Virus record (IMG/VR): IMGVR_UViG_3300024346_000017
Span: 49,109 to 113,108 of that record
Source of the DNA: a virus
Reading direction: 5' to 3' (one strand)
DNA length: 64,000 nt
The translations under genes were made by a program, and so were the position numbers. The notes beneath the pieces are model-generated. The model worked only from the letters and a program-made list of their open reading frames with translations, was not told where the DNA came from and ran no database searches. This document shows, piece after piece, positions 1 through 64,000 of the stretch (positions within the stretch are counted from its first letter, which is position 1; every line of letters begins with the position of its first letter).

Positions 1-1142
1 CAGCAACTGCTAAGTCAGAAGCAATTTCTGCAGCAGCAACAGATGCAACAGACAAGGTAGCTGCAGAAGCTGCCCTCAGAGTATCAGGCGACGCAGCTTC
101 AGTTTCAACTGCAGCAGCTGACGCAACATCAAAGGCTAATGCAGCGCAAACAGCCGCTATCTCTGCAGCAGCAGCAGATGCTACTACAAAGGCAGACGCA
201 GCAAAGGCTGGAGCAGAAGCAACAGCAGCAGCAGCACTAACATCTGCAATCTCAACAGAGGTTTCAAACCGTAATACAGCAATTGGAGCAGCAGTAGATT
301 CATTAGTAGACGGTGCACCAGCACTTCTTAATACATTAAATGAATTGGCAGCAGCAATCAATGATGATGCTAACTACACAACAACACTAACATCAGCACT
401 TGCTCTCAAAGCTAACTCAGCAGATGTTACAACAGCAATTGCAACCGCTAAATCAGAATCAGCTACAGATGCAACAGACAAGGTAGCCGCAGAAGCAGCC
501 CTAAGAGTATCAGGCGATGCAGCTTCAGTTTCAACTGCAGCAGCAGATGCAACATCTAAGGCTAACGCAGCTCAAGCAGCAGCTATTGCAGCAGCAGAAA
601 CTGACGCTACAACCAAAGCAGGCGCAGCTCAAGCAGCAGCTATTGCAGCAGCAGCAACTGACGCTACAACCAAAGCAGGCGCAGCTCAAGCAGCAGCTAT
701 TGCAGCAGCAGCAACTGACGCTACTACAAAGGCTAACGCAGCTCAAGCAGCAGCGGAAGCAACTGCAGCAGCAGCCAATACAGCACAGCAAGCTGGAACA
801 ACATCTTTCACAGCATTAAATGTTAACGACCAGGCTAAGCAAATTGCAGCCTCATCAACATCACTTGGATCAGTTATAGTAACTGCTTATGAGTGGCCAA
901 AGGCAGACTACCGTTCAGGTAAGTTCCTTGTTAAGATTGATAATGCAACACACAATGAAATATCAGAAATTCTAGTAACACTAGACTCATCAGACAACGT
1001 AGCAATTACAGAATATGCAATTGTCGGAACTAATGGATCAAGAGGAACTATTACAGCAGATGTATCAGGATCAAATGTAAGAATAAGAGTAAATCCAGTA
1101 AATGATTCAACAATCAAAGTATCTGGAACACTTGTTAAATAA
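1..1142 (+). CDS. Alanine-rich tail fibre protein, 5' truncated by the window edge
   Basis: The frame is open from base 3 to the TAA at 1140-1142, so the gene starts before the window. Most of the protein is Ala/Thr/Asp/Lys repeat of the ATDATTKA type, which would form a long helical or coiled fibre shaft. The segment near residues 100-125 (GAPALLNTLNELAAAI) closely resembles one in the fibre gene at 1637-4117. The last ~110 residues lack the repeat and look like a compact beta-rich tip. A segment near base 3 recurs near base 447, showing internal duplication. A structural role on the virion surface is inferred from composition and neighbours; the receptor is unknown. Confidence 0.7.
   Translation, partial: ATAKSEAISAAATDATDKVAAEAALRVSGDAASVSTAAADATSKANAAQTAAISAAAADATTKADAAKAGAEATAAAALTSAISTEVSNRNTAIGAAVDSLVDGAPALLNTLNELAAAINDDANYTTTLTSALALKANSADVTTAIATAKSESATDATDKVAAEAALRVSGDAASVSTAAADATSKANAAQAAAIAAAETDATTKAGAAQAAAIAAAATDATTKAGAAQAAAIAAAATDATTKANAAQAAAEATAAAANTAQQAGTTSFTALNVNDQAKQIAASSTSLGSVIVTAYEWPKADYRSGKFLVKIDNATHNEISEILVTLDSSDNVAITEYAIVGTNGSRGTITADVSGSNVRIRVNPVNDSTIKVSGTLVK
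570..757 (+). repeat. 57-bp in-frame tandem repeat in fibre gene
   Basis: Near-identical 57-base units start at 570, 627, 684 and 741 (the last partial). Each encodes 19 residues of the pattern AQAAAIAAAATDATTKAG. The period is a multiple of three, so copy-number change would lengthen or shorten the fibre shaft without breaking the frame. Confidence 0.85.
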
Positions 1143-1157
1143 TTAAATAAAGGTTTT

Positions 1158-1180
1158 GGGGGATTCCTTAAAAATCCCCC
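1158..1180 (+). terminator. Stem-loop after the first fibre gene
   Basis: GGGGGATT at 1158-1165 pairs with AATCCCCC at 1173-1180, giving an 8-bp stem with a 7-base loop. It lies 15 bases after a stop codon. A run of T after the stem is missing, so termination may be weak or the hairpin may protect the mRNA end. Confidence 0.5.
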
Positions 1181-1212
1181 ACAATAAACAATTAGGGGAT
1201 ATGTGAACTTAA

Positions 1213-1575
1213 ATGGCAACAGTAGATAAGAACTTTAAAGTAAAGAATGGGTTAAATGTAGCAGGAACTGCAACGTTTGATTCTAATATCGTATTAGGAA
1301 CAGCCCCAATATCTTTTGATACAACAACAAAAAGGCTACAAGTCCAGATTGATGGATCTTGGCAGCCTATAGCTTTGTATTCAGAAATTCCAAATGAAAA
1401 CACTATGCTTTCATTTATGGATGTAGGTTTGGCGATTGATTACAATGGCCAGCCAACATATATTATTCAGGCAAATGGAGTTACACCATCAGGAACAAGC
1501 AAGTATGTTTCTGGAGGAGACGCTTCAACTACTGAGTTTGGAATGACCTTTGATTCAGGAGCATTAGTAGCATGA
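1213..1575 (+). CDS. Small virion structural protein (fibre-associated)
   Basis: This 120-residue protein begins MATVDKNFKVKNGL, a start typical of phage fibre or baseplate-attached proteins, and continues with short beta-strand-like segments (VQIDGSWQPIA). It has no transmembrane segment or catalytic motif that I recognise. ATG 1213 is preceded by an AGGGGAT ribosome site. It lies between two fibre genes, so a role as fibre adaptor or short fibre is inferred. Confidence 0.6.
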   Translation: MATVDKNFKVKNGLNVAGTATFDSNIVLGTAPISFDTTTKRLQVQIDGSWQPIALYSEIPNENTMLSFMDVGLAIDYNGQPTYIIQANGVTPSGTSKYVSGGDASTTEFGMTFDSGALVA

Positions 1576-1597
1576 TGCTTAATTGTAATGGTTTAAA

Positions 1598-1606
1598 TGC
1601 TATAAT
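1598..1606 (+). promoter_or_regulatory. Extended -10 promoter (TGC-TATAAT)
   Basis: TGCTATAAT lies 30 bases before the ATG at 1637, and an AAAAGGGGTGG ribosome site follows. No good -35 box is visible, as is usual for extended -10 promoters. Confidence 0.6.
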
Positions 1607-1636
1607 TTCAATATATCAAATAAAAGGGGTGGCATA

Positions 1637-4117
1637 ATGTCAACAGTAAGAATTCAAGTACGTAGAGGTTTAGCTTCAGAATGGACCGCAGCAAATCCAG
1701 TATTGGCTGCAGGTGAAATGGGTGTTGAAACAAACACTAATTTATTTAAGTTTGGTAACGGGTCTTCTACATGGACTGCCCTTGCATATGCCAACAACTC
1801 AGATGTAGCAATTGGTGAAATTTCCCAAGACGCTATCAACACAGCCCTTACAATGGGTGCAGGTTTAACAAAGACTTATAACGATGGAGCAAATACAATA
1901 ACTATAACTGTTGATACAGATGTAGTTTCAACAAGAGCATTTGCTACAACAGCAGCAGGGACTGCACAGACTGCAGCAGAAGCAACCGCAGCAGCAGATG
2001 CAAGCACAAAGGCTTCAGCAGCACAAGCTGCAGCAATTGCAGCAGCTTCAGCAGATGCAAGCGCAAAGGCTTCAGCAACTCTTGCTTCAGCAACCGCAGC
2101 AGCAGCAGCATATACAGACTCTGCAGTAAATGGAGTAAATAACTCTCTTTCAGATTACCTAGAGGTAACAGAAAGAGGAGCAATGAATGGAGTTGCTTCC
2201 CTAGACGCAAATGTCAAGGTTCCACAAGCACAGCTTCCTTTAAATACTTTAACAACAAATATTAATACATCAGGAACAGTATCTGCAGCAACAGTAATGG
2301 CAGAAGATGTAACTTCAAGCGGTGTAGTAACAGCAAACAATGTAACTATTAGTGGAAACCTAACTGTAAATGGAACAACCACATCAGTAAATTCAACAAG
2401 CGTTACAATTGATGACCCAATGATTTATATTGGCGATGGCAATCAGTCAAACTCACTTGACCTTGGAGTTGTAGCAGCATTTAATGATGGCACATACCAG
2501 CATGCAGGTCTTGTTCGTGATGCTTCAGATCAAGGAATCTGGAAACTATTCTCAGGAGTAACATCAGAGCCTGGCACAACAGTAGATTTCACTACATATA
2601 CAAAAGATAAGCTAGAACTAGGAACTTTGTATGCAGATGCAGCAAGAATTGGATCAGTTACAAATCTAGAAATTCAGCACCTAGGAGGAGTTACTTCACC
2701 AATCCAGGCACAGCTTAATACCAAATTGGCTAGCGTACCTGATGATTCTGTTGGAACAGCTAAGATTCAAGCAGCTTCAGTAACTACTGCAAAAATTGCA
2801 GATGGTGCAATTGATACATCTAAAATTGCAGATGTTGCAGTAAGTACTGCAAAAATTGCAGATGGTGCAATTTTAACTGCAAAGCTTGCAGATGCTTCTG
2901 TAACTTCAGCAAAAATTCCAGCAAACACAATTTCTCAATCACATCTAAATGATGACGCAGTAGGAACTGCAGAAATTGTTGCACTTGCAGTAACTACCGA
3001 AAAGATTGCAGATGCTGCAGTAAGTACTGCAAAAATTGCAAATTCAGCAGTTACTACTTTAAAAATTGAAGATCTAGCAATCACAAATGAAAAGATTGCA
3101 ACAGCAGCAGGAATAGCTCAGTCAAAGATTTCTGGATTAACTGAAGCCCTAGCTACAAAAGCAACAATTGATTCACCAACATTTACTGGTGCAGTTGTTC
3201 TTCCAGCAACAACAACAATCGGTCTAGTTGATGCAACTGAAATGGGATACTTAAATGGTGTTACATCTTCACTTCAAACACAGCTAACAGCCCTTGGAAC
3301 AGCAGATTCAACACACGCAGCATTAACTGAAAATGTTCACGGCATTGCAAATACTGCAGCACTTGCAACAATGGCTTACGCTGATACAGCAGAAGCAGAC
3401 GCAATTACAGCAGCAGGTACAGCAGCAGATTCAAAGATTGCAACTGCAGTAGCAGCACTTACAAAGTCTTCAGTAGGACTTGCAAATGTTGATAATACAG
3501 CAGATGCATCAAAGCCAGTCTCTACAGCACAGGCTTCAGCAATCGCAACTGCTAAGTCAGAAGCAATTGCAGATGCAACTTCACAAGTAAATGCATTACT
3601 AACAGGAGCTCCAGCAGCACTCAATACACTTGATGAGCTTGCAGCAGCACTCGGAGATGATGCAAACTTTGCAAGCACAGTTACTACTAGCTTAGCAGCT
3701 AAAGCACCAATTGCTTCACCAACATTTACTGGAACAGTAACAGTTGCAGCAGCAGGAGTAGCGTTTGCAGATAAGACTCAGACAAAGGCAGGCGTACCTT
3801 CTCTCACATCAATTGCCACAGCAGTTTCAGCAAGCACAACACTAGATGCGCTTGGAACAGATGCAGCAGTAAGAGATTCACTAGTTCCTCTATCAGGAGC
3901 AGTAAACGTCAGCTTTGAAGCAACAGGAAATGCAAAGTATGAAATCGGTTCTTCAATCAGCTTCTACCAGTCAGCAGGAACTGGTGCTAATATAACTGGA
4001 TCTGGAGTTACAATTCTTGCGACACCAGGTGCAACATTAAGAACAACAAGTTCATCAGTAACAGCCACTAAGGTTGCAGCAACAACATGGTTGTTAGCTG
4101 GAGACCTAAGAGCATAA
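1637..4117 (+). CDS. Long tail fibre protein with decapeptide repeats
   Basis: This is an 826-residue fibre. Residues 1-55 (VRIQVRRG, then LAAGEMGVET and FKFGNGSSTW) match the Mtd N-terminal-type attachment domain found at the start of many phage fibres. An Ala-rich shaft follows (~100-150), then a beta-rich segment, then about twelve 10-residue repeats of the TAKIADGAIV kind (~374-493). A GAPAALNTLDELAAAL segment is shared with the gene ending at 1142. The C-terminal ~80 residues (YEIGSSISFYQSAG) form a beta-rich tip that is probably the host-contact end. It has its own promoter. Function is inferred from domain architecture. Confidence 0.8.
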   Translation: MSTVRIQVRRGLASEWTAANPVLAAGEMGVETNTNLFKFGNGSSTWTALAYANNSDVAIGEISQDAINTALTMGAGLTKTYNDGANTITITVDTDVVSTRAFATTAAGTAQTAAEATAAADASTKASAAQAAAIAAASADASAKASATLASATAAAAAYTDSAVNGVNNSLSDYLEVTERGAMNGVASLDANVKVPQAQLPLNTLTTNINTSGTVSAATVMAEDVTSSGVVTANNVTISGNLTVNGTTTSVNSTSVTIDDPMIYIGDGNQSNSLDLGVVAAFNDGTYQHAGLVRDASDQGIWKLFSGVTSEPGTTVDFTTYTKDKLELGTLYADAARIGSVTNLEIQHLGGVTSPIQAQLNTKLASVPDDSVGTAKIQAASVTTAKIADGAIDTSKIADVAVSTAKIADGAILTAKLADASVTSAKIPANTISQSHLNDDAVGTAEIVALAVTTEKIADAAVSTAKIANSAVTTLKIEDLAITNEKIATAAGIAQSKISGLTEALATKATIDSPTFTGAVVLPATTTIGLVDATEMGYLNGVTSSLQTQLTALGTADSTHAALTENVHGIANTAALATMAYADTAEADAITAAGTAADSKIATAVAALTKSSVGLANVDNTADASKPVSTAQASAIATAKSEAIADATSQVNALLTGAPAALNTLDELAAALGDDANFASTVTTSLAAKAPIASPTFTGTVTVAAAGVAFADKTQTKAGVPSLTSIATAVSASTTLDALGTDAAVRDSLVPLSGAVNVSFEATGNAKYEIGSSISFYQSAGTGANITGSGVTILATPGATLRTTSSSVTATKVAATTWLLAGDLRA
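2756..3115 (+). repeat. 30-bp period coding repeat (decapeptide repeats)
   Basis: About twelve successive 30-base units encode TAKIADGAID-like decapeptides, with I, A and V/I recurring at fixed positions. The regular hydrophobic spacing suggests a beta-helical or beta-solenoid shaft. The DNA copies have diverged, so the protein period is clearer than the base period. Confidence 0.75.
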
Positions 4118-4137
4118 TTGGAAAATAGGAGAATAAA

Positions 4138-4971
4138 ATGTCAAAAAATATAGGTAATAAAGCCGCCGCACAAGACAACTTCATTGGACCAAATGCTCCA
4201 ACTGGCTTAACTGCAACAAATGTTGGAGCTAACAGAGCATTTAACGATGGGCGTATTGATCTAGCATGGGTTGCACCAACTGGAGCAAATACTCCAACAT
4301 CATATAAGATTATGCGTGGTGGAGCAGAAATTGCAACAGTTTCTCACCCTACAGTAACTTATTCAAATACTGGACTAACATCAGCCACACTTTACTCTTA
4401 TACAGTAAGAGCAGCAGATGCTTATGGAACTTCAGCCGATTCAAACGCTGCAACAGCAACAGCAACAACAGTTCCTTCTGCTCCAACAAGTGCATCTGCA
4501 ACAGCAGGAGTTAATGCAAACACAGTTCAGTGGGCAGCGCCAGCAACTGGTGGAACTGCAATCACAAACTACTATGTTGTTGGAAATGATGCAACAACTG
4601 GAAATACTACTGGTTTATCTGTATCAATTGCAGATTCTGCAAATACATCTCAATACTATAACGTATATGCAGACAATGCTAATGGAAGATCAGCTGCATC
4701 AAATAACACTAATACTGTTACTACACTTGCACCTACTTTCTTCGCACCACCGTTTTTCCCACCATTCTTTCCACCAAGCTTCTTCGCCCCACCAGGGTTC
4801 TTTGCCCCACCAAGCTTCTTTGCACCGCCAGTGTTCTTTGCCCCACCAGGGTTCTTTGCACCGCCAGTGTTCTTTGCCCCACCAGGGTTCTTTGCACCGC
4901 CAGTGTTCTTTGCGCCACCAAGCTTCTTTGCGCCACCAACATTTGGCTCACGTTTTATCAGATCGTATTAA
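4138..4971 (+). CDS. Fibronectin type III protein with FFAPP repeat tail
   Basis: The 277-residue product has two fibronectin III-like domains (about residues 18-112 and 114-200; for example NTPTSYKIMRGG and LYSYTVRAADAYGTS). These are common on phage tails, where they give weak carbohydrate contact. Residues 201-267 are ten FFAPP units plus two FFPP units separated by G, S or V, so APPG occurs three times. The protein ends GSRFIRSY. The tail is very hydrophobic yet proline-rich, which is unusual for a soluble virion protein. A dioxygenase gene follows directly, making the Pro-Pro-Gly units candidate hydroxylation sites (inference). ATG 4138 follows AGGAG. Confidence 0.75.
   Translation: MSKNIGNKAAAQDNFIGPNAPTGLTATNVGANRAFNDGRIDLAWVAPTGANTPTSYKIMRGGAEIATVSHPTVTYSNTGLTSATLYSYTVRAADAYGTSADSNAATATATTVPSAPTSASATAGVNANTVQWAAPATGGTAITNYYVVGNDATTGNTTGLSVSIADSANTSQYYNVYADNANGRSAASNNTNTVTTLAPTFFAPPFFPPFFPPSFFAPPGFFAPPSFFAPPVFFAPPGFFAPPVFFAPPGFFAPPVFFAPPSFFAPPTFGSRFIRSY
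4738..4938 (+). repeat. 18-bp (36-bp higher-order) repeat encoding FFAPP
   Basis: The unit TTCTTTGCMCCRCCA plus one codon (18 bases) is repeated through the 3' end of the gene. In the middle, units alternate Gly and Val at the sixth position, giving a 36-base higher-order period. Confidence 0.85.
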
Positions 4972-4982
4972 TAATATACAAA

Positions 4983-5012
4983 ACAATAGCAAGGGGCAAC
5001 CCTTGCTATTGT
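4983..5012 (+). terminator. 13-bp stem with GCAA tetraloop
   Basis: ACAATAGCAAGGG (4983-4995) and CCCTTGCTATTGT (5000-5012) pair perfectly around a GCAA (GNRA) loop. It sits just after the fibre gene stop and ends the fibre operon. No T run follows. The 3' arm overlaps the -35 box of the next promoter. Confidence 0.75.
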
Positions 5013-5037
5013 GCTATATAAATATAAATGATACAAT
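5009..5037 (+). promoter_or_regulatory. Promoter of the dioxygenase cluster (leaderless)
   Basis: TTGTGC (5009-5014), 17 bases, then TG-A-TACAAT (-10 at 5032-5037). ATG 5044 is six bases after the -10 box, so transcription should start at or next to the start codon. There is no ribosome site. Confidence 0.65.
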
Positions 5038-5043
5038 TTGTAT

Positions 5044-5748
5044 ATGACAAATATAAATGAATCTTTTAGCTTTTCTTCTAAAGAACAGCTTTTCCCAGGC
5101 GTATGGGTTTACAGAAATGTAATTAAGAACGACCTTGATATTATTAATAGGCTCAATGAAATTGGCGAATCTGCCATAAGCGAGAACGATACAAGATACG
5201 CATGGACGTTTGGCTTTGTTGGGTATAGCGAAAAAAGACCATCATACAGAGACTGTGAAGACATTAAAGTCGGAGAAATTAAAAACCCTAGATCTAAAAC
5301 AGAGCAATTAGTTTCTAGTTTGTGGACAGATTTAAAAAAATCACAGTCCCCAGCTGTTGAAGACTATTGCGGAATGTATAATGTAAAAATGGATTACTGG
5401 GAAGTAATGAACTGCATCAAATATGGAAAGGGACAACATTTCCAAGAGCATGCAGACCATGGGTTCTCTTATAGCGCTACAGTTTCATTAGTTGCATACG
5501 TAAACGACGACTATGAAGGCGGAAACTTATATTTCCCTAAGCTTAATCTAGATATTAAGCCAAAAGCTGGAGACCTATATATATTCCCATCAACATATTT
5601 ATTTTCACACAGGGCAATGCCAGTTGATTCTGGAATGAAGGTTTCAATTGTAACTATGCTAGATTATAATGATCATGCTCATAGACAAGAGTTTATGCAG
5701 ATGAGAGCTAACTGGTTAGAGCAAGACGCACAAGCTGGCAAGAACTAA
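5044..5748 (+). CDS. 2-oxoglutarate/Fe(II) dioxygenase (prolyl 4-hydroxylase-like) 1
   Basis: This 234-residue enzyme belongs to the double-stranded beta-helix dioxygenases, which use 2-oxoglutarate and O2 to hydroxylate a substrate. The iron ligands are visible: H136 and D138 (HxD) and H189, with K199 as the likely 2-oxoglutarate-binding residue. NDDYEGGNLYF follows the HxD motif as in P4H-like members. A TTG at 5038 in the same frame overlaps the end of the -10 region, so ATG 5044 is the start. It is the first of four dioxygenases directly downstream plus a DUF6065 gene. The substrate is unknown; phage fibres are a candidate. Confidence 0.85.
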   Translation: MTNINESFSFSSKEQLFPGVWVYRNVIKNDLDIINRLNEIGESAISENDTRYAWTFGFVGYSEKRPSYRDCEDIKVGEIKNPRSKTEQLVSSLWTDLKKSQSPAVEDYCGMYNVKMDYWEVMNCIKYGKGQHFQEHADHGFSYSATVSLVAYVNDDYEGGNLYFPKLNLDIKPKAGDLYIFPSTYLFSHRAMPVDSGMKVSIVTMLDYNDHAHRQEFMQMRANWLEQDAQAGKN

Positions 5749-5749
5749 A

Positions 5750-6472
5750 ATGTATAATATAGAGGCATACTTTGTTAGAGAAGGGTTTGGCCAAGTTAGC
5801 CCTCTATCAGTAAAGAGAGACTGGATGGATCAAACATTTGACGCACATGCCTATAAGTGTTTCCCAGTCAGCCTAACTAATCAATTGGGTTGGGGTATAT
5901 CTTTTCCAGAAGACATATCATTTATTTGGGATGGAATTACAGATAGCAGTCCAGATCATGTAAAAATATTGTCTGGAGAAAAATATGCATATGCTGGTAG
6001 AGCAAATGCAACAATCAGCTTTAATACTGGAATAATGTTTAAGACTGACGAAAACTCAACTTTAATGTCTATGCCTGTACCCAATCTTTTTATTGATGGC
6101 GCAACCCCTTTTACTACATTAATCAGTACATCTTTTTATAGAGGAGAGCTACCAGCAGCCTGGATGATAACAAAAGCAAATGAAGTTATAACCATTAAAG
6201 CTGGAACCCCAGTAATATCAGTAATGCCAATAAATTTAGATTCAATTAATAACTCAGAGATGCAGTTTAAAGAATTATCATCTCTCCCAGAGCCTTTGTT
6301 TGACTCTACAGAATATTCTAATGTTATATATGACTTAAATAGAACCGCAACATGGTCCAATTTTTATAGAGATGCAGTAGATCATTTAAAGAGAAAAATT
6401 GGATCTCACCAAGTAAAGGCAATAAGACTAAAAACAAATAATGATATAATGAATAAAGGAGGAAGCAAATGA
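5750..6472 (+). CDS. DUF6065-like protein, copy A
   Basis: This 240-residue protein carries features of the DUF6065 family: RDWMD at 23-27, AYKCFPV at 34-40, NQLGWGI at 44-50, FIWDG at 58-62, then TISF, MFKTDEN and MPVPN. No enzyme function is established for the family. A paralogue with the same blocks is encoded at 50703-51407, again beside a dioxygenase, so a shared pathway is inferred. No signal peptide or membrane segment is seen. The stop overlaps the next ATG by four bases. Confidence 0.7.
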   Translation: MYNIEAYFVREGFGQVSPLSVKRDWMDQTFDAHAYKCFPVSLTNQLGWGISFPEDISFIWDGITDSSPDHVKILSGEKYAYAGRANATISFNTGIMFKTDENSTLMSMPVPNLFIDGATPFTTLISTSFYRGELPAAWMITKANEVITIKAGTPVISVMPINLDSINNSEMQFKELSSLPEPLFDSTEYSNVIYDLNRTATWSNFYRDAVDHLKRKIGSHQVKAIRLKTNNDIMNKGGSK

Positions 6473-7143
6473 AACCATCAAACGACTGGGGCAATAATGC
6501 TCCTATATCTATAACCCCCTCTGGCTTTTTTGGAAACTCTTCTTCCAATATTATAGAAATTAAAGACTTCCTTTCTTTGGCGGAAAGAGAAAGACTTATG
6601 GACTTTGCTTTAAACAATAAAATTTGGGATATAACAGAAACTCATCGTGATGCAGACGGACTAGTTTTATATGATCATAAAATTTGGGAAGACAGAGTAT
6701 GTACTTATAACTCTCTTATGGCATCCGATCCAGGCATACTTGAGCTTATCTACAGTATGATCGATAGATTAAAAATAGAAGTAGATGCATTTTTTAGTGT
6801 AGATGCAAAAGAAACTGGTCCAGCAATTGTTCGTTGGCCTGTTGGCGCAAGACAAGAACCCCATGCAGATAAAGAATTTCATGCTGGTCCAGAAAAAGGA
6901 AGGGCTAACGATTTCCCATGGTATGATTTAGCTGGATTATTTTATTTTAACGATGACTATGAAGGAGGAGAACTTTATTTCCCTCAGCATGGCATTGAGT
7001 TTAAACCAGTTGCAGGAGCAGCATATTTTTTCCCAGGCGATATGAATTATACGCATGGAGTCCGCCCAGTAAAGTCTGGGAATAGGTTTACATCACCATT
7101 TTTTTGGACTATAAAAAAACATACAGGAGAAAAACAGCCATGA
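6469..7143 (+). CDS. 2-oxoglutarate/Fe(II) dioxygenase 2
   Basis: This 224-residue P4H-like enzyme has iron ligands H132, D134 and H196, and R206 for 2-oxoglutarate. NDDYEGGELYFP and THGVRPV are typical of the family. A longer insert than in its neighbours follows the HxD motif (HAGPEKGRANDFPW). It starts ATGA-coupled to the DUF6065 gene and ends ATGA-coupled to the next dioxygenase, so the three are one translational unit. The substrate is unknown. Confidence 0.87.
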   Translation: MKPSNDWGNNAPISITPSGFFGNSSSNIIEIKDFLSLAERERLMDFALNNKIWDITETHRDADGLVLYDHKIWEDRVCTYNSLMASDPGILELIYSMIDRLKIEVDAFFSVDAKETGPAIVRWPVGARQEPHADKEFHAGPEKGRANDFPWYDLAGLFYFNDDYEGGELYFPQHGIEFKPVAGAAYFFPGDMNYTHGVRPVKSGNRFTSPFFWTIKKHTGEKQP

Positions 7144-7958
7144 GTAAATTAGAATATGTAGAGCTTTATCCAAAAGTAGATATCTATAGAAATGTTTTAA
7201 AAGACCCAAACCAGCTATATGCAGTAATGAATGAATCTGAAAAGACATCAGAAGGAAAGTACTTTTTAAAAACATGGGATCCGTGGGCGCACTTTGGAAC
7301 ATACACACAAAAAAAGGACCCAAGAGAAGTTTCTGCTGAAATTCAAAAAGAAGAGATGTTTATTAAAGAAAAACAATTTGTTGAAGAAGTTGAAGAAGCT
7401 TACAACAAGGTTGTATTAGATTATGTAGAAAGACACGGCATTGATTTGCCAGACGGATGGCATTTTAGTGGTTGCTCCTATTCAAAATATCACGCAAACA
7501 TTGATACGCTAAATAATAGCATGACAATGCAATATCATACAGACCATATAACCTCTCAAAAAGATATGCCTGGAGATAAGTTTTCTATAACATGTACCAT
7601 GTACATTAATGATGATTATGAAGGCGGAGACATTGAGTTTTATGTTGATGGAAATCTTATTAATCACAAGCCTCAAGCAGGAGACATTTTGGTTTTTCCA
7701 TCTACAGAGCCATATTTTCATGGAGTAAAAACAATTAACACTAATGAAAAATTCTTTGTCAGAAACTTTATTATGACTCCACACAATGGCACAGAAGAAT
7801 GGCTTGCGAATCAAAGAAAATTTGGTGCTTACAGATGGGCAAAAATGGAACAAGAAAGAATAGACCACGACGATAAAAGAAATATGGTTTATTTTGCAGA
7901 CGGCAAGCCTATATCATACGAAGACTATATGAGCACAAACAAGGGCAAAGGTAAATAA
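7140..7958 (+). CDS. 2-oxoglutarate/Fe(II) dioxygenase 3
   Basis: The 272-residue product has H133, D135 and H194 as iron ligands; K204, ten residues after H194, is the probable co-substrate residue, with R208 nearby. It shares the INDDYEGGDIEF strand with its neighbours. The open frame extends upstream to 7104, but ATG 7140 overlaps the preceding stop (ATGA) and gives a family-like N-terminus. A charged C-terminal extension (EEWLANQRKFGAYRW onward) is absent from the shorter copies and may bind substrate. Confidence 0.86.
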   Translation: MSKLEYVELYPKVDIYRNVLKDPNQLYAVMNESEKTSEGKYFLKTWDPWAHFGTYTQKKDPREVSAEIQKEEMFIKEKQFVEEVEEAYNKVVLDYVERHGIDLPDGWHFSGCSYSKYHANIDTLNNSMTMQYHTDHITSQKDMPGDKFSITCTMYINDDYEGGDIEFYVDGNLINHKPQAGDILVFPSTEPYFHGVKTINTNEKFFVRNFIMTPHNGTEEWLANQRKFGAYRWAKMEQERIDHDDKRNMVYFADGKPISYEDYMSTNKGKGK

Positions 7959-7959
7959 C

Positions 7960-8712
7960 ATGGAAAGAAATATGATTATAACTAGACACAAGCCAGATAT
8001 CGTACAGTATGATAATTTTTTAACTCCAGATGAGTGTAAATCTATCATAGATGTTTTGGCCATCAAAATGGAAAAGGATCAACTTAGATGGATGCCAATT
8101 TCATTTTATGAATCATATTCATCTGGAACCCCAGAGCTAAATGATCCAGATACAATTGCTTCTGGTCTTCCAGGAGATTTTTTTCAAGACTTAAGACAGA
8201 GAGTTATAAACGCAACTGCAGATATGGCTGGTAAATCTCCAGAACAAATGTCTCAAATAAGCTGGCACTCTCAAAGATGGGCACCAGGAGCATTTGCAAA
8301 TATGCATTCTGATAACACATCTAATGATGGTGTATCTGGTGCATTTACTAGAAGCAGATATGCAACATTCCTTTATTTAAATGACGACTTTGAAGATGGT
8401 GTTTTAAACTTTAAACATGGGCTTACAATTGTTCCTAAGACGGGAACCCTTGTAACTTTTGCTGGAGGATTTGATAACATGCATGAGGTTACAACTGTCA
8501 AAAAGTCTATTCGATATACCCTTGGTTCATTTTGGGACGATAGAGAAGAAAGCGATTATCCGCAAGAAGTAAGAGATGCTTGGGCGGAAGAGCTTGCAAA
8601 AGTCAGAGCAATTCAAAAAGATGAGGCAGCAGAATGGGAAGATTATAGAAAAAGAGGAGTAAGAATAACTCCACGAGGAGAACAATACCCAGCTTCTGAA
8701 GTGGAAGGCTAA
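7960..8712 (+). CDS. 2-oxoglutarate/Fe(II) dioxygenase 4
   Basis: This 250-residue dioxygenase has iron ligands H116, D118 and H175, with R185. NFLTPDECKSIID near residue 19 is a typical P4H-like N-terminal helix. It is the most divergent copy in the cluster (NDDFEDGVLNF instead of NDDYEGG), suggesting a different substrate. The acidic C-terminal ~60 residues are predicted helical and lie outside the catalytic fold. It starts one base after the previous stop. Confidence 0.85.
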   Translation: MERNMIITRHKPDIVQYDNFLTPDECKSIIDVLAIKMEKDQLRWMPISFYESYSSGTPELNDPDTIASGLPGDFFQDLRQRVINATADMAGKSPEQMSQISWHSQRWAPGAFANMHSDNTSNDGVSGAFTRSRYATFLYLNDDFEDGVLNFKHGLTIVPKTGTLVTFAGGFDNMHEVTTVKKSIRYTLGSFWDDREESDYPQEVRDAWAEELAKVRAIQKDEAAEWEDYRKRGVRITPRGEQYPASEVEG

Positions 8713-8713
8713 T

Positions 8714-9364
8714 ATGCAAAACGATGTTGATTTTAAACAATTTACAATGTTTAACGTACACGCACTAGACCCAAATATTTGGTATTGGGAAAATGTTCTT
8801 AGCTATCCAAAAGAATTAAATAGCTTTATAGAAGAAATAGATTCTATTCCAGAATCATATTCAAGAATTTCAAAATGGGAAAACTGGTCTGCAAGTAATG
8901 ATGAGTCTTTAATTTATGGCGCAACAAAAAATATATTTAGATCTAAGCTAAAAGAAACTACTGGCTCTGACGCAGTTGATAAAAAAACATTGTACATTGC
9001 AAACAGCTTTATCATGGCAGCTGAAATGTGCTCAGATAGGTATTTTGCGAGTCACGGATTAGATAAAAATAATTACAATTTAGAAATAAATCAAATTCCA
9101 ATTAAAAAATGGAATCAAGGACAATCAATGGGCCCACACTTTGATGGTCAAGATGGAAATAAAGACTTAGCCTTCTCTCTTGTAACTTATATAAATGACG
9201 ACTACGAAGGTGGAGAAATTCATTTTCCAAATCAAAATGTTACGTTAAAGCCAGCAGCTGGAAGCTTAATAATGTTTCCATCTCAAGAGCCATATATCCA
9301 CGAAGTAAAACCTATTATTTCTGGAACAAGATACATGAGTCCAGCACACGTATATATTAAATAG
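8714..9364 (+). CDS. 2-oxoglutarate/Fe(II) dioxygenase 5
   Basis: The 216-residue product has H142, D144 and H196 as iron ligands, with R206. FPSQEPYIHEVKPI closely parallels FPSTEPYFHGVKTI of dioxygenase 3, indicating a shared ancestor. It is the last gene of the block. The collagen-like fibre gene begins 21 bases downstream with its own promoter, placing this enzyme next to a plausible proline-containing substrate (inference). Confidence 0.86.
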   Translation: MQNDVDFKQFTMFNVHALDPNIWYWENVLSYPKELNSFIEEIDSIPESYSRISKWENWSASNDESLIYGATKNIFRSKLKETTGSDAVDKKTLYIANSFIMAAEMCSDRYFASHGLDKNNYNLEINQIPIKKWNQGQSMGPHFDGQDGNKDLAFSLVTYINDDYEGGEIHFPNQNVTLKPAAGSLIMFPSQEPYIHEVKPIISGTRYMSPAHVYIK

Positions 9365-9369
9365 ATAGG

Positions 9370-9378
9370 TGGTATAAT
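9370..9378 (+). promoter_or_regulatory. Extended -10 promoter (TGG-TATAAT), leaderless
   Basis: TGGTATAAT ends at 9378, and ATG 9385 follows after exactly six bases (AAAAAA). There is no ribosome site and no clear -35 box. Confidence 0.6.
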
Positions 9379-9384
9379 AAAAAA

Positions 9385-10497
9385 ATGAGCACAACAGGCA
9401 AGGGCTTTAGATACCCAGTATACACAGACACCCCAGACGTACCCAGAGACCTCGGATACCTTGCTGCTGACGTAGATGCCTACCTAGATGCTCATCCAGG
9501 CCCACAAGGGCCTTCAGGAACCCTATCAGTAGGCTCTGTAACTACAGTTAGCGCTTCTACTCCAGCATCTGTTGTTAATGTTGGAACAGCATCAGCAGCT
9601 ATATTAAATCTAACTTTACCAAGAGGTATTGATGGAATTATTGGTGGTCCAGGCCCTTCTAATGTATTAAGCATTGGAACAGTAGAGCAAGGCGGATCTG
9701 CCTCAGCAACAATTACTGGCACATCACCAACACAGACATTAAATTTAGTTTTGCCACAAGGGCCCGCTGGCCCAACTGGACCGCAGGGGCCGCAGGGCCC
9801 AACTACTTTAGCAGTAGGAACTACCACCACTAGTTTGCCTGGAACAAATGCATCAGTAACAAATACTGGAACTTCAACAGCAGCAGTATTTGCATTTACA
9901 ATTCCAAGAGGCGCAACTGGAGCAACTGGAGCAACAGGCCCGCAAGGAATTCCTGGATCAAGCGCAACAATAGATCCAGTACCAACTACAATATCTTTAA
10001 ATATCCCAACTACGGCAGGGTATGGAGTAAATTCAAACTGGTACCCACTTGCAAATAATTTATACTCTATTGGACAACCAATCGATGCTCCATCAGGAGT
10101 AACTTCAAATAGATTTTGGAAAACAATATATTCTAATACTGGAACAATAAATACATCTGATCAAAGATTAAAAACAGATGTTATTAATTCTGCTCTAGGA
10201 CTTGATTTTATAAATAATTTAAATCCAGTAAGCTATAAGTTTATTGAAGGCGGAAAAGAAGTCGTTGATGGAGATTTAGTTTCTATACCTGGATCAAGAA
10301 CGCATTACGGACTTATTGCACAAGAAGTAAAAGAGGTTTTAGATGCATCTGGCGTAGAAGATTTTGCTGGATGGGTTAAGATGGATGTATCACAAGAAGA
10401 TTCTATGCAAGGCCTAAGATACGATCAATTCATTGCACCACTTATTAAAGCAGTACAAGAGCTTACAGCGAGAGTTAAAGCCCTAGAAGAGATTTAA
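9385..10497 (+). CDS. Collagen-like tail fibre with C-terminal S74 chaperone
   Basis: This 370-residue fibre alternates collagen-type Gly-X-Y segments (39-45, 81-91, 126-139 and 176-191, for example GPAGPTGPQGPQGP) with three similar beta modules of ~35 residues that begin LSVG or LAVG and end LPRG or LPQG. From about residue 255 it carries an S74 intramolecular chaperone/autoprotease (TSDQRLK with the Ser/Lys pair, then YGLIAQEV and a C-terminal helix ending VKALEEI). S74 domains trimerise fibres and then cleave themselves off. The Gly-X-Pro segments are possible targets of the adjacent hydroxylases (inference). Confidence 0.85.
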   Translation: MSTTGKGFRYPVYTDTPDVPRDLGYLAADVDAYLDAHPGPQGPSGTLSVGSVTTVSASTPASVVNVGTASAAILNLTLPRGIDGIIGGPGPSNVLSIGTVEQGGSASATITGTSPTQTLNLVLPQGPAGPTGPQGPQGPTTLAVGTTTTSLPGTNASVTNTGTSTAAVFAFTIPRGATGATGATGPQGIPGSSATIDPVPTTISLNIPTTAGYGVNSNWYPLANNLYSIGQPIDAPSGVTSNRFWKTIYSNTGTINTSDQRLKTDVINSALGLDFINNLNPVSYKFIEGGKEVVDGDLVSIPGSRTHYGLIAQEVKEVLDASGVEDFAGWVKMDVSQEDSMQGLRYDQFIAPLIKAVQELTARVKALEEI

Positions 10498-10500
10498 GAC

Positions 10501-12303
10501 ATGTCATATAAATATACTGTCTTAAAAGATAACCCAGTTGCATTTTTCTTATTGGATGAAGTTCGTTCTGGCGAAGCTGGTGTATACAGTAATTTAACTA
10601 CATTATATCCAACATATCAAGCTTTAAAAGATAACGGTGTTTCATATGCCGCAGTAAGCGGGCTGCCAATAATTGATTACACTGGAAACTCCATGGAGGG
10701 GTATGCAATTAATACTTCAGCCATGGAAGTTCTTCCTATTATTGGGGCGGGGGTAAGAGGAACAGAGATAAATGAAGATGCACAGATAAGCCTAAAAGCC
10801 CTAGGACTTGGTATGAATAGAAATCCAGACGGTCCATTCGCATTTGAAATATGGTTTAGTCCAGCTAAAGATGACAACTCAGAATATCTTATTATGGGAG
10901 ATGCAGAAAATTCAATTGGCCTATTCTATAAAAATGAAAACATTATTTTTAAATGTAGTCCAACACAGATGGTTTGGCATAAGATTACAAAAAATAAAGC
11001 CATGCATGTTGTAGGTATGTTTTCTAAAGATACAATTTCACTTTATGTTGATGGCAAAATTGTTTCTGAAAGTCCAGTTGCCGATAGCTTTAAATTTAAT
11101 AATACAAGCTTAAACCTATCCTTGGGACCAGCCAACGCAGGCAAAAAATTTATTGTTGATTCAGCAGCAATTTATGCCTATGAGCTAGAAGAAGCAAAAA
11201 TATTAAATCATTATCTGTCTGGATACAAAGAGACAAAGTACTCACAAATTGTTTATTCAAATAATGGAATTCTTTTTTCATTAAACTCGGCCTCAGTAAG
11301 ACCAGACATTTCATATAGGTATCCTGGAATAAAAGCACTAGAAGAGCTTGCCTCTGGAGATGCCTATTATAATTCAGAGTATAGCAGAATTGAGTTTGAA
11401 GAAACAGATGCCGTGGAAACAAAAACATTTTCTTTTCAAGAAAGATTGTATGTATCAAATCCAGAAGATATTGTTTCTTCTAGAATTTGCTATGGGCAGG
11501 ATGTAGACAATATTGTGGTTGAAATACAAATCCCAAATCAGCCATGGGTAGTTTGCAAAAATAATTCTCCAATGCCATACTACAACAAAAACCAGAACTC
11601 AGGAAGCCCAATATTAGATATAAGGGTAACAATGACGACACAGGATTCATCCTTCGACCTACCTTACTTTGATAAGCTAGAAATTGATATGTATTCAAAT
11701 AAAGATTTTTATGCAGATAATTCTGGATCAAAAATATACTCAGCATACGACTATGAAGTAGGACAATATAATTACCCAGTAAGAATGCAAAATAAATACA
11801 ACGGACTTTCAATGTATTCTGGCCATGGGTTTTCTGTAGATCTTTCTATTCAGCCAAGAACAATAGAGATGTTTTTTACTCCAAGGGGTGGACAAAATGT
11901 ATTATTTTCTTCAGCATCCTCATCAATTAAATGGGCGGCAAACGGAGTAATAACAAAAGCTGGCATTTCTGCTATATACGTAAATGGTATAAATAGGACA
12001 TCAGAGACTAATGTATCCACATTCTTGCTAAATGATGTTGCCCACCATATTGTAATTGTATTAAGTCAGTCAGCCCTAAATATTAAGTTTAATCAAAATC
12101 AATTAGATACGGAGTATGGAACTTCAAATCTATACAATAATATAGCTTTTTATGAGAAGGCATTTACCTCCGCAGAAGCAATAAATAACTACAGGCTCTA
12201 CTGCTCAGATAACTCAAAGGTTGTTACTGACCCAGGAGTGACTATATCTGAAAGTGCCCAAGGTCAGGACGGAACCTCATACTTCATAAGGTTATTTGAC
12301 TAG
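10501..12303 (+). CDS. LamG/concanavalin-like tail protein
   Basis: The 600-residue protein contains two LamG-like jellyroll segments, about 95-235 (HVVGMFSKDTISLYVDGKIV) and about 430-580 (HHIVIVLSQSALNIKF), with a beta-rich linker between. Such domains often bind glycans on phage tails. No catalytic motif is seen. It starts three bases after the collagen-like fibre stop and is likely co-expressed with it. A receptor-binding role is inferred. Confidence 0.65.
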   Translation: MSYKYTVLKDNPVAFFLLDEVRSGEAGVYSNLTTLYPTYQALKDNGVSYAAVSGLPIIDYTGNSMEGYAINTSAMEVLPIIGAGVRGTEINEDAQISLKALGLGMNRNPDGPFAFEIWFSPAKDDNSEYLIMGDAENSIGLFYKNENIIFKCSPTQMVWHKITKNKAMHVVGMFSKDTISLYVDGKIVSESPVADSFKFNNTSLNLSLGPANAGKKFIVDSAAIYAYELEEAKILNHYLSGYKETKYSQIVYSNNGILFSLNSASVRPDISYRYPGIKALEELASGDAYYNSEYSRIEFEETDAVETKTFSFQERLYVSNPEDIVSSRICYGQDVDNIVVEIQIPNQPWVVCKNNSPMPYYNKNQNSGSPILDIRVTMTTQDSSFDLPYFDKLEIDMYSNKDFYADNSGSKIYSAYDYEVGQYNYPVRMQNKYNGLSMYSGHGFSVDLSIQPRTIEMFFTPRGGQNVLFSSASSSIKWAANGVITKAGISAIYVNGINRTSETNVSTFLLNDVAHHIVIVLSQSALNIKFNQNQLDTEYGTSNLYNNIAFYEKAFTSAEAINNYRLYCSDNSKVVTDPGVTISESAQGQDGTSYFIRLFD

Positions 12304-12350
12304 TAGGTTGCACAATTTTTAAAAAAAGTGCATTGTCGTGGTATCAAGGC

Positions 12351-12379
12351 TGGACTTTTGCTAAGAATAATGATAAACT
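12351..12379 (+). promoter_or_regulatory. Candidate promoter before the head module
   Basis: TGGACT (12351-12356), 17 bases, then TG-A-TAAACT (-10 at 12374-12379). ATG 12389 lies nine bases after the -10 box, so the leader would be nearly absent. Both boxes are imperfect. Confidence 0.4.
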
Positions 12380-12388
12380 GTTTTACAT

Positions 12389-12727
12389 ATGGAAATATTA
12401 AACCAAAAAAGCGAAGTTGTTGAAGAAACACGCCTAGGCATATACGTATGGGAAATGCCAGATGGGCGATGGATCGGAGACGATGATGGCAATTTTCTTT
12501 CAATAACATCTGTAAAAGGAAATAGATCTAGAATGAACGTTCTAGCTGATGCCGTAAGACACTATGGAATATATGAAGGAAAACCAAAGTTTCTGTCTGG
12601 AAGAAGAAAGATTGATGACGAAGAGTTTGAGTATCAAAACCAAAGACTTAAATGGGGACTTACACCAGACCCTCTTGATATCGGAGAATATAAAGACCAG
12701 GTTTTACGAGGGGGATCAGTAACATGA
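12389..12727 (+). CDS. Small conserved protein upstream of portal, unknown function
   Basis: The 112-residue protein is charged and soluble (for example IYVWEMPDGRWIGDDDG near residue 18, and EFEYQNQRLKWGLTPDPLD near the end). I do not recognise a family. Its stop overlaps the portal ATG by four bases, so it is translated with the portal and may be a head-assembly or packaging accessory. Confidence 0.6.
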   Translation: MEILNQKSEVVEETRLGIYVWEMPDGRWIGDDDGNFLSITSVKGNRSRMNVLADAVRHYGIYEGKPKFLSGRRKIDDEEFEYQNQRLKWGLTPDPLDIGEYKDQVLRGGSVT

Positions 12728-14307
12728 CACAATTTTTAGAAGACGGAACAGAAGATACATACGAGGTATCTGTTAAAAATAGCTCAGATCTATTTTCATT
12801 TAAAAAAGAAAAAGAGCACACAGACCCATTTGGTATTGGTATAGATGACCTTAAAAAAGTAAGAGGTCTAGGAACAAACTTTAAAAGAAAAGTAAACAGA
12901 GACTTTGCAAAATCATTTACTGGTAAAGATGGTTCTGGAACACAACAGAATCTATTGCAATCTGCGGTTACTGGATATGCAATGTTTGACCTTGTTCAGC
13001 CAGTATATAACCTAGAATACCTATCTCAAATCTATGAGGTTTCAACTTACAACTACGCTGCTATCAATGCAAAAGTTGCAAACATTGTCGGTCTTGGATA
13101 TTCCTTTATGGAAACAAGAAAGACAAACGATGCCCTTGATGCAATATCAGATGATAAGCAATTAGACAGAGCACGTAGAAAGCTAAATAAATTAAAGCAG
13201 GATTTACAAGACTGGCTAGATGCAACGAACGATGAAGATACTTTTACAGAGACTCTTATAAAGGTATATACAGACTTAGAGGCAACAGGCAACGGATATA
13301 TTGAAATTGGAAGAACTACAGGCGGAGACATTGGGTATATAGGACACATCCCAGCTAAGACAATGCGTGTTAGAAGACTAAGAGATGGCTTTATGCAATT
13401 GCTTTACGGCAAGGCTGTTTTCTTTAGAAACTTTGGAGATTCAGAAACCGTAAACCCAATTGGAGAATCAGAAGATAGACCAAATGAGATTATTCATTTG
13501 AAGAAGTATACTCCAATGAATAACTATTACGGTATCCCAGATATTGTTGCAGCTCAAATGTCATTGGCTGGAAACGAATTTGCTGGAAGATATAACCTAG
13601 ATTACTTTGAAAACAAGGCGGTCCCAAGATATATTATTACAGTAAAGGGAGCAAAGCTTTCACCAGAGTCAGAAAGAAAATTGCTTGAATTTTTCCAGGT
13701 TGGATTAAAAGGCAAAAACCACAGATCCCTTTATATACCTTTGCCAGCAGACACACAGGATAATAAAGTTGAATTTAAAATGGAGCCAGTCGAGGCTGGA
13801 GCACAAGAGTCATCATTTAATATTTACAGACAGTCAAATAGAGACGAAATATTGCTTGCCCACAGAGTCCCAATTAATAAAATTGGTGTTCCAGAGGGAG
13901 TATCTTTGGCAAATGCCAGAGACGCAGACAAAACATTTAAAGAGCAGGTTTGTCGTCCAGCACAAATGAGATTAGAGAAAAGAATTAATTCAATTATTGA
14001 AGAAAAGACTGACGCTCTAAAAATTAAATTTGAAGAGCTTACTCTTACAGATGAAGATACTCAATCTCAAATAGATGAAAGATATCTTAGAATGCAGGTA
14101 ATTACCCCTAATGAAGTTAGAATTAGAAAGGGATTAATTCCAGTAGATGGCGGAGACGAAATGGTTGAATTAAAACCTCAGCAAGCCGCTGACCAAAAGG
14201 CTACAGCTGGAAAAACTAGAGCCAGGGATTCTGAAAGATCTGCTGCGTCATCGGATAAAGTCGGAGAAGGCAGAAATGCTAAAGGCGACGGAAGCCGAGT
14301 CGACTAA
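12724..14307 (+). CDS. Portal protein
   Basis: This 527-residue protein would form the dodecameric DNA gate of the capsid. The core from about residue 85 (PVYNLEYLSQIYEVS, then YNYAAINAKVANIVGLGYSF) fits the PBSX/SPP1-like portal fold. ILLAHRVPINKIGVPEG near residue 380 is a typical portal segment. It is followed by protease, capsid and connector genes in standard order. The C-terminal ~45 residues are polar and low-complexity, as in many portals. Confidence 0.85.
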   Translation: MTQFLEDGTEDTYEVSVKNSSDLFSFKKEKEHTDPFGIGIDDLKKVRGLGTNFKRKVNRDFAKSFTGKDGSGTQQNLLQSAVTGYAMFDLVQPVYNLEYLSQIYEVSTYNYAAINAKVANIVGLGYSFMETRKTNDALDAISDDKQLDRARRKLNKLKQDLQDWLDATNDEDTFTETLIKVYTDLEATGNGYIEIGRTTGGDIGYIGHIPAKTMRVRRLRDGFMQLLYGKAVFFRNFGDSETVNPIGESEDRPNEIIHLKKYTPMNNYYGIPDIVAAQMSLAGNEFAGRYNLDYFENKAVPRYIITVKGAKLSPESERKLLEFFQVGLKGKNHRSLYIPLPADTQDNKVEFKMEPVEAGAQESSFNIYRQSNRDEILLAHRVPINKIGVPEGVSLANARDADKTFKEQVCRPAQMRLEKRINSIIEEKTDALKIKFEELTLTDEDTQSQIDERYLRMQVITPNEVRIRKGLIPVDGGDEMVELKPQQAADQKATAGKTRARDSERSAASSDKVGEGRNAKGDGSRVD

Positions 14308-14324
14308 ATCTAATCAACTACGAT

Positions 14325-14353
14325 TTGCCTTTTTATATGTATAAGTATAAAAT
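14325..14353 (+). promoter_or_regulatory. Promoter of protease/capsid genes
   Basis: TTGCCT (14325-14330), 17 bases, then TAAAAT (14348-14353). ATG 14361 lies seven bases later, so the mRNA would be leaderless. The 30-base element closely resembles the one at 19979-20007 before the major tail protein (both TTGCCTTTT and ATAAAATT). Confidence 0.6.
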
Positions 14354-14360
14354 TAAGCAT

Positions 14361-15704
14361 ATGAACATAGAAAAAAGCCAGTGGTCCTCTGACGGCCAAA
14401 ACCTTCATTTATCTGTTCCATTTACAAAAGTAAACAGAGAGAATAGAACCGTGTCTGGATTTGCTACATTAGATAATGTGGATCAAACAGGAGACGTTGT
14501 TACTGCTGAAGCAAGCCTAAAAGCATTCGAAGCTTTTAGAGGAAACTTAAGAGAGATGCATCAGCCAATGGCAGTAGGTAAGGTTGTATCATTTAAGCCA
14601 GAGACATACTATGATCAGAAGTCAAAAGAATTTTACAATGGAGTTTATGTTACTTCATATATTTCAAAGGGCGCACAAGATACTTGGGAGAAAGTTCTTG
14701 ACGGAACACTTTCAGGTTTTTCAATCGGCGGAAAGATTAAAGAGTCAGACAACGAAATGAATAAGTCAACAGGAGAGACTGTAAGATTTATTAAGGATTA
14801 TGACCTAGTAGAACTTTCAATTGTAGATTCACCAGCTAACGAAATGTGTAATATAATTTCAATTGAAAAAGCAAATGGTCAGCTTATTTTTAAAGGAATG
14901 GCAACAGAAGTTGTCACAGAAAATATTTTTTATTGTGAAGATAGCGATTCTGTTTTTATCTCAACAGACAAGACATACTCTTCTCCAGTCACTGGAAAAG
15001 AAGCTACGCTAATTGGTTGGGTTGAAAGCTCAGACCACAACAAATCAAAAGAGATAGATAAAGTTCTTGCTTCATTTAAGAAGTCAAGAGTTACGTTGCC
15101 TGCAACACAAACAATAGCAAAACAGGCAAACGCACAAGGAGGTAATGAAGTGGAAAAACTAAACGCACAGGCTGCAGAATCAGTTGTAACTGAAGAAGTA
15201 GTTGTAGTTGAAGAGACCATGGCAGAGACTAATGTCGATGCCGTCGAAGAAGCACCAGCTGCTGTTGATACAGTAGAAGATGCAGACTCTGCTTCTGTAG
15301 ATGTCTTTAAGTCAGCTGATGCTAACGCACCAGTTGCAGTTGAAGTCGAAGAGCCTGATTTTGCAAAAATGTTAGTAGACCTAAAGGGATTCTTTGCAGA
15401 TACTCTTAGCAAGGCTACAGAGGCAAATGCAGTACAGGTTTCAGAAATTAAAGAAACTGTAGAAACTTTTAGCAAGGGCTTAAATGCTCAAATCACAGAA
15501 TTAGCAGAAAAGCACAGCGCACTTAGTGCAGCTGTAACAGAAATAAAGGGCACCATTGATGGTGTTCAAAAGCGTGTAGATGCCGTAGAAGGCGATACAG
15601 CAATTAAGAAGTCCTCAGACCTTGGCGGGTCTGCGGTACAAGCAGTAAACAAATCAAAATGGAACGGTTCTTTCCTCGGTTCCGTAAACGAAATATTTAA
15701 CTAG
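14361..15704 (+). CDS. HK97-type prohead protease fused to scaffold-like domain
   Basis: Residues 1-170 are a U35-type prohead serine protease. SGFATLDNVDQTGDVV is followed by H67 in EMHQPMAVGKV and S118/S121 in TLSGFSIGG, the expected catalytic positions. Residues ~170-300 are a linker domain, and ~260-447 are acidic, Ala/Val/Glu-rich and coiled-coil-like, fitting a scaffold removed during maturation. The frame is open to a TTG at 14325, but that TTG is the -35 box of a well-spaced promoter, so ATG 14361 is preferred. The major capsid gene follows directly. Confidence 0.8.
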   Translation: MNIEKSQWSSDGQNLHLSVPFTKVNRENRTVSGFATLDNVDQTGDVVTAEASLKAFEAFRGNLREMHQPMAVGKVVSFKPETYYDQKSKEFYNGVYVTSYISKGAQDTWEKVLDGTLSGFSIGGKIKESDNEMNKSTGETVRFIKDYDLVELSIVDSPANEMCNIISIEKANGQLIFKGMATEVVTENIFYCEDSDSVFISTDKTYSSPVTGKEATLIGWVESSDHNKSKEIDKVLASFKKSRVTLPATQTIAKQANAQGGNEVEKLNAQAAESVVTEEVVVVEETMAETNVDAVEEAPAAVDTVEDADSASVDVFKSADANAPVAVEVEEPDFAKMLVDLKGFFADTLSKATEANAVQVSEIKETVETFSKGLNAQITELAEKHSALSAAVTEIKGTIDGVQKRVDAVEGDTAIKKSSDLGGSAVQAVNKSKWNGSFLGSVNEIFN

Positions 15705-15718
15705 GGTAGGTGAATTAT

Positions 15719-16765
15719 ATGAGCAATGAATTATTAGAAAAAGCAGCAGCAGCTGGTACAACAGTATCAACTGGCTTCGACTCAAACACTGGAATGTCAG
15801 GAGTACACCGTCAATCAGAAGATGGTAACGGTGGACTTTTAAATCCAGAACAATCAGCTCGCTTCCTAGACTATATGTTCGACGCAACCGTAATTGGTAA
15901 GGTCGCACGTACTGTCAGAATGAAGTCAGACACAACAGAGATTGATCGTATGTCAGTAGGAGAAAAGCTTGTTAAGCTTGCATCCGAAGGAGAAAACACA
16001 GGAGTTAACTCAGGTGTAACTTTCTCAAAGATCTCTCTCACAACAAAGAAGCTACGCCTTGACTGGGAACTCTCAACAGAGTCACTAGAAGACAACATCG
16101 AGGGTGCAGATCTAGAAGATCATATTGCACGTTTGATGGCAACACAGGCTGGAAACGACATTGAAGATCTTCTTCTTAACGGTAACGCCGCAGGAACAGA
16201 TCCACTATACAAGGCCTTTGATGGTGTTGTAAAGAAGGCTAAGACAAGTGCTCACGTAGTAGATGCTGCAGGTGCAGCAATTTCTCGTGAAGTATTTAAC
16301 AAGGCACTTAAGGCACTCCCACGTAAGTACAAGCAACGTCGTACAGACCTACGCTTCCTTGCGGGATCAAACTTGATCCAGGATTACCTATACGCAACAT
16401 CACAAAACATTCAGAACGTTAACCCACAGGATATTGCTTCAGGCATCATCCGCGGTGAGGTTGCACCAGTTTCAGGTCCAGCAGGATATGTAGCTCCATA
16501 CGCATTTGGTATTCCAATCGTTGAAGTTCCATTGCTTCCAGAGACACAAGCAGGAGATTATGCATCACCAACAGGTTCACACGGAGATGTCCACTTGACA
16601 TTCCCTAACAACGTTGTTGTTGGCGTAAAGCGTGACGTAACAGTCTACCGCTTCTTCTGGCCACGTAAGGACTCAATCGAGTACACAATGTATACTCGTG
16701 TTGGTGTTCAAATCGAGCAGGCAGACGCTTGGGTAGTCGTAAAGAACGTTAAGGTTGCTTCCTAA
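15719..16765 (+). CDS. Major capsid protein
   Basis: The 348-residue protein fits the HK97-fold major capsid family. It has an N-terminal arm, then DATVIGKVARTVRMKSDTTE, a helix-rich core with RLDWELSTESLEDNIEG, and a C-terminal domain with DVTVYRFFWPRKDSIEYTMYTRVGV. It follows the protease and is closed by a strong terminator. An AGGTGA ribosome site sits five bases before ATG 15719; a GTG at 15710 overlaps that site and is less likely. Arginine codons are almost all CGT/CGC, unlike neighbouring genes, which suits high expression. Confidence 0.88.
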   Translation: MSNELLEKAAAAGTTVSTGFDSNTGMSGVHRQSEDGNGGLLNPEQSARFLDYMFDATVIGKVARTVRMKSDTTEIDRMSVGEKLVKLASEGENTGVNSGVTFSKISLTTKKLRLDWELSTESLEDNIEGADLEDHIARLMATQAGNDIEDLLLNGNAAGTDPLYKAFDGVVKKAKTSAHVVDAAGAAISREVFNKALKALPRKYKQRRTDLRFLAGSNLIQDYLYATSQNIQNVNPQDIASGIIRGEVAPVSGPAGYVAPYAFGIPIVEVPLLPETQAGDYASPTGSHGDVHLTFPNNVVVGVKRDVTVYRFFWPRKDSIEYTMYTRVGVQIEQADAWVVVKNVKVAS

Positions 16766-16783
16766 TTAGGAATTAATCTCAAG

Positions 16784-16813
16784 AAAGGCCCCCAATTAAT
16801 TTTGGGGGCTTTT
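16784..16813 (+). terminator. Intrinsic terminator after the capsid gene
   Basis: GCCCCCAA (16788-16795) pairs with TTGGGGGC (16802-16809); the stem extends outward with AAAG/TTTT and is followed by CATTTTA. A strong GC stem plus T-rich tail fits rho-independent termination. Confidence 0.88.
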
Positions 16814-16829
16814 CATTTTAATTATACAA

Positions 16830-16838
16830 TGCTATAAT
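16830..16838 (+). promoter_or_regulatory. Extended -10 promoter (TGC-TATAAT)
   Basis: TGCTATAAT lies just after the capsid terminator, 27 bases before ATG 16866. AAGGAG at 16854-16859 provides a ribosome site. The -35 region falls in the terminator's T tail and is poor. Confidence 0.6.
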
Positions 16839-16865
16839 GGTTTTACCTAGAAAAAGGAGTATTAA

Positions 16866-17261
16866 ATGTCTTTTGACAAATTAAAAGTCGGAGAGCTAAA
16901 AGCAATTGCAGAAGAGTTTGCGGTTGACACAGAAGGACTTAAGAATAAGCAAGATGTAATCGCAGCACTATCAGAAGAGGGAGTGACTTACGAAGTATAC
17001 GAAAAGACACTCAAGGATGTAGAAGATGCAAAAGAAGAGATTGAAATCCTTCCAGTATTTGATCCAAAGTCAGAACGCACAGAGGATACAGTACTAGTTA
17101 TGATGACAAGAGCAAATGTTAGATACGATATTTTGGGACACACTTTTACAAGCACCCATCCATTCGTAGCAATGCATAAAGATGCCGCTCAGCAAATTTT
17201 TGATATAGAGGAGGGTTTTCGTTTAGCGACACCAAAAGAAGTACAGGATTATTACAGCTAA
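16866..17261 (+). CDS. Head-associated protein with SAP/Rho-N-like N-terminus
   Basis: Residues 1-40 (LKVGELKAIAEEFAVD then KQDVIAAL) resemble the short helical SAP/Rho-N-type fold, which can bind nucleic acid. The rest (LVMMTRANVRYDILGHTFTSTHPFVAM) is a small beta-rich domain. The 131-residue size and position right after the capsid gene fit a head completion or capsid decoration protein. I cannot name the family with certainty. Confidence 0.55.
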   Translation: MSFDKLKVGELKAIAEEFAVDTEGLKNKQDVIAALSEEGVTYEVYEKTLKDVEDAKEEIEILPVFDPKSERTEDTVLVMMTRANVRYDILGHTFTSTHPFVAMHKDAAQQIFDIEEGFRLATPKEVQDYYS

Positions 17262-17276
17262 GCTTAAACGTAACAA

Positions 17277-18257
17277 ATGGAAATTATAGTAGGAACGAAC
17301 TCACCAGTAAAACAAAGAGTCTTTTGGAAAGGTGGAATTGCCAAAGCAGATGCACTGCCAACGGTTAAATTCTACGACATAACTGAAGACCCAGCAGTTG
17401 CTCCATCTATAAATCCAGTAACTGTTTTACACACTCAGACTGCAGAAGAGATAGACACAGACTATGGCGTATACAGTGTGTATCCGCCTTTGTCTCTTAC
17501 AGGCAGACCTAGATCATTAAAGCTGGTCTGGGAATATCGGGTTGAAGGACAGTTAGTAACAAAAGAACACAAGATTTTTGTTGTTACTCCATATGCAGAT
17601 TTAACACAGGCAGCGGACGCTCTTGGATTTGGGTTTGACCAATCTGATCCAAACTACAGAACATTTTCAGATTTAGTTGCAGCAGAAAGATATGCTAGAA
17701 AACTAATTGAAAACTACACTGGACAGCAGTTCCATTTGTATGATGACATAAACGTTGTTTATTCAACTGGTGCAGATGTACTTCCTCTGCCACAAAAGAT
17801 TAACCAGCTACACGAGCTTTATTTAAATGACCAGCTTCTAGTTGATACTATTAATAATATAAACAATTTAAGTATGCCAGTATCAATATCTGAAAGCGGA
17901 TTTGGATTAAAAGTTGATAGATCTAATGCTCTGGACAATGTAGTATATTACGCAAACGGAATGATACCTCCAAGCATTAATGACAGTGCAAGAGGAATCT
18001 TTATCAATGGCGGAACCTATAGAGTCGCTGGTAGATATGGTTGGCAGAATGTCCCAGACGAAGTAGAGCTTGCATGTATTGAATTAATGAAAGACTTTTT
18101 CTCTAAAGATAAAGAATGGCGCAATAAATACATTAAGAGCATCCAGACATTTGACTGGCAGTTCCAATATGATACATCAGCATTTAGCGGTACAGGCAAT
18201 AACTATGCCGACCAGCTACTATTGCCATACGTCACAAATAAAATGGTAGTTATTTAA
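17277..18257 (+). CDS. Head-tail connector / adaptor protein
   Basis: The 326-residue protein has an N-terminal beta-rich domain (to ~115). Its helical C-terminal part includes YRTFSDLVAAERYARKLIEN and PDEVELACIELMKDFFSKD, as in siphophage connector proteins of the gp6/gp15 type that bind under the portal. Gene order (portal, protease, capsid, connector, stopper, neck, terminator, tail tube) supports the call. No clear Shine-Dalgarno sequence precedes ATG 17277. Confidence 0.6.
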   Translation: MEIIVGTNSPVKQRVFWKGGIAKADALPTVKFYDITEDPAVAPSINPVTVLHTQTAEEIDTDYGVYSVYPPLSLTGRPRSLKLVWEYRVEGQLVTKEHKIFVVTPYADLTQAADALGFGFDQSDPNYRTFSDLVAAERYARKLIENYTGQQFHLYDDINVVYSTGADVLPLPQKINQLHELYLNDQLLVDTINNINNLSMPVSISESGFGLKVDRSNALDNVVYYANGMIPPSINDSARGIFINGGTYRVAGRYGWQNVPDEVELACIELMKDFFSKDKEWRNKYIKSIQTFDWQFQYDTSAFSGTGNNYADQLLLPYVTNKMVVI

Positions 18258-18258
18258 T

Positions 18259-18687
18259 ATGAATAACCTAGTCGATTCTATTTTCAACATGAAAGTAGAT
18301 GTATATCTGCAAGAAGATTATCAGGACCAGAATACTGGTGCTATTAAAAAGTCTTGGGTATATGCAAAGACTGTTCCGTGTTTTGCAAAAGGAATGATAT
18401 CTAATTCATCCACTGCAAGAAGCGGAGATAACAGGGCCATATCAACTAAATATGAGAATACTCAAACTATAGAAATTAGAACTCAAACACCAATTACATA
18501 TAGGCAAAAAATAACTAATATTAGAGATTCATCAAACAACGTTATATGGTTTGAATTAAATTATCCAAACGATACACCAACAGTATTTGAGATAGTAAGC
18601 TCAACTCCAATCACAGATCCTTTTGGAACACTCATGGCATACAACTCAATTGCCAAGAGGTCGGAGAACCAGATAATTGGAGACTAG
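18259..18687 (+). CDS. Head closure (stopper) protein, by position
   Basis: The 142-residue protein is beta-rich (VDVYLQEDYQ, TVPCFAKGM, TIEIRTQTPITYRQKI), in keeping with gp16/FII-like head-closure proteins that seal the portal channel. It starts two bases after the connector gene. The assignment rests mainly on size, composition and order. Confidence 0.5.
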   Translation: MNNLVDSIFNMKVDVYLQEDYQDQNTGAIKKSWVYAKTVPCFAKGMISNSSTARSGDNRAISTKYENTQTIEIRTQTPITYRQKITNIRDSSNNVIWFELNYPNDTPTVFEIVSSTPITDPFGTLMAYNSIAKRSENQIIGD

Positions 18688-19471
18688 TGGAGTAGCTTTA
18701 TTACATGCATCATCTGGTCTAGAAAGATTAATGGTGGGATCAGCAGCAGCTGGTGTTCTTAAAGACAGCAATGTTGCACAGATATCTGCTTTCTTATATT
18801 ACCAAGCAAATGTCGCAGCAAGACTAGAGTCAAATAAAGCATTTCAAAGATTATTTAAGACAACAATATTTAACCAGATAGAAAAAGATTTTGGTTTATT
18901 TATTGATTCACAGGCTAGAACAAAGCCAAAGTCCCTGCACCATGTTTATGAATGGAATAAGACTGGGCAATCAGCAAGTCGTCTTTTTAAGCTAAATCAG
19001 CTAGATGGCATAGGGCTATCATTTAAAATTAACTATGAGTTTAAGCTTTCAAAATCTTCAGTGCCATCAAGGAGCAGAGAGCAAAAAAGCAGATATGTAT
19101 TTGAAAGAAAAGCTGCTGTTATGGAAAAGGGAATGCCGATAGTTATTAGACCAAAGTCAGCAGAAAGATTAGTTTTTGAAATTGATGGAGAAAAGGTTTT
19201 TATGCCCAAAGGGAAGTCAGTTACTGTAAAGAGCCCTGGAGGAAGACTATCCACAAATCAGTTTGACTTAACATATAGCAGATATTTTAGCGGACCACTA
19301 GTAAGCAATTCAATAAAGATGTCTGGATTCCAAAATCTATTTGGAGCCAAGTTCGAAAGAGCCATGAGAGTTCCTTCATCTATTGCCAAGGTGCGTTATT
19401 CATTCAGTCCAGGTACAATTAGATTGCAAGCTGAGGCGGCATTAACAGAAAAATTCGGAGGAGTATTCTAA
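18677..19471 (+). CDS. Neck/tail component (HK97 gp10-like position)
   Basis: The 264-residue product starts at a TTG (18677) that overlaps the previous gene by 11 bases; CGGAGAA lies upstream, and an internal ATG at 18731 is an alternative. It is basic and mixed helical/beta (LYYQANVAARLESNKAFQRL; AVMEKGMPIVIRPKSAERLV). It is longer than typical gp10-like neck proteins. Placement between stopper and tail terminator is the main support. Confidence 0.5.
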   Translation: METSGVALLHASSGLERLMVGSAAAGVLKDSNVAQISAFLYYQANVAARLESNKAFQRLFKTTIFNQIEKDFGLFIDSQARTKPKSLHHVYEWNKTGQSASRLFKLNQLDGIGLSFKINYEFKLSKSSVPSRSREQKSRYVFERKAAVMEKGMPIVIRPKSAERLVFEIDGEKVFMPKGKSVTVKSPGGRLSTNQFDLTYSRYFSGPLVSNSIKMSGFQNLFGAKFERAMRVPSSIAKVRYSFSPGTIRLQAEAALTEKFGGVF

Positions 19472-19977
19472 TGACAGATTATAGTATAGACGCAATGTAT
19501 GAAGTGAGAAAACACCTATGGAGTCAGCTTGTATTAAATAATATAATTGATCCAAATGATTATTACAGCGATAATCTTGGAGAGACTATTATTCCAATAA
19601 TACCAGTTCAACAATCTCCAGAAATGAATCAATTTTTGAGCGGCAAGACCCATATAGTCTATGACAAGATGGGTAGCACCTATGAAGAAAACTGGATGAT
19701 ATGCTGCGAGAAGATATCATTTACTATATACTCAGTAGACTTTGCAGAGATCAATATAATCAGAAATATGATGATAGACGTATTTAGAAGAATGGATGAA
19801 TCAGCCAGAGACCTAAATCAGTCTAAGTCAACAAGCAAGATAATATTTCACAATACAATGATCCTAGAGATGTCTCCAACAGAGCCTTCTACAGAGCTGG
19901 CAGGATTCCTGGCAGCAGATGTCATTCTAGAGGTCAAATATTCTAGGACAGTAGGGGCAAAAGGCCGATTTGATTAG
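19471..19977 (+). CDS. Tail terminator / completion protein, by position
   Basis: The 168-residue protein has mixed segments such as CCEKISFTIYSVDFAEINII and FLAADVILEVKYSRT, as expected for gpU/gp17-like tail terminators that cap the tail tube at the neck. It is TAATG-coupled to the preceding gene with a GGAGGAG ribosome site. The major tail protein gene follows. Confidence 0.5.
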   Translation: MTDYSIDAMYEVRKHLWSQLVLNNIIDPNDYYSDNLGETIIPIIPVQQSPEMNQFLSGKTHIVYDKMGSTYEENWMICCEKISFTIYSVDFAEINIIRNMMIDVFRRMDESARDLNQSKSTSKIIFHNTMILEMSPTEPSTELAGFLAADVILEVKYSRTVGAKGRFD

Positions 19978-19978
19978 T

Positions 19979-20007
19979 TTGCCTTTTGGTTGATTGTAAG
20001 ATAAAAT
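19979..20007 (+). promoter_or_regulatory. Promoter of the major tail protein
   Basis: TTGCCT (19979-19984), 17 bases, then TAAAAT (20002-20007), nearly the same element as upstream of the protease gene. A ~90-base AT-rich leader containing alternating TA and a GGAGG ribosome site follows before ATG 20099. Confidence 0.55.
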
Positions 20008-20098
20008 TGTACCAAGAGGAAAAGAGCCTAGCCAGCTTAATTTAAAGTTTTACAGCAAGTCAATATATATATATATTTATTTAATGGAGGTTTTACAC

Positions 20099-20854
20099 AT
20101 GGCAACACAAGTCGCAGGTAACGCTAAGAATATTCTAGTTGGTGCTTCACCACTATTTATTTCTAACATTGACGTTACAACAACAGGATACCAGGACAAT
20201 GCAGAAGCAGGAGTACTGTTCCCAGCATTAGCAACAGGAGCAGCAATTCAGGTACCACTATTTAAGGCACCAACTTCATCAGCAGAAGGTGAGTCTTATA
20301 CAGATACACTTAACGCAATTGATGCAGAAGCATTTGCAGCTGGAGATCCAAAGAAATTCGCATATCGTAACGTAGGTTACACAAACAATGGTCTTCAGGT
20401 AACATACAACCCATCATACGGTTCAGTTACAGTAGATCAGCTTCTTGATACAGCAAAGCTATTCAAGGAGTCAATGGAAGTTATGATCGCAACAGAAATG
20501 GCTGAAGGTACACTTCAGAACATTCTTACAGTATTCGGTCAATCAGCAGGCACACTTACAGATGGAGCAACAACAGACAAGCTTGGTCTTGCTGGTGGTG
20601 CTCTAGGTGAGGCTCCAACAGAGCGTCAGCTAATCGCAGTAGGTCAGGCACCAACTTCTGGTTCAGGAGTAACAAAGGCAGAGCGTGTATACTATGCACG
20701 TCGTGTTCTTTCTGTACAACAGTCACAGTTCTCTTTGGCTCGTAACGCAGCATCAACATTCCCAGTCACATTCCGTTTGCTTCCAGACGGTTCTAAGCAG
20801 GGTCAGGAATATGGTTTTATTGTAGATCGTGTTCTTTCAAAGCTATCAGCATAA
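20099..20854 (+). CDS. Major tail (tube) protein
   Basis: The 251-residue protein would polymerise into the tail tube. NILVGASPLFISNIDVTTTG at the start and GLQVTYNPSYGSVTVDQLLDTAK in the middle are typical of actinophage major tail proteins. The frame is open from ATG 20084, but GGAGG at 20086-20090 is the ribosome site for ATG 20099. All eight arginine codons are CGT, and a strong terminator follows, both fitting very high expression. Confidence 0.85.
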   Translation: MATQVAGNAKNILVGASPLFISNIDVTTTGYQDNAEAGVLFPALATGAAIQVPLFKAPTSSAEGESYTDTLNAIDAEAFAAGDPKKFAYRNVGYTNNGLQVTYNPSYGSVTVDQLLDTAKLFKESMEVMIATEMAEGTLQNILTVFGQSAGTLTDGATTDKLGLAGGALGEAPTERQLIAVGQAPTSGSGVTKAERVYYARRVLSVQQSQFSLARNAASTFPVTFRLLPDGSKQGQEYGFIVDRVLSKLSA

Positions 20855-20873
20855 TTAATACAATTAATTAATA

Positions 20874-20901
20874 GAAGCCCCCCAAGAAATTGGGGGGTTT
20901 C
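20874..20901 (+). terminator. Intrinsic terminator after the major tail gene
   Basis: CCCCCCAA (20878-20885), a GAAA loop and TTGGGGGG (20890-20897) form a stem extended by GAAG/TTTC. A T-rich stretch follows. GAAA is a stabilising GNRA tetraloop. Confidence 0.88.
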
Positions 20902-20904
20902 TTA

Positions 20905-20933
20905 TTGCCATTATATTTTACATATGATACAAT
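20905..20933 (+). promoter_or_regulatory. Promoter of the tail chaperone/tape measure operon
   Basis: TTGCCA (20905-20910), 17 bases, then TG-A-TACAAT (-10 at 20928-20933). It sits directly after the terminator. AGGAGG follows before the TTG start at 20964. Confidence 0.65.
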
Positions 20934-20963
20934 AATTAAGACGAGATCCTAGGAGGATTTAAA

Positions 20964-21296
20964 TTGGCAACAACAGTATATGATGTAGAAGAAATTCAGC
21001 TACAAAATGGCGCAACCGTAAAGCTAAAGCCTTTAACAATTAAAGAGCTTAGAAAGTTTATGTCAGCTATTGCAAAGACAGCAGAAGTTACTACAGAAGA
21101 TGAAACCCTAACAATTCTTATTGACGCTTGTGCAGTAGCACTAGAAAAGCAGCTACCAGAATTAGTAGCAGACAGAGACGCATTTGAAGACGTATTAGAT
21201 GTACCAACAATTAATCGTATCCTTGAAGTTTGCGGTGGCATTAAGATGGACGATCCAAATTTGCTAGCAGCAGCGGTTCTAGCTGGTCAGAACTAG
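20964..21296 (+). CDS. Tail assembly chaperone (gpG-like)
   Basis: The 110-residue protein starts at a TTG behind a strong AGGAGG site. It has the compact alpha/beta start (QLQNGATVKLKPLTIKELRKFM) and helical end typical of siphophage tail assembly chaperones, which coat the tape measure during tail assembly. It lies between the tail tube and tape measure genes. A slippery heptamer at 21257-21263 allows a -1 shift into the extension read to 21622. Confidence 0.75.
   Translation: MATTVYDVEEIQLQNGATVKLKPLTIKELRKFMSAIAKTAEVTTEDETLTILIDACAVALEKQLPELVADRDAFEDVLDVPTINRILEVCGGIKMDDPNLLAAAVLAGQN
21257..21263 (+). other. Programmed -1 ribosomal frameshift site (A AAT TTG)
   Basis: In the chaperone frame, the bases read CCA AAT TTG. 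AAATTTG fits the X XXY YYZ rule, and slipping back gives AAA TTT, both well paired in the two decoding sites. The -1 frame has a stop at 21242-21244 and is then open to 21622, so the shift must occur after that stop; this heptamer lies within the permitted window of about 50 bases. Confidence 0.75.
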
Positions 21297-21622
21297 ATCT
21301 AGCTGCGTTAGAAGGAGAAGTATTTCTAATAGGAAACTATAAGAATTACGAGGAATTGGAAGACAATCTTTCAATGCCAGAATTGATTCAAACTTTTACA
21401 TCTATGCAAAAGTCAGAGTCAGAAAAAAGAAAATTCTTAGCTGCAATACAAGGTGTAGATCTTGAAGGTGGCCAAGAAGAAGAAACAAGTAGCTTTGAAG
21501 ATGTAAGAAGAAGAGCTCTTGGAATTACTGCAGACGCAACAGATGTTGTTTCACTACAGGGTCAGTTTGCATCAGAAGCAGGGTTTGGTATCGGAGCTGG
21601 CCTCGGATACAAAAAGGAGTAG
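21263..21622 (+). CDS. Frameshift extension of the tail assembly chaperone (gpT-like)
   Basis: Read only after a -1 shift at 21257-21263, this adds about 119 residues and gives a fusion of about 219 residues, equivalent to the lambda gpG-gpT product. The part from 21356 (EDNLSMPELIQTFTSMQ, then GITADATDVVSLQGQFASEAGFGIGAGLGY) has the helical, Gly-rich character of such extensions. The tape measure TTG follows four bases after its stop, with an AAGGAG site at its end. Confidence 0.7.
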   Translation, partial: ASSSGSSWSELDLAALEGEVFLIGNYKNYEELEDNLSMPELIQTFTSMQKSESEKRKFLAAIQGVDLEGGQEEETSSFEDVRRRALGITADATDVVSLQGQFASEAGFGIGAGLGYKKE

Positions 21623-21626
21623 GTAG

Positions 21627-24600
21627 TTGGCAGATCAAAATATAGTTACCAACATAACTGCGACGGCTAATTTTTCTAGCCTAACAGCGCAGTTACAAGC
21701 GGTGACCTCCCAACTTCTTAAGCTTCAAGCAACAACGATTGGTTTAAATAAAAATCTAACTAGCCAAGTTGGAGTCATGAATCGTCAGTTTGACGAAACC
21801 ATGCGCTCCACTGGCCAGTTTGCTAGACACTTTGTAACACTAACTTCAGACGTATCTAAGTTCGGTCAGAACCTAGATAGCGGAAGAATGAAGCTAAGCC
21901 AATATTTTCAAACATGGCAGGGACATACAAGAAAAACTAGCTCATTAGTTAAAGAGCTAGCCAAGCAGCAGGTAATGCTTGAGAACGCAGTAGTTCAGCC
22001 TCTCGGCAAAAATGCTCAAGGATTAATGCAATACAACGTTATGGTTCAATCTGGACTAGACGTTACAAAAAACAAATCAGCATTACTAAGACAAGAACTA
22101 GCCATCATGAACAAGGTGATGATGGATGGATCAAATCAACTTATTAACTGGGGTAAGAATACTCAGTGGGCTGGTAGACAGCTCACAGTAGGATTAACTG
22201 TCCCACTTGCTGCATTTGGAATGGCGGCAGCAAAAGCATTTAGAGAAGCAGATCAAGAGTTAGTAAGACTAACAAAAGTTTATGGCGGATTAACAGCAAC
22301 ATCAAGTGCTGATCTATTGCAGGTTAGAAAAGATGTAATTGCTGTATCAAGAGAATTAGCTTCTGGCTTAGGAGCAAACTTTAAAGAAACTATCGGTGTA
22401 GCAGCAGACATTGCTGCAACTGGAAAACAAGGCGCCGAACTTATAGATTCTACAAGACAGACTACAAGACTTGCTATACTCGGTGAAGTAGATAGACAAG
22501 ATGCCATGAAGGCTACATTAGCAATTCAAACAGCATTTAGTCAAAACACAATGGAGCTTGCTGAGTCTATTGACTTCCTCAACGCCGTTGAAAACCAGAC
22601 ATCTACAACACTAGAAGATTTAGTAACAGCAATTCCAAAAGCAGGACCAGTAGTAAAAGCTTTGGGTGGAGATGTACAAGATCTTGCACTTTATTTAACA
22701 GCAATGCGTGAAGGTGGAATTAATGCTTCAGAAGGAGCTAACGCACTTAAGTCTGCATTAGCATCTGTCATTAACCCAACAAAGGTTGCAAAAGAAATGT
22801 TTATGGGTCTTGGAATAGACTTAGCAGGAATTGTAGATAAAAATGCTGGAAACTTAACTGGCACAATTATGGCACTAAAGGACTCATTAGATTCGCTTGA
22901 GCCACTACAAAGAGCAAGAGCTATTGAGCAGCTATTTGGAAAGTTCCAGTTTGCTAGAATTAATGCATTGTTTGAAAACCTAGGTAAGCAGGGTAGCCAG
23001 ACACTTCAAGTTTTAGATTTGATGAAAGCTAGCACACAAGACTTAGCATCTATTTCTGAAAGGGAATTAAATGCTCTTACTGAATCTGCTTCTGGTAAAT
23101 ATAGAAGAGCACTTGAGTCAGTAAAAGCAGAGCTTGCTATTGTTGGAGAGCAATTCTTAAAAGTAGGAGCATTTGTATTAAATGCTATTGATGGAATTTT
23201 AAAGTTTATTGGAAACCTTCCAGGACCAATTAAAGCTGTACTAGGATTTATTGGCAGCCTTACGGCTATTGCTGGTCCTATAATCATGCTTACTGGTGTT
23301 CTGGCCAACTTCTTTGGATATATTATAAAGGGAGTATTAGCACTAAAAAATATTGGAAAGGGCGGAACAGGGTTTAAGTTATTAACCCCAGAATTAATGG
23401 CAGCAGCATCTGCTGCTGAAACCGTAGAACAATCATTCTATAGCGACACAAAAGCAGCGGCTACATTCTCTGATGCAGTTTTAACTCTAGCAGCATCATT
23501 TGAAAAACTAAAGCAAAGCGCAATGAGCTCTACAATTGCTACATCTAATAGCATGTCTACTGTTGCAGGAAACCCAGTTATGGGAGTTGGCGGAAGAATT
23601 GTAGATAAGAGCCACCCACTTGTAGGGCGGGCATACTCAAGAGATATGTCTCACCTTACACCAACAGGATCACTTACTCCAGAGCAAAGAGCAAGAGAAA
23701 CAATCTTTTCAACAGTTCCTGGACCTAAGCCAGTAAATCAAAGAATTTCAAATTCTCCACAGGTATATATGGATGGAGATCTTCCAAAGATACCAGGAAT
23801 AACATCTGTAAATGGAGTTTCAACTGGTGTAGTTGCAGCTGAAGCAGCCAAGTGGCACTCAATGACCGCAGCAATTGCTATGCAGTCAAAGGCTGAATTA
23901 GCAGTACTTAAAACTGAAATAGCAGCAACTGGAACAATTACAGCATCACTAGCAGATTCATATCAAGCACTTCTTCCTCAAATGACAAAGGTGACAACTT
24001 TAGCTGCACAAGAAACTGCAATGATAGTTCAACAACTACAGGCTGGCAAAATTACTGTTGAAGCAGCAAGAGCAAAGATATTTGCACTAAATGCTCAAGT
24101 TGAGGCTATGATAGCTCAGACAGCTACAGGCGTTGCAACTGCACAAGCAAGAACTTTAAGTTTAACTACAGTACCTTTAACAACTCAACCAGTAGTAAAT
24201 GCAGCTGGAAGATCAAATATGAAAGAGCTTTTCCATAAATCAGAAACCTCAAAGATGGTTGATGTAATTGCAAGAGCTTTGGGAGTTAGAACTTCTGGTG
24301 CTGGTTACAGTATAGAAACAACAAAACCTAGATTTAATACTGGTGGACAAATTGAATCTTTCGGAGCAAATAAAACACGGGTAAGTGGACCTGCATCAAT
24401 TTCATATGACGACAGAATGGGTAGCGTTCCACTAAATGGATATGTTCTTAATCAGCCAGCATCGTTGGATCCAAGAAATGCTCCACTAGTACAGGCCGCA
24501 GCCTCTACTCATCAAAATTCTGGCGGAAATATAACTGCTCTTCTTACACCACAAGAGACAGTGTTTGGTCCAGGAATACAAGAAAACCCAGAACTTTTTG

Positions 24601-27600
24601 CTGCAGTTGATGCAGCAAATAATGGAATTCCTTTTTCATCATTTATGGGTGGAGGAAATATTACATTATCAAGATCAAATTACGGCGCTATAAACCCAGC
24701 AGTAATGGCAAGAATTTTAGGCCAACTGTTTAGACGAAATCCAAAACTTTCAAAAGAAATTTTAAAGGGAAGAGATTTAAGACTTACTGGTGCAGAGGCA
24801 AGAGCATACCAAGAAGGAGTATTTGGTTCTGCACTTAAATCTTCATCCAGAGCATTAGGCAGAGAGTATTATTTTGTAGGAAATTGGGGAGGAAGACTAA
24901 GATCAAGTGTTAACTCTGCACTTGCACATGGTGCTGCTAGAAGATCTGATATTGTGAGCGATTTAATGCACAGTACATCGCAACAAGCACTTCCATCACT
25001 TACTAGATTCCTACAGGTCAATAAAGTTTCGCCAGATAAAATACAGCTAATCACAGATAGAGCTAGAGCAAATATCGTTTCTAGCTTATCTGGTACTGGA
25101 AAAATTGGAGAAGCTGAATGGTCAAGAATCCAACACAGAGAGTACCTTGCTGCAGCAAAAGAGCTTCGTTTAAGAAAAGAATATTTAGAGAGTCTAAATG
25201 TTCCAGGACAAAGAAGAGGACACTCAACAGATCCAGCAGCTAGAGGAATTCAAGCAGAAACTGCTTTAAATCCTTATGGCACAACAGACCTAGGAAAGCT
25301 TATATCTGCAAACGACCAAAATGGCACAAGGTTCATGGGTTCATATCGTACCTATGGAATAGAAAGAATTAATGGAGAGCCAACCGCATTAGCTCACATG
25401 ATGCCTAAATTTAATTCTGGTGGACGAATTGGCGGGATGATAAGGTCTGGTAAGTACAACTACGGAGTTATGGGCAATGTACTAAAGTCTTTAGCCATGA
25501 GAAGAATAGGCGCTGGCTTTGGACCAACAGGTGCACCAAAGCCTAGTACGTATGAGTCAGCCCCATGGGGAGTAAGCTCTCTATCAATTAAAGCAGCAGA
25601 CACACTATTTGCTGACACGGGTCTAAGAAAGAATTCACAAAAACTTCTATACGATAAGTTTGCTGCGGCACTAGCCCAAGAAAAACCTTACGGATATGTT
25701 AAGGGTGTTAATGGAGAATTAAGAAACGCCCTTGAGCCAGCATCATTAGATTCTGTTATAAGAAAAGCCGCAAGCGACCTTATGTCTGATAGAAGAGCTT
25801 ACATGCAGCTTTCTCCAATTGACAGAGACATACTTAGAAAGAAATATTTAAACTGGGAATCTAAAAAAGATACACCTATTACTGAATCTTTAAAACAAAG
25901 AATTTTTGGAAGTAGCACTCCAGGATTTATGGGTGGCGGTATTATTCGTCGTGGTAAAAATGCATACGGAGTAAAGGGTAACCCAGCTGCTCGTGCAGCT
26001 CAAGAAGCGGCAAAAAGAGCAAGAAGAGAAGCATTTGAACAACGTACAGGATCTGATCCAGAATATAGAGAAGGACCACTAACTGGTTCAAAAACAACAG
26101 TAGTTGGCAATGGTGGAGTAAGAACAAACGTTTATGGACTACAAGGATCACTTCCTTATGCTCCAGGATTAGGTTTACCATTCCAAAGAGCAAACATAGC
26201 AATAGACTCAATGTTTTCTTCTATTGGCAATTCACTTAAGACTGCATCCGACAGACTAATTGTTAAAGCTAGAATGTTGCCAGACCAAATTAAATCATCA
26301 ATGATGGCAGTTACTGGAAGTATTCAGCAATTAGGCACATCAATTAAAACAGTAGCTACAGGAGCTTCAGCTGCAATTGCTTCATCAGTAAGAAGTTTTG
26401 CATCTTCTTACAAGCCTGGTGGATCTGAAATATTAAAGTATGGCGCTCCTGGAGCATTTATTGGCACAAGAGAAGATCGTGGAGCAAGAATTACTGGATC
26501 ATTTAAGGCCAACGCTGCTTATTCAACTGCAGCAATGATGCATCCAATTCAATACTTAAAGACTAAGGGTATTGGAGCAGATCCAAACACACCTCTTGGC
26601 TCAGGCAACATGGGTAACATGGTTGGAATGATGGGCGGAATGGCAGCAGGAACTGCCATAGGAGGAAAGCTAGGTGGACAAAACGGTGCCATGATGGGCA
26701 GTATGGTTGGAATGATGGCTGGCCAATCTGTTATTAAGGGCGTAGGCGGAATGATTGCAAAACGTGCTGCAGCAAGTGCAGCAACAGCAGGATTAGCTTC
26801 CGCAGGATTTGGCGCAACAGCAGCAGCTGCTGCAGGCTTGGTTGCACCATTAGCAGCAGTAACAGCAGCAGGATATGCTGGATACAAAATGTGGAAGCAC
26901 TATAAAGAAGGACAAACCCTTAATATATCTACTTTTGGAATGACTGCAGAAGCAGCTAAAAAGGCTAACTTAAGATTTACAGACTTTGGCTCAAAGATAA
27001 AAGACACTATTCAAGATTCAAAAGACATGGCGGCTGCAAATAAACTCGTTTATGAAAGCATGAAGGATGGCGGAACTCCATTCCAAATGAGTATTGCGGA
27101 ATATAAAAAGCTTAAGAAGGAAGTCAAAGAAACTTTTGGAGAGCAGATAAAAGCTTTAGATAGACAGCCTTCAAATAAGGTACCAGATGCAGTTCGTAGA
27201 ATTAAAGAGCAGCTAATTGCTGCTGGCATGTCTGCAGACGAAGCAACTAAAAAGGTATTTACAATGCTTCAACTTTCAAATAAAAAAGATCAATCAATTA
27301 CTGCAACAATGGGTAACAATAGCTTTAAAAATATTACAGACCCACAAAGTGCTGCAGTTTCTGCAGTAACAAGTTTTGGCGCAGATACAAAAGATCAAGG
27401 AAACAAAGAAAAGGCAGCATCACTAAACACAGCTTTAATGGCAACTGAAACTGGAATAAATGATTTAATAGCTAAGAGAGAACGCCTTGTAGCAAAAGAT
27501 TTATCTGGAAAGACAAAGTCACTTACATACGCAGAAGCCGAAAAGATAATGATAGACAAGATCAACAAGTCTAAAGAGGCTGGCACAGTTATTACTCAGG

Positions 27601-30600
27601 GAACAATCGATGAGATGGCCAAAACAAATCCAGAAGTAAGAAAGATGATTAATGGATCTGATACTGTAGTAAGCGTATGGCAAAAGATTAGGTTAGAAGC
27701 ACAAGGATTTGAAGGCGACCTTTCTCAACTAAATGCTGCACAAACAAAACTTATTGCAGACTCGTTTGCAGCAATATCTGATGCTGTAGTTGCAAAAAAC
27801 AGAGGTGGAATATTAAAAGATCAGTACGCATCACTTGATAAACTAGAAAAGCAAATTAAGAATTATACAAAAGCTCTTAAGGGACAATCAGTTGCGGAAC
27901 AAATATCTGATAGAGATAGACTGAAAGCACTTAATAAACAAATAGAGGCTATAAATAAACTGGCGGAGTCAAGAAAGAAAGCTCTTGCTGCCGCACAAGA
28001 AGATGCAAACCTTGGAAGACAAATTGAAAAGGTTAGACTTGAGATACAAAATGCAGTTTCAGTCGGAGATACCGAAAAGGCACAAAGCTTAAGAATTGAT
28101 TTAGAGTCACTTACTTCACAGCAGCAAACAGATGCCCAGATGAAGGCAATAGATACTGCTGCGGAAGCCGCAACTAAGCCTTTAAAGGCTGCCATGGATG
28201 CTATTACAAATAAGCAAGAAAAGCTTGGTGACGCAGCTGCACTAGCAGGAGAAAGTTTAGATAAGTTAAAAGATAGATACGATAAGCAACAAGCAGCAAT
28301 TAAAAAAGTAAATGATTCTATGACTGCTTTATATGGAAATGCTGCAGCAGCAGGATTAACGGTTGAGGCTTACGCAAAGAAAAATAAAGAGGCATCTGCG
28401 GGATTTGTAGCCGCAATGGAAGCTGCCACAGGCGCAGCAATGCCAAAGTATAAAGAAAAAACATACTATAACGGCAGTATGTTGGTTACAGAAAAGGTTC
28501 CAATTGCTCCATATGAAAACGCACTAGAGCTTCTAGCAAAATCTGGTGCCGCTACAGGAGTAAACGAAGCACTTGCAAATAGCATTAAAGGTGGAGCAAC
28601 TCTAAAAGATGTTGTTGATGCAGTCAATGGTAAAAACGGCAAGCCTGCATTAAGAAAAGATATTGTAGTAAAAGGTGATTACTCTAACAGTAAAGAAGAT
28701 AAAGAGTTTGATGGCAAAAAAGTTAAAGTTCTAAATGCAGAAGCTCGTGATGCTATTAGAAAGAGACTTAAACTTGAGCCAGGAGAAACATTTATAGTTG
28801 ATGGACAAAAGTATAAGCAGAACACTACTGGTGGAACTCCAATTTGGGTGGGGCCAGCTCCACAAACACCTGCTTTACATGAAGGCGGAAAAATATCTGG
28901 TCCAGGTACCTCAACATCAGATTCAATTCCAGCAATGCTTTCAGATGGAGAATATGTATTTAGTGCAAAGGCTGTAGATGCAGCTGGTGGACCAGACGCC
29001 GTAGATTCTTTGCACAAAGCACTTAGAAGAGCAGATGGAGGACCAATTGGAAAACAGAAGCCTCAAAAACAACAGCTTCCATTTTTCCCATGGCGTCATG
29101 ATCTTCCAGATTACTGGAGTAATGGTGCACCAACGGGAAATCCACGTACTGGAAGATGGGGAGAATTAAGATACAATCCGTCTAAGGGTAAAGATATTTG
29201 GGGCGGAACAGAAATTCCAGGACTTAAGTTTACTGGAAAGACACCACAGCAATCAGACTACTGGCATCAGATGACTGAGCAGCCAAGTAAATCTCGTGGT
29301 CCAGGAATGGGTATAGACAAAGATCCAATGAGACTTGCAGGCTCTGGAGCATCTATGGGATTTTCTGGAAACGGAGCATATGGGTTCGGCCCACTATTGT
29401 TTGCAGAGGGTGGATCAGTAAAGAAACAAAATTGGTTCCAGAGATACGTTGCAAGCTTAACTAAATCAAGTGACTCATTGCCAGCATGGGCCAGAGACCC
29501 ACTTGGAGTTCAAGCCCTTTTAAGAAATATTGCAGGGCAAGGCAGAAAGGGAGATAATCTTTCATCTGCATTAATGCCGCTAAACTTTATGGGCGTAGGT
29601 AAACTTGGAAAAACAGCAGCATCTTCAGTGCCTAAAGTAGTAGGTTCAGTTTCCCATCTTACTCCAGAGATGAAATCCTTTAGCATGGCAGACATTGATG
29701 CTAAGGCAATTCAGGCTTTATCAAAGTTAGATCCTTCTTCAATAAAAATTCCAGAGACAGGAATTACTTTTAGCCCAAGCTCAGCAAGAGCTGCTCTTGA
29801 AGGATGGAAACAAACAGGAGATGCAGCTGGAGCCTCTCTTTGGGAAATTGTTCAGGCGCAAAGAGAAACATTACTAAAAGCTAAATATCCAAAAATTGAT
29901 TTTTCTGATGTAGCAAAATTTAACGAATACTATGCAAAAGAATTTTACGACTTGCTTCCAGACGAGGCTATTAAGTTATTTAAGGGTGTAAGAAGCACAG
30001 CAGGAGATGCATGGAGAACTGGTCAAAAAGATCTAGGTACTTATTTTTCAACTAATCCACATGTAGCCGCACTTTATAGCGCAATGATAGGAAAGGCAAA
30101 AATTGGCGAAGAGCTGCCAATGTTCAGTATTGATAAAAGAATATCCGAACTTAAAAATTTTCTAGGTGAAGGAGCAATAAGAAATGGCTCTGCACAAGGG
30201 AGCATGGAGTTCCCACAAGTATTGGGCGGCGAAGATCTATCAAGGATTTTGCCTAACATATATTCATTACCAGGACAAGTTTACGGACAGATGTTTGGTG
30301 CTACAGCAAAGTCATTAAAAGAGATAAAGAATTTATGGCCTTCTGGTTTTGCTCAAGGAGGCTACGTACCTAAATTTAAAAATGGAATTAACGTAGTCCC
30401 ACAGGATATGTTAGCAATGATTCACAAAAATGAATCTATAGTTCCAGCCAGTATGAACCCATTTAATCCAGATGCAGCAATGCCAAAATACAATTTTAAT
30501 AGGTCTTCATTTAATGTAAGAGGAGACGGAGCAATTGGAGCATCTTATACTGTTAATCAAAACATATACGCATCTGATGGAATGGATGTAGAGGCCCTAT

Positions 30601-30689
30601 CTAATATGATTGTTAAAAAGGCTGAAGTTGTTATTGGACAAAAGGCTAAGGTTAATGTTAAAATGGTTGGACAGGGGAAGAATATATAA
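21627..30689 (+). CDS. Tape measure protein (3020 residues) with inserted domains
   Basis: It starts at TTG 21627 after AAGGAG. Residues ~195-420 are a PhageMin_Tail-type core (AKAFREADQELVRLTKVYGG, AMREGGINASEGANALKSAL). A hydrophobic segment lies at ~533-575, and a glycine-zipper membrane-like segment at ~1657-1757, as expected for a protein ejected into the host membrane. Coiled-coil follows at ~2070-2300. Seven short Gly-Gly linkers of the FNSGGRI kind (near 903, 1006, 1262, 1434, 2418, 2592, 2908) divide the C-terminal two thirds into blocks. Residues ~2690-2890 may be an ADP-ribosyltransferase-like domain (LFKGVRS, then GTYFSTNPHVAALYS). At roughly 0.15 nm per residue, tail length would be about 450 nm. 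Confidence 0.92.
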   Translation: MADQNIVTNITATANFSSLTAQLQAVTSQLLKLQATTIGLNKNLTSQVGVMNRQFDETMRSTGQFARHFVTLTSDVSKFGQNLDSGRMKLSQYFQTWQGHTRKTSSLVKELAKQQVMLENAVVQPLGKNAQGLMQYNVMVQSGLDVTKNKSALLRQELAIMNKVMMDGSNQLINWGKNTQWAGRQLTVGLTVPLAAFGMAAAKAFREADQELVRLTKVYGGLTATSSADLLQVRKDVIAVSRELASGLGANFKETIGVAADIAATGKQGAELIDSTRQTTRLAILGEVDRQDAMKATLAIQTAFSQNTMELAESIDFLNAVENQTSTTLEDLVTAIPKAGPVVKALGGDVQDLALYLTAMREGGINASEGANALKSALASVINPTKVAKEMFMGLGIDLAGIVDKNAGNLTGTIMALKDSLDSLEPLQRARAIEQLFGKFQFARINALFENLGKQGSQTLQVLDLMKASTQDLASISERELNALTESASGKYRRALESVKAELAIVGEQFLKVGAFVLNAIDGILKFIGNLPGPIKAVLGFIGSLTAIAGPIIMLTGVLANFFGYIIKGVLALKNIGKGGTGFKLLTPELMAAASAAETVEQSFYSDTKAAATFSDAVLTLAASFEKLKQSAMSSTIATSNSMSTVAGNPVMGVGGRIVDKSHPLVGRAYSRDMSHLTPTGSLTPEQRARETIFSTVPGPKPVNQRISNSPQVYMDGDLPKIPGITSVNGVSTGVVAAEAAKWHSMTAAIAMQSKAELAVLKTEIAATGTITASLADSYQALLPQMTKVTTLAAQETAMIVQQLQAGKITVEAARAKIFALNAQVEAMIAQTATGVATAQARTLSLTTVPLTTQPVVNAAGRSNMKELFHKSETSKMVDVIARALGVRTSGAGYSIETTKPRFNTGGQIESFGANKTRVSGPASISYDDRMGSVPLNGYVLNQPASLDPRNAPLVQAAASTHQNSGGNITALLTPQETVFGPGIQENPELFAAVDAANNGIPFSSFMGGGNITLSRSNYGAINPAVMARILGQLFRRNPKLSKEILKGRDLRLTGAEARAYQEGVFGSALKSSSRALGREYYFVGNWGGRLRSSVNSALAHGAARRSDIVSDLMHSTSQQALPSLTRFLQVNKVSPDKIQLITDRARANIVSSLSGTGKIGEAEWSRIQHREYLAAAKELRLRKEYLESLNVPGQRRGHSTDPAARGIQAETALNPYGTTDLGKLISANDQNGTRFMGSYRTYGIERINGEPTALAHMMPKFNSGGRIGGMIRSGKYNYGVMGNVLKSLAMRRIGAGFGPTGAPKPSTYESAPWGVSSLSIKAADTLFADTGLRKNSQKLLYDKFAAALAQEKPYGYVKGVNGELRNALEPASLDSVIRKAASDLMSDRRAYMQLSPIDRDILRKKYLNWESKKDTPITESLKQRIFGSSTPGFMGGGIIRRGKNAYGVKGNPAARAAQEAAKRARREAFEQRTGSDPEYREGPLTGSKTTVVGNGGVRTNVYGLQGSLPYAPGLGLPFQRANIAIDSMFSSIGNSLKTASDRLIVKARMLPDQIKSSMMAVTGSIQQLGTSIKTVATGASAAIASSVRSFASSYKPGGSEILKYGAPGAFIGTREDRGARITGSFKANAAYSTAAMMHPIQYLKTKGIGADPNTPLGSGNMGNMVGMMGGMAAGTAIGGKLGGQNGAMMGSMVGMMAGQSVIKGVGGMIAKRAAASAATAGLASAGFGATAAAAAGLVAPLAAVTAAGYAGYKMWKHYKEGQTLNISTFGMTAEAAKKANLRFTDFGSKIKDTIQDSKDMAAANKLVYESMKDGGTPFQMSIAEYKKLKKEVKETFGEQIKALDRQPSNKVPDAVRRIKEQLIAAGMSADEATKKVFTMLQLSNKKDQSITATMGNNSFKNITDPQSAAVSAVTSFGADTKDQGNKEKAASLNTALMATETGINDLIAKRERLVAKDLSGKTKSLTYAEAEKIMIDKINKSKEAGTVITQGTIDEMAKTNPEVRKMINGSDTVVSVWQKIRLEAQGFEGDLSQLNAAQTKLIADSFAAISDAVVAKNRGGILKDQYASLDKLEKQIKNYTKALKGQSVAEQISDRDRLKALNKQIEAINKLAESRKKALAAAQEDANLGRQIEKVRLEIQNAVSVGDTEKAQSLRIDLESLTSQQQTDAQMKAIDTAAEAATKPLKAAMDAITNKQEKLGDAAALAGESLDKLKDRYDKQQAAIKKVNDSMTALYGNAAAAGLTVEAYAKKNKEASAGFVAAMEAATGAAMPKYKEKTYYNGSMLVTEKVPIAPYENALELLAKSGAATGVNEALANSIKGGATLKDVVDAVNGKNGKPALRKDIVVKGDYSNSKEDKEFDGKKVKVLNAEARDAIRKRLKLEPGETFIVDGQKYKQNTTGGTPIWVGPAPQTPALHEGGKISGPGTSTSDSIPAMLSDGEYVFSAKAVDAAGGPDAVDSLHKALRRADGGPIGKQKPQKQQLPFFPWRHDLPDYWSNGAPTGNPRTGRWGELRYNPSKGKDIWGGTEIPGLKFTGKTPQQSDYWHQMTEQPSKSRGPGMGIDKDPMRLAGSGASMGFSGNGAYGFGPLLFAEGGSVKKQNWFQRYVASLTKSSDSLPAWARDPLGVQALLRNIAGQGRKGDNLSSALMPLNFMGVGKLGKTAASSVPKVVGSVSHLTPEMKSFSMADIDAKAIQALSKLDPSSIKIPETGITFSPSSARAALEGWKQTGDAAGASLWEIVQAQRETLLKAKYPKIDFSDVAKFNEYYAKEFYDLLPDEAIKLFKGVRSTAGDAWRTGQKDLGTYFSTNPHVAALYSAMIGKAKIGEELPMFSIDKRISELKNFLGEGAIRNGSAQGSMEFPQVLGGEDLSRILPNIYSLPGQVYGQMFGATAKSLKEIKNLWPSGFAQGGYVPKFKNGINVVPQDMLAMIHKNESIVPASMNPFNPDAAMPKYNFNRSSFNVRGDGAIGASYTVNQNIYASDGMDVEALSNMIVKKAEVVIGQKAKVNVKMVGQGKNI

Positions 30690-31141
30690 TGGCAACAGCT
30701 TTAATTTTACCAGCAGGAGCAGCTTTGTCTCTACAAGACGATGCTGGTGTTTTCCATTCATTAACTGAACATAACAGAAGTCCCATAACAGTAGAAACAC
30801 AAAGGTTCGAGAAGACTTCTAGAATGGCCAATGGAAGCCTTAGAAAGCTGTTTATAGCCGATAAGAAGACAGTCTCTACCTCCTGGAGCATGGTTCCCTC
30901 ATACAATAGTATGACCGTAGACGGATACTGGGGAGCAGAAGATATAAAAAACTTTTATTTAAGCACTCATGGACAAGGCACATTTAATGTAAAAATTGCA
31001 TATAATTCTACAAGAACAGAAACCTTCCTTGCCTCATTTACTTCATGTTCAGCAACTATGGTAAGAAGAAATGTAAAAGAAAAAGCGGCGGACACAGCAC
31101 AAGTATTTTGGGATTTATCTATTTCACTGGAAGAAGTATAA
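30689..31141 (+). CDS. Distal tail structural protein
   Basis: The 150-residue beta-rich protein (SPITVETQRFEKTSRMANGS, VSTSWSMVPSYNSM, STHGQGTFNVKIAY) overlaps the tape measure stop by one base and the next gene by one base. It sits where Dit-like or tail-tip tube proteins normally lie. The family assignment is by position. Confidence 0.6.
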   Translation: MATALILPAGAALSLQDDAGVFHSLTEHNRSPITVETQRFEKTSRMANGSLRKLFIADKKTVSTSWSMVPSYNSMTVDGYWGAEDIKNFYLSTHGQGTFNVKIAYNSTRTETFLASFTSCSATMVRRNVKEKAADTAQVFWDLSISLEEV

Positions 31142-34100
31142 TGCAATACGTAAGCCCATCAACCTTAAGTTTAATTAATGAGTCTGCATCTTATTCAATG
31201 TCGGGCGGATGCTGGCTAGAATATAATATGAACGATTTGATTTTAGGCGCTAAAGTAAGAGGGCCAAATGGAACTGATGAAAATCCAGAAGGCACTCTTC
31301 AAATAACACAAACTGTTAATGGTAAAACATACTACCCATATAAAAAACTATTCCCCTTAACAAATATAATAGATCCAAGAAGACCTTCTTCTGCGGGCAT
31401 AAGCTATTTTTTATTAAACAAAATGGCACCAGTTGCTATACCAAAATATAATGTTTCAAAAGAACTTCCCTCCAGACTTTATTTTGCCAGTGCAAAGAAT
31501 CAGTATAAGTATTTCTTGGCTGGACCAGCAGAAAATCTTTCTCTGCCTAACTGTAATATTAATGTAGAGTACCCAGTATTAAAAACAGCTGTAGCAAATG
31601 TTATAGTTGTTAAATTTGAAACTTCATACTCAAAGCCAGTCAGCTGGTCAATTAAAATAAAAAACCATCAGGACGTAGAGGCGACTATATTTACAAATAC
31701 AGTTGTATCAAGTAGCAACACAGGAGTATTTGAACTTTATTACAATGGTGGTCTTTGGTCAAGTCCTTCCTCATGGTCAACTACAAAATTTACAACACCA
31801 TCAATTCCAGTAGATATTAAAAACATTACTGTAACAGTAAGCACAATTAATAAAGCAAACTCATACCTAGGCGTTATTGAAATAGGAGCAAAATATATAC
31901 AAGATGTTTCTGACAGAGTAATTTCTTTTCAGGCTTCAAAAATGTCTTCAGATAGTTCATCTGGAATTGTTCCAGTAGGATCAGTAACATCAAACGCATT
32001 ATCCTTATCCTTAGAAGGATTTGATAAAAAGGGAATAGAGTACGATAAAACTTACGCATTTAATAAGAACAATATTAATTTATATAAAAACGTTAAGATG
32101 ATTCCATTTAATAAAATAGGATCAGATATGATTTTTCAAGGAGTATTTTATATAGATTCTTTTAGTATATCTGAGTTTGGAGATATTGATATTCAGGGAC
32201 TAGACGGAGCCAAATTTTTACAAGAAATATTAGCTCCAGATATTGTAATTCAAAATGCTCCATCACAGGCAATCATTAGAAGGCTATTGGACGGCATAGG
32301 ATTTACTTCCTATAACTTTAATACATATGCAAAAGACAGTACAGACTTAACCGATACAGCTACCATAGTCCCGCTATTTTGGTATACAGAAGATACAAAG
32401 ACAGTCTGGGAACATATACAGGATTTATGTAGAGACACACAAATGATAGCTACATTTGATAACAACGACATACTTCAATTCTATCCTAGAGACTATCTGT
32501 TTGATAAAACAAGAGGAACTAACTTTAAGTTTAGAAGCGAAAAAAAATTATTAAATCTACCCAATATAATGTCTATGAGTAAAGAAACAGTGCCTTCAGT
32601 TAAGGCAGTTAAAGTGATTTATTCTCCAATAATAAGCACAAACTATTCTGGTTCTTCAGACAACCTTTACGTTTCTCCACCATCAGCAATTGGTGCAGCC
32701 GCCTTACAATCTACTTTATTAGCAACACCACCTGTTACAGTAGACGCCCCATTAGGAGTGGTTACTCTTGCACCAATAAGCGTGTACAGTTCTTTGGCCG
32801 ACACATCTTTTTATAATAAGTCTGGATATTTTTTAATAAATAATGAAATAATTAAATATGATGCAATTGAATTTCAATACGAGCCTGTTTCTGCACCGAA
32901 CACTCTTGTAAAAAAATGGATTACTTCTGACTCAGATATAGCAAAGTGGCTGGGAGAAAGTAAAATAGGTTCTTTTAAGTCAACGCTAAGGTATAGAATT
33001 AAAGAAAGAAATTCATTTAATGCTACTGGTAAAGGGGTTGGTGTTGGAGAAGAGCACAAGGTAGAGATTAATAAGTTAAAGGAGGAATGGTTTGGATCTA
33101 GGCTAAATCTTTCTGCAAAAACAAATGTTGGAGATCAATCAGTATTTACATTAAAGCAGACGGAAAAGCAGTCAGAGGGTCCAGTAGTAAAAGAAGTAGA
33201 AGTATCAAGATCACTACTTCACATTGTTACTCCCCCAGCATCTAAAGAATATTATTGTGCATCAATTACTCCAGATACCGTTAACATATCTACAGAAGAA
33301 TATTTTTCTGTAGGAACGGCATTGTTTTTTAAACTTGCAAAAGATAAGTTTGGAAGAGTAACTGGAGAGCAGGCAGTATCTGCTGCATTAGGAATAGGGC
33401 TTGACTCTAATAATTTAAATGGTTACATATTAAAAATTTCAACTTCACAAAATGTTGCAACCAAAGGACTAGAGTCTAAAGACGTTCAGCTGTGGAAGAT
33501 TGTAGACGGTAAAGAAACAAAAATTACGGATACGCAAAAGACTGAAGATAATTCAATTACTGGAGTATCTGGCGGAAAGTTTTATAGAATAGATGTAAAA
33601 GTATCTAAGGCCACAACTGGTAAAAAAATATTTAAAATTAAATTTAATAATCAACTCATTACGGCAACTGATGAATCCCCTATAGCAATAAACTCAAAGA
33701 TCTCACTTATTGGAATTGAAGGAGAGGCAGCCTTTGACTATGCATACTGCTCTTCTTTAACTAAAAATGAATTTAACTCTTCTACCTCATACGACAACTA
33801 CGGCTCATATATTTCAGCATCAAACGCCCTACAGAATTTGTTTGGAGATTTTGTTTTTACTGGATCTAATTCTTCTTCTAAGGCTCCATGGATAAAAGAG
33901 TTTGGGCCAGTAGCAAGAGAAATAAAAAAAATATCAACTAAATATTCAACAAGGCCAGGGCTTGTTAAATATCCTCAGATAATATTAAATCCAAACGTTA
34001 CCCTTATAGGGTATAACGCAAACTCTTTTGGAATAGAGGCCTACATACTAAATAACACTGGCGCATTTGTTGACATAGCAGATGGCGGAGAAAAAAGCTT

Positions 34101-34470
34101 TATTGTTGTTGGAGAAACAATAACAACGTTAGACCCATTTGAGTATATAGACCCATTACTTTCTTCAACTAAAAATGAAGAGCAGGTTGCCTTTGAGTCC
34201 ACATGGATACAAAAAGAAGAAGAGGCAAAAAAATTATCTGAATGGATGAGAACTCAGTGGTCAAATCAACAGATTGTTTTGACCCTTGATATTTTCCCTA
34301 ACCCGATACTTGAAATAGGAGATATTGTAGAAATATCTTATCCTAATAACTCAGTGTATTCTACAGAGGATACAGGCAAAACGGCAGGCAAATATATAGT
34401 TTTGGACATAGAGCAGGCCTATAGCTCTGACCCATCTACAAGAATAACATGTAGGTCGATTTATGTTTAA
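31141..34470 (+). CDS. Large minor tail / tail-tip protein
   Basis: The 1109-residue protein is almost entirely beta-rich. The late segment KLSEWMRTQWSNQQIVLTLD then LEIGDIVEISYPNNSV is characteristic of siphophage baseplate hub proteins (gp37/Tal-like). The frame is open to 31045, but ATG 31141 overlaps the preceding stop (TAATG) behind GGAAGAAG, so it is preferred. The ~300-residue region in the middle with charged linkers may be a surface insertion. No peptidase motif was recognised. Confidence 0.65.
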   Translation: MQYVSPSTLSLINESASYSMSGGCWLEYNMNDLILGAKVRGPNGTDENPEGTLQITQTVNGKTYYPYKKLFPLTNIIDPRRPSSAGISYFLLNKMAPVAIPKYNVSKELPSRLYFASAKNQYKYFLAGPAENLSLPNCNINVEYPVLKTAVANVIVVKFETSYSKPVSWSIKIKNHQDVEATIFTNTVVSSSNTGVFELYYNGGLWSSPSSWSTTKFTTPSIPVDIKNITVTVSTINKANSYLGVIEIGAKYIQDVSDRVISFQASKMSSDSSSGIVPVGSVTSNALSLSLEGFDKKGIEYDKTYAFNKNNINLYKNVKMIPFNKIGSDMIFQGVFYIDSFSISEFGDIDIQGLDGAKFLQEILAPDIVIQNAPSQAIIRRLLDGIGFTSYNFNTYAKDSTDLTDTATIVPLFWYTEDTKTVWEHIQDLCRDTQMIATFDNNDILQFYPRDYLFDKTRGTNFKFRSEKKLLNLPNIMSMSKETVPSVKAVKVIYSPIISTNYSGSSDNLYVSPPSAIGAAALQSTLLATPPVTVDAPLGVVTLAPISVYSSLADTSFYNKSGYFLINNEIIKYDAIEFQYEPVSAPNTLVKKWITSDSDIAKWLGESKIGSFKSTLRYRIKERNSFNATGKGVGVGEEHKVEINKLKEEWFGSRLNLSAKTNVGDQSVFTLKQTEKQSEGPVVKEVEVSRSLLHIVTPPASKEYYCASITPDTVNISTEEYFSVGTALFFKLAKDKFGRVTGEQAVSAALGIGLDSNNLNGYILKISTSQNVATKGLESKDVQLWKIVDGKETKITDTQKTEDNSITGVSGGKFYRIDVKVSKATTGKKIFKIKFNNQLITATDESPIAINSKISLIGIEGEAAFDYAYCSSLTKNEFNSSTSYDNYGSYISASNALQNLFGDFVFTGSNSSSKAPWIKEFGPVAREIKKISTKYSTRPGLVKYPQIILNPNVTLIGYNANSFGIEAYILNNTGAFVDIADGGEKSFIVVGETITTLDPFEYIDPLLSSTKNEEQVAFESTWIQKEEEAKKLSEWMRTQWSNQQIVLTLDIFPNPILEIGDIVEISYPNNSVYSTEDTGKTAGKYIVLDIEQAYSSDPSTRITCRSIYV

Positions 34471-34475
34471 TGAAA

Positions 34476-34484
34476 TGGTAGAAT
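34476..34484 (+). promoter_or_regulatory. Extended -10 promoter (TGG-TAGAAT), leaderless
   Basis: TGGTAGAAT ends at 34484; ATG 34491 follows after exactly six bases. There is no ribosome site, and the -35 region is weak. Confidence 0.55.
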
Positions 34485-34490
34485 CTTTAT

Positions 34491-34871
34491 ATGGTTAGAA
34501 AAAATCCTAAAATAGGAAAATCTCAAATAGCTGGTGGAATCAAAGTCCAACTGCCACTAGACTCACCCCTAATTGGTATATTAAAAACAGATCAATACGA
34601 TGTTGTAAATCTATATACAAACGAGGTAGATAAGACTTATGTTCCAGGAGAAGGCTCTGATGGACCTCCAGAACCGCCGCCAGAACCAGCTCTAGCTCCA
34701 AACCTAGAAGACATTACTCTTATAGGGAAAACAGGCAAAAGATATTCTTCTGGAGCAATAATTACTGATCCAGAAATATACTATGACTCAAACAACAATA
34801 GGTTTCTCAGGGTTACCTTTGAAGTAAAAAACAGCGTAGGAGATATCGTAAAAGGGGCCATTGTAATATGA
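34491..34871 (+). CDS. Small tail-associated protein, unknown function
   Basis: The 126-residue product has a basic start (MVRKNPKIGKSQIAGG), an acidic proline-rich linker (EGSDGPPEPPPEPALAPN) and a C-terminal beta-rich part. It is ATGA-coupled to the next structural gene. No known domain was recognised; a tail-tip role is inferred from position. Confidence 0.55.
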   Translation: MVRKNPKIGKSQIAGGIKVQLPLDSPLIGILKTDQYDVVNLYTNEVDKTYVPGEGSDGPPEPPPEPALAPNLEDITLIGKTGKRYSSGAIITDPEIYYDSNNNRFLRVTFEVKNSVGDIVKGAIVI

Positions 34872-35755
34872 TAACAAAATTTGGTAAAAGATTTATTACT
34901 TCTTATTTAGCGAATGGGCTTAACTTTAATCAAAAAGATATTGCAATAGGAATAGGCTCAACAGCAGCAACCGTAAACGACACAGACTTAGAATTTGAAT
35001 TTTATAGAACTGGAGTAAGTTTAGGAAGCATAGACATACAAACAAATACATCTACTGGACAAACAACTTATGCTGTAGTGTATAAAGCTACTCTGCCAAC
35101 AGATGCAGAAGGCATTATTTCAGAAATTGGAATTTTTCCTACAGCTTTTGCTCAAAATACAGACTACTCTTCAAAGTATATATCTTCATTTGAGAATACA
35201 TCTTCTTGGCTTGACAGTGCTGGTAACCAGCCAATAGCAGTTTCAACTCCAACTCCAAAAATAGGATCTTCATTTTTTACCGTATCTGCTGTTAGCGGTG
35301 GATCTAAATCGTATAGCCTAGATACTATATTTGATATTTCTGGATACGGTGTAGATGACAGCATAAGTTTTGCATTTTACCAATCTGATTTAAACTTAGA
35401 TTATGTTTACGCAAGATTTTATAGCTCTGCCTCTAATTACAAAGAGGTTAGATTTTCTGGATCCACGTCTATTGGGCATAAGGTATTAACCACTAAGTTG
35501 TCAAATCTTTTCAACTCAGCATTTACTTCAGCTGGAGCAACAGACTTTGCCAATATAATGAAGATCGAGGTTGGCGCAAAAGCAAAAACTTCTTTATCTA
35601 CAACAGTGCTTTTAGATGGATTAAGGCTAAATGATGACGATAGATATAATCCTCAGTATGGACTTATAAGTAGATCAGTCCTATCCAGCCCAATAGTAAA
35701 GACACTTGGCGTAGAGATGGACATAGAATATAAAATTAATCTAGGGTTCTTATAA
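34868..35755 (+). CDS. Tail structural protein (baseplate/fibre attachment)
   Basis: The N-terminal part (FGKRFITSYLANGLNFNQKDIAIGIGSTAA and EGIISEIGIFP) resembles fibre-attachment proteins that begin phage adsorption modules. The second half (~110-235) looks like a jellyroll carbohydrate-binding-type domain (SYSLDTIFDISGYGVDDS, VYARFYSSASNYKEVRF). It is 295 residues long and coupled at both ends to neighbouring tail genes. Confidence 0.6.
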   Translation: MITKFGKRFITSYLANGLNFNQKDIAIGIGSTAATVNDTDLEFEFYRTGVSLGSIDIQTNTSTGQTTYAVVYKATLPTDAEGIISEIGIFPTAFAQNTDYSSKYISSFENTSSWLDSAGNQPIAVSTPTPKIGSSFFTVSAVSGGSKSYSLDTIFDISGYGVDDSISFAFYQSDLNLDYVYARFYSSASNYKEVRFSGSTSIGHKVLTTKLSNLFNSAFTSAGATDFANIMKIEVGAKAKTSLSTTVLLDGLRLNDDDRYNPQYGLISRSVLSSPIVKTLGVEMDIEYKINLGFL

Positions 35756-38499
35756 TGAGATGGATTCAGGTTCACGATGGCGGCGGAGAGACTATACCAG
35801 CAGACCAAGAGAGATCAGATGCGGATGCAGCAGCAAATGCAAATAAAAAAACTCCAGGCTCATTCACAGTACAAAAATCAGGATTCAATGTTGTCCAAGG
35901 TGGGGTCTATAAGATGGCCTTTGCGTACTTGTATGAAGATCCAGATAATCCTTCCGAAACAATAGTCGGTCCTAGTTCTCCAAATTTTACATTTACTTTA
36001 GACACACCAGATTTAACTAGAGCAGTTACGGGCTTAGTTGTTACTCCTGGACTATTATCTTATGGCGTTAAATGGGATTTAATTGATAAATCATTGCCTG
36101 AAAACAAATGGCTGATCGATATACAAATATATGAAAGCTTAACTGGAGCATTTGCAGGAGAAGAGTATTTAGTTTGGAATGGAAATGGTAACTCTGCAAC
36201 AATTTTAGTTTCTGATACAAACAATAGATGGATTCGTGTTTATACTAGAGATGCAGATTTTCATAAAAAAGGTGTTACCGCTGGTCCATTTAAAGCAACC
36301 GACCCTATTGTAGTAGATGTAACTGGTCCAGGAAATGTTGATTCTGTAACTACATCTGGCGGACTAGACACCACAGGAGTTGTAGGGTTTAACGGGTATG
36401 CACAAATATCGTGGCCAGCAGTTACTGGAGGTGGAATACGTGGATATAGAATAAGATTTAGACCAGTGACTACTCCAGAGTCAAGCTATTCCTATGCAGA
36501 CTCTCCTGGAACTGGAACTTCGTACAGACTTGCGGGACTAGGTGCAGGCTTAGTTTACGATATAGCGGTTGCAACATATGATGAATATAACAATACATCT
36601 TCTAGCTATGTTCCTGGAACAAATGTTACTGTTGGTGGAACTCCTTATATTGCAAGTACAGTAGATGTTTCTGGATATTTTAGAGCAAAAGCAAATTCTA
36701 CTGATGCAGATTCAACTGCATTTAAATTTGGATACGGAATAGAGACTGGCAAACGAGGACTATTATTTAATGCAAGTAACTATTGGCATATAGATTCTAA
36801 CCAATCTGCTTTATTTAAAGTTGGAGGACCAACTGCAAACTACCTTTTGTGGAATGGCACTAAGCTAACTATAGATGGAGATATTAACGCAAAGGGTGGA
36901 TCCTTTAGTGGTAACATTTTTATGTCAACAACTGGAGCATCTATATATAGTGGAACAATTGACACTGCTACTGGTAACCTAACTGGCAACGGATTTGCAT
37001 TAAACTCAACTGGATTAAAAGTTGCTAATGGAGTTAACTCAGTAACCTTATCCGCTGCAACTGGAACAATTACAGCAAATGCAGGTTCTATTGCTGGATG
37101 GAATTTAAGCGGAACAACTTTATCAAAAAACAATGTAATACTTGACAGCGCTGGACAAATACAAGTTGGATCAACAGCAGCTCAAAGTGTTTATCTGAAA
37201 TCTTCTGGAAGTTTTGTTATGTGGGCTGGAAACAACACTCCAGATGCAAATGCTAAGTTTAGAGTAGGAGTAGATGGAACGCTATATGCAGCTGGTGCCG
37301 TACTTGGATCGAATACAACTGTAGACGGATATGCAACCACCGCAACAACAACTGGAATAAATACAAGGCTTACTACAGCAGAAGGTACTGTTTCTACATT
37401 GGGTACAAACGTCACAACATTATCTAATAGCGTTGGAACTATATCTACTGGCTTAGCTACAAAGAACACAACTTTTGTTGGAGGCACCGCACCTACTGCC
37501 AATAGAGCTGGAGACATCTGGATAGACACTAATAGCGGAAACGAATTAAAGACATGGACAGGATCTGCATGGACAAGCAGAAGAGACACGACCTTTGCAA
37601 AAACAACGGATTTAGGCACTAAATTAAATGCCACAACTTCTATAATTCAAAGCACGGTAGATAATAAAATTACAGCTAATGCAGCAGGACTTGAAATATT
37701 TAGTGGTTCTGCAAATAGCGGATTAAAATTTACAGGTACTGGATTTTTTGGATACAAGAACAGCGTACCAACATTCTCAATTTTATCAGATGGAACCGCG
37801 ACATTTGCTGGTACACTAAGCGCAGCAACAGGATCATTTACTGGAGCCGTAACTGCTACCTCTGGAGTCATTGGTGGATTTACTTTAACTGGCGGTACAG
37901 ACTTTACTGCAAAACTAGATGTCAATCCAAGAATTATTTTTGGCAATAAGATTTTAATTGGCTCAATTGATTTAGGAGGCACTAGCGGAGATTATGGATT
38001 AAGAATAGGTAATCCATATGGAACTGCAGGTGCATCTTTTAGAATCAACACAGCAGACGACGTAAATAGATTTTCTGCAGATAGCGCTACAAGAACCTAT
38101 GCTGGAGAAGTAAGAAATGCTCTTAGAGCAGCACCAATTAGATCTATCGGCGCTGTTGTTACTGAATCATCTTCTAGAAGATTCAAAGAAAATATAGTTT
38201 CAGCACCTAAAAGATATTACGACAGAATATTAAATGTTGATCCAATGTTTTATACCTACAAGACAGATAGCGAAGAAGTTCTTCCAGAATTGCGTGGACA
38301 CCACAGATTTGGTATGATAGCTGAAGATTTAGAAGAAGCTGGTCTTGGATACTTTGTTGAAAGAGACCTGCAGGGTAGACCAACTAATCTAAATGACATG
38401 ATGTCATTCCCTTTGCTTTTAATTCCAATTATTAAAGAATTAAAACAAGAGGTACAATCACTTAAAGATTCAATAATAGCAATGGGGGGAACTGTATGA
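35755..38499 (+). CDS. Tail fibre with FN3-like domains and S74 chaperone
   Basis: The 914-residue protein has one or two FN3-like domains in the first 300 residues (YGVKWDLIDKSLPENKWLID; GIRGYRIRFRPVTTPESSYS). A long beta-rich repetitive shaft follows, including TAPTANRAGDIWIDTNSGNE. A C-terminal S74 chaperone starts near residue 803 (SSSRRFKENI with the Ser/Lys pair; HHRFGMIAEDLEEAG) and ends in a coiled helix. S74 self-cleavage follows trimerisation. A second S74 fibre is encoded at 9385, so the virion carries at least two such fibres. Confidence 0.82.
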   Translation: MRWIQVHDGGGETIPADQERSDADAAANANKKTPGSFTVQKSGFNVVQGGVYKMAFAYLYEDPDNPSETIVGPSSPNFTFTLDTPDLTRAVTGLVVTPGLLSYGVKWDLIDKSLPENKWLIDIQIYESLTGAFAGEEYLVWNGNGNSATILVSDTNNRWIRVYTRDADFHKKGVTAGPFKATDPIVVDVTGPGNVDSVTTSGGLDTTGVVGFNGYAQISWPAVTGGGIRGYRIRFRPVTTPESSYSYADSPGTGTSYRLAGLGAGLVYDIAVATYDEYNNTSSSYVPGTNVTVGGTPYIASTVDVSGYFRAKANSTDADSTAFKFGYGIETGKRGLLFNASNYWHIDSNQSALFKVGGPTANYLLWNGTKLTIDGDINAKGGSFSGNIFMSTTGASIYSGTIDTATGNLTGNGFALNSTGLKVANGVNSVTLSAATGTITANAGSIAGWNLSGTTLSKNNVILDSAGQIQVGSTAAQSVYLKSSGSFVMWAGNNTPDANAKFRVGVDGTLYAAGAVLGSNTTVDGYATTATTTGINTRLTTAEGTVSTLGTNVTTLSNSVGTISTGLATKNTTFVGGTAPTANRAGDIWIDTNSGNELKTWTGSAWTSRRDTTFAKTTDLGTKLNATTSIIQSTVDNKITANAAGLEIFSGSANSGLKFTGTGFFGYKNSVPTFSILSDGTATFAGTLSAATGSFTGAVTATSGVIGGFTLTGGTDFTAKLDVNPRIIFGNKILIGSIDLGGTSGDYGLRIGNPYGTAGASFRINTADDVNRFSADSATRTYAGEVRNALRAAPIRSIGAVVTESSSRRFKENIVSAPKRYYDRILNVDPMFYTYKTDSEEVLPELRGHHRFGMIAEDLEEAGLGYFVERDLQGRPTNLNDMMSFPLLLIPIIKELKQEVQSLKDSIIAMGGTV

Positions 38500-38699
38500 T
38501 AAGATTTTTTTGCTCAATATGCATAGACGACATAGACCTAGATCCAACAGACATGTGCCTGACTTGCTGCGAGGCAACTTGCCCAGAATGCGGAACTGTT
38601 CTTAGAAGCCTATATGCTAGACCAGAAAACCCAACAGAGGATATGTTGGGTCTTGCCGCATACAATCAAATTAATGCTATAGACACAAATACACCATAA
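38496..38699 (+). CDS. Small zinc-ribbon protein
   Basis: The 67-residue protein has closely spaced Cys pairs (CSIC, CLTCC, CPECG), enough for one or two zinc sites. It overlaps the fibre gene stop by four bases. Function unknown; it may help protein assembly or nucleic acid contact. Confidence 0.6.
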   Translation: MIRFFCSICIDDIDLDPTDMCLTCCEATCPECGTVLRSLYARPENPTEDMLGLAAYNQINAIDTNTP

Positions 38700-38708
38700 T
38701 GGTATACT
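38680..38708 (+). promoter_or_regulatory. Promoter (TAGACA - 17 - TGG-TATACT)
   Basis: TAGACA at 38680-38685 and TATACT at 38703-38708 are 17 bases apart, with an extended TGG. It overlaps the end of the zinc-ribbon gene. AAGGAGATATA precedes ATG 38731. Confidence 0.6.
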
Positions 38709-38730
38709 GTAAATCTATCAAGGAGATATA

Positions 38731-38877
38731 ATGGATAAAGCAGAATTAGTAATTAGCGCACTGCAGCAAAGAATTGGCGAGCTTGTCTCAAATTATGAGA
38801 CGCACATTGCTATTCTTCGTGCAGAAATAACACAGCTTCAGCAGGCACAAATGTCTGAGGAGCCAGAGGAGAAATAA
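38731..38877 (+). CDS. 48-residue coiled-coil peptide
   Basis: The product begins MDKAELVISALQQRIGELV and is a single amphipathic helix ending in EEPEEK. A strong AAGGAG site and its own promoter support expression. It is one base from the next structural gene. It may be a helical spacer, chaperone or fibre-assembly helper. Confidence 0.6.
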   Translation: MDKAELVISALQQRIGELVSNYETHIAILRAEITQLQQAQMSEEPEEK

Positions 38878-38878
38878 A

Positions 38879-39292
38879 ATGGCAGAACAATTAAAGTCTA
38901 TGCAGGTTAATGAAGGAGATCCAATTACTTCAGAGCTACTATCTAACATGGTATCAAACATTAATCTAATTAATGCTATGGCAAGTAGCACTACTGGAAC
39001 TCCTGCAACCCCTGGAGTACCTGGAGCAGTTCAGGTAATTGATAGTGGTAGACCTTCAGTTCCCTGTAATACAGCAGGCACTGGAGAACTCACAATTCCT
39101 TTTAAAAAGACTTTTTCTGTAAGGCCTAATATAGTATGTACAGTATGGCAAACAAGCGGGAAAAACTTTTTAACACATAAATATATACCAGTTGTAACAA
39201 CAGCAAGCGCAACAGAGTTTACTGTAAGAATGATGCCAGTAGGCGCAACAGCAAACGGAAACGTTTATGTTCAATGGATTGCTACTATCTAA
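38879..39292 (+). CDS. Short fibre / receptor-binding-type protein
   Basis: The 137-residue protein has an N-terminal helix, a short TGTPATPGVPGA linker and a C-terminal beta domain (GELTIPFKKTFSVRPNIVCTVWQ) that resembles the H-type lectin-like tips of phage fibres. It is the last structural gene before the replication module. A host-contact role is inferred. Confidence 0.6.
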   Translation: MAEQLKSMQVNEGDPITSELLSNMVSNINLINAMASSTTGTPATPGVPGAVQVIDSGRPSVPCNTAGTGELTIPFKKTFSVRPNIVCTVWQTSGKNFLTHKYIPVVTTASATEFTVRMMPVGATANGNVYVQWIATI

Positions 39293-39302
39293 CAAATAAG
39301 TA

Positions 39303-39330
39303 TTGACAATATAGCACATAATGCTACAAT
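39303..39330 (+). promoter_or_regulatory. Strong promoter of the replication module
   Basis: A perfect TTGACA (39303-39308), 16 bases, then TGC-TACAAT (-10 at 39325-39330). This is the best consensus promoter in the window and opens the early/replication genes. Confidence 0.8.
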
Positions 39331-39345
39331 TTGATGTAGCGCTAA

Positions 39346-39365
39346 GGCCATGAATATTCATGGCC
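39346..39365. promoter_or_regulatory. 20-bp perfect palindrome in a leader
   Basis: GGCCATGAATATTCATGGCC is fully self-complementary and lies 15 bases after the -10 box and 20 bases before ATG 39386. It could be a repressor operator or, in RNA, an 8-bp hairpin with an ATAT loop. No T run follows, which argues against a standard terminator. Confidence 0.65.
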
Positions 39366-39385
39366 TATTAACATTAGGGTAAATA

Positions 39386-40186
39386 ATGACAAACGATTTA
39401 AAGTGGATGCTATCTTCGGACCAGCAATTCCCTTATCAAGATGACAAGATGATCGAGCTTTGGTTTAAAGTAATGAAGTGGTTTAAGCCAGATGTCGTTG
39501 ACTACCTTGGTGATACAGATGATCAGGCATGCTATAGTAAGTATACAGAAGGCCGTTCAGCAGAATTTATGCAGCTTCACAAAAATGATAGCAGAGATTT
39601 AATAGTTCCAATGATGAGACATGAAGCAAAGGGCGCTAGAGATTTTTACGCAAAGACAAGAGAGATGCTTCCTAATGCACAATTATTTTCTGCTTTGGGT
39701 AACCACGACATTCGTATCTTTAACTATGTTGATGCCAAGCTCCCAGATTATATCAATGAAGTAACACCAGAAGCCTTGTGGTCCTTAGACTCACTTGGCT
39801 ACGAATATATTTATTATGACGAGCTTCCTAAGCGCCGTTTTGGAGACATTCACGTGCACCACGGACTTTCTATTGCAGCAACAGGATCGGCAAGAAAAGA
39901 CATGGAAGACATGCAGATCTCATTAATTCGTGGGCACTCTCACAGAATTGCTTCGCATATGGTAACATATGAACTTAGAAATAATGGAGAGGGAGAAACT
40001 CTTCGTGGATATGAGATTGGTCACATGTGTGACGAAAAGGGTCCAGGAATGAAGTATACTCAACACCATGATTGGCAAAAAGGATTTGCCGTTGCACATA
40101 TTGTTAATGATTATCCTCACATTCAAATGATCCATGTTTCACCAGACTACTCATGTGTCGTGGATGGAAAGTTCTTTCAAGTATGA
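39386..40186 (+). CDS. Calcineurin-like metallophosphoesterase
   Basis: The 266-residue enzyme has the motif series DYLGDTDD, LGNHDIRI, HVHHGL and RGHSHRIASH, which bind two metal ions. Members cleave phosphodiesters in nucleotides or DNA. It lies first in the replication module. The substrate is unknown. The stop overlaps the next ATG by four bases. Confidence 0.85.
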   Translation: MTNDLKWMLSSDQQFPYQDDKMIELWFKVMKWFKPDVVDYLGDTDDQACYSKYTEGRSAEFMQLHKNDSRDLIVPMMRHEAKGARDFYAKTREMLPNAQLFSALGNHDIRIFNYVDAKLPDYINEVTPEALWSLDSLGYEYIYYDELPKRRFGDIHVHHGLSIAATGSARKDMEDMQISLIRGHSHRIASHMVTYELRNNGEGETLRGYEIGHMCDEKGPGMKYTQHHDWQKGFAVAHIVNDYPHIQMIHVSPDYSCVVDGKFFQV

Positions 40187-40371
40187 TAAAGTGTAATAAA
40201 TGCGGAGGAAGAGTATTCATAGATAGAGTATTCTCTCAAAAAATGCATATGGAATTGTTTTGCATCATGTGCGGTAAGCGCTGGATGATGAATAAGAATA
40301 CAAATAAGTTGGGGAAATGGCTAGAGACACTAGAGGAAAATCACTCAAAGAAATACGGTATTTCTTCTTAA
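40183..40371 (+). CDS. Small zinc-ribbon protein
   Basis: The 62-residue protein begins MIKCNKCGG and has a second pair CIMCG, a four-Cys zinc ribbon. ATG 40183 overlaps the phosphoesterase stop; the frame is open further up but with no support. Its 3' end overlaps the next gene by 55 bases, a long overlap that may reflect tight coupling. Confidence 0.65.
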   Translation: MIKCNKCGGRVFIDRVFSQKMHMELFCIMCGKRWMMNKNTNKLGKWLETLEENHSKKYGISS

Positions 40372-40799
40372 ACGGAAAAATACATAAGACTCTTAGTTTA
40401 TCTAGAGCTAAGGATCAGGTAATTGCTTGGTCTTATATAGATAAAAAAAGAATGCTGTATCCATACTCAGAAGTAAATAAAAGTATGGGTAACGCATATA
40501 GTATTGTTGAAGTGGCCTCCATGCTTAATAAGCATAGGGTTACAATACAGGATTATATTCTAGAGGAAAAAATTAAGTGTCCACAAAAGATTTATCCAAT
40601 AGGCAGTGGCTCAGAAGACAAATGGTATAAATATATGTTTAGCGACAAAGACGTACTTGACCTACACGAGTATATCCTTGAATCTGGACATTCAAAAAAT
40701 GTTCCGTCTAAGGCGGAACTAATAGCTCTTCTCAAACACAGTTTTATATTGTATACTAAGACAGACAGTGGCTTTGTCCCAGTATGGAAGGCGGAGTAA
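40317..40799 (+). CDS. MerR/excisionase-like helix-turn-helix protein
   Basis: The 160-residue protein has a basic N-terminal part (RYFFLNGKIHKTLSLSRAKD) and, around residues 62-95, a winged helix-turn-helix-like segment (YSIVEVASMLNKHRVTIQDYI) followed by YMFSDKDVLDLHEYI. This fits actinophage regulators. There is no integrase, so it is more likely a transcription regulator than an excisionase. Confidence 0.65.
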   Translation: MARDTRGKSLKEIRYFFLNGKIHKTLSLSRAKDQVIAWSYIDKKRMLYPYSEVNKSMGNAYSIVEVASMLNKHRVTIQDYILEEKIKCPQKIYPIGSGSEDKWYKYMFSDKDVLDLHEYILESGHSKNVPSKAELIALLKHSFILYTKTDSGFVPVWKAE

Positions 40800-40912
40800 T
40801 GGAAAAGAGTAGAGTTGTTACTTGCGATATTTGTAAAAGAGACATAGAAGTTCGCTGGGGCATATTCGCCAGCGATACATTAAACAGACACAAGAAGGCG
40901 GAGCACAAATGA
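40799..40912 (+). CDS. 37-residue C2H2 zinc-finger peptide
   Basis: The product (MEKSRVVTCDICKRDIEV onward) ends LNRHKKAEHK, giving a C-x2-C ... H-x4-H finger. It is TAATG-coupled to the gene before and ATGA-coupled to the gene after. It is a very short candidate nucleic-acid or protein-binding module. Confidence 0.6.
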   Translation: MEKSRVVTCDICKRDIEVRWGIFASDTLNRHKKAEHK

Positions 40913-41112
40913 CAACAAGAGTTAAGGTAGATCTTTCTTTTACTAGAAATCTTGGTAACTATGAAAGCATTAGAATTAATGTTGGCGTGGAAGATGATGT
41001 GCGTTCTGGTGAGACTGTTGATGCTGCTACCGAAAGAGTATACGCATTTGTGGAAAGCAAGCTTGTTCAAAAAACAAGTGAGGTAGAGGAAGAGCTTAAG
41101 AGTGGCAAATAA
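40909..41112 (+). CDS. Small conserved replication-module protein
   Basis: The 67-residue protein has an N-terminal beta hairpin (RVKVDLSFTRNLGNYESIRINVG) and an acidic helix with DAATERVYAFVESKL. It sits two genes upstream of the helicase in an overlapping series. No family was recognised. Confidence 0.6.
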   Translation: MTTRVKVDLSFTRNLGNYESIRINVGVEDDVRSGETVDAATERVYAFVESKLVQKTSEVEEELKSGK

Positions 41113-41422
41113 TAAAGAGCCATATATTCTTATGACTAATTACCAGAATCTCTACAAGGAGAAATACGGGAAGATGCCTACTCTAAATAAGTTTAGGGAG
41201 AAGTGGGCTATGCAAGATGTAATTGATAGCGTGGGATTTCAAAAAGCTAACGACCTACTGTCTTATTATTTCAGCCTAGAAAAAACAGGGCACCCACTGC
41301 AATTCTTTTATTATAACTTTGATAAAATGGAAAATGCTAGAATAGAGTTACAAAAAGATATTGAGACACGCCGACTATTGCGAGAGTCTACTAAGAAGAT
41401 GGTGGAAGAAGGCGGGCTATGA
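41102..41422 (+). CDS. Small helical protein upstream of helicase (possible loader)
   Basis: The 106-residue protein starts at GTG 41102, overlapping the previous gene by 11 bases with GAGGAAGAG upstream. It is mostly helical (QNLYKEKYGKMPTLNKFREK, DLLSYYF, ending ESTKKMVEEGGL). Its ATGA coupling to the helicase makes a helicase-loader role plausible but unproven. Confidence 0.6.
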   Translation: MANNKEPYILMTNYQNLYKEKYGKMPTLNKFREKWAMQDVIDSVGFQKANDLLSYYFSLEKTGHPLQFFYYNFDKMENARIELQKDIETRRLLRESTKKMVEEGGL

Positions 41423-42666
41423 ATACAGAAGCAACATTAATCTCGGCTATATGTAAGAATAAAGACATTAGCACTGTTATGGCAGAGAATGTAGATGAGC
41501 TGTTTACTTCCCATGGAGATGTTTGGAATGGCCTTAAGTCATACTATAATCAATTCAAGGCTATCCCAGAAGTTGGAATCCTACAAGAAAAGTTTAAAGA
41601 CTTTGAGCCAGATTTAAATGCAACAGCAGAGACTGCTTATTATTTAGATAATCTAAAGAATGAGTTTTTGTCTAGCAGACTAAAGAGCATTTTAATTCGT
41701 GGCGGATCAATGCTAAAAGAAGATGCTGCCTCCAGAGTAATTGGAGAACTTCAGTCACAGCTTTCTAGTTTAAATAAATATACTAATAATGTACGTGACT
41801 TAGATGTTACAGACTCAGACAACGCCATTAAGCATTTAGAGGCTCTGAAGGTCCGTACAGCCGAGATGGGTGGCTCCCCAGGCATTAAGACTGGCTTCCA
41901 GTCAATTGACCTTGCATACCCCACTGGAATGGCTCCAGGGCACCTTATAGTCGCTATTGGCTGGCCAGGTAGGGGTAAGACATGGTTTACCTCATATCTA
42001 GCCTGCAAGGCTTGGGAGCAGGGATTTAAGCCTATGATCGTTTCTCTTGAAATGACTCCAGAGAATATGCGTGACCGTATTTACACCATGCTTGGCTCTG
42101 GGCTATTTAAGGCTAGTGATTTTGCAAAGGGCGATATTAATATTGATGACTTTAGAAGTTGGTCTAGCAAAAAGTTTGCTGACAAGAATAAGTTTATCTT
42201 GGTATCTAATGAAGGTTCTGGAAATGTAACTCCAAATGCAATCCAAGCTAAGATAGATCAGCACAAACCAGACATTGTTATTTTGGATTATCACCAGTTA
42301 TTTACAGATAACAATAACTCTAAGGCACCAACAGAACGAAACATGAATATTTCTCGTGAGTTTAAAAACTTGGCGGTCAGAAATAATATTCCTATTATCG
42401 ACATTACTGCTGCAACTGCAGATGATATTACAGACCAAGACAATCCTCCAATGATGAGTCAGGTTGCATGGTCAAAGGCTATTGAATATGATGCTGATAT
42501 GGCTATGGCAATCCATAAGTACAAGGGAACAGACATGATTGAAATTGTTTCTCGAAAGAATAGACACGGACATGACTTTGGAGTATTCTTAGACTGGGAT
42601 ATCAACAGGGGTATCGTCAAAGAGATTTACGAAAACCCGTTTGCTGATGACACACAAAAGAATTAA
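41419..42666 (+). CDS. DnaB-like replicative helicase
   Basis: The 415-residue RecA-fold helicase has a Walker A motif GWPGRGKT at 181-188, VSLEMTPENM after it, and a Walker B/DNA-contact segment IVILDYHQLF at about 290. The N-terminal ~130 residues form a helical domain that would bind primase. It unwinds DNA ahead of the DnaE polymerase. Primase, SSB and polymerase genes follow within 5 kb. Confidence 0.85.
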   Translation: MNTEATLISAICKNKDISTVMAENVDELFTSHGDVWNGLKSYYNQFKAIPEVGILQEKFKDFEPDLNATAETAYYLDNLKNEFLSSRLKSILIRGGSMLKEDAASRVIGELQSQLSSLNKYTNNVRDLDVTDSDNAIKHLEALKVRTAEMGGSPGIKTGFQSIDLAYPTGMAPGHLIVAIGWPGRGKTWFTSYLACKAWEQGFKPMIVSLEMTPENMRDRIYTMLGSGLFKASDFAKGDINIDDFRSWSSKKFADKNKFILVSNEGSGNVTPNAIQAKIDQHKPDIVILDYHQLFTDNNNSKAPTERNMNISREFKNLAVRNNIPIIDITAATADDITDQDNPPMMSQVAWSKAIEYDADMAMAIHKYKGTDMIEIVSRKNRHGHDFGVFLDWDINRGIVKEIYENPFADDTQKN

Positions 42667-42949
42667 AAGATTTCAAATTGATGTACAGTTTCATGATAAC
42701 GCACAGCTCATAAGCTTAAGGCCTCAGTATGAAAACTTGCTGGTGCAAGACATGCGTGGCAAAGGTTATGTCAGAGTGCTAGATATTGATCCAGCTTTCT
42801 CGATAGAGTTTACTGGAGAGACATGGAGATTCTTAATGACTCTTCATGGGATATATGTGGGAAAGAAGAAGGCATGGCAATTCGAGGGTACAACTCAAAA
42901 CAGATTGATACCAAGGAATACGCCCCAAGCCACATTAAGTCAGTCCTAA
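42647..42949 (+). CDS. Small conserved protein overlapping helicase and primase genes
   Basis: The product of about 100 residues (MTHKRIKRFQIDVQF; GKGYVRVLDIDPAFSIEF; GIYVGKKKAWQFEG) has a clear beta pattern similar in type to small proteins beside primases in actinophages. It starts inside the helicase 3' end and overlaps the primase 5' end by up to 76 bases in another frame. ATG 42647 is preferred over an upstream TTG. Confidence 0.6.
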   Translation: MTHKRIKRFQIDVQFHDNAQLISLRPQYENLLVQDMRGKGYVRVLDIDPAFSIEFTGETWRFLMTLHGIYVGKKKAWQFEGTTQNRLIPRNTPQATLSQS

Positions 42950-43869
42950 AAGAAATTGGATTGAATATTGTTGGTGAGACAGGCAATGACTTCCTATGCT
43001 ACTGCCCATTTCACTCTAACAGACATACATCTAGCTTTAGCGTAAGCCAAACATCTGGAGCATTTATTTGCTTTAATCCTGCATGTGGAGAAACTGGCAC
43101 ACTAATAGATTTAATTAAACGCACTATGCATAAGAATGATTTTCAATCATTAAGATTAATTGCAGCCAAAGAAACAGAAGTCCTAAATAACTTTGATGAG
43201 ATAATGGAAGAGATGCTTGAAGACAAGCCTACCTTCGAAGAGTTTTCTCAAGACACCATAGATAGACTACACGCAGATCTTGCTGGCAATGGTAGCGCCA
43301 GATCTTATCTTGAGTCTAGAGGAATTAATATAGAGTCTATGAAACACTTTAATCTTGGGTATTCTCCAGCAATGAACATGGTAGTTACTCCAGTGCATAG
43401 TCCAGACGGAATACCAATTGGTATAGTTGGCAGATCAATTGAAGGAAAAACTTTTAAGAATAGCACCAGTTTGCCAAAAAGCAAAACGTTATTTAATATA
43501 CATAGGGCTAAAAAGATTGGCGACCAAGTAATAGTTTGTGAGTCTAATTTTGATGCAATAAGAATTCATCAGGCTGGCTTCCCAAATGTTGTTGCTACAC
43601 TTGGCGGCTTTCTGTCTAATGAGCAGCAGTCTTTATTAAATAGACATTTTAATAAGATAATTATTATGACAGATGCAGATGAAGCTGGCAGAGAACTAGG
43701 AAGATCTATTTCTAGCAAGCTACGCAACAAAGATATTTCTTGGGCTTCTTCTGGATATCGTGAGATATATCCAAATAAAGCTAAAGATGCTGGTGATTTA
43801 ACTGAAGAAGAAATAAAGACATGCATAAAAAAGTCCGTATCAGATATTGAATATCGCTCATGGATATGA
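42874..43869 (+). CDS. DnaG-like primase
   Basis: Residues 44-71 form the CHC2 zinc finger (C44, H47, C66, C71). A TOPRIM domain is visible with VIVCESNFDAIRIHQAG and IIIMTDADEAGRELGRS carrying the catalytic Glu and Asp residues. The 331-residue protein would lay RNA primers for the DnaE polymerase. The frame is open to 42823, but ATG 42874 reduces the overlap and leaves the N-terminus family-like. Confidence 0.82.
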   Translation: MAIRGYNSKQIDTKEYAPSHIKSVLKEIGLNIVGETGNDFLCYCPFHSNRHTSSFSVSQTSGAFICFNPACGETGTLIDLIKRTMHKNDFQSLRLIAAKETEVLNNFDEIMEEMLEDKPTFEEFSQDTIDRLHADLAGNGSARSYLESRGINIESMKHFNLGYSPAMNMVVTPVHSPDGIPIGIVGRSIEGKTFKNSTSLPKSKTLFNIHRAKKIGDQVIVCESNFDAIRIHQAGFPNVVATLGGFLSNEQQSLLNRHFNKIIIMTDADEAGRELGRSISSKLRNKDISWASSGYREIYPNKAKDAGDLTEEEIKTCIKKSVSDIEYRSWI

Positions 43870-43875
43870 TATACT
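43847..43875 (+). promoter_or_regulatory. Promoter of the SSB gene
   Basis: TTGAAT (43847-43852), 17 bases, then TG-A-TATACT (-10 at 43870-43875). The -35 lies inside the primase 3' end. The leader has a small GATGG/CCATC hairpin and then AAAAAGGAG before ATG 43924. Confidence 0.7.
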
Positions 43876-43923
43876 AAAACAACAGATGGATTTACACCAT
43901 CAACTATATAAAAAGGAGATACA

Positions 43924-44601
43924 ATGGGTATCGTTAAAGGCCTAAAGGGCTTAAATCAAGTAATGGACAAGCCTTCATACAGCGAAGGTGACGGAACAAA
44001 AGCACGTTGGGCAAAGCTAGAAGATGCGGAGAGCGTTAAAGTTCGCTTCCTGCAGGAACTAGATCCAGACTCACCGATGTACAACGAAAAAAATGGTTTG
44101 GGTTTTATTGCCGTAGAGCATACTAACCCTAAAGACTATAAGCGCAAGGCACTATGTTCAATGGAAGATCAAGGCAAGTGCTATGGTTGCGAACAACACC
44201 GTAAGGATTACAAGGCGGGATGGAAGGGTCGTTCACGACTTTACATGAACGTACTTATTGATGATGGTAAAGAAGAGCCATACGTAGCAATTCTTTCTCA
44301 AGGTTCAAGCGGAAAGACTATCACTCCAACACTAATTGAGTATGCAGGTGAAATGGGAAGCATTAGCAATCTAATGTGGCGCATTAAGCGTACTGGCACA
44401 AAGACAGACACAAGCTATACAATCATTCCTTTGGCTAAGGATGAAGCACCATTTGATTCATCAGCACTTGAGCTGTATGACTTAGAAACAACAGCAATCC
44501 GTGACTTGCCTTACACAGAGCAAGAAGCATTCTTTAATGGAGAAGGCGGATCTCAAGAGAGTGCCGCATCTTCAGACTCAGACAGCAGCCTAGTCTGGTA
44601 A
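43924..44601 (+). CDS. Single-stranded DNA-binding protein (gp32-like)
   Basis: The 225-residue protein has a zinc-site pattern (C, then CYGCEQH) after ALCSMEDQGK, followed by RSRLYMNVLI and a beta-rich core. This resembles T4 gp32-type SSBs. The C-terminus is Ser/Asp-rich and acidic (SAASSDSDSSLVW), the usual protein-interaction tail of SSBs. It has its own promoter and terminator, fitting high demand during replication. Confidence 0.78.
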   Translation: MGIVKGLKGLNQVMDKPSYSEGDGTKARWAKLEDAESVKVRFLQELDPDSPMYNEKNGLGFIAVEHTNPKDYKRKALCSMEDQGKCYGCEQHRKDYKAGWKGRSRLYMNVLIDDGKEEPYVAILSQGSSGKTITPTLIEYAGEMGSISNLMWRIKRTGTKTDTSYTIIPLAKDEAPFDSSALELYDLETTAIRDLPYTEQEAFFNGEGGSQESAASSDSDSSLVW

Positions 44602-44611
44602 CTAATTATAT

Positions 44612-44639
44612 ACAGGGGCAGTCTATTGACTGCCCCTGT
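44612..44639 (+). terminator. Terminator after SSB
   Basis: ACAGGGGCAGTC (44612-44623) pairs with GACTGCCCCTGT (44628-44639) around a TATT loop, a perfect 12-bp stem followed by GTTATTT. Its loop and 3' arm contain the -35 box of the next promoter. Confidence 0.8.
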
Positions 44640-44654
44640 GTTATTTAGTAGAAT
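44626..44654 (+). promoter_or_regulatory. Promoter overlapping the terminator (leaderless)
   Basis: TTGACT (44626-44631), 17 bases, then TAGAAT (44649-44654). ATG 44661 follows after exactly six bases, with no ribosome site. Confidence 0.65.
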
Positions 44655-44660
44655 AACATA

Positions 44661-44867
44661 ATGATCTCATACGAAATACCAGATCCGTTTGATACTTTTG
44701 TATCTAATAAGTATCGAGACTATAAAGGCATGCTATACGATTTTTTTGCCAGGGAGTGGCACATAAAATGTGGATGCTGCAAAGAAGATTTATATGCACC
44801 AAACAAAAAAACAATGATAAAGATTAGACTTTATCATACTCGAAATGAATGCATGGGCGGATACTAA
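44661..44867 (+). CDS. Small Cys-rich protein before the polymerase
   Basis: The 68-residue protein has CGCC and a late HTRNEC, a possible zinc site. It is read from a leaderless promoter and is TAATG-coupled to dnaE. Function unknown; a replisome accessory role is possible. Confidence 0.6.
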   Translation: MISYEIPDPFDTFVSNKYRDYKGMLYDFFAREWHIKCGCCKEDLYAPNKKTMIKIRLYHTRNECMGGY

Positions 44868-47800
44868 TGAGCTTCACACACTTACACGTTCATTCCTATT
44901 ATTCATTAATGGATGGGTTAAATTCACCTAAAGAATTATGTCAGGCAGCCTTGGATGCTGGCCAAACAGCAATTGCAATTACAGATCATGGAACCCTTTC
45001 TTCCCATAGAGATATGCAAATTGCAGCAAAAGAAGTTGGTATAAAGCCAATCCTTGGTGTAGAGGCTTACATTTCTCCAACAGATAGATTTGATAGATCT
45101 TCTAAAACAGATAAATCTATTCAAGCATACAATCATATTATTTTATTAGCTAAGAATAAAAAAGGGCTGGAGAACATTAATGCTCTTCAGGAGCTTGCAT
45201 GGAATGAAGGATTTTATCACAAACCAAGAATTGACAGAGAGGTTTTAAATGATTATAGCGAAGGTATTATCGTTCTCAGCGGATGTCTTAATGGACTCAT
45301 TAGTAAGGCTATCGATAAAGGTAACATGGAGGAAGCAGAACTTCTTCTCAAAGGCTTTAAACAAACTTTCGGACAAGATTTTTACGTGGAAGTGCAATCA
45401 CATAACCCTGTGGAGATCAACTCTGCCCTTTTAGAATTAGCAGACAAGCTTGGAATTAAGTCGGTAGCAACAGGCGATGCCCACTTTGCTAAAGAAGAAG
45501 ATAGAATTTTAGAAGAAGCATTACTTATTCTTTCAACATCACCTAAGATTGACAAGGACTCAGACTTTGAGATGTCTCGTAATATAAAAGACATGATGGA
45601 AAGATTTAACTATCTGTACCCAGATCGTAGAATTTCTTTTCAAGATTATAACCTTTTCATTCAGTCCAGAGAAGAGATTGAAGCAGACTTTAATAAAGCT
45701 GGAATCACTCGCACAGACATATATGAAAACACAATGGAGATTGCAGATAAGATTAAGGAATATGATTTTCATCAAGGACTAGATCTTCTACCAGTTCCAA
45801 AAACAGATGCGGATGACAAGCTTCGTGAAATGGCATATGCTGGACTAGAAAAACTTGGATTTGCAGATAACAAAGTTTACACAGATAGAGTTGAAGAAGA
45901 GCTTTCTGTAATTGCATCCAAGAGCTTTGCATCTTACTTTTTAGTTATTGCAGACATGATTGATTGGGCAAAGACTAATGACATTCGCGTTGGTCCAGGC
46001 CGCGGATCAGCAGCAGGCTCCCTAGTATGTTACTCCTTGGGTATAACAGATGTTGATCCAATTAAATATGACTTGTTGTTCTTTAGATTCATTAACCCAG
46101 AACGTAATGACTTCCCAGATATCGATACTGACTTTGAAGACCGCCGTCGTAAGGAAGTAAAAGAATACTTAAAGAAAAAGTTTAAGCACGTAGCATCTAT
46201 TTCAACGTACACTTACTTTAAAGATAAGGGTGTAATCCGTGATGCTGCAAGAATTTTTATGGTTCCATTACAAGAAGTTAATCGTGCAATGAAATCAATT
46301 GACACGTTTGAAGACTTTATTTCTTCTCCCAATACAAAAGAGTTTAGGGCCAAGTACCCAGAAGTAGTTTGGCTTGCAGACAGATTGCGTGGAAGAATTA
46401 GATCGGTTGGAGTACATGCCGCTGGAGTTGTTGTAGCCAAGGATGATTTAAGAAAGTTTGCCCCAGTTGAATCAAGAGAAGATGCACAAGATAAGGTATC
46501 AGGAAGAATTCCAGTCGTCGCATACGACATGGATACGGTTGCGGATATAGGTCTTATTAAACTAGATGCACTAGGACTTAAGACCTTATCTGTAATTTCT
46601 GATACGCTTAAATCAATTAAGTCTAGAACAGGCAAAGACATTGTTTTGTCAGACATGCCCTTGGATGATCCACAAGTTTATAAAATGCTTAGCGAAGGAT
46701 ATACTAAAGGTGTGTTCCAGGCAGAAGCAACCCCATACACAAACCTTCTCATTAAGATGGGAACAGATAAGTTTGAAGACTTAGTTGCATCCAATGCTCT
46801 TGTTCGACCAGGAGCTATGAATACAGTTGGTGCTGCGTACATTAAGCGTAAGAATGGTAATGAGGCTGTAGATTACACCCATGCAATCATGAAGCCCTTT
46901 ACCGAGAATACATATGGTGTTATTATATATCAAGAGCAAGTTATGCAGGCATGCGTACACTTGGGTGGTATGACTTGGGCAGAGGCTGATAAGGTCCGCA
47001 AGATTATTGGAAAGAAAAAAGATGCAAAAGAGTTTGACCAGTTCAAAGATAGGTTTGTTACTGGGGCTTCAGAACACATTACTAAGAAAAAAGCAGAAGC
47101 GCTATGGCATGATTTTGAAGCGCATGCTGGTTATTCTTTTAACCGTTCCCATGCTGTTGCTTACTCTATGCTTAGTTACTATACTGCTTGGCTTAAGTTT
47201 TATTATCCACTTGAGTTCATGTTTTCGATTCTTAAAAATGAAAATGATAAAGATGCTAGGACTGAGTACTTAATTGAATCCAAGAGACTAGGACTAAAGG
47301 TTTTATTGCCACACATTAATGAATCTGGACTATACTTCTCTCTTCAAAAGGATGCAATTAGATTTGGATTAGCTGAGATTAAATTTATATCAGACAACAT
47401 TGCAAATAAGATTATTGATAATAGGCCCTATGACAGTTATCAAAACTTTGTTTCAATAGCATCTGCCAAGGGCAGTGGAATAAATAGTAGAGCCATAAGC
47501 TCACTCAATGCAATCGGTGCAGCTGCGTTTAAAGACAATTTAAGAAGCGGTAATGAAAAGGATAACTACTACGAGTATCTTGGTATTCCAACATTTAATC
47601 TAGAAGGAATTCCACCTAGGGTTAAGGCACAGGCTAGGCCGATTGAAGACTTTGATGATCTAGGATCATTTGTTATGTTTGGAATGGTTAAGGGAATTAA
47701 ACGTGGAACTGGCTGGGCAAGAGTTGAGATTGTAGATGAGACTGGATCAATAGGTCTTTTCCATAATGAGCAAACACAAATTGAAGTTGGTCAGATGTAT

Positions 47801-48136
47801 TTTATTCTTGTTGGAGACAACAGAATTGCCAGGTACATAAAGGTTTCCGATATCGATCCTTCATCAAATGATATGTTTGTTGACTACCTATATCGAAAAG
47901 AATATGACCTTGAAGATGATGAGTATATGGTTGTAAACTTTACTCCATATGTAACAAAGGCTGGTAAGACTATGAGCCACATAGTTCTATCAAATAAAAA
48001 TAAGGAGCTCACAAGAGCTATTGCTTTCCCAACAATGTACAAGATGACGCTTGCAAAAATGCGTGAGGGAATGAAGTGTAAGGTTGTTCTATCAAAACTA
48101 GATGATGGAACTATGAATGTAAAGGAAATAAAATGA
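44867..48136 (+). CDS. dnaE: DNA polymerase III alpha subunit (C family)
   Basis: The 1089-residue polymerase starts with a PHP domain (FTHLHVHSYYSLMDG, AIAITDHGTLSSH), which may give proofreading. The catalytic core has GPGRGSAAGSLVCYSLGITD and the Asp motif PDIDTDFED near residue 420. FNRSHAVAYSMLSYYTAW is a family-typical segment, and a C-terminal OB-like region follows. ATG 44867 overlaps the previous stop. It replaces the family A or B polymerases seen in many phages, and with helicase, primase and SSB makes the phage partly self-sufficient for replication. Confidence 0.93.
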   Translation: MSFTHLHVHSYYSLMDGLNSPKELCQAALDAGQTAIAITDHGTLSSHRDMQIAAKEVGIKPILGVEAYISPTDRFDRSSKTDKSIQAYNHIILLAKNKKGLENINALQELAWNEGFYHKPRIDREVLNDYSEGIIVLSGCLNGLISKAIDKGNMEEAELLLKGFKQTFGQDFYVEVQSHNPVEINSALLELADKLGIKSVATGDAHFAKEEDRILEEALLILSTSPKIDKDSDFEMSRNIKDMMERFNYLYPDRRISFQDYNLFIQSREEIEADFNKAGITRTDIYENTMEIADKIKEYDFHQGLDLLPVPKTDADDKLREMAYAGLEKLGFADNKVYTDRVEEELSVIASKSFASYFLVIADMIDWAKTNDIRVGPGRGSAAGSLVCYSLGITDVDPIKYDLLFFRFINPERNDFPDIDTDFEDRRRKEVKEYLKKKFKHVASISTYTYFKDKGVIRDAARIFMVPLQEVNRAMKSIDTFEDFISSPNTKEFRAKYPEVVWLADRLRGRIRSVGVHAAGVVVAKDDLRKFAPVESREDAQDKVSGRIPVVAYDMDTVADIGLIKLDALGLKTLSVISDTLKSIKSRTGKDIVLSDMPLDDPQVYKMLSEGYTKGVFQAEATPYTNLLIKMGTDKFEDLVASNALVRPGAMNTVGAAYIKRKNGNEAVDYTHAIMKPFTENTYGVIIYQEQVMQACVHLGGMTWAEADKVRKIIGKKKDAKEFDQFKDRFVTGASEHITKKKAEALWHDFEAHAGYSFNRSHAVAYSMLSYYTAWLKFYYPLEFMFSILKNENDKDARTEYLIESKRLGLKVLLPHINESGLYFSLQKDAIRFGLAEIKFISDNIANKIIDNRPYDSYQNFVSIASAKGSGINSRAISSLNAIGAAAFKDNLRSGNEKDNYYEYLGIPTFNLEGIPPRVKAQARPIEDFDDLGSFVMFGMVKGIKRGTGWARVEIVDETGSIGLFHNEQTQIEVGQMYFILVGDNRIARYIKVSDIDPSSNDMFVDYLYRKEYDLEDDEYMVVNFTPYVTKAGKTMSHIVLSNKNKELTRAIAFPTMYKMTLAKMREGMKCKVVLSKLDDGTMNVKEIK

Positions 48137-48330
48137 GCGATACAAATATTCAAGATGTTTATGCACAGCTAAATATTGCTAAAATTTTAATTGCAGTAAT
48201 TGAAAGCCTTGGAGAAATTGCCGTACCAGTTGACAAGTTTATAAATGTAAACAATGAAGACAAGGAATTGCAAGTAGATTATAATGAGGCCGACAACACA
48301 TTTGCATTTAAGCTTAAGCAAAAGGATTAA
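48133..48330 (+). CDS. Small acidic protein between dnaE and recA
   Basis: The 65-residue protein is ATGA-coupled to dnaE and has a helix (VYAQLNIAKILIAVIESLG) followed by an acidic beta-rich end. No domain was recognised. Confidence 0.55.
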   Translation: MSDTNIQDVYAQLNIAKILIAVIESLGEIAVPVDKFINVNNEDKELQVDYNEADNTFAFKLKQKD

Positions 48331-48339
48331 TATAAACGC

Positions 48340-48368
48340 TTCACAACAATTTATTTAAATGGTATACT
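48340..48368 (+). promoter_or_regulatory. Promoter of recA
   Basis: TTCACA (48340-48345), 17 bases, then TGG-TATACT (-10 at 48363-48368). A purine-rich AGAGAAGAAAGAA precedes ATG 48392. Confidence 0.65.
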
Positions 48369-48391
48369 AGTAGAGAGAAGAAAGAATATAA

Positions 48392-49396
48392 ATGACTATT
48401 TCATTAGAAGACATAATGGCAAAGCTGGATCCAAAAACACGTGCAAGAGTTCAGTCGGCACAAAATGTGCAGGTACATAAACAATTAACTCCTAGTATAG
48501 GATTAAATGTTGCACTAAAGGGTGGATTAGGATATGGCAGACAGGTCTTGGTATGGGGAAATAAGTCTGCTGGTAAATCTTCTTTCTGTTTACAGATGAT
48601 AGCCTTGGCTCAACAAGAGGGCAAAACATGTGCCTGGATTGATGCAGAAGCTTCATATGATCAACAATGGGCAGAGCAGCTGGGAGTAGATTCATCTTCT
48701 CTTATTTATTCTCAGGCTAAAACAGTTAATGATATGGTTGACGTTGGCGTTAAACTAATGGAGGCTGGCGTTGATGTAATTGTAGTTGATTCTATTTCTG
48801 CCCTACTTCCAGGAATATATTTTGAAAAAGACGGAAATGAAATGAAAGATTTGCAAGACACCAAGCAAATCGGCGCAGAAGCAAAGGATATGACTCATGC
48901 AGTCAAAATGTTAAACTATGCAAACAAAAACACACTACTTGTTCTTATCTCCCAACAAAGAAATCAATTTGGGTCAATGCATGCTTCACACATCCCAACA
49001 GGAGGAATGGCAGTTAAATTTTTCTCTAGTACCGTTATCAAGCTCTGGTCTTCAGAAGCTGAAGCTAATGCTATCAAAGCTGGCGTTCAAGTTGGGGACA
49101 AAATTATTGAACAGCGTGTCGGGAGACCAGTCAATTGGATTATTGATTACAACAAACTCGGCCCCCCTAACCTTTCAGGACAATACGACTTCTACTATCA
49201 AGGAGAATCTCTAGGAGTTGATCGTATTGGTGAGACACTCGACGTTGCAGAGATGTACGGTTTAATTGAAAAGGGCGGTGCATGGTATACAATTAATGGT
49301 GAGCGTTTTCAGGGTAGAGCAAAAGCTGTAGCGTACCTAAGAGAAAACCCAGAAGTTTCTGGAAAGCTAATAGGAGAAATTAATGCCAAATCTTAA
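48392..49396 (+). CDS. recA: RecA-like recombinase
   Basis: The 334-residue ATPase has Walker A GNKSAGKS at 56-63, AWIDAEASYDQQWAEQLG, and Walker B VIVVDSISALLPG. VLISQQRNQFG near 195 is the DNA-binding loop region. It lies after the polymerase and before nuclease genes, in keeping with recombination-dependent repair or replication. Its 3' end overlaps the next gene by 14 bases. Confidence 0.9.
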   Translation: MTISLEDIMAKLDPKTRARVQSAQNVQVHKQLTPSIGLNVALKGGLGYGRQVLVWGNKSAGKSSFCLQMIALAQQEGKTCAWIDAEASYDQQWAEQLGVDSSSLIYSQAKTVNDMVDVGVKLMEAGVDVIVVDSISALLPGIYFEKDGNEMKDLQDTKQIGAEAKDMTHAVKMLNYANKNTLLVLISQQRNQFGSMHASHIPTGGMAVKFFSSTVIKLWSSEAEANAIKAGVQVGDKIIEQRVGRPVNWIIDYNKLGPPNLSGQYDFYYQGESLGVDRIGETLDVAEMYGLIEKGGAWYTINGERFQGRAKAVAYLRENPEVSGKLIGEINAKS

Positions 49397-49571
49397 TGAG
49401 TTTATTAATAATCCAAGTGTTGTTAGTAAAAAAAACTTAGAGTCAATACATGGAATTAAGCCATGCTCTAAATGTGATAAGGATGCAGAAGAAGCCTTTT
49501 GGGATCCAGAGTCTATGACGCTTGCATGGGAGTGTCCAGACGGACATCCTAACGAAATCAAGGTGCAGTAA
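49383..49571 (+). CDS. Small zinc-ribbon protein
   Basis: The 62-residue protein has CSKC and a late WECPDGH, a possible zinc site. AGGAGAAATTA precedes ATG 49383 inside the recA 3' end. Function unknown. Confidence 0.6.
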   Translation: MPNLNEFINNPSVVSKKNLESIHGIKPCSKCDKDAEEAFWDPESMTLAWECPDGHPNEIKVQ

Positions 49572-49572
49572 A

Positions 49573-50412
49573 ATGTCATATGCAGATATAGAAAAAATAG
49601 TAATTGCCCCTCAAATAGTTGTATACAAAAACATATTTAAGTTTAGTCAAGAGCTAATTGATTTGGTAGAAGAAGATATACCAGATTCAATTTTAGATCC
49701 ATGGAGAGAGTGGTACCATCAAGGCAAAAGAAAAGGAATGTTTTTTAATAGCAAGATGGATTTACATTCAGGAAATGAATTAGAAATTAAAGAAAAAAAA
49801 TACTTAAAAGAAATCTATGACATAACTAGGTTTATTAATAAAGATTATTTTAATGACTTTAAAGATATTGGCATATGGCCAAATTTTATTTTAGACTGGG
49901 ATAAACTAGAAGATATAGAAGATGAAATATACATAGACTACTTTAAGTATGAGTACGAAAAGCAAAAAGAAATTATTAGGGCTGAGGGCGAGCCTTTAAT
50001 GGATTACCACATTGATGAGTTACCAATACCAAATGAAATTAAGCATAGAAGACACGTTGCAACAATTAATTTTTATTTAAATAATAATTATTCTGGTGGA
50101 GATATATGCGTGTATGATGACGTTTCTAAAAAAAGCTATAGGTACAAGCCTATGCCAGGAGATGCAGTTATAATGCCGTCAACAGAGCCATTCTACCATG
50201 CAGTAAAACAATATTTTAATGCAGATAGATATTTTGCAAGAACTTTTTTAGATTATTTTTCTGACAAAAACATACCTTGGGAAAGCAAATACGTAGTCTC
50301 CAATCATAATAATTCTAATATGTCAGAATTTGATTATGTAGATAAAGATTTGCAAATAATAAAAATAGATGCAAATGAAATTATTATAGGAGAGGACTAT
50401 GATAGTGTCTGA
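49573..50412 (+). CDS. 2-oxoglutarate/Fe(II) dioxygenase 6
   Basis: The 279-residue enzyme has iron ligands H146, D148 and H209, with R219. MPSTEPFYHAVKQY parallels the FPSTEPYFHGVKTI segment of dioxygenase 3 in the fibre-side cluster. It has a long, acidic helical N-terminal region (to ~135). ATG 49573 follows the previous stop by one base; the longer frame to 49522 runs through the upstream gene. It is separated from a DUF6065 gene by one nuclease-like gene. Confidence 0.83.
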   Translation: MSYADIEKIVIAPQIVVYKNIFKFSQELIDLVEEDIPDSILDPWREWYHQGKRKGMFFNSKMDLHSGNELEIKEKKYLKEIYDITRFINKDYFNDFKDIGIWPNFILDWDKLEDIEDEIYIDYFKYEYEKQKEIIRAEGEPLMDYHIDELPIPNEIKHRRHVATINFYLNNNYSGGDICVYDDVSKKSYRYKPMPGDAVIMPSTEPFYHAVKQYFNADRYFARTFLDYFSDKNIPWESKYVVSNHNNSNMSEFDYVDKDLQIIKIDANEIIIGEDYDSV

Positions 50413-50710
50413 AAGAGCAGAAGTAAAAAGAGATGGCGCAAAGGCTCAAAAAAATTCTGGAAGAGGAGACTATCAAAAAGGTGATGCACAATGGAATCAA
50501 TTTTTAGTTGATTATAAAGAGGCTGGATCAACATTTACTCTTAATAAAGACATATGGGCAAAAATATGCACTGACACTTTTAAGGTTAACAGAGATATGC
50601 ATCCAGCCTTAAAAATAATTATAGGTAAAGAAAACAAGGTCAGGCTTGGTATAATAGAGTGGGCAGTTTTAGAAGATCTAATAGAATTTTGGGAGAAAAA
50701 TAATGTATAA
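50399..50710 (+). CDS. Small PD-(D/E)XK-like nuclease, tentative
   Basis: The 103-residue protein contains KGDAQWNQFLVDYKEAG (residues 27-43). D29, D38 and K40 are arranged like the D...(D/E)xK active site of restriction-type nucleases, with an acidic helix before it. Such small proteins in actinophages are candidate Holliday-junction or recombination nucleases. It overlaps the dioxygenase by 14 bases behind GGAGAGG. Confidence 0.5.
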   Translation: MIVSERAEVKRDGAKAQKNSGRGDYQKGDAQWNQFLVDYKEAGSTFTLNKDIWAKICTDTFKVNRDMHPALKIIIGKENKVRLGIIEWAVLEDLIEFWEKNNV

Positions 50711-51407
50711 GCTAGATGTGTATATAGATAATAAAGAAGCACCAACTGCAAAAATAAGACCACTTGTAATGCAAAGAGAGTGGATGCACGATACCACTTA
50801 TAATTGTGATCCAGTCGGAATGGCTAACACACTTGGATACGGAATCTATTTTGATGAGGATATTTCATTTATATGGAATGGAGTCAGAGCTGATCCAGCA
50901 ACTGCTATAACTGGAGGGGAACATATCTGGGTTGGCAGAGGAGAAGGAACTGTAAGCTTTATAACTAATCTACTTTTTAGAACAGATGAAAATACAAGTA
51001 TTTTAACTATGCCTGTACCAAATGAAAAAATAGAAGGAGCACAAGTTGTAAGCACAATACTATCAACCTCTGTTTTTACTGGAACTTTTTCTGTGGTATG
51101 GAAGCTCGATACACCAAACAAAGAATACTTTGTACCAGCTGGCACAAACATTGCCTGTATACTACCAATTTCATTAGGAGCCATACAAGATTCTGTTGTT
51201 ACAATTAAGAATACTCCCGCTACATTTGAAAGAATACATGACAATATAGATTATATAACATATTTAAAGGGTTTAAATGCAAAAGGGATAAGGCCAAGAA
51301 TGTATAAAAAGGCTATAGACCACACTGGAAGAATAATCGGCAAACATGAAGTTGCTAAAATTAAGCTTCATGTAAATTATGAAGAGGAAACTAAAGATGG
51401 AAGATAA
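50703..51407 (+). CDS. DUF6065-like protein, copy B
   Basis: The 234-residue paralogue of the protein at 5750-6472 shares REWMHD, EDISFIWNG, LFRTDEN, MPVPN and a C-terminal AIDH..IGKHEV block. The two copies differ mainly in loops, suggesting different substrates or partners. GGGAGAAAAATA precedes ATG 50703, which overlaps the preceding stop. Confidence 0.7.
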   Translation: MYKLDVYIDNKEAPTAKIRPLVMQREWMHDTTYNCDPVGMANTLGYGIYFDEDISFIWNGVRADPATAITGGEHIWVGRGEGTVSFITNLLFRTDENTSILTMPVPNEKIEGAQVVSTILSTSVFTGTFSVVWKLDTPNKEYFVPAGTNIACILPISLGAIQDSVVTIKNTPATFERIHDNIDYITYLKGLNAKGIRPRMYKKAIDHTGRIIGKHEVAKIKLHVNYEEETKDGR

Positions 51408-51732
51408 AAATACACTGCAGCTTATTAGTGACATTACTGAGTTTAATGACCTTCATGAATTTATGAAGGATGAGCACTTAGACAAGGCACTTGCTATTGT
51501 AGTAAAGCTTTTAATGAACCCAGATGTTCCATCTGCCAAGGCACCACATTTAATTATGGAGCTTCAAGCCATGTCAACCAAGTTTGCAGTACTTGCTTCA
51601 GTCTATTCAACGATTGCTAAAGACAAGGCTGGAACAGAAAATAACAATAAGAAAAATATTTACTATTCAGTAAAGGAGTCCATAGACAAACTCGTAGATG
51701 CACTTAAGTATGTCGTTAGGTACAACTCATAA
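51397..51732 (+). CDS. Small helical protein, unknown function
   Basis: The product of 111 residues is predicted almost fully helical (LQLISDITEFNDLHEFMKDE, VKESIDKLVDALKYVV). ATG 51397 behind GAAGAGGAA is preferred to an upstream ATG at 51379. It immediately precedes the Cas4-like nuclease and may act with it. Confidence 0.6.
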   Translation: MEDKNTLQLISDITEFNDLHEFMKDEHLDKALAIVVKLLMNPDVPSAKAPHLIMELQAMSTKFAVLASVYSTIAKDKAGTENNNKKNIYYSVKESIDKLVDALKYVVRYNS

Positions 51733-52521
51733 ATGGCTAGAGATATTGTAAAGAACCTTAAATTTAAAAAGCATACTGGCAACTTTTTCGACCCAGAAAA
51801 GTTTGCACAGTTACTTGACGAATCTTATAGAAACACCAAGCGTCCAGATGGAGATACCACTAAGAAATCATTCAGCCCCAGCTCACTTGGATATGGTCAC
51901 GGAACATGCCCAAGATATTGGTATATGGCATTTACTGGTGCGGTATTCATTGATGATAACGATGCAGTTGCTGTAGCCAACATGGCTCAGGGAACACAGG
52001 CACACGAGAGACTTCAAAACCTTATTAAGACTATGCCTGAGTGGAGAGCAGAAGAAGAAGAAATTATTAATGAGTACCCACCAATTCGTGGCTTTATAGA
52101 CTTGATCATGGAGTATGATGGCGAAACTGTAATTGGAGAAATTAAAACGGCTAAGCAAGAAGTTTGGGATACTAGACAAGCAGAGATGAAGTCTTCTCCA
52201 AATCATATGCTACAGTTACTTACATACATGAAATTAAAGAACGCAAAAGAAGGATTCTTCCTGTATGAAAATAAGAATACCCAAGAGGTTTTAATTATTC
52301 CTATCTCTATGAGCGATAAGAATAAGGCTATTATTGAAGATGCATTTCAATGGATGAGGGAGGTTTGGGATAATTTTAAAGAAGGAGATCTACCTAAGCG
52401 TCCAGAAGGTGCAACTAAGTACAAGCTGCCTTGCACGTATTGTCCAGTTAAAAAAGAATGTTGGGCAAAAGGATCTAATCCTGGAACAGTAGAGATTGAT
52501 TTAATGAAGGTTGTAAAATAA
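51733..52521 (+). CDS. Cas4/RecB-like PD-(D/E)XK exonuclease
   Basis: The 262-residue protein has C59 in GTCPRYWYM and a C-terminal CTYCPVKKEC, the four Cys expected for an Fe-S cluster. The active site segment reads DLIMEYDGETVIGEIKTAK. The architecture fits phage Cas4-like 5'-3' exonucleases used in recombination. No other CRISPR gene or array is present, so a replication/repair role is more likely. Confidence 0.8.
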   Translation: MARDIVKNLKFKKHTGNFFDPEKFAQLLDESYRNTKRPDGDTTKKSFSPSSLGYGHGTCPRYWYMAFTGAVFIDDNDAVAVANMAQGTQAHERLQNLIKTMPEWRAEEEEIINEYPPIRGFIDLIMEYDGETVIGEIKTAKQEVWDTRQAEMKSSPNHMLQLLTYMKLKNAKEGFFLYENKNTQEVLIIPISMSDKNKAIIEDAFQWMREVWDNFKEGDLPKRPEGATKYKLPCTYCPVKKECWAKGSNPGTVEIDLMKVVK

Positions 52522-52799
52522 TGGTATGCTTAAACTCAGAGTGTAGCATAAAGTTTGAGCCCAAAACACATAATCAAAAATACTGCTCTGATGAATGCTG
52601 CAGGGTTGCAACTAACAAAAGAATAATGGAAAAATATTACGAAAAAAAAGCTATTAAAAATGGTGCTCCAAGAAAATGTAAAGGCTGCCCAGGCTTATTA
52701 AGCAGATATAATTCTGATGCTTATTGCGCTAAATGCATAAAGTCTAATACATCGAAGGTAAAAAAATACTTAATGGGGATACTAGATGACATTGGCTAG
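52521..52799 (+). CDS. Zinc-finger protein
   Basis: The 92-residue protein has C3, C8, C22 and C26 (CLNSEC, KYCSDEC) followed by a basic helix (ATNKRIMEKYYEKKA), and a second Cys group (CKGC, CAKC). This layout is common in actinophages and suggests DNA binding. It overlaps the resolvase by 14 bases. Confidence 0.7.
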   Translation: MVCLNSECSIKFEPKTHNQKYCSDECCRVATNKRIMEKYYEKKAIKNGAPRKCKGCPGLLSRYNSDAYCAKCIKSNTSKVKKYLMGILDDIG

Positions 52800-53352
52800 C
52801 CTAGTCAAATCAAAAGCATCCAGAGTTTTGGGCATAGACGCTTCAACAAACTCTATAGCTTTTTGTTTAATGGAAGACGACAAGCCGCTTAAGTGGGGAA
52901 AAATAAATTTATCTGGCACAGACATCTACGAAAAAATATATGACGCTAAAGTAAAAATGAGTGTTATGCTAGAAGAATTAAAGGCAGACTATATTGCAAT
53001 TGAAGGTGCAGTTCTTGTAAGGTCTCCAGATGCTGTAATTAAACTATCTTATGTTTATGGGGTGGTTATAGCAGAGCTTATGTCAACTGGCGCCAAAGTA
53101 ATAACTATATCCCCAACCTCTTGGCAATCTTATATTGGAAATAAAAATCCCACTAAAGAAGAAAAGCAGGCAGTTAGAATAGCATATCCAGGACACGTAG
53201 ACTCATGGTACAAGAATTACATAAGGAATATGAGAAAGCAAAGAACTGCAGACTATTTTAATTTAAAGTATAATCTATTATTAAATGATTTTGACGTAGC
53301 AGATTCATTTGGTATTGCACACTATGCCAATAAGGAGTTAACAAAGAGATGA
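52786..53352 (+). CDS. RuvC-like Holliday junction resolvase
   Basis: The 188-residue nuclease has the acidic set D18 in VLGIDAST, E73 in IAIEGAV, and D170/D173 in FDVADSFGIAHY. Such enzymes resolve branched DNA before packaging. It is ATGA-coupled to the next small gene and lies upstream of the terminase, as in several phages. Confidence 0.82.
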   Translation: MTLASLVKSKASRVLGIDASTNSIAFCLMEDDKPLKWGKINLSGTDIYEKIYDAKVKMSVMLEELKADYIAIEGAVLVRSPDAVIKLSYVYGVVIAELMSTGAKVITISPTSWQSYIGNKNPTKEEKQAVRIAYPGHVDSWYKNYIRNMRKQRTADYFNLKYNLLLNDFDVADSFGIAHYANKELTKR

Positions 53353-53495
53353 AATTATATCAAGATAAGGGCTGGCTATACAATAGATACGTTATTCAAA
53401 AAAAGAATATAGTAGAAATAGCAAAAGAATGTAACGTTTCAGCAATGACAATACAAAGATATATAGACAAGTTTGGAATGAAGATCAAGCGCTAA
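53349..53495 (+). CDS. 48-residue helix-turn-helix peptide
   Basis: The product contains KNIVEIAKECNVSAMTIQRYI, a standard helix-turn-helix. It starts at ATG 53349, overlapping the resolvase stop. A short regulator or packaging-site binder is plausible. Confidence 0.65.
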   Translation: MKLYQDKGWLYNRYVIQKKNIVEIAKECNVSAMTIQRYIDKFGMKIKR

Positions 53496-53524
53496 TTGAC
53501 TTTTTAGTTGACTAGAAGTATAAT
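53496..53524 (+). promoter_or_regulatory. Promoter of the packaging genes (leaderless)
   Basis: TTGACT (53496-53501), 17 bases, then TATAAT (53519-53524). ATG 53531 follows after exactly six bases, with no ribosome site. A second TTGACT at 53508 is too close to serve. Confidence 0.78.
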
Positions 53525-53530
53525 GATTTA

Positions 53531-54070
53531 ATGACAGAAATAGAGCCATCAATACATTTTGATAAGATGAATAAGGTTGTTTCCGAATTATTAAAGGGAA
53601 ACTCCGCCACTCAGATTGCCACAATAACTGGAATGACTAGAAAAGATGTCTTAGAGTATATTGATGAGTGGAAGTCCGTAGTCCACAATGATACCAACGT
53701 CCGAGATCGTGCTAGAGAAGCCTTAATGGGGGCAGACCAGCACTATGACATATTGATTAAAGAAGCGTGGAAAACAGTAGAAGATGCTGATACTCAAGGG
53801 CAACTCAACGTTAAATCTGGAACACTTAAGCTAATAGCAGACATAGAAACTAAAAGAATAGCCATGCTTCAGTCTGTTGGAATATTAGAAAATAATGAAA
53901 TGGCATCTCAAATATTGGAAACAGAAAGAAAGCAAGAGATGCTTGTAGGAATATTAAAAGAGGTTACTTCCAGCTGCAACCATTGTAAAATAGAAGTTGC
54001 AAAAAGGCTTTCTCAAATAACTGGTTTAGTTGAGCCAATAATAATTTCTCAAGAGGCTTCAGATGCTTAA
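53531..54070 (+). CDS. Helix-turn-helix protein, candidate small terminase
   Basis: The 179-residue protein has an N-terminal helix-turn-helix (LLKGNSATQIATITGMTRKDV) and a long helical rest ending with a CNHC pair. Small terminases have this DNA-binding plus helical oligomerisation layout. The large terminase lies one gene away. Assignment is by fold type and position. Confidence 0.6.
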   Translation: MTEIEPSIHFDKMNKVVSELLKGNSATQIATITGMTRKDVLEYIDEWKSVVHNDTNVRDRAREALMGADQHYDILIKEAWKTVEDADTQGQLNVKSGTLKLIADIETKRIAMLQSVGILENNEMASQILETERKQEMLVGILKEVTSSCNHCKIEVAKRLSQITGLVEPIIISQEASDA

Positions 54071-54662
54071 ACTTGAGGGATCAATAAAATTAGGCGAGGA
54101 CATACATGTATTCCCAAACTTTATATCACCCGAAGAATGCCAAGAGATAGTTGGCTTTATTGAATCAATACCCGAAAATATTTGGGAAGAGCACCTTAAT
54201 GAAGGTGGCCAAGGCTACGAGATAGCCTTTGTTGATGTAATTCAATTAAAAAAAATAAACAAAAAACTACAAGAACTTTTAGATAGCGATGTGTATTTAA
54301 ACACTTCTCTTTCTCCAACTAGAATGAAAAGGGGATTAATAGGAACGCACCACTCAGATGATTTTCAATTTTTAAACATAATAGAGGCAAATAAAAATCT
54401 TAAAGAAGAAGAAGAGTTTGAATTAGTAAGAAATAATATAGCTGGGTTAATTATGTACTTTAACGATTTTGAGGGAGGAGAGTTACATTATTCAAATCAA
54501 AATATAACTTACGCTCCAAAAGCTGGCGACCTACTAATACATAGCTCTAGTAATCATTGCAAGCATCAAGTACAAAAAATAAAAAGTGAAGTTAGATACT
54601 CTCACTCAGACAACCTATTTAGATATATTAAAGTCCCCAAAGGATTTAAAAATGTCATATGA
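54063..54662 (+). CDS. 2-oxoglutarate/Fe(II) dioxygenase 7
   Basis: The 199-residue enzyme has iron ligands H97, D99 and H168, with R178. FPNFISPEECQEIVGFIES at the start and MYFNDFEGGELHY after the HxD motif are P4H-like. It overlaps the gene before by eight bases and the large terminase by eleven, so it is embedded in the packaging operon. Its substrate is unknown; phage DNA or a packaging/head protein are possibilities. Confidence 0.85.
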   Translation: MLKLEGSIKLGEDIHVFPNFISPEECQEIVGFIESIPENIWEEHLNEGGQGYEIAFVDVIQLKKINKKLQELLDSDVYLNTSLSPTRMKRGLIGTHHSDDFQFLNIIEANKNLKEEEEFELVRNNIAGLIMYFNDFEGGELHYSNQNITYAPKAGDLLIHSSSNHCKHQVQKIKSEVRYSHSDNLFRYIKVPKGFKNVI

Positions 54663-56457
54663 TTTTTCTGAATTTATAGAGATTTTAGACGGAGAAGAGT
54701 TTGAAGAAAGGCCAGTAGACTTACAAACATTTGTTACTAGCCCAGACTATTTAGGTCTGCCACCTCTTTCAGAAAATCAATACACTCTTATAGCAAGAAG
54801 CTCTCAAATATATAAAGAATCTACTTTAATAAAGTTGTATGGAGAAGAGCTAGGCAAAAAAATGTCTAAGCAGACTTGCGTTGAAGTTATTGCACAGCTA
54901 GGCAAAGGTTCTGGAAAAGACTACTCATCAACAATAGCAGTTGCATATATAGTATATTTACTATTGTGCTTAAAAGATCCAGCAGCATATTATGGCAAAC
55001 CTCCAAGAGACGCAATTGATATTTTAAATATTGCTATAAACTCTCAGCAAGCAAACAATGTTTTTTTCAAGGGGTTCAAGATGAGAATTGAGGTTTCTCC
55101 ATGGTTTGCTGGTAAGTACACAGACAAGGCATCAGAAATTAAATTTGACAAGTCAATAACAGTTCACTCTGGTCACTCTGAAAGAGAAGCGTGGGAAGGC
55201 TATAACGTTTTAGTTGTTATTCTTGATGAGATATCTGGCTTTGCTACAGAAAATACAAGCGGACATGATCAAGCTAAGACTGCAGATGCCATATATGATA
55301 TGTATCGTGCATCAGTAGACTCACGCTTTCCAGATTTTGGTAAGGTCATACTCTTGTCTTTTCCAAGATTTAAAAACGATCCAATTCAAAAATTTTATGA
55401 GTCCGTGATAGCAGAAAAAGAAACGGTAATTAGAACACAAACATTAAAGCTAGATCAAGATCTACCAGATAACACAGAAGGAAATGAGTTTGAGGTTTCT
55501 TGGGAAGAGGACCATATAGTTTCTTATGTATACCCAAAAGTCTTTGCTTTAAAAAGACCAACATGGGAAGTAAACCCTACTAAAAAAATAACAGACTTTA
55601 CTGTGGCCTTTCATAAGAATCCACAGGACGCTTTAGGAAGATTTGCTTGTATGCCAACAGATGCTGTAGATGCATTCTTTAAGTCCAGGGAAAAAATTGA
55701 AAAGGCTTTTAATAAAGGAAATATAGCTGTAGACAAATTTGGCAGACTAGAAGAATGGTTTGTGCCAGAGCCAGATAAAGACTACTTTATTCATGTTGAC
55801 TTAGCACAAAAACATGACCATTGTGCGGTTGCCATGGGCCATGTTAAAAAATGGGTGGACATAAAGGTCACAGATACATATTCTCAGCCAGCACCAATTG
55901 TAGAAATTGATGCGGTTAGATTTTGGACGCCTACTCCAGATAAGTCAGTAGACTTTACAGAGGTAAAAGACTATATATTATCCTTGAGAACTAGAGGGTT
56001 TAATATAAAGATGTGCACATTTGATAGATGGAATTCTCACGACATGATGCAGCAGCTTAAAACATATGGCATTAATACAGAAATTTTGTCGGTTGCAAAA
56101 AAACACTACGACGATATGGCCATGGTTGTACTAGAAGAAAGATTGTCTGGACCCCACATACCATTACTTATAGATGAATTACTACAGCTTAGAATCATGA
56201 GGGATAAAGTTGATCACCCAAGAAAAGGCTCTAAGGACTTGGCGGATGCTGTATGCGGAGCAGTATATAATTCAATAAGTAGAACAAGGTTATCAAGGAA
56301 TGAAGAGATAAGAATTCATGACTATGAGTCAATGAGCTATGACAACGACTTTGCAAATAATTCAGATGCTGAAGTTGAGTATGTGCAAAATATGATTAGA
56401 GCACCAAGAATGCCAGAAAGCTTAGCAAGATCAATAGAAAACATGGAGATAATATGA
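54652..56457 (+). CDS. terL: Terminase large subunit
   Basis: The 601-residue motor has a Walker A-like GKGSGKD at 84-90, Walker B VLVVILDEIS near 190, and a nuclease domain with HVDLAQKHDHCAVAMGH near 380 carrying the metal-binding Asp residues. It cuts and pumps DNA through the portal. The frame is open to 54586, but ATG 54652 follows a plausible start. The portal lies over 40 kb away in this orientation, as is common when the packaging and head modules are split. Confidence 0.85.
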   Translation: MSYDFSEFIEILDGEEFEERPVDLQTFVTSPDYLGLPPLSENQYTLIARSSQIYKESTLIKLYGEELGKKMSKQTCVEVIAQLGKGSGKDYSSTIAVAYIVYLLLCLKDPAAYYGKPPRDAIDILNIAINSQQANNVFFKGFKMRIEVSPWFAGKYTDKASEIKFDKSITVHSGHSEREAWEGYNVLVVILDEISGFATENTSGHDQAKTADAIYDMYRASVDSRFPDFGKVILLSFPRFKNDPIQKFYESVIAEKETVIRTQTLKLDQDLPDNTEGNEFEVSWEEDHIVSYVYPKVFALKRPTWEVNPTKKITDFTVAFHKNPQDALGRFACMPTDAVDAFFKSREKIEKAFNKGNIAVDKFGRLEEWFVPEPDKDYFIHVDLAQKHDHCAVAMGHVKKWVDIKVTDTYSQPAPIVEIDAVRFWTPTPDKSVDFTEVKDYILSLRTRGFNIKMCTFDRWNSHDMMQQLKTYGINTEILSVAKKHYDDMAMVVLEERLSGPHIPLLIDELLQLRIMRDKVDHPRKGSKDLADAVCGAVYNSISRTRLSRNEEIRIHDYESMSYDNDFANNSDAEVEYVQNMIRAPRMPESLARSIENMEII

Positions 56458-56690
56458 GCGAGTATCAAGAAAGAGCAAAAGAATGTAAGTGCTGCACAAA
56501 GCATGTTCCACTTCCAACTACATTAAAAAACTACAGCGGAATAACGTTGTGTCCAACTACATACTACAATGTAGTAGAGTATAAAAGAATATGGGATTCT
56601 TATGGTTCAAGGCCGATGGGATCTATAAGAAAACATTTTTCTGAATATGTACAGCAGATAGTTGAGGCAGAAATACATGACAAAGAATAA
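56454..56690 (+). CDS. Small Cys-containing protein
   Basis: The 78-residue protein starts MSEYQERAKECKCC and has LCPTTYYNVVEYK, possibly one zinc site. It is ATGA-coupled to the terminase gene. Function unknown. Confidence 0.55.
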   Translation: MSEYQERAKECKCCTKHVPLPTTLKNYSGITLCPTTYYNVVEYKRIWDSYGSRPMGSIRKHFSEYVQQIVEAEIHDKE

Positions 56691-57684
56691 ATTAGATTTT
56701 TTTGAAAATCCTGATAATTGGCTTGAAGCACATCCTGGACTTAATCATTCTTCAAATTTAGGGTTTATGAATTCTAGAATACGTTGGTTTCCAGACGAAG
56801 ATAGAGACCCATATACAGTAAATAAATATGCCTACAGATCAAAAGAGTTTGAAAAAAATGCCGATTTGCTTTTCGCTGGCTGCTCAATAACTTATGGAGA
56901 AGGTGTAGCTGAATCAGCAATCTGGGGAAATGTTGTGGCATCAAAATTAAATCTTAAAGCTTTTAATTTAGGAATGCCTGGAGCATCAGTTCATTTTATA
57001 GTAAATAATTTATTTAATTATTTTCAAGAATTTGGAAATCCCAAAAATTTGTTTTGTATATTTCCAGATTTTTTAAGAATGGAAATGTATTCTGATTATA
57101 GTCACATGCGCTCTGACCTAGATATTACAAAAGACAAAGAGCTGTCTGGGTACCAAAACTATCATTTATTATTATTTCCAAATAATCCATATGCCAAAAT
57201 ATCAAAACAGCCACATGTTGCAAGTGAGGTTATACCTAAAGAGCTTGCTCTCTCATTGTCTATCCAGCACATAAAATATCTAGAAATGTATTGCGCTGAA
57301 GCAGGAATTAATTTTTTGTGGGGAACATGGCACGAAGATCAAGAGAATTATATTATAAAAAATAATTTATTGTCTAAAAATTTTGTAGATTTAAAAAATA
57401 ATCTATGGCATAAAGAAAGCAAGGACTCTAAAAAATCTTTGGTTCATAAAAATGTTGAGGATAGGTATGCATGCCGTAAAGACCTAAAGGAATGCAAAAA
57501 CTTAGAAGCATGTCACGAAACTGAAAAAAATATATATGGCAAAAACTTTGATTTAGCTTTTGATACAGACCTTGAAGATTTTGATTCAATGCCTGGACAT
57601 GTTGGAGCACACACACATATTCATTGGGCAGAAGAATTTATTAAGAAAATTGGCACACTTAAACAAGAAAAGGATATGGTTTAA
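56677..57684 (+). CDS. SGNH hydrolase-like protein 1
   Basis: The 335-residue protein has LLFAGCSITYGEG with S70 in the position of the SGNH nucleophile (GCS in place of GDS), LGMPGASVHFIVNNLF, and a C-terminal GAHTHIHWAEEFI that may supply the catalytic His. SGNH enzymes remove or transfer acyl groups on sugars and lipids. It has a Cys/Lys-rich insert (RYACRKDLKECKNLEACHE) not found in its two paralogues. ATG 56677 overlaps the previous gene by 14 bases. Confidence 0.7.
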   Translation: MTKNKLDFFENPDNWLEAHPGLNHSSNLGFMNSRIRWFPDEDRDPYTVNKYAYRSKEFEKNADLLFAGCSITYGEGVAESAIWGNVVASKLNLKAFNLGMPGASVHFIVNNLFNYFQEFGNPKNLFCIFPDFLRMEMYSDYSHMRSDLDITKDKELSGYQNYHLLLFPNNPYAKISKQPHVASEVIPKELALSLSIQHIKYLEMYCAEAGINFLWGTWHEDQENYIIKNNLLSKNFVDLKNNLWHKESKDSKKSLVHKNVEDRYACRKDLKECKNLEACHETEKNIYGKNFDLAFDTDLEDFDSMPGHVGAHTHIHWAEEFIKKIGTLKQEKDMV

Positions 57685-57693
57685 AAGTAAAAT

Positions 57694-57786
57694 ATGAATA
57701 AAATATTAGTTGTCAGGTATTACTTATACAAGATTTTTCGTAAAAGAAAAAAGAAGAATCCAAATGAAAATAGGTACATATACTAA
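57694..57786 (+). CDS. 30-residue basic peptide coupled to carbamoyltransferase
   Basis: MNKILVVRYYLYKIFRKRKK begins a short basic peptide whose TAA overlaps the next ATG (TAATG). It may be a leader peptide that couples translation, or a short membrane/nucleic-acid binding peptide. No ribosome site is obvious. Confidence 0.4.
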   Translation: MNKILVVRYYLYKIFRKRKKKNPNENRYIY

Positions 57787-59234
57787 TGTCACTGATACTA
57801 GGAATTAATGAAACATCTCATGACGCATCAGTATCTTTAATTAAAGATGGCGAGATATTATTTGCTGGTCATGCAGAAAGATATAGCAAGCAAAAAAATG
57901 ACTGGTATGTAAATGATTCTTTAATACAGGACGCCCTGTCTTACGGGACACCTGATCATATAGCTTATTATGAGAAGCCTCTTCTAAAGGCCTCTAGGCT
58001 ATTTATAAGGGGTGGTGCAGGAGACTGGAAGCCAAAGTTTAATATACCAGGAGTCCCTAGAAAATCTTTTAGCCACCATTACTCTCATGCATGTGCAGGA
58101 TATTATACTAGTTCTTTTAATGATGCCGCTATCGTAGTTCTTGACGCAATAGGAGAATACAACACTTCAACTATTTGGGTTGGAGAAGGAGAAAAGATTA
58201 GTCTTAAGTATAAGCAAAACTATCCAGTAAGCTTTGGTTTATTTTATTCTGCTTTTACTAAATTAATAGGCCTAATGCCAAATCAAGAAGAATATATTAT
58301 GATGGGGATGGCAGCTTATGGAGACTGGACAAGATACTATAAAGAGGTGGATAGCTATTTCCCACAATACGATCAACAAAAATATAATTTCCATAAAGGA
58401 ATATATGATTGGCAAACTATAATTACAGAGCAAGACAGGTTTGATATTGCAGCAGCAGTTCAAATGGTATACGAGCAAAGACTAAATCAATTTATGCGTA
58501 TGGCAAAGCATCTAACTGGCAAAAATAATTTAGTGTTTATGGGAGGATGTGCTCTTAACTCTTCAGCCAACACTTTGCTTTGGGATATTTTTGATATGAT
58601 TTGGATTATGCCAAACCCAGGAGATGCTGGAAGCTCATTGGGTGCCGCTGCAGCACTATACGGTAAGCATTTAGAATGGAAAGGCCCTTACCTAGGATAT
58701 GATATGGGGGGCAAGTATCCAGTTCAAGAAATTGTGGACGGCATACTAAAGGATGGCATTGTTGCTGTAGCATCAGGAAGGGCTGAGTATGGACCAAGAG
58801 CATTAGGCAATAGAAGTATTTTAGCTGATCCAAGAGATCCATTAATTAAAGACAAGGTTAATTTAATTAAACAAAGAGAATTATTTAGACCGTTTGCCCC
58901 AGTGGTTATGGCAGAGCATGCATCTAAATGGTTTGATATGGATTTTGAAAGCCCATACATGCAATACACAGTAAAGTGTTTACAGCCAGATAAGATACCA
59001 TCTGTTGTGCATGAAGATGGAACATCCAGAGTTCAGACAGTAACAATTAAAGAACACAGGGGTTTGTATATGGCATTAAATAAATTTTACTTACAAACTG
59101 GAGTTCCTATATTTTTAAATACTAGCTTAAATATAAAAGGTCAGCCTCTTTTAAATGACGAGCAAGACGCTATTGACTGGCAGGCTCATTACAAGTATAA
59201 TATAGTAATGAGTCCCAATAGCTCAGTTGGTTAG
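57786..59234 (+). CDS. NodU/CmcH-type carbamoyltransferase
   Basis: The 482-residue enzyme has the N-terminal Kae1-like start (LGINETSHDASVSLI), the HHYSHACAGYYTSSF segment, and the C-terminal EYGPRALGNRSILADPRDP and RPFAPVVM blocks, with PIFLNTSLNIKG near the end. These enzymes attach carbamoyl groups to hydroxyls of sugars or small molecules using carbamoyl phosphate and ATP. It lies among SGNH genes, suggesting glycan modification. Its last 23 bases overlap tRNA-Met. Confidence 0.85.
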   Translation: MSLILGINETSHDASVSLIKDGEILFAGHAERYSKQKNDWYVNDSLIQDALSYGTPDHIAYYEKPLLKASRLFIRGGAGDWKPKFNIPGVPRKSFSHHYSHACAGYYTSSFNDAAIVVLDAIGEYNTSTIWVGEGEKISLKYKQNYPVSFGLFYSAFTKLIGLMPNQEEYIMMGMAAYGDWTRYYKEVDSYFPQYDQQKYNFHKGIYDWQTIITEQDRFDIAAAVQMVYEQRLNQFMRMAKHLTGKNNLVFMGGCALNSSANTLLWDIFDMIWIMPNPGDAGSSLGAAAALYGKHLEWKGPYLGYDMGGKYPVQEIVDGILKDGIVAVASGRAEYGPRALGNRSILADPRDPLIKDKVNLIKQRELFRPFAPVVMAEHASKWFDMDFESPYMQYTVKCLQPDKIPSVVHEDGTSRVQTVTIKEHRGLYMALNKFYLQTGVPIFLNTSLNIKGQPLLNDEQDAIDWQAHYKYNIVMSPNSSVG

Positions 59235-59285
59235 AGCCCCGAACTCATAATTCGGTAGTCGTAGGTTCGAGTCCTACTTGGGACA
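59212..59285 (+). tRNA. tRNA-Met (CAT)
   Basis: The acceptor stem GTCCCAA pairs with TTGGGAC, the anticodon stem CCGAA/TTCGG encloses CTCATAA with anticodon CAT, and the T stem is GTAGG/CCTAC with a TTCGAGT loop. CCA is not encoded. CAT could mark elongator Met or an Ile tRNA needing lysidine. Its first 23 bases lie in the carbamoyltransferase coding sequence. Confidence 0.9.
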
Positions 59286-59289
59286 CGAA

Positions 59290-59365
59290 GCCTTTGTAGC
59301 TCAGTGGATAGAGCAGCAGGTTTCTACCCTGCGTGTCGGAGGTTCGATTCCTTTCAGGGGCACCA
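59290..59365 (+). tRNA. tRNA-Arg (TCT)
   Basis: GCCTTTG pairs with CAGGGGC (two wobbles), the anticodon stem GCAGG/CCTGC encloses TTTCTAC with anticodon TCT, and the T stem is GGAGG/CCTTT. A CCA end is encoded at 59363-59365. It reads AGA, the arginine codon most used across this window. Confidence 0.9.
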
Positions 59366-59378
59366 TCTTTTTGATAAG

Positions 59379-59387
59379 TGCTATAAT
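59379..59387 (+). promoter_or_regulatory. Extended -10 promoter (TGC-TATAAT)
   Basis: TGCTATAAT lies just after the tRNAs and 28 bases before ATG 59416. A purine-rich AGAAAGAAGA serves as ribosome site. No -35 box is evident. Confidence 0.6.
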
Positions 59388-59415
59388 GTATAAATAGAAT
59401 AGAAAGAAGAGTCAA

Positions 59416-60354
59416 ATGATTGAATCAGAAATTAATAAACCCCATCAAAACTATTTAGAGGGATGGGAAAATCTTTTATTACAAGACATAAGACTTGCTG
59501 GTTATGGAAATTTTAGCGAAGACATTATCCCAATTGAATACTTTAAAAATGATCTTGGGTATAGAAGCCAAGCATTTGAAAATAAAGCCGACATTTTGTT
59601 TTTAGGAGATTCATTTACTAGGGGAGATGGCTTACCAATAGAAAAAGTTTATACACACATGCTGTCAGAAAAATTAAATCTTAGTTTTTCTTGTCTGGCA
59701 ACTGGTGGGGAATCTGTAGCAATGCAAATAGCTAAATGCTTTTTTTATTTTAAAAAGTATGGCCACCCAAAAAAAATTGTAGCTTTATTTCCAATGCATC
59801 GATTTTCATACCCGTATATTTTTGGAGAAATGGAAAATCCTAAAGAAAATATTAAGCAGGCAAAAGTATTTAACTCCCCTGGGGTAGAAGAAAGATATGT
59901 ATTGACTTCAGATTTATATGAATTTAAAGTAGAGGACTATGCAAAAAGGCCTTATCTACCAAGACAAGTTATATCTAATCAACTTGCTTTTTTCTATGAC
60001 AGAATTATGCTAGACATGCTAGAGCAATATTGTGAGTCTAATGGCATTGATTTTATATGGAGCTGCTGGAATCAAGGTTACCAAGCAGCGCTTTACGAGG
60101 CAATTGAAGAAAAATATCCTGGGTACCACAAAAATTATTGCTGGATAGAGGCAAATAGCTGGTACTCAAATGGAGAAGTTGTCCTCCCCCCTGGTCAAAA
60201 AGAGGTTGATTGCCATTTAGAGTTTAGCGACGATTTTCTGTTTCATATAGCCGCAGATAGGGTAAAAAATAATGGAAGAGGGGCACACAACGGATCCCAC
60301 TGGCATATGCATGCCTCAGAAGATTTCTATAACTTTATTGTTAATAAAAAATAA
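59416..60354 (+). CDS. SGNH hydrolase-like protein 2
   Basis: The 312-residue protein has ILFLGDSFTRGDG with nucleophile S66 in a canonical GDS, LATGGESVAMQIAK, and a C-terminal GSHWHMHASEDFYNFIV. It is closest to the protein at 62634-63560 (shared FFY..I..DMLEQYCESNGIDFIWS-type block). A sugar or lipid esterase role is inferred. Confidence 0.72.
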   Translation: MIESEINKPHQNYLEGWENLLLQDIRLAGYGNFSEDIIPIEYFKNDLGYRSQAFENKADILFLGDSFTRGDGLPIEKVYTHMLSEKLNLSFSCLATGGESVAMQIAKCFFYFKKYGHPKKIVALFPMHRFSYPYIFGEMENPKENIKQAKVFNSPGVEERYVLTSDLYEFKVEDYAKRPYLPRQVISNQLAFFYDRIMLDMLEQYCESNGIDFIWSCWNQGYQAALYEAIEEKYPGYHKNYCWIEANSWYSNGEVVLPPGQKEVDCHLEFSDDFLFHIAADRVKNNGRGAHNGSHWHMHASEDFYNFIVNKK

Positions 60355-60366
60355 AAATGATATAAT
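60338..60366 (+). promoter_or_regulatory. Promoter of the lysis genes
   Basis: TTGTTA (60338-60343), 17 bases, then TG-A-TATAAT (-10 at 60361-60366). GTTTAAACTAA lies between the -10 box and AGGAGAA, before ATG 60406. Confidence 0.7.
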
Positions 60367-60405
60367 TCTTATATCGAGTGTTTAAACTAAAATAGGAGAA
60401 ATAAA

Positions 60406-61020
60406 ATGGCAGCAAAAGGAAGTTTAGAAGCAATAATTGAAGTTGCAAAAAAAGAAGTTGGAACTATTGAAGGCCCAAAAGATAATGAAACAAAGTACGG
60501 CGCATGGATGAAGGTAAACTTTCAACCATGGTGCCAGTCATTCGTTTCTTGGTGTGCATACACAGCTGGCGTAGCAAAATTTCCAAAGTCTGCGTCAACT
60601 GTAGCAGCATCAGATCAGTTTAAAAAAGAAGGACGATGGTCAGATGCACGTAACGATGATCCACAAGCAGGAGACTGGATCTATTTTGATTTCCCAGATG
60701 ATGGGGTAAATCGTATTTCACATGTTGGTCTTTGCATTAAGAATAATGGCGATGGAACAATTCAGGTTATCGAAGGAAATACATCTGGAACTGCAAAGGG
60801 AGATCAGCGCAATGGTGGAATGTGTGTTGAAAAAACTCGTGCCTATGTAAAAGATAATAAGAAGAAGTTGCTCAATGCAGTAGTTGGCTGGGGACGACCA
60901 GTATATTCTGGAGAAGAGAATGCTCCACTTTTAAATAAGTTGGCATCAGCTCCAGCAAAGAAAACAACACCAGCAAAGACAGCAAAAGGCGGCGGCGGAA
61001 AGCCAGCTGTAGCAAAGTAA
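60406..61020 (+). CDS. CHAP-domain endolysin
   Basis: The 204-residue enzyme has C43 in PWCQSFVSWC, H106 in ISHVGLC, and E123/N125 in IEGNTSG, the CHAP amidase/endopeptidase set that cuts peptidoglycan peptides. No signal peptide is present, so it probably depends on a holin. The last ~20 residues are Lys/Ala/Pro/Gly-rich (KKTTPAKTAKGGGG) and may bind the anionic cell wall. It overlaps the thermonuclease gene by one base. Confidence 0.82.
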   Translation: MAAKGSLEAIIEVAKKEVGTIEGPKDNETKYGAWMKVNFQPWCQSFVSWCAYTAGVAKFPKSASTVAASDQFKKEGRWSDARNDDPQAGDWIYFDFPDDGVNRISHVGLCIKNNGDGTIQVIEGNTSGTAKGDQRNGGMCVEKTRAYVKDNKKKLLNAVVGWGRPVYSGEENAPLLNKLASAPAKKTTPAKTAKGGGGKPAVAK

Positions 61021-61439
61021 TGTTTGAGTACTATGTAAAAAAAGTATCAAAGGTTGTAGATGGAGACACCATTGATGTTGATATCGACCTTGGTTTTGAT
61101 ATATCATTTACGTCTAGAGTTAGATTAGCTGGAATAGATACTCCAGAATCCAGAACTACAGATAAGATGGAGAAAGCTCTTGGCCTAGAGGCTAAATCTT
61201 TTTTAAAGAATGCAATAGATTCTGCTAAAACCGTTGTAATCAAAACAGAAAAAATGGATTCATCGGAAAAGTATGGAAGAATTTTAGGATGGGTATTCCT
61301 AGACGGATCTGATAAATCTATTAATGAAGAAATGATTGCTGCTGGACATGCTTGGGGATACCTTGGAGACACCAAGGTTAAAGATTTTAATGCACTTGCA
61401 AAAGCTAGAGCATCTTACAATGGAAAGTATAAAAAATGA
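61020..61439 (+). CDS. Staphylococcal-type thermonuclease (SNase)
   Basis: The 139-residue nuclease has VVDGDTIDV, RLAGIDTPE and EKYGRILG. D21, R35, D40, E43 and R87 match the catalytic and calcium residues of the family even in numbering. There is no signal peptide, so it acts inside the cell, perhaps degrading host DNA or RNA. The next gene overlaps by four bases. Confidence 0.87.
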   Translation: MFEYYVKKVSKVVDGDTIDVDIDLGFDISFTSRVRLAGIDTPESRTTDKMEKALGLEAKSFLKNAIDSAKTVVIKTEKMDSSEKYGRILGWVFLDGSDKSINEEMIAAGHAWGYLGDTKVKDFNALAKARASYNGKYKK

Positions 61440-62197
61440 TTATTCAAATTATGGGCCTACCAGGCTCTGGCAAAACAGAGCTGGCAAAGGCTTTGAAGGA
61501 ACGCATAAATGCTATCCATCTTAATGCAGATGAAGTACGTGCAACAGTAAACTCTGATCTAAGCTTTACTCCAGAAGACAGAATTGAGCAAGCAAGACGC
61601 ATGGGGGAGATGGCTCGCTTAATTGCTAAGCAAGGAGTTGCGCCAGTTATTGTAGACTTTGTATGCCCAACTGACATAACTCGTGCAGCATTTGGTAAGC
61701 CAGATATATTTGTATTTATGGACACTCTTGCGGAAGGTCGTTTTGAAGACACAAACAAAATGTTTGAGCGCCCAACAGAGTTTGATGTATCATTTATTAG
61801 TCACAACTTAGATGCTGAAGCAAAGGCATCTCACATCATTGATAAGTTTAAATTGCACGATTGGTCAGCTCCAACAACTTTAATGTTAGGTAGATATCAG
61901 CCATGGCATGAGGGCCATCACGCACTATATAAAGAGGCGGGCCAAAGAACAGATCAAGTTCTTCTTGGAGTACGCAATACATATAATACAAGCGAGAAAG
62001 ATCCTCTCAAGTTTGATCAGGTAAAAGAGTACATTGCTAAAGATGAATTTATGGATGGCGCATTAGTGCTAAGACTTCCTAACATTACTAACATTGTATA
62101 TGGTCGTGATGTAGGATACAAGATTGAACAAGTGGATTTGGGGGCAGACATTCATGCTATATCGGCTACGCAAAAACGTAAAGAAATGGGCCTCTAA
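61436..62197 (+). CDS. APS kinase-like / nucleotidylyltransferase fusion
   Basis: Residues 1-140 are a P-loop kinase with GLPGSGKT (7-14), HLNADEVR and SFTPEDRIEQARRMGEMARL, as in adenylylsulfate kinase (CysC-like). Residues 145-253 are a HxGH nucleotidylyltransferase with LGRYQPWHEGH (HxGH at 158-161) and an ISATQKR motif. A bifunctional enzyme for a nucleotide or sulfate-linked precursor is inferred; NAD-type chemistry is an alternative. Confidence 0.72.
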   Translation: MIIQIMGLPGSGKTELAKALKERINAIHLNADEVRATVNSDLSFTPEDRIEQARRMGEMARLIAKQGVAPVIVDFVCPTDITRAAFGKPDIFVFMDTLAEGRFEDTNKMFERPTEFDVSFISHNLDAEAKASHIIDKFKLHDWSAPTTLMLGRYQPWHEGHHALYKEAGQRTDQVLLGVRNTYNTSEKDPLKFDQVKEYIAKDEFMDGALVLRLPNITNIVYGRDVGYKIEQVDLGADIHAISATQKRKEMGL

Positions 62198-62242
62198 AAT
62201 TTGGGACTTTGTAACAAAGGACAATAATATTGGGTGGCCATC

Positions 62243-62446
62243 ATGAATGTATCTAAACAAAGATCAGCACTAAAGGCAATTACATGGCGTGTTATTGGCA
62301 CAGCAGACACCTTTGTGATATCTTGGGTTATAACTAAAGAGCCAGTTACGGCAGGAGCAATCGCAAGCTTTGAGGTATTTACAAAAACTATTCTTTATTA
62401 TTTTCATGAGCGCGGGTGGAATAAAGTTAAGTGGGGTAGAAAGTAA
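62243..62446 (+). CDS. DUF2061 membrane protein
   Basis: The product of 67 residues has RSALKAITWRVIGTADTFV, an EVFTKTILYYFHERGW block and two hydrophobic stretches, matching the DUF2061 family of small membrane proteins. GGGTGG precedes ATG 62243; a GTG at 62234 is less likely. It follows the CysC-like fusion; a link with sulfate metabolism is possible, and a holin-like role cannot be excluded. Confidence 0.72.
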   Translation: MNVSKQRSALKAITWRVIGTADTFVISWVITKEPVTAGAIASFEVFTKTILYYFHERGWNKVKWGRK

Positions 62447-62634
62447 TGCCAGTATATGAATATAAATGCTCGTATGATGAAGCTCACCCACTAATGTCAA
62501 TCAATAGATCTATTACGGATACTGATCCAGGGTATACATGCGTAGAATGTGAATCAGATATGATGAGGCACTTCACCCCATTTGGAATTCAATTTAAAGG
62601 CAATGGCTTTTATAAGACTGATAATCCAAAATAA
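62446..62634 (+). CDS. FmdB-type zinc-ribbon protein
   Basis: The 62-residue protein begins MPVYEYKCSYDEAH and has YTCVECESDM, the FmdB-like zinc ribbon. It is TAATG-coupled at both ends. The family has regulatory associations but no clear enzyme role. Confidence 0.7.
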   Translation: MPVYEYKCSYDEAHPLMSINRSITDTDPGYTCVECESDMMRHFTPFGIQFKGNGFYKTDNPK

Positions 62635-63560
62635 TGGAAGACATTAAAAGACTTTTTATAAATGAGCTAATTGAGTTTCCCAATGGCGCTCAGCTAAATC
62701 ATGCAAGAACAGATATACATAAAATAGATTACACTCTCAATAGCTTGGGGTATAGAAGCGAGGAGTTTGATGGTAAATCAGAAATTCTTTTTCTTGGTTG
62801 TTCTCATACATATGGACAGGGTCTACCAAAAGAAGATGCGTGGACACATATTCTATCTAAAAAATTAAATTTAAGTTCGTCTAGCCTAGCTGCACGTGGC
62901 GATTCTGTTATGGGACAAGTATCAAAAGCTTTTTATTATTTTGAAAAATTTGGCAATCCAAAAATTGTAGTAGCCTTATTCCCATTTTCTAGAATAATGA
63001 CTCCTTATACAAAGGGTAAGATGGAAACCAAAAATGAGTTTAAGAGACACAAGTTTACGGAATATGATTATATGCCTTTAGTTGAATACTCAGAGACTTG
63101 GGGCTCGTTTGCTAAATATGCAAAAGCTCCATACGATCCCCAAGATATACTAACAGAAGAGTTTGTATTCTTTTATGAGAATATTTTTATTGATATGCTG
63201 AGACAATATTGTAAGTCAAACAACATAAAGTTTGTTTGGAGTAATTGGGACCCCATGTATCAGGAAGATATATACAACGAAGTAAATTCATTTTACCCCC
63301 AGCACCATGAAGGCTATTGTTATATTGAAGCATTTGATTGGAAAATTCCCAATCACGAACCAACCCAGTCTGGTGCACGTGGAGAAGCAGATAACTATGG
63401 AGAATTTAATGCCTTAGACTGTCACTCAGAACACGATAGAGACCATGAACTATTTTATCGTAGTTCAGACAGAGCAAATGAACATATACCTCATTGGGGT
63501 ACACACAAACAATTACATATAGCAGAAGATTTCTACAACTTTATTGTTGACAAACTTTAG
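62634..63560 (+). CDS. SGNH hydrolase-like protein 3
   Basis: The 308-residue protein has ILFLGCSHTYGQG with S57 (GCS form), LAARGDSVMGQVSKAF, and a C-terminal GTHKQLHIAEDFYNFIV. The middle block DMLRQYCKSNNIKFVWS matches protein 2. Three such paralogues within 7 kb, around a carbamoyltransferase, point to a glycan-modifying set. Confidence 0.72.
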   Translation: MEDIKRLFINELIEFPNGAQLNHARTDIHKIDYTLNSLGYRSEEFDGKSEILFLGCSHTYGQGLPKEDAWTHILSKKLNLSSSSLAARGDSVMGQVSKAFYYFEKFGNPKIVVALFPFSRIMTPYTKGKMETKNEFKRHKFTEYDYMPLVEYSETWGSFAKYAKAPYDPQDILTEEFVFFYENIFIDMLRQYCKSNNIKFVWSNWDPMYQEDIYNEVNSFYPQHHEGYCYIEAFDWKIPNHEPTQSGARGEADNYGEFNALDCHSEHDRDHELFYRSSDRANEHIPHWGTHKQLHIAEDFYNFIVDKL

Positions 63561-63575
63561 TTTAAACTAACATTC

Positions 63576-63584
63576 TGCTATAAT
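63576..63584 (+). promoter_or_regulatory. Extended -10 promoter (TGC-TATAAT)
   Basis: TGCTATAAT (-10 at 63579-63584) lies 43 bases before the TTG at 63628, with TAGGAGAT as ribosome site. The 14-bp palindrome TTAGTTTAAACTAA lies just upstream at 63557-63570. Confidence 0.65.
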
Positions 63585-63627
63585 TACTAAGTAAGCAAAA
63601 ATATTGCATTACTTAGGAGATCCCTAG

Positions 63628-64000
63628 TTGACTAGAAAGATTAAGTATTTTTTAACCAGCCTTTTTATAATCGGCTGGCTTTTCCTTTTTAGTCCTAACT
63701 TTGCTAATGCTAATGAGCCACCCGCTCCCTCAGAGCAAGTTGTTGTAAGCCCAGCACAACAAGCGGTCAATACAGCAATCGCAACTGCAACTACAGAAGT
63801 TGCACAAGCCGCAGCTGCATCAGATACAGCAACAGTGACTATAGCCACTGCGGTTGAATCAGTAACAGCGTCTAACACTGCTGTAGCAGCAGCAAATACA
63901 GCGGTAGCAGCAGCAACGGCTGCGGTAGCAGAAGTATCAAATGTATCCTCAGCCGTAGAAACAGCAACAACAGTTGTTCAAACAGTTACATCAACAATAG
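63628..64000 (+). CDS. Secreted alanine-rich protein, 3' truncated by the window edge
   Basis: It starts at TTG 63628 after TAGGAGAT. Residues 1-29 look like a signal peptide: basic MTRKIK, a hydrophobic core (FLTSLFIIGWLFLF) and an ANA-NE cleavage site. The visible mature part is a proline linker followed by Ala/Thr/Val repeats (TAVAAANTAVAAATAAV). A phage-encoded exported Ala-rich protein is unusual. It could be a cell-surface or periplasmic helper, or a fibre-like protein routed outside the cell. Confidence 0.65.
   Translation, partial: MTRKIKYFLTSLFIIGWLFLFSPNFANANEPPAPSEQVVVSPAQQAVNTAIATATTEVAQAAAASDTATVTIATAVESVTASNTAVAAANTAVAAATAAVAEVSNVSSAVETATTVVQTVTSTI

Follow-up and report, generated by a model that had tools for sequence, protein, structure and literature searches.

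A gene cut by the end of a phage record encodes the start of a candidate membrane-anchored, stalk-and-head surface protein

The known exported surface proteins of phages are, in the parts of the reports available, small superinfection-exclusion proteins with a lipid or N-terminal anchor (PMC3952083, PMC11480721). Ltp, of Streptococcus thermophilus phage TP-J34, is phage-encoded, exported and tethered outside the cytoplasmic membrane, with a spacer and an active outer domain; it is a lipoprotein of ~142 aa with an N-terminal anchor, belongs to the lysogeny module, and blocks DNA injection (PMC3952083). The Ltp-like gp41 is a superinfection-exclusion lipoprotein of Cutibacterium acnes phages (PMC11480721). 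A host-encoded counterpart, CwpV of Clostridioides difficile, occurs in several types with different repeat domains, and the repeat domain confers a phage resistance that resembles superinfection exclusion; CwpV is phase-variable and, in the available text, leaves adsorption unaffected (PMC4737114).

Here we characterize gene A, the 5' part of which occupies positions 63628–64000 (+ strand) of a 64,000-nucleotide stretch of viral DNA (hereafter, the window). Like Ltp as described, its product is phage-encoded and—judged from sequence—exported and tethered outside the membrane, with a spacer and an outer domain. Unlike Ltp, protein A is about six times longer, has no lipobox, is apparently anchored at its C-terminus, and has a coupled partner (protein B); its gene lies close to that of an endolysin, and no integrase was found in the record. 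The likeness to CwpV is one of description: both are surface proteins that come in types with different domains. In the parts of the literature available, we recognized no description of such an A+B module. Overall, A looks like a phage-made surface protein, anchored and with a stalk and a head; phage-encoded host-surface proteins are already known, and A contrasts with them in being large, modular and apparently membrane-anchored, in having an invariant partner, and in recurring in many uncultured phage contigs. With moderate confidence, we propose that the window's open reading frame is the 5' end of A in a two-gene surface-display module (A+B) that would coat the infected cell, most likely blocking re-adsorption. 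What the sequences show is the gene structure, the signal-peptide pattern, the exchangeable heads, the constant C-terminal domain, the invariant coupling to B, and a usual position near an endolysin gene; they support export and C-terminal attachment to the membrane.

The reading frame begins with TTG and is open at the window end. The first-pass annotation had described a secreted protein, and had noted that an upstream start might remove its signal peptide; the codon directly 5' of the TTG is an in-frame TAG (63625–63627), and so no upstream start is able to do this. The TTG start and a closely similar N-terminus are found in all 80 fetched relatives, a set chosen by that similarity (best 80 of 166). 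The first 28 codons (63628–63711) encode a putative Sec signal peptide, as had been noticed: a basic N-region, a hydrophobic stretch (11-residue mean KD 2.43) and a predicted cleavage site, ANA^NE. The call agrees with family statistics and with similar relatives, and passes a simple, home-made rule on which all of the signal-peptide calls in this work are based; shuffled sequences passed the rule too, in 84 of 2000 cases when the first 60 residues were shuffled and in 123 of 2000 when all 124 were. The mature protein (63712–64000, residues 29–124) starts with EPPAP and continues as an Ala/Thr/Val-rich stalk, predicted to be helical from the model of this part in relative L007; the gene runs on past the record end. 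The alanine-rich body described earlier is borne out (66% Ala/Thr/Val after the cleavage site), while the "Pro linker" is so in part: EPPAP is present but short, and the real Pro-rich spacer lies ~500 residues further on.

Upstream of the gene lie (i) an extended −10 promoter-like element (TGnTATAAT; TGCTATAAT, 63576–63584), (ii) a leader hairpin (CTAAGTAAGCAA...TTGCATTACTTAG, 63587–63616), and (iii) a Shine-Dalgarno site, GGAG (63616–63619), at which the hairpin ends and which persists, slightly altered, among the relatives shown. TGnTATAAT occurs 51–53 nt before the TTG in all 35 distinct 60-nt leaders of the window-type N-terminal family; over 5.5 million nt of loci it is found 464 times, counting both strands, overlapping loci and these leaders themselves. 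The sequence 5' of the element varies among window-type genes. RNAalifold predicts the hairpin from 14 leaders (10 pairs, −6.5 kcal/mol), with one pair showing a compensatory G-C to A-U change (9 versus 5 sequences), which is thin covariation support. The conserved element and the hairpin suggest that gene A has putative promoter-like and leader elements of its own. Positioned between the extended −10 and the ribosome site, the hairpin could serve to control either translation or the stability of the mRNA.

The end of the window coincides with that of its source record, a 113,108-bp IMG/VR virus record. Positions 3–944 of that record, on the same strand and outside the window, encode the last 313 residues of protein A. 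Over 246 residues this piece shares 97.6% identity with the C-terminus of relative L007, whose N-terminus is 97% identical to that of the window. In relatives L042 and L048 gene A is internal, with one complete copy between genes shared with the window upstream (CHAP, SNase and a 62-aa gene in both; a kinase and DUF2061 in L048) and genes that match those at the start of the record (B and HolA through thioredoxin). The gene adjoining A in the window (62634–63560) is absent from that place in both. The flanks of these complete copies indicate that the record was most likely opened inside gene A, and most likely lacks roughly 450 middle residues of A (estimated from the 896 residues of L007). 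Two further contigs, L006 and L053, break off within gene A, at residues 122 and 124, and breaks at the same repetitive place are a sign of an assembly problem there. Residues 122–124, where L006, L053 and the source record end, appear to be an assembly-break hotspot, as do the Pro-rich repeats, in which at least 18 of 50 incomplete copies end (by eye). Of the downstream sequence that the first-pass annotation had asked for, the C-terminus lies at the record start, and relatives show the whole gene.

Of the best 80 of 166 confirmed IMG/VR relatives, 30 reach the stop codon; 29 of these encode 778–921 residues, and one ends early, at 347. The N-terminal part of A consists of the signal peptide, an Ala/Thr/Val stretch, a beta domain and a second Ala/Thr stretch. 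It is followed by Pro-rich repeats (PPAEE or PVDTTPVETE), acidic DGK/DGE-type repeats and a conserved domain, and the protein ends with a hydrophobic helix, Gly/Ser, and RRKW or similar. The AlphaFold2 model of L007 residues 29–520 (46 sequences; mean pLDDT 87.5, pTM 0.60) shows long helices, then a beta domain of 11 strands and, after it, a pair of returning helices, and is a predicted stalk with a head (a beta sandwich). For the C-terminal 247 residues of the record's own A (66 sequences; mean pLDDT 80.5, with the 10-residue blocks of 91–200 at 90 or above), the model shows a helical repeat part plus a compact domain that closes with one 30-residue helix.

Neither model matched a solved structure at E ≤ 0.001 in Foldseek, and the window-type beta head, which was searched within the 492-residue model only, had no significant match. 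For both models, VIA alignments gave rows within the range usual for helical models, and the fold-search rows for the C-terminal model mostly cover the helical repeats and barely the conserved core. The best Foldseek row for stalk and head is PDB 8w20, the umbrella toxin particle Umb1 of Streptomyces; the match (E 0.086, probability 0.84) is not significant, and its VIA-align score (Z 9.7, rmsd 7.6, 282 aligned) is of a size common for helical models. Unlike Umb1, A has no recognised toxin domain, and is apparently anchored rather than a secreted particle. By sequence, the C-terminal domain has no convincing match among solved structures (best E 0.09), and the stalk's matches to colicins (E 0.01–0.08) were taken as coiled-coil composition.

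Streptococcal antigen I/II proteins consist of a signal peptide, an Ala-rich helical stalk, a beta head, a Pro-rich region, a C-terminal membrane helix and a basic tail. Protein A has its parts in the same order as these Gram-positive stalk-and-head adhesins; unlike them, it has no LPXTG, is phage-encoded, and is paired with B. The antigen I/II-type family was not among the structure-search matches. Among 141 unique complete A proteins, drawn from all loci gathered, LPXT[GAS] in the last 70 residues and LPXTG anywhere are each found in 0/141, and a conserved LPxxTPV lies 95–367 residues from the end in 125/141. The features that A does share with LPXTG adhesins are the Sec signal peptide (122/141 by the rule) and the C-terminal hydrophobic helix with its basic tail. 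With one-protein spanins it shares the C-terminal helix, and not the N-terminal lipobox, a pattern present in the first 75 residues of 0/141. By the sequence features tested, then, A is neither an Ltp, an LPXTG protein nor a spanin.

A likeness of the stalk to fibre shafts at the window start, reported in the first-pass annotation, finds no support in alignment: composition-corrected BLASTP yields E values of 0.54 and 0.44, and the likeness is one of composition only. When the stalk and head of the closest full-length relative were compared with the record's ORFs of at least 80 aa, gene A excepted, nothing reached E < 0.1; the only other hits, one to the second stalk stretch and one to the C-terminal part, have E 0.39 and 0.17. 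No head or stalk turned up in the record's other ORFs, and A thus shows no link to the receptor-binding proteins of its own phage. The term "fibre-like" fares no better, given the dissimilarity to the record's fibres and the lack of a PHROG match at E ≤ 0.01 for L022, a full-length relative.

The family was gathered in sets of at most the best 80, in which distant relatives are under-sampled; loci overlap and lie partly on common contigs, and distinct counts are given where made. A search with the C-terminal domain gave 35 loci, and one with a C-terminal-domain alignment at least 455 confirmed stretches, of which the best 80 were kept. The signal-peptide rule is satisfied by the 122 of 141 A proteins mentioned above, compared with 67 of 897 other ORFs of at least 150 aa in the same loci. 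Eighteen of the 19 that fail have a basic-hydrophobic N-terminus by eye; the 19th is a bacterial copy, L131 (see below). At the other end, the final helix has a best 19-residue mean KD of at least 1.6 in 140/141 (minimum 1.55, median 1.93), and the net charge after it is +2 to +7 in 141/141. These figures use the final helix; after the best stretch of the last 110 residues, the net charge was negative in 10/141. The helix is only moderately hydrophobic and Ala-rich, with a nearly invariant Asn, and is a putative, probable membrane-spanning segment. Sec export of A is therefore supported by a sequence pattern kept across unrelated heads, and to this extent the earlier description of A as "secreted" stands; free release is probably not the end state. 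The final hydrophobic helix, the basic tail and a coupled gene for a two-TM protein make an anchored surface protein the better reading: A is probably membrane-anchored and displayed, not freely secreted.

Between these two ends, the middle of A changes. A Pro-rich 30-residue window (at least 8 Pro) occurs in 111/141 A proteins, and the window-type beta motif in 52/141. Other members carry recognizable heads: PA14 above the Pfam cut-off of 24 in L201 (28.5 bits) and L203 (45), and the galactose/rhamnose lectin domain SUEL in L184 (37.7 bits, cut-off 31.4), with a score of 25, below the cut-off, in L168. Seven of the ten A proteins scanned have no head domain above the Pfam cut-off; on five window-type proteins Pfam gave sub-cut-off matches only, including TerB and, over the Pro repeats, Extensin_1. 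Beyond the exchangeable heads, PHROGs, Pfam, NCBIfam and PADLOC gave no above-cut-off match for the scanned A and B representatives (PADLOC being run on four proteins). A count of head types by single-linkage clustering was dropped, as it lumped 156 of 181 pieces. On sequence grounds, the heads of A are exchangeable over a constant C-terminal domain, and the domains recognized suggest sugar binding for those other members only, not for the window-type beta head.

Directly behind A lies the gene for protein B, of 54–64 residues with two hydrophobic segments (predicted two-TM). The A and B genes overlap by 4, 7 or 8 nt in every one of the 98 loci in which A is followed by 250 nt or more, with B starting 3, 6 or 7 nt before the last base of the A stop codon (72, 25 and 1 cases). 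A B model run over 292 loci found 225 B ORFs, 223 directly behind A, two at a contig edge and none alone; of 229 A ORFs, 223 have B, six are at a contig edge, and none is otherwise unpaired. The set includes 80 loci fetched by B alone (best 80 of 595; 79 of them new), such that, within that limit, the pairing is checked in both directions. The A–B junctions comprise 145 distinct sequences, which clustering at 97% reduces to 124. Across 31 aligned B proteins the core W-T-L-L-G-M-F-I-A-W-V-V-L-D-G-S-A-K is invariant or nearly so. Family scans (PHROGs and Pfam on two B proteins, NCBIfam on 31) gave no informative match and no holin. B resembles small phage holins in being small, in having hydrophobic segments and in the endolysin gene nearby; unlike them it is coupled to A, not to the endolysin. 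A comparison by hhalign with D29 gp11, the r1t holin and Av-1 HolB gave probabilities of 0.2 to 3.0%, a test that small holins can escape. Microbacterium phage Pumpernickel gp1/gp2, considered as an A–B pair, has similar coordinates and proteins that are unrelated by eye.

Outside the IMG/VR contigs, one bacterial copy was found. L131 encodes 323 residues with the same C-terminal domain, an HRRKP tail and an adjoining B; its N-terminus fails the signal-peptide rule. It sits on a 292-kb contig of the actinobacterial MAG acMicro-4 AMD-COM-C5, and no phage gene was recognized in the 16 kb read around it. A general cellular anchor was considered and rejected: among 398 family, 19 genus and 396 phylum genomes relative to the acMicro-4 MAG, the C-terminal alignment A3 matched one, that same genome (of genomes with many first-look candidates, only nine were scored). 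A second phylum match, G414 (E 9.7e-4), is Nif3-like by eye and was dropped as chance. With acMicro-4 the only matching genome, the pair looks acquired rather than a cellular system. For the beta head, 136 pattern matches in bacterial genomes yielded none that was confirmed. A search of deposited phages gave no relatives of full-length L022 or of the C-terminal part of L126, and B of L131 had two chance matches there (E 5); that collection is without at least one published freshwater actinophage (KU886271), and so absence from it says little.

In the source record, A–B is followed by a protein that we label holin-like (best PHROG "nuclease", E 9e-26; holin E 0.067) and by a WhiB gene (PF02467, 42.8 bits, cut-off 23.6), and a WhiB gene lies within 3 kb downstream of A in 20 of 85 loci. 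WhiB is, in the available parts of two reports, a marker of actinobacterial phages (PMC6802176, PMC10202952), which points to freshwater Actinobacteria as probable hosts where it is present. A search for tyrosine and serine recombinases, integrases and resolvases detected none in the source record, which has a gap. Several other observations concern the surroundings. In the window, 57786–59234, upstream of the endolysin gene, encodes a carbamoyltransferase (PF02543/PF16861) that is present in 3/6 relatives compared (L042, L022, L007). Genes 59416–60354 and 62634–63560 encode proteins of ~310 aa each, with no Pfam match and SGNH-type hydrolase-like by eye, that share the end EDFYNFIV (a 32-base DNA repeat, 91% identical). 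Positions 1637–4117 carry an Mtd_N domain (PF18454, 51.1 bits) and tail-fibre PHROG matches. In L088, the holin-like membrane protein (1123–1413) has as its best PHROG phrog_26427, "nuclease", a label that looks wrong. A few genes past the module, L088 encodes a subtilase (PF00082, 56.9 bits; 4453–5625 in both L088 and the record) with a signal-peptide-like N-terminus by eye, to which the product of L042 14688–15833 is similar. L088 6335–7378 has a signal-peptide-like start by eye, an Ala/Thr-rich body and no Pfam match; the phage of L088 may, on these sequences, export several proteins.

How might such a module work? We infer cleavage, membrane anchoring, A–B contact, display and timing, as follows. 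Protein A would be exported through Sec and its signal peptide cut at AxA, after which the C-terminal hydrophobic helix and basic tail would hold it in the cytoplasmic membrane, probably along with the two-TM protein B. The Pro-rich spacer would take the helical stalk and beta head across the wall and out past it. The heads would most likely, late in infection, occupy the host's own surface sugars or receptors, and progeny and rival phages would then fail to adsorb to the infected cell or its debris. An earlier suggestion, that the protein could coat the cell, fits an anchored A. Masking of the surface is favoured because (i) the heads vary, as expected of host surfaces, (ii) some heads are of glycan-binding types, and (iii) exported phage and host surface proteins that stop phages are, in the parts of the reports available, known in Gram-positive bacteria (PMC3952083, PMC11480721, PMC4737114). 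Against masking stands the fact that Ltp and CwpV, as described there, act after adsorption (PMC3952083, PMC4737114). Other points weigh against the proposal as a whole: the moderate hydrophobicity of the final helix and its nearly invariant Asn, the lack of a significant structural match for the window-type head, seven of ten scanned proteins having no recognised head, the absence of a link to the phage's receptor-binding proteins, family scans of B that say nothing of its role, and a position that would suit lysis equally well.

The position of the module near lysis genes makes a role in lysis the main rival, one that we judge unlikely: A, anchored at its C-terminus, would span the wall and, together with B, help to disrupt the envelope or time its breakdown, like one-protein spanins in Gram-negative hosts. 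The window contains a CHAP endolysin gene at 60406–61020 (+ strand; PF05257, 41.5 bits, cut-off 26; PHROG endolysin), and among the 62 loci with both flanks, 56 have a CHAP gene no more than 6 kb upstream or 3 kb downstream of A. This count is used in place of "any lysis-type neighbour" (62/62), which counts B itself. Holin-like genes are common within 3 kb downstream (HolA in 46 and HolC in 31 of 85 loci; our own label, with weak PHROG support), and a small lipoprotein and a membrane protein follow in 21 and 23 of 85 loci (e.g., L039 10957–11575), mostly replacing the holin-like gene. Against these neighbours stand the lectin and PA14 heads, unneeded for lysis, the absence of a lipobox from all 141 A proteins, and the copy in the actinobacterial MAG, which has B and no recognised lysis gene beside it. 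Nor, to our knowledge, is an outer membrane to fuse with expected in such Actinobacteria.

The same heads could be read as facing outward, with A an adhesin by which infected cells or debris stick to other cells, particles or grazers, changing transmission. The PA14 and SUEL domains, the diversity of heads and the predicted stalk-and-head shape would all suit an adhesin, and effects on grazers have been proposed for freshwater phages in the part of the report available (PMC6802176). There is, however, no sign of an external target, and the benefit to a lytic phage shortly before lysis is doubtful; we rate this reading a little below a lysis role. Less probable again is the secreted protein of the first-pass title: A would then lack a real membrane anchor and, once shed or released, act as a decoy or matrix in solution. 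It has a signal peptide, and its C-terminal helix is short and Ala-rich, with the moderate KD values given above, yet the positive charge after that helix (141/141) and the invariant coupling with two-TM B argue for retention in the membrane. Finally, it is very improbable that A is a virion or tail-fibre protein with an assembly or membrane tag resembling a signal peptide: Ala-rich stalks are common in fibres, and A of L120 follows a 761-aa gene that looks structural by eye (its PHROG, phrog_11667, has no assigned function), but A carries canonical AxA sites, the one full-length relative scanned has no PHROG match, the record's fibres are dissimilar, and the chromosomal copy is without recognised phage genes.

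We return, then, to surface display as the preferred reading. Somewhat more tentatively than for the window's own gene, we suggest that phages of freshwater Actinobacteria possess a dedicated, mobile surface-display system, in which (i) a conserved C-terminal anchor and an obligate two-TM partner are kept, (ii) unrelated, often glycan-binding heads are swapped, and (iii) the host surface would be re-decorated during lytic infection; one lineage of Actinobacteria would have taken up the pair into its chromosome. If the display reading is true, it would make testable one way in which phages of freshwater Actinobacteria compete or escape re-adsorption, and would supply a natural means of anchoring proteins to such cells. 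According to the available part of the report, two phages infecting 'Ca. Nanopelagicales' have already been isolated (PMC10202952), which brings this setting within reach of culture.
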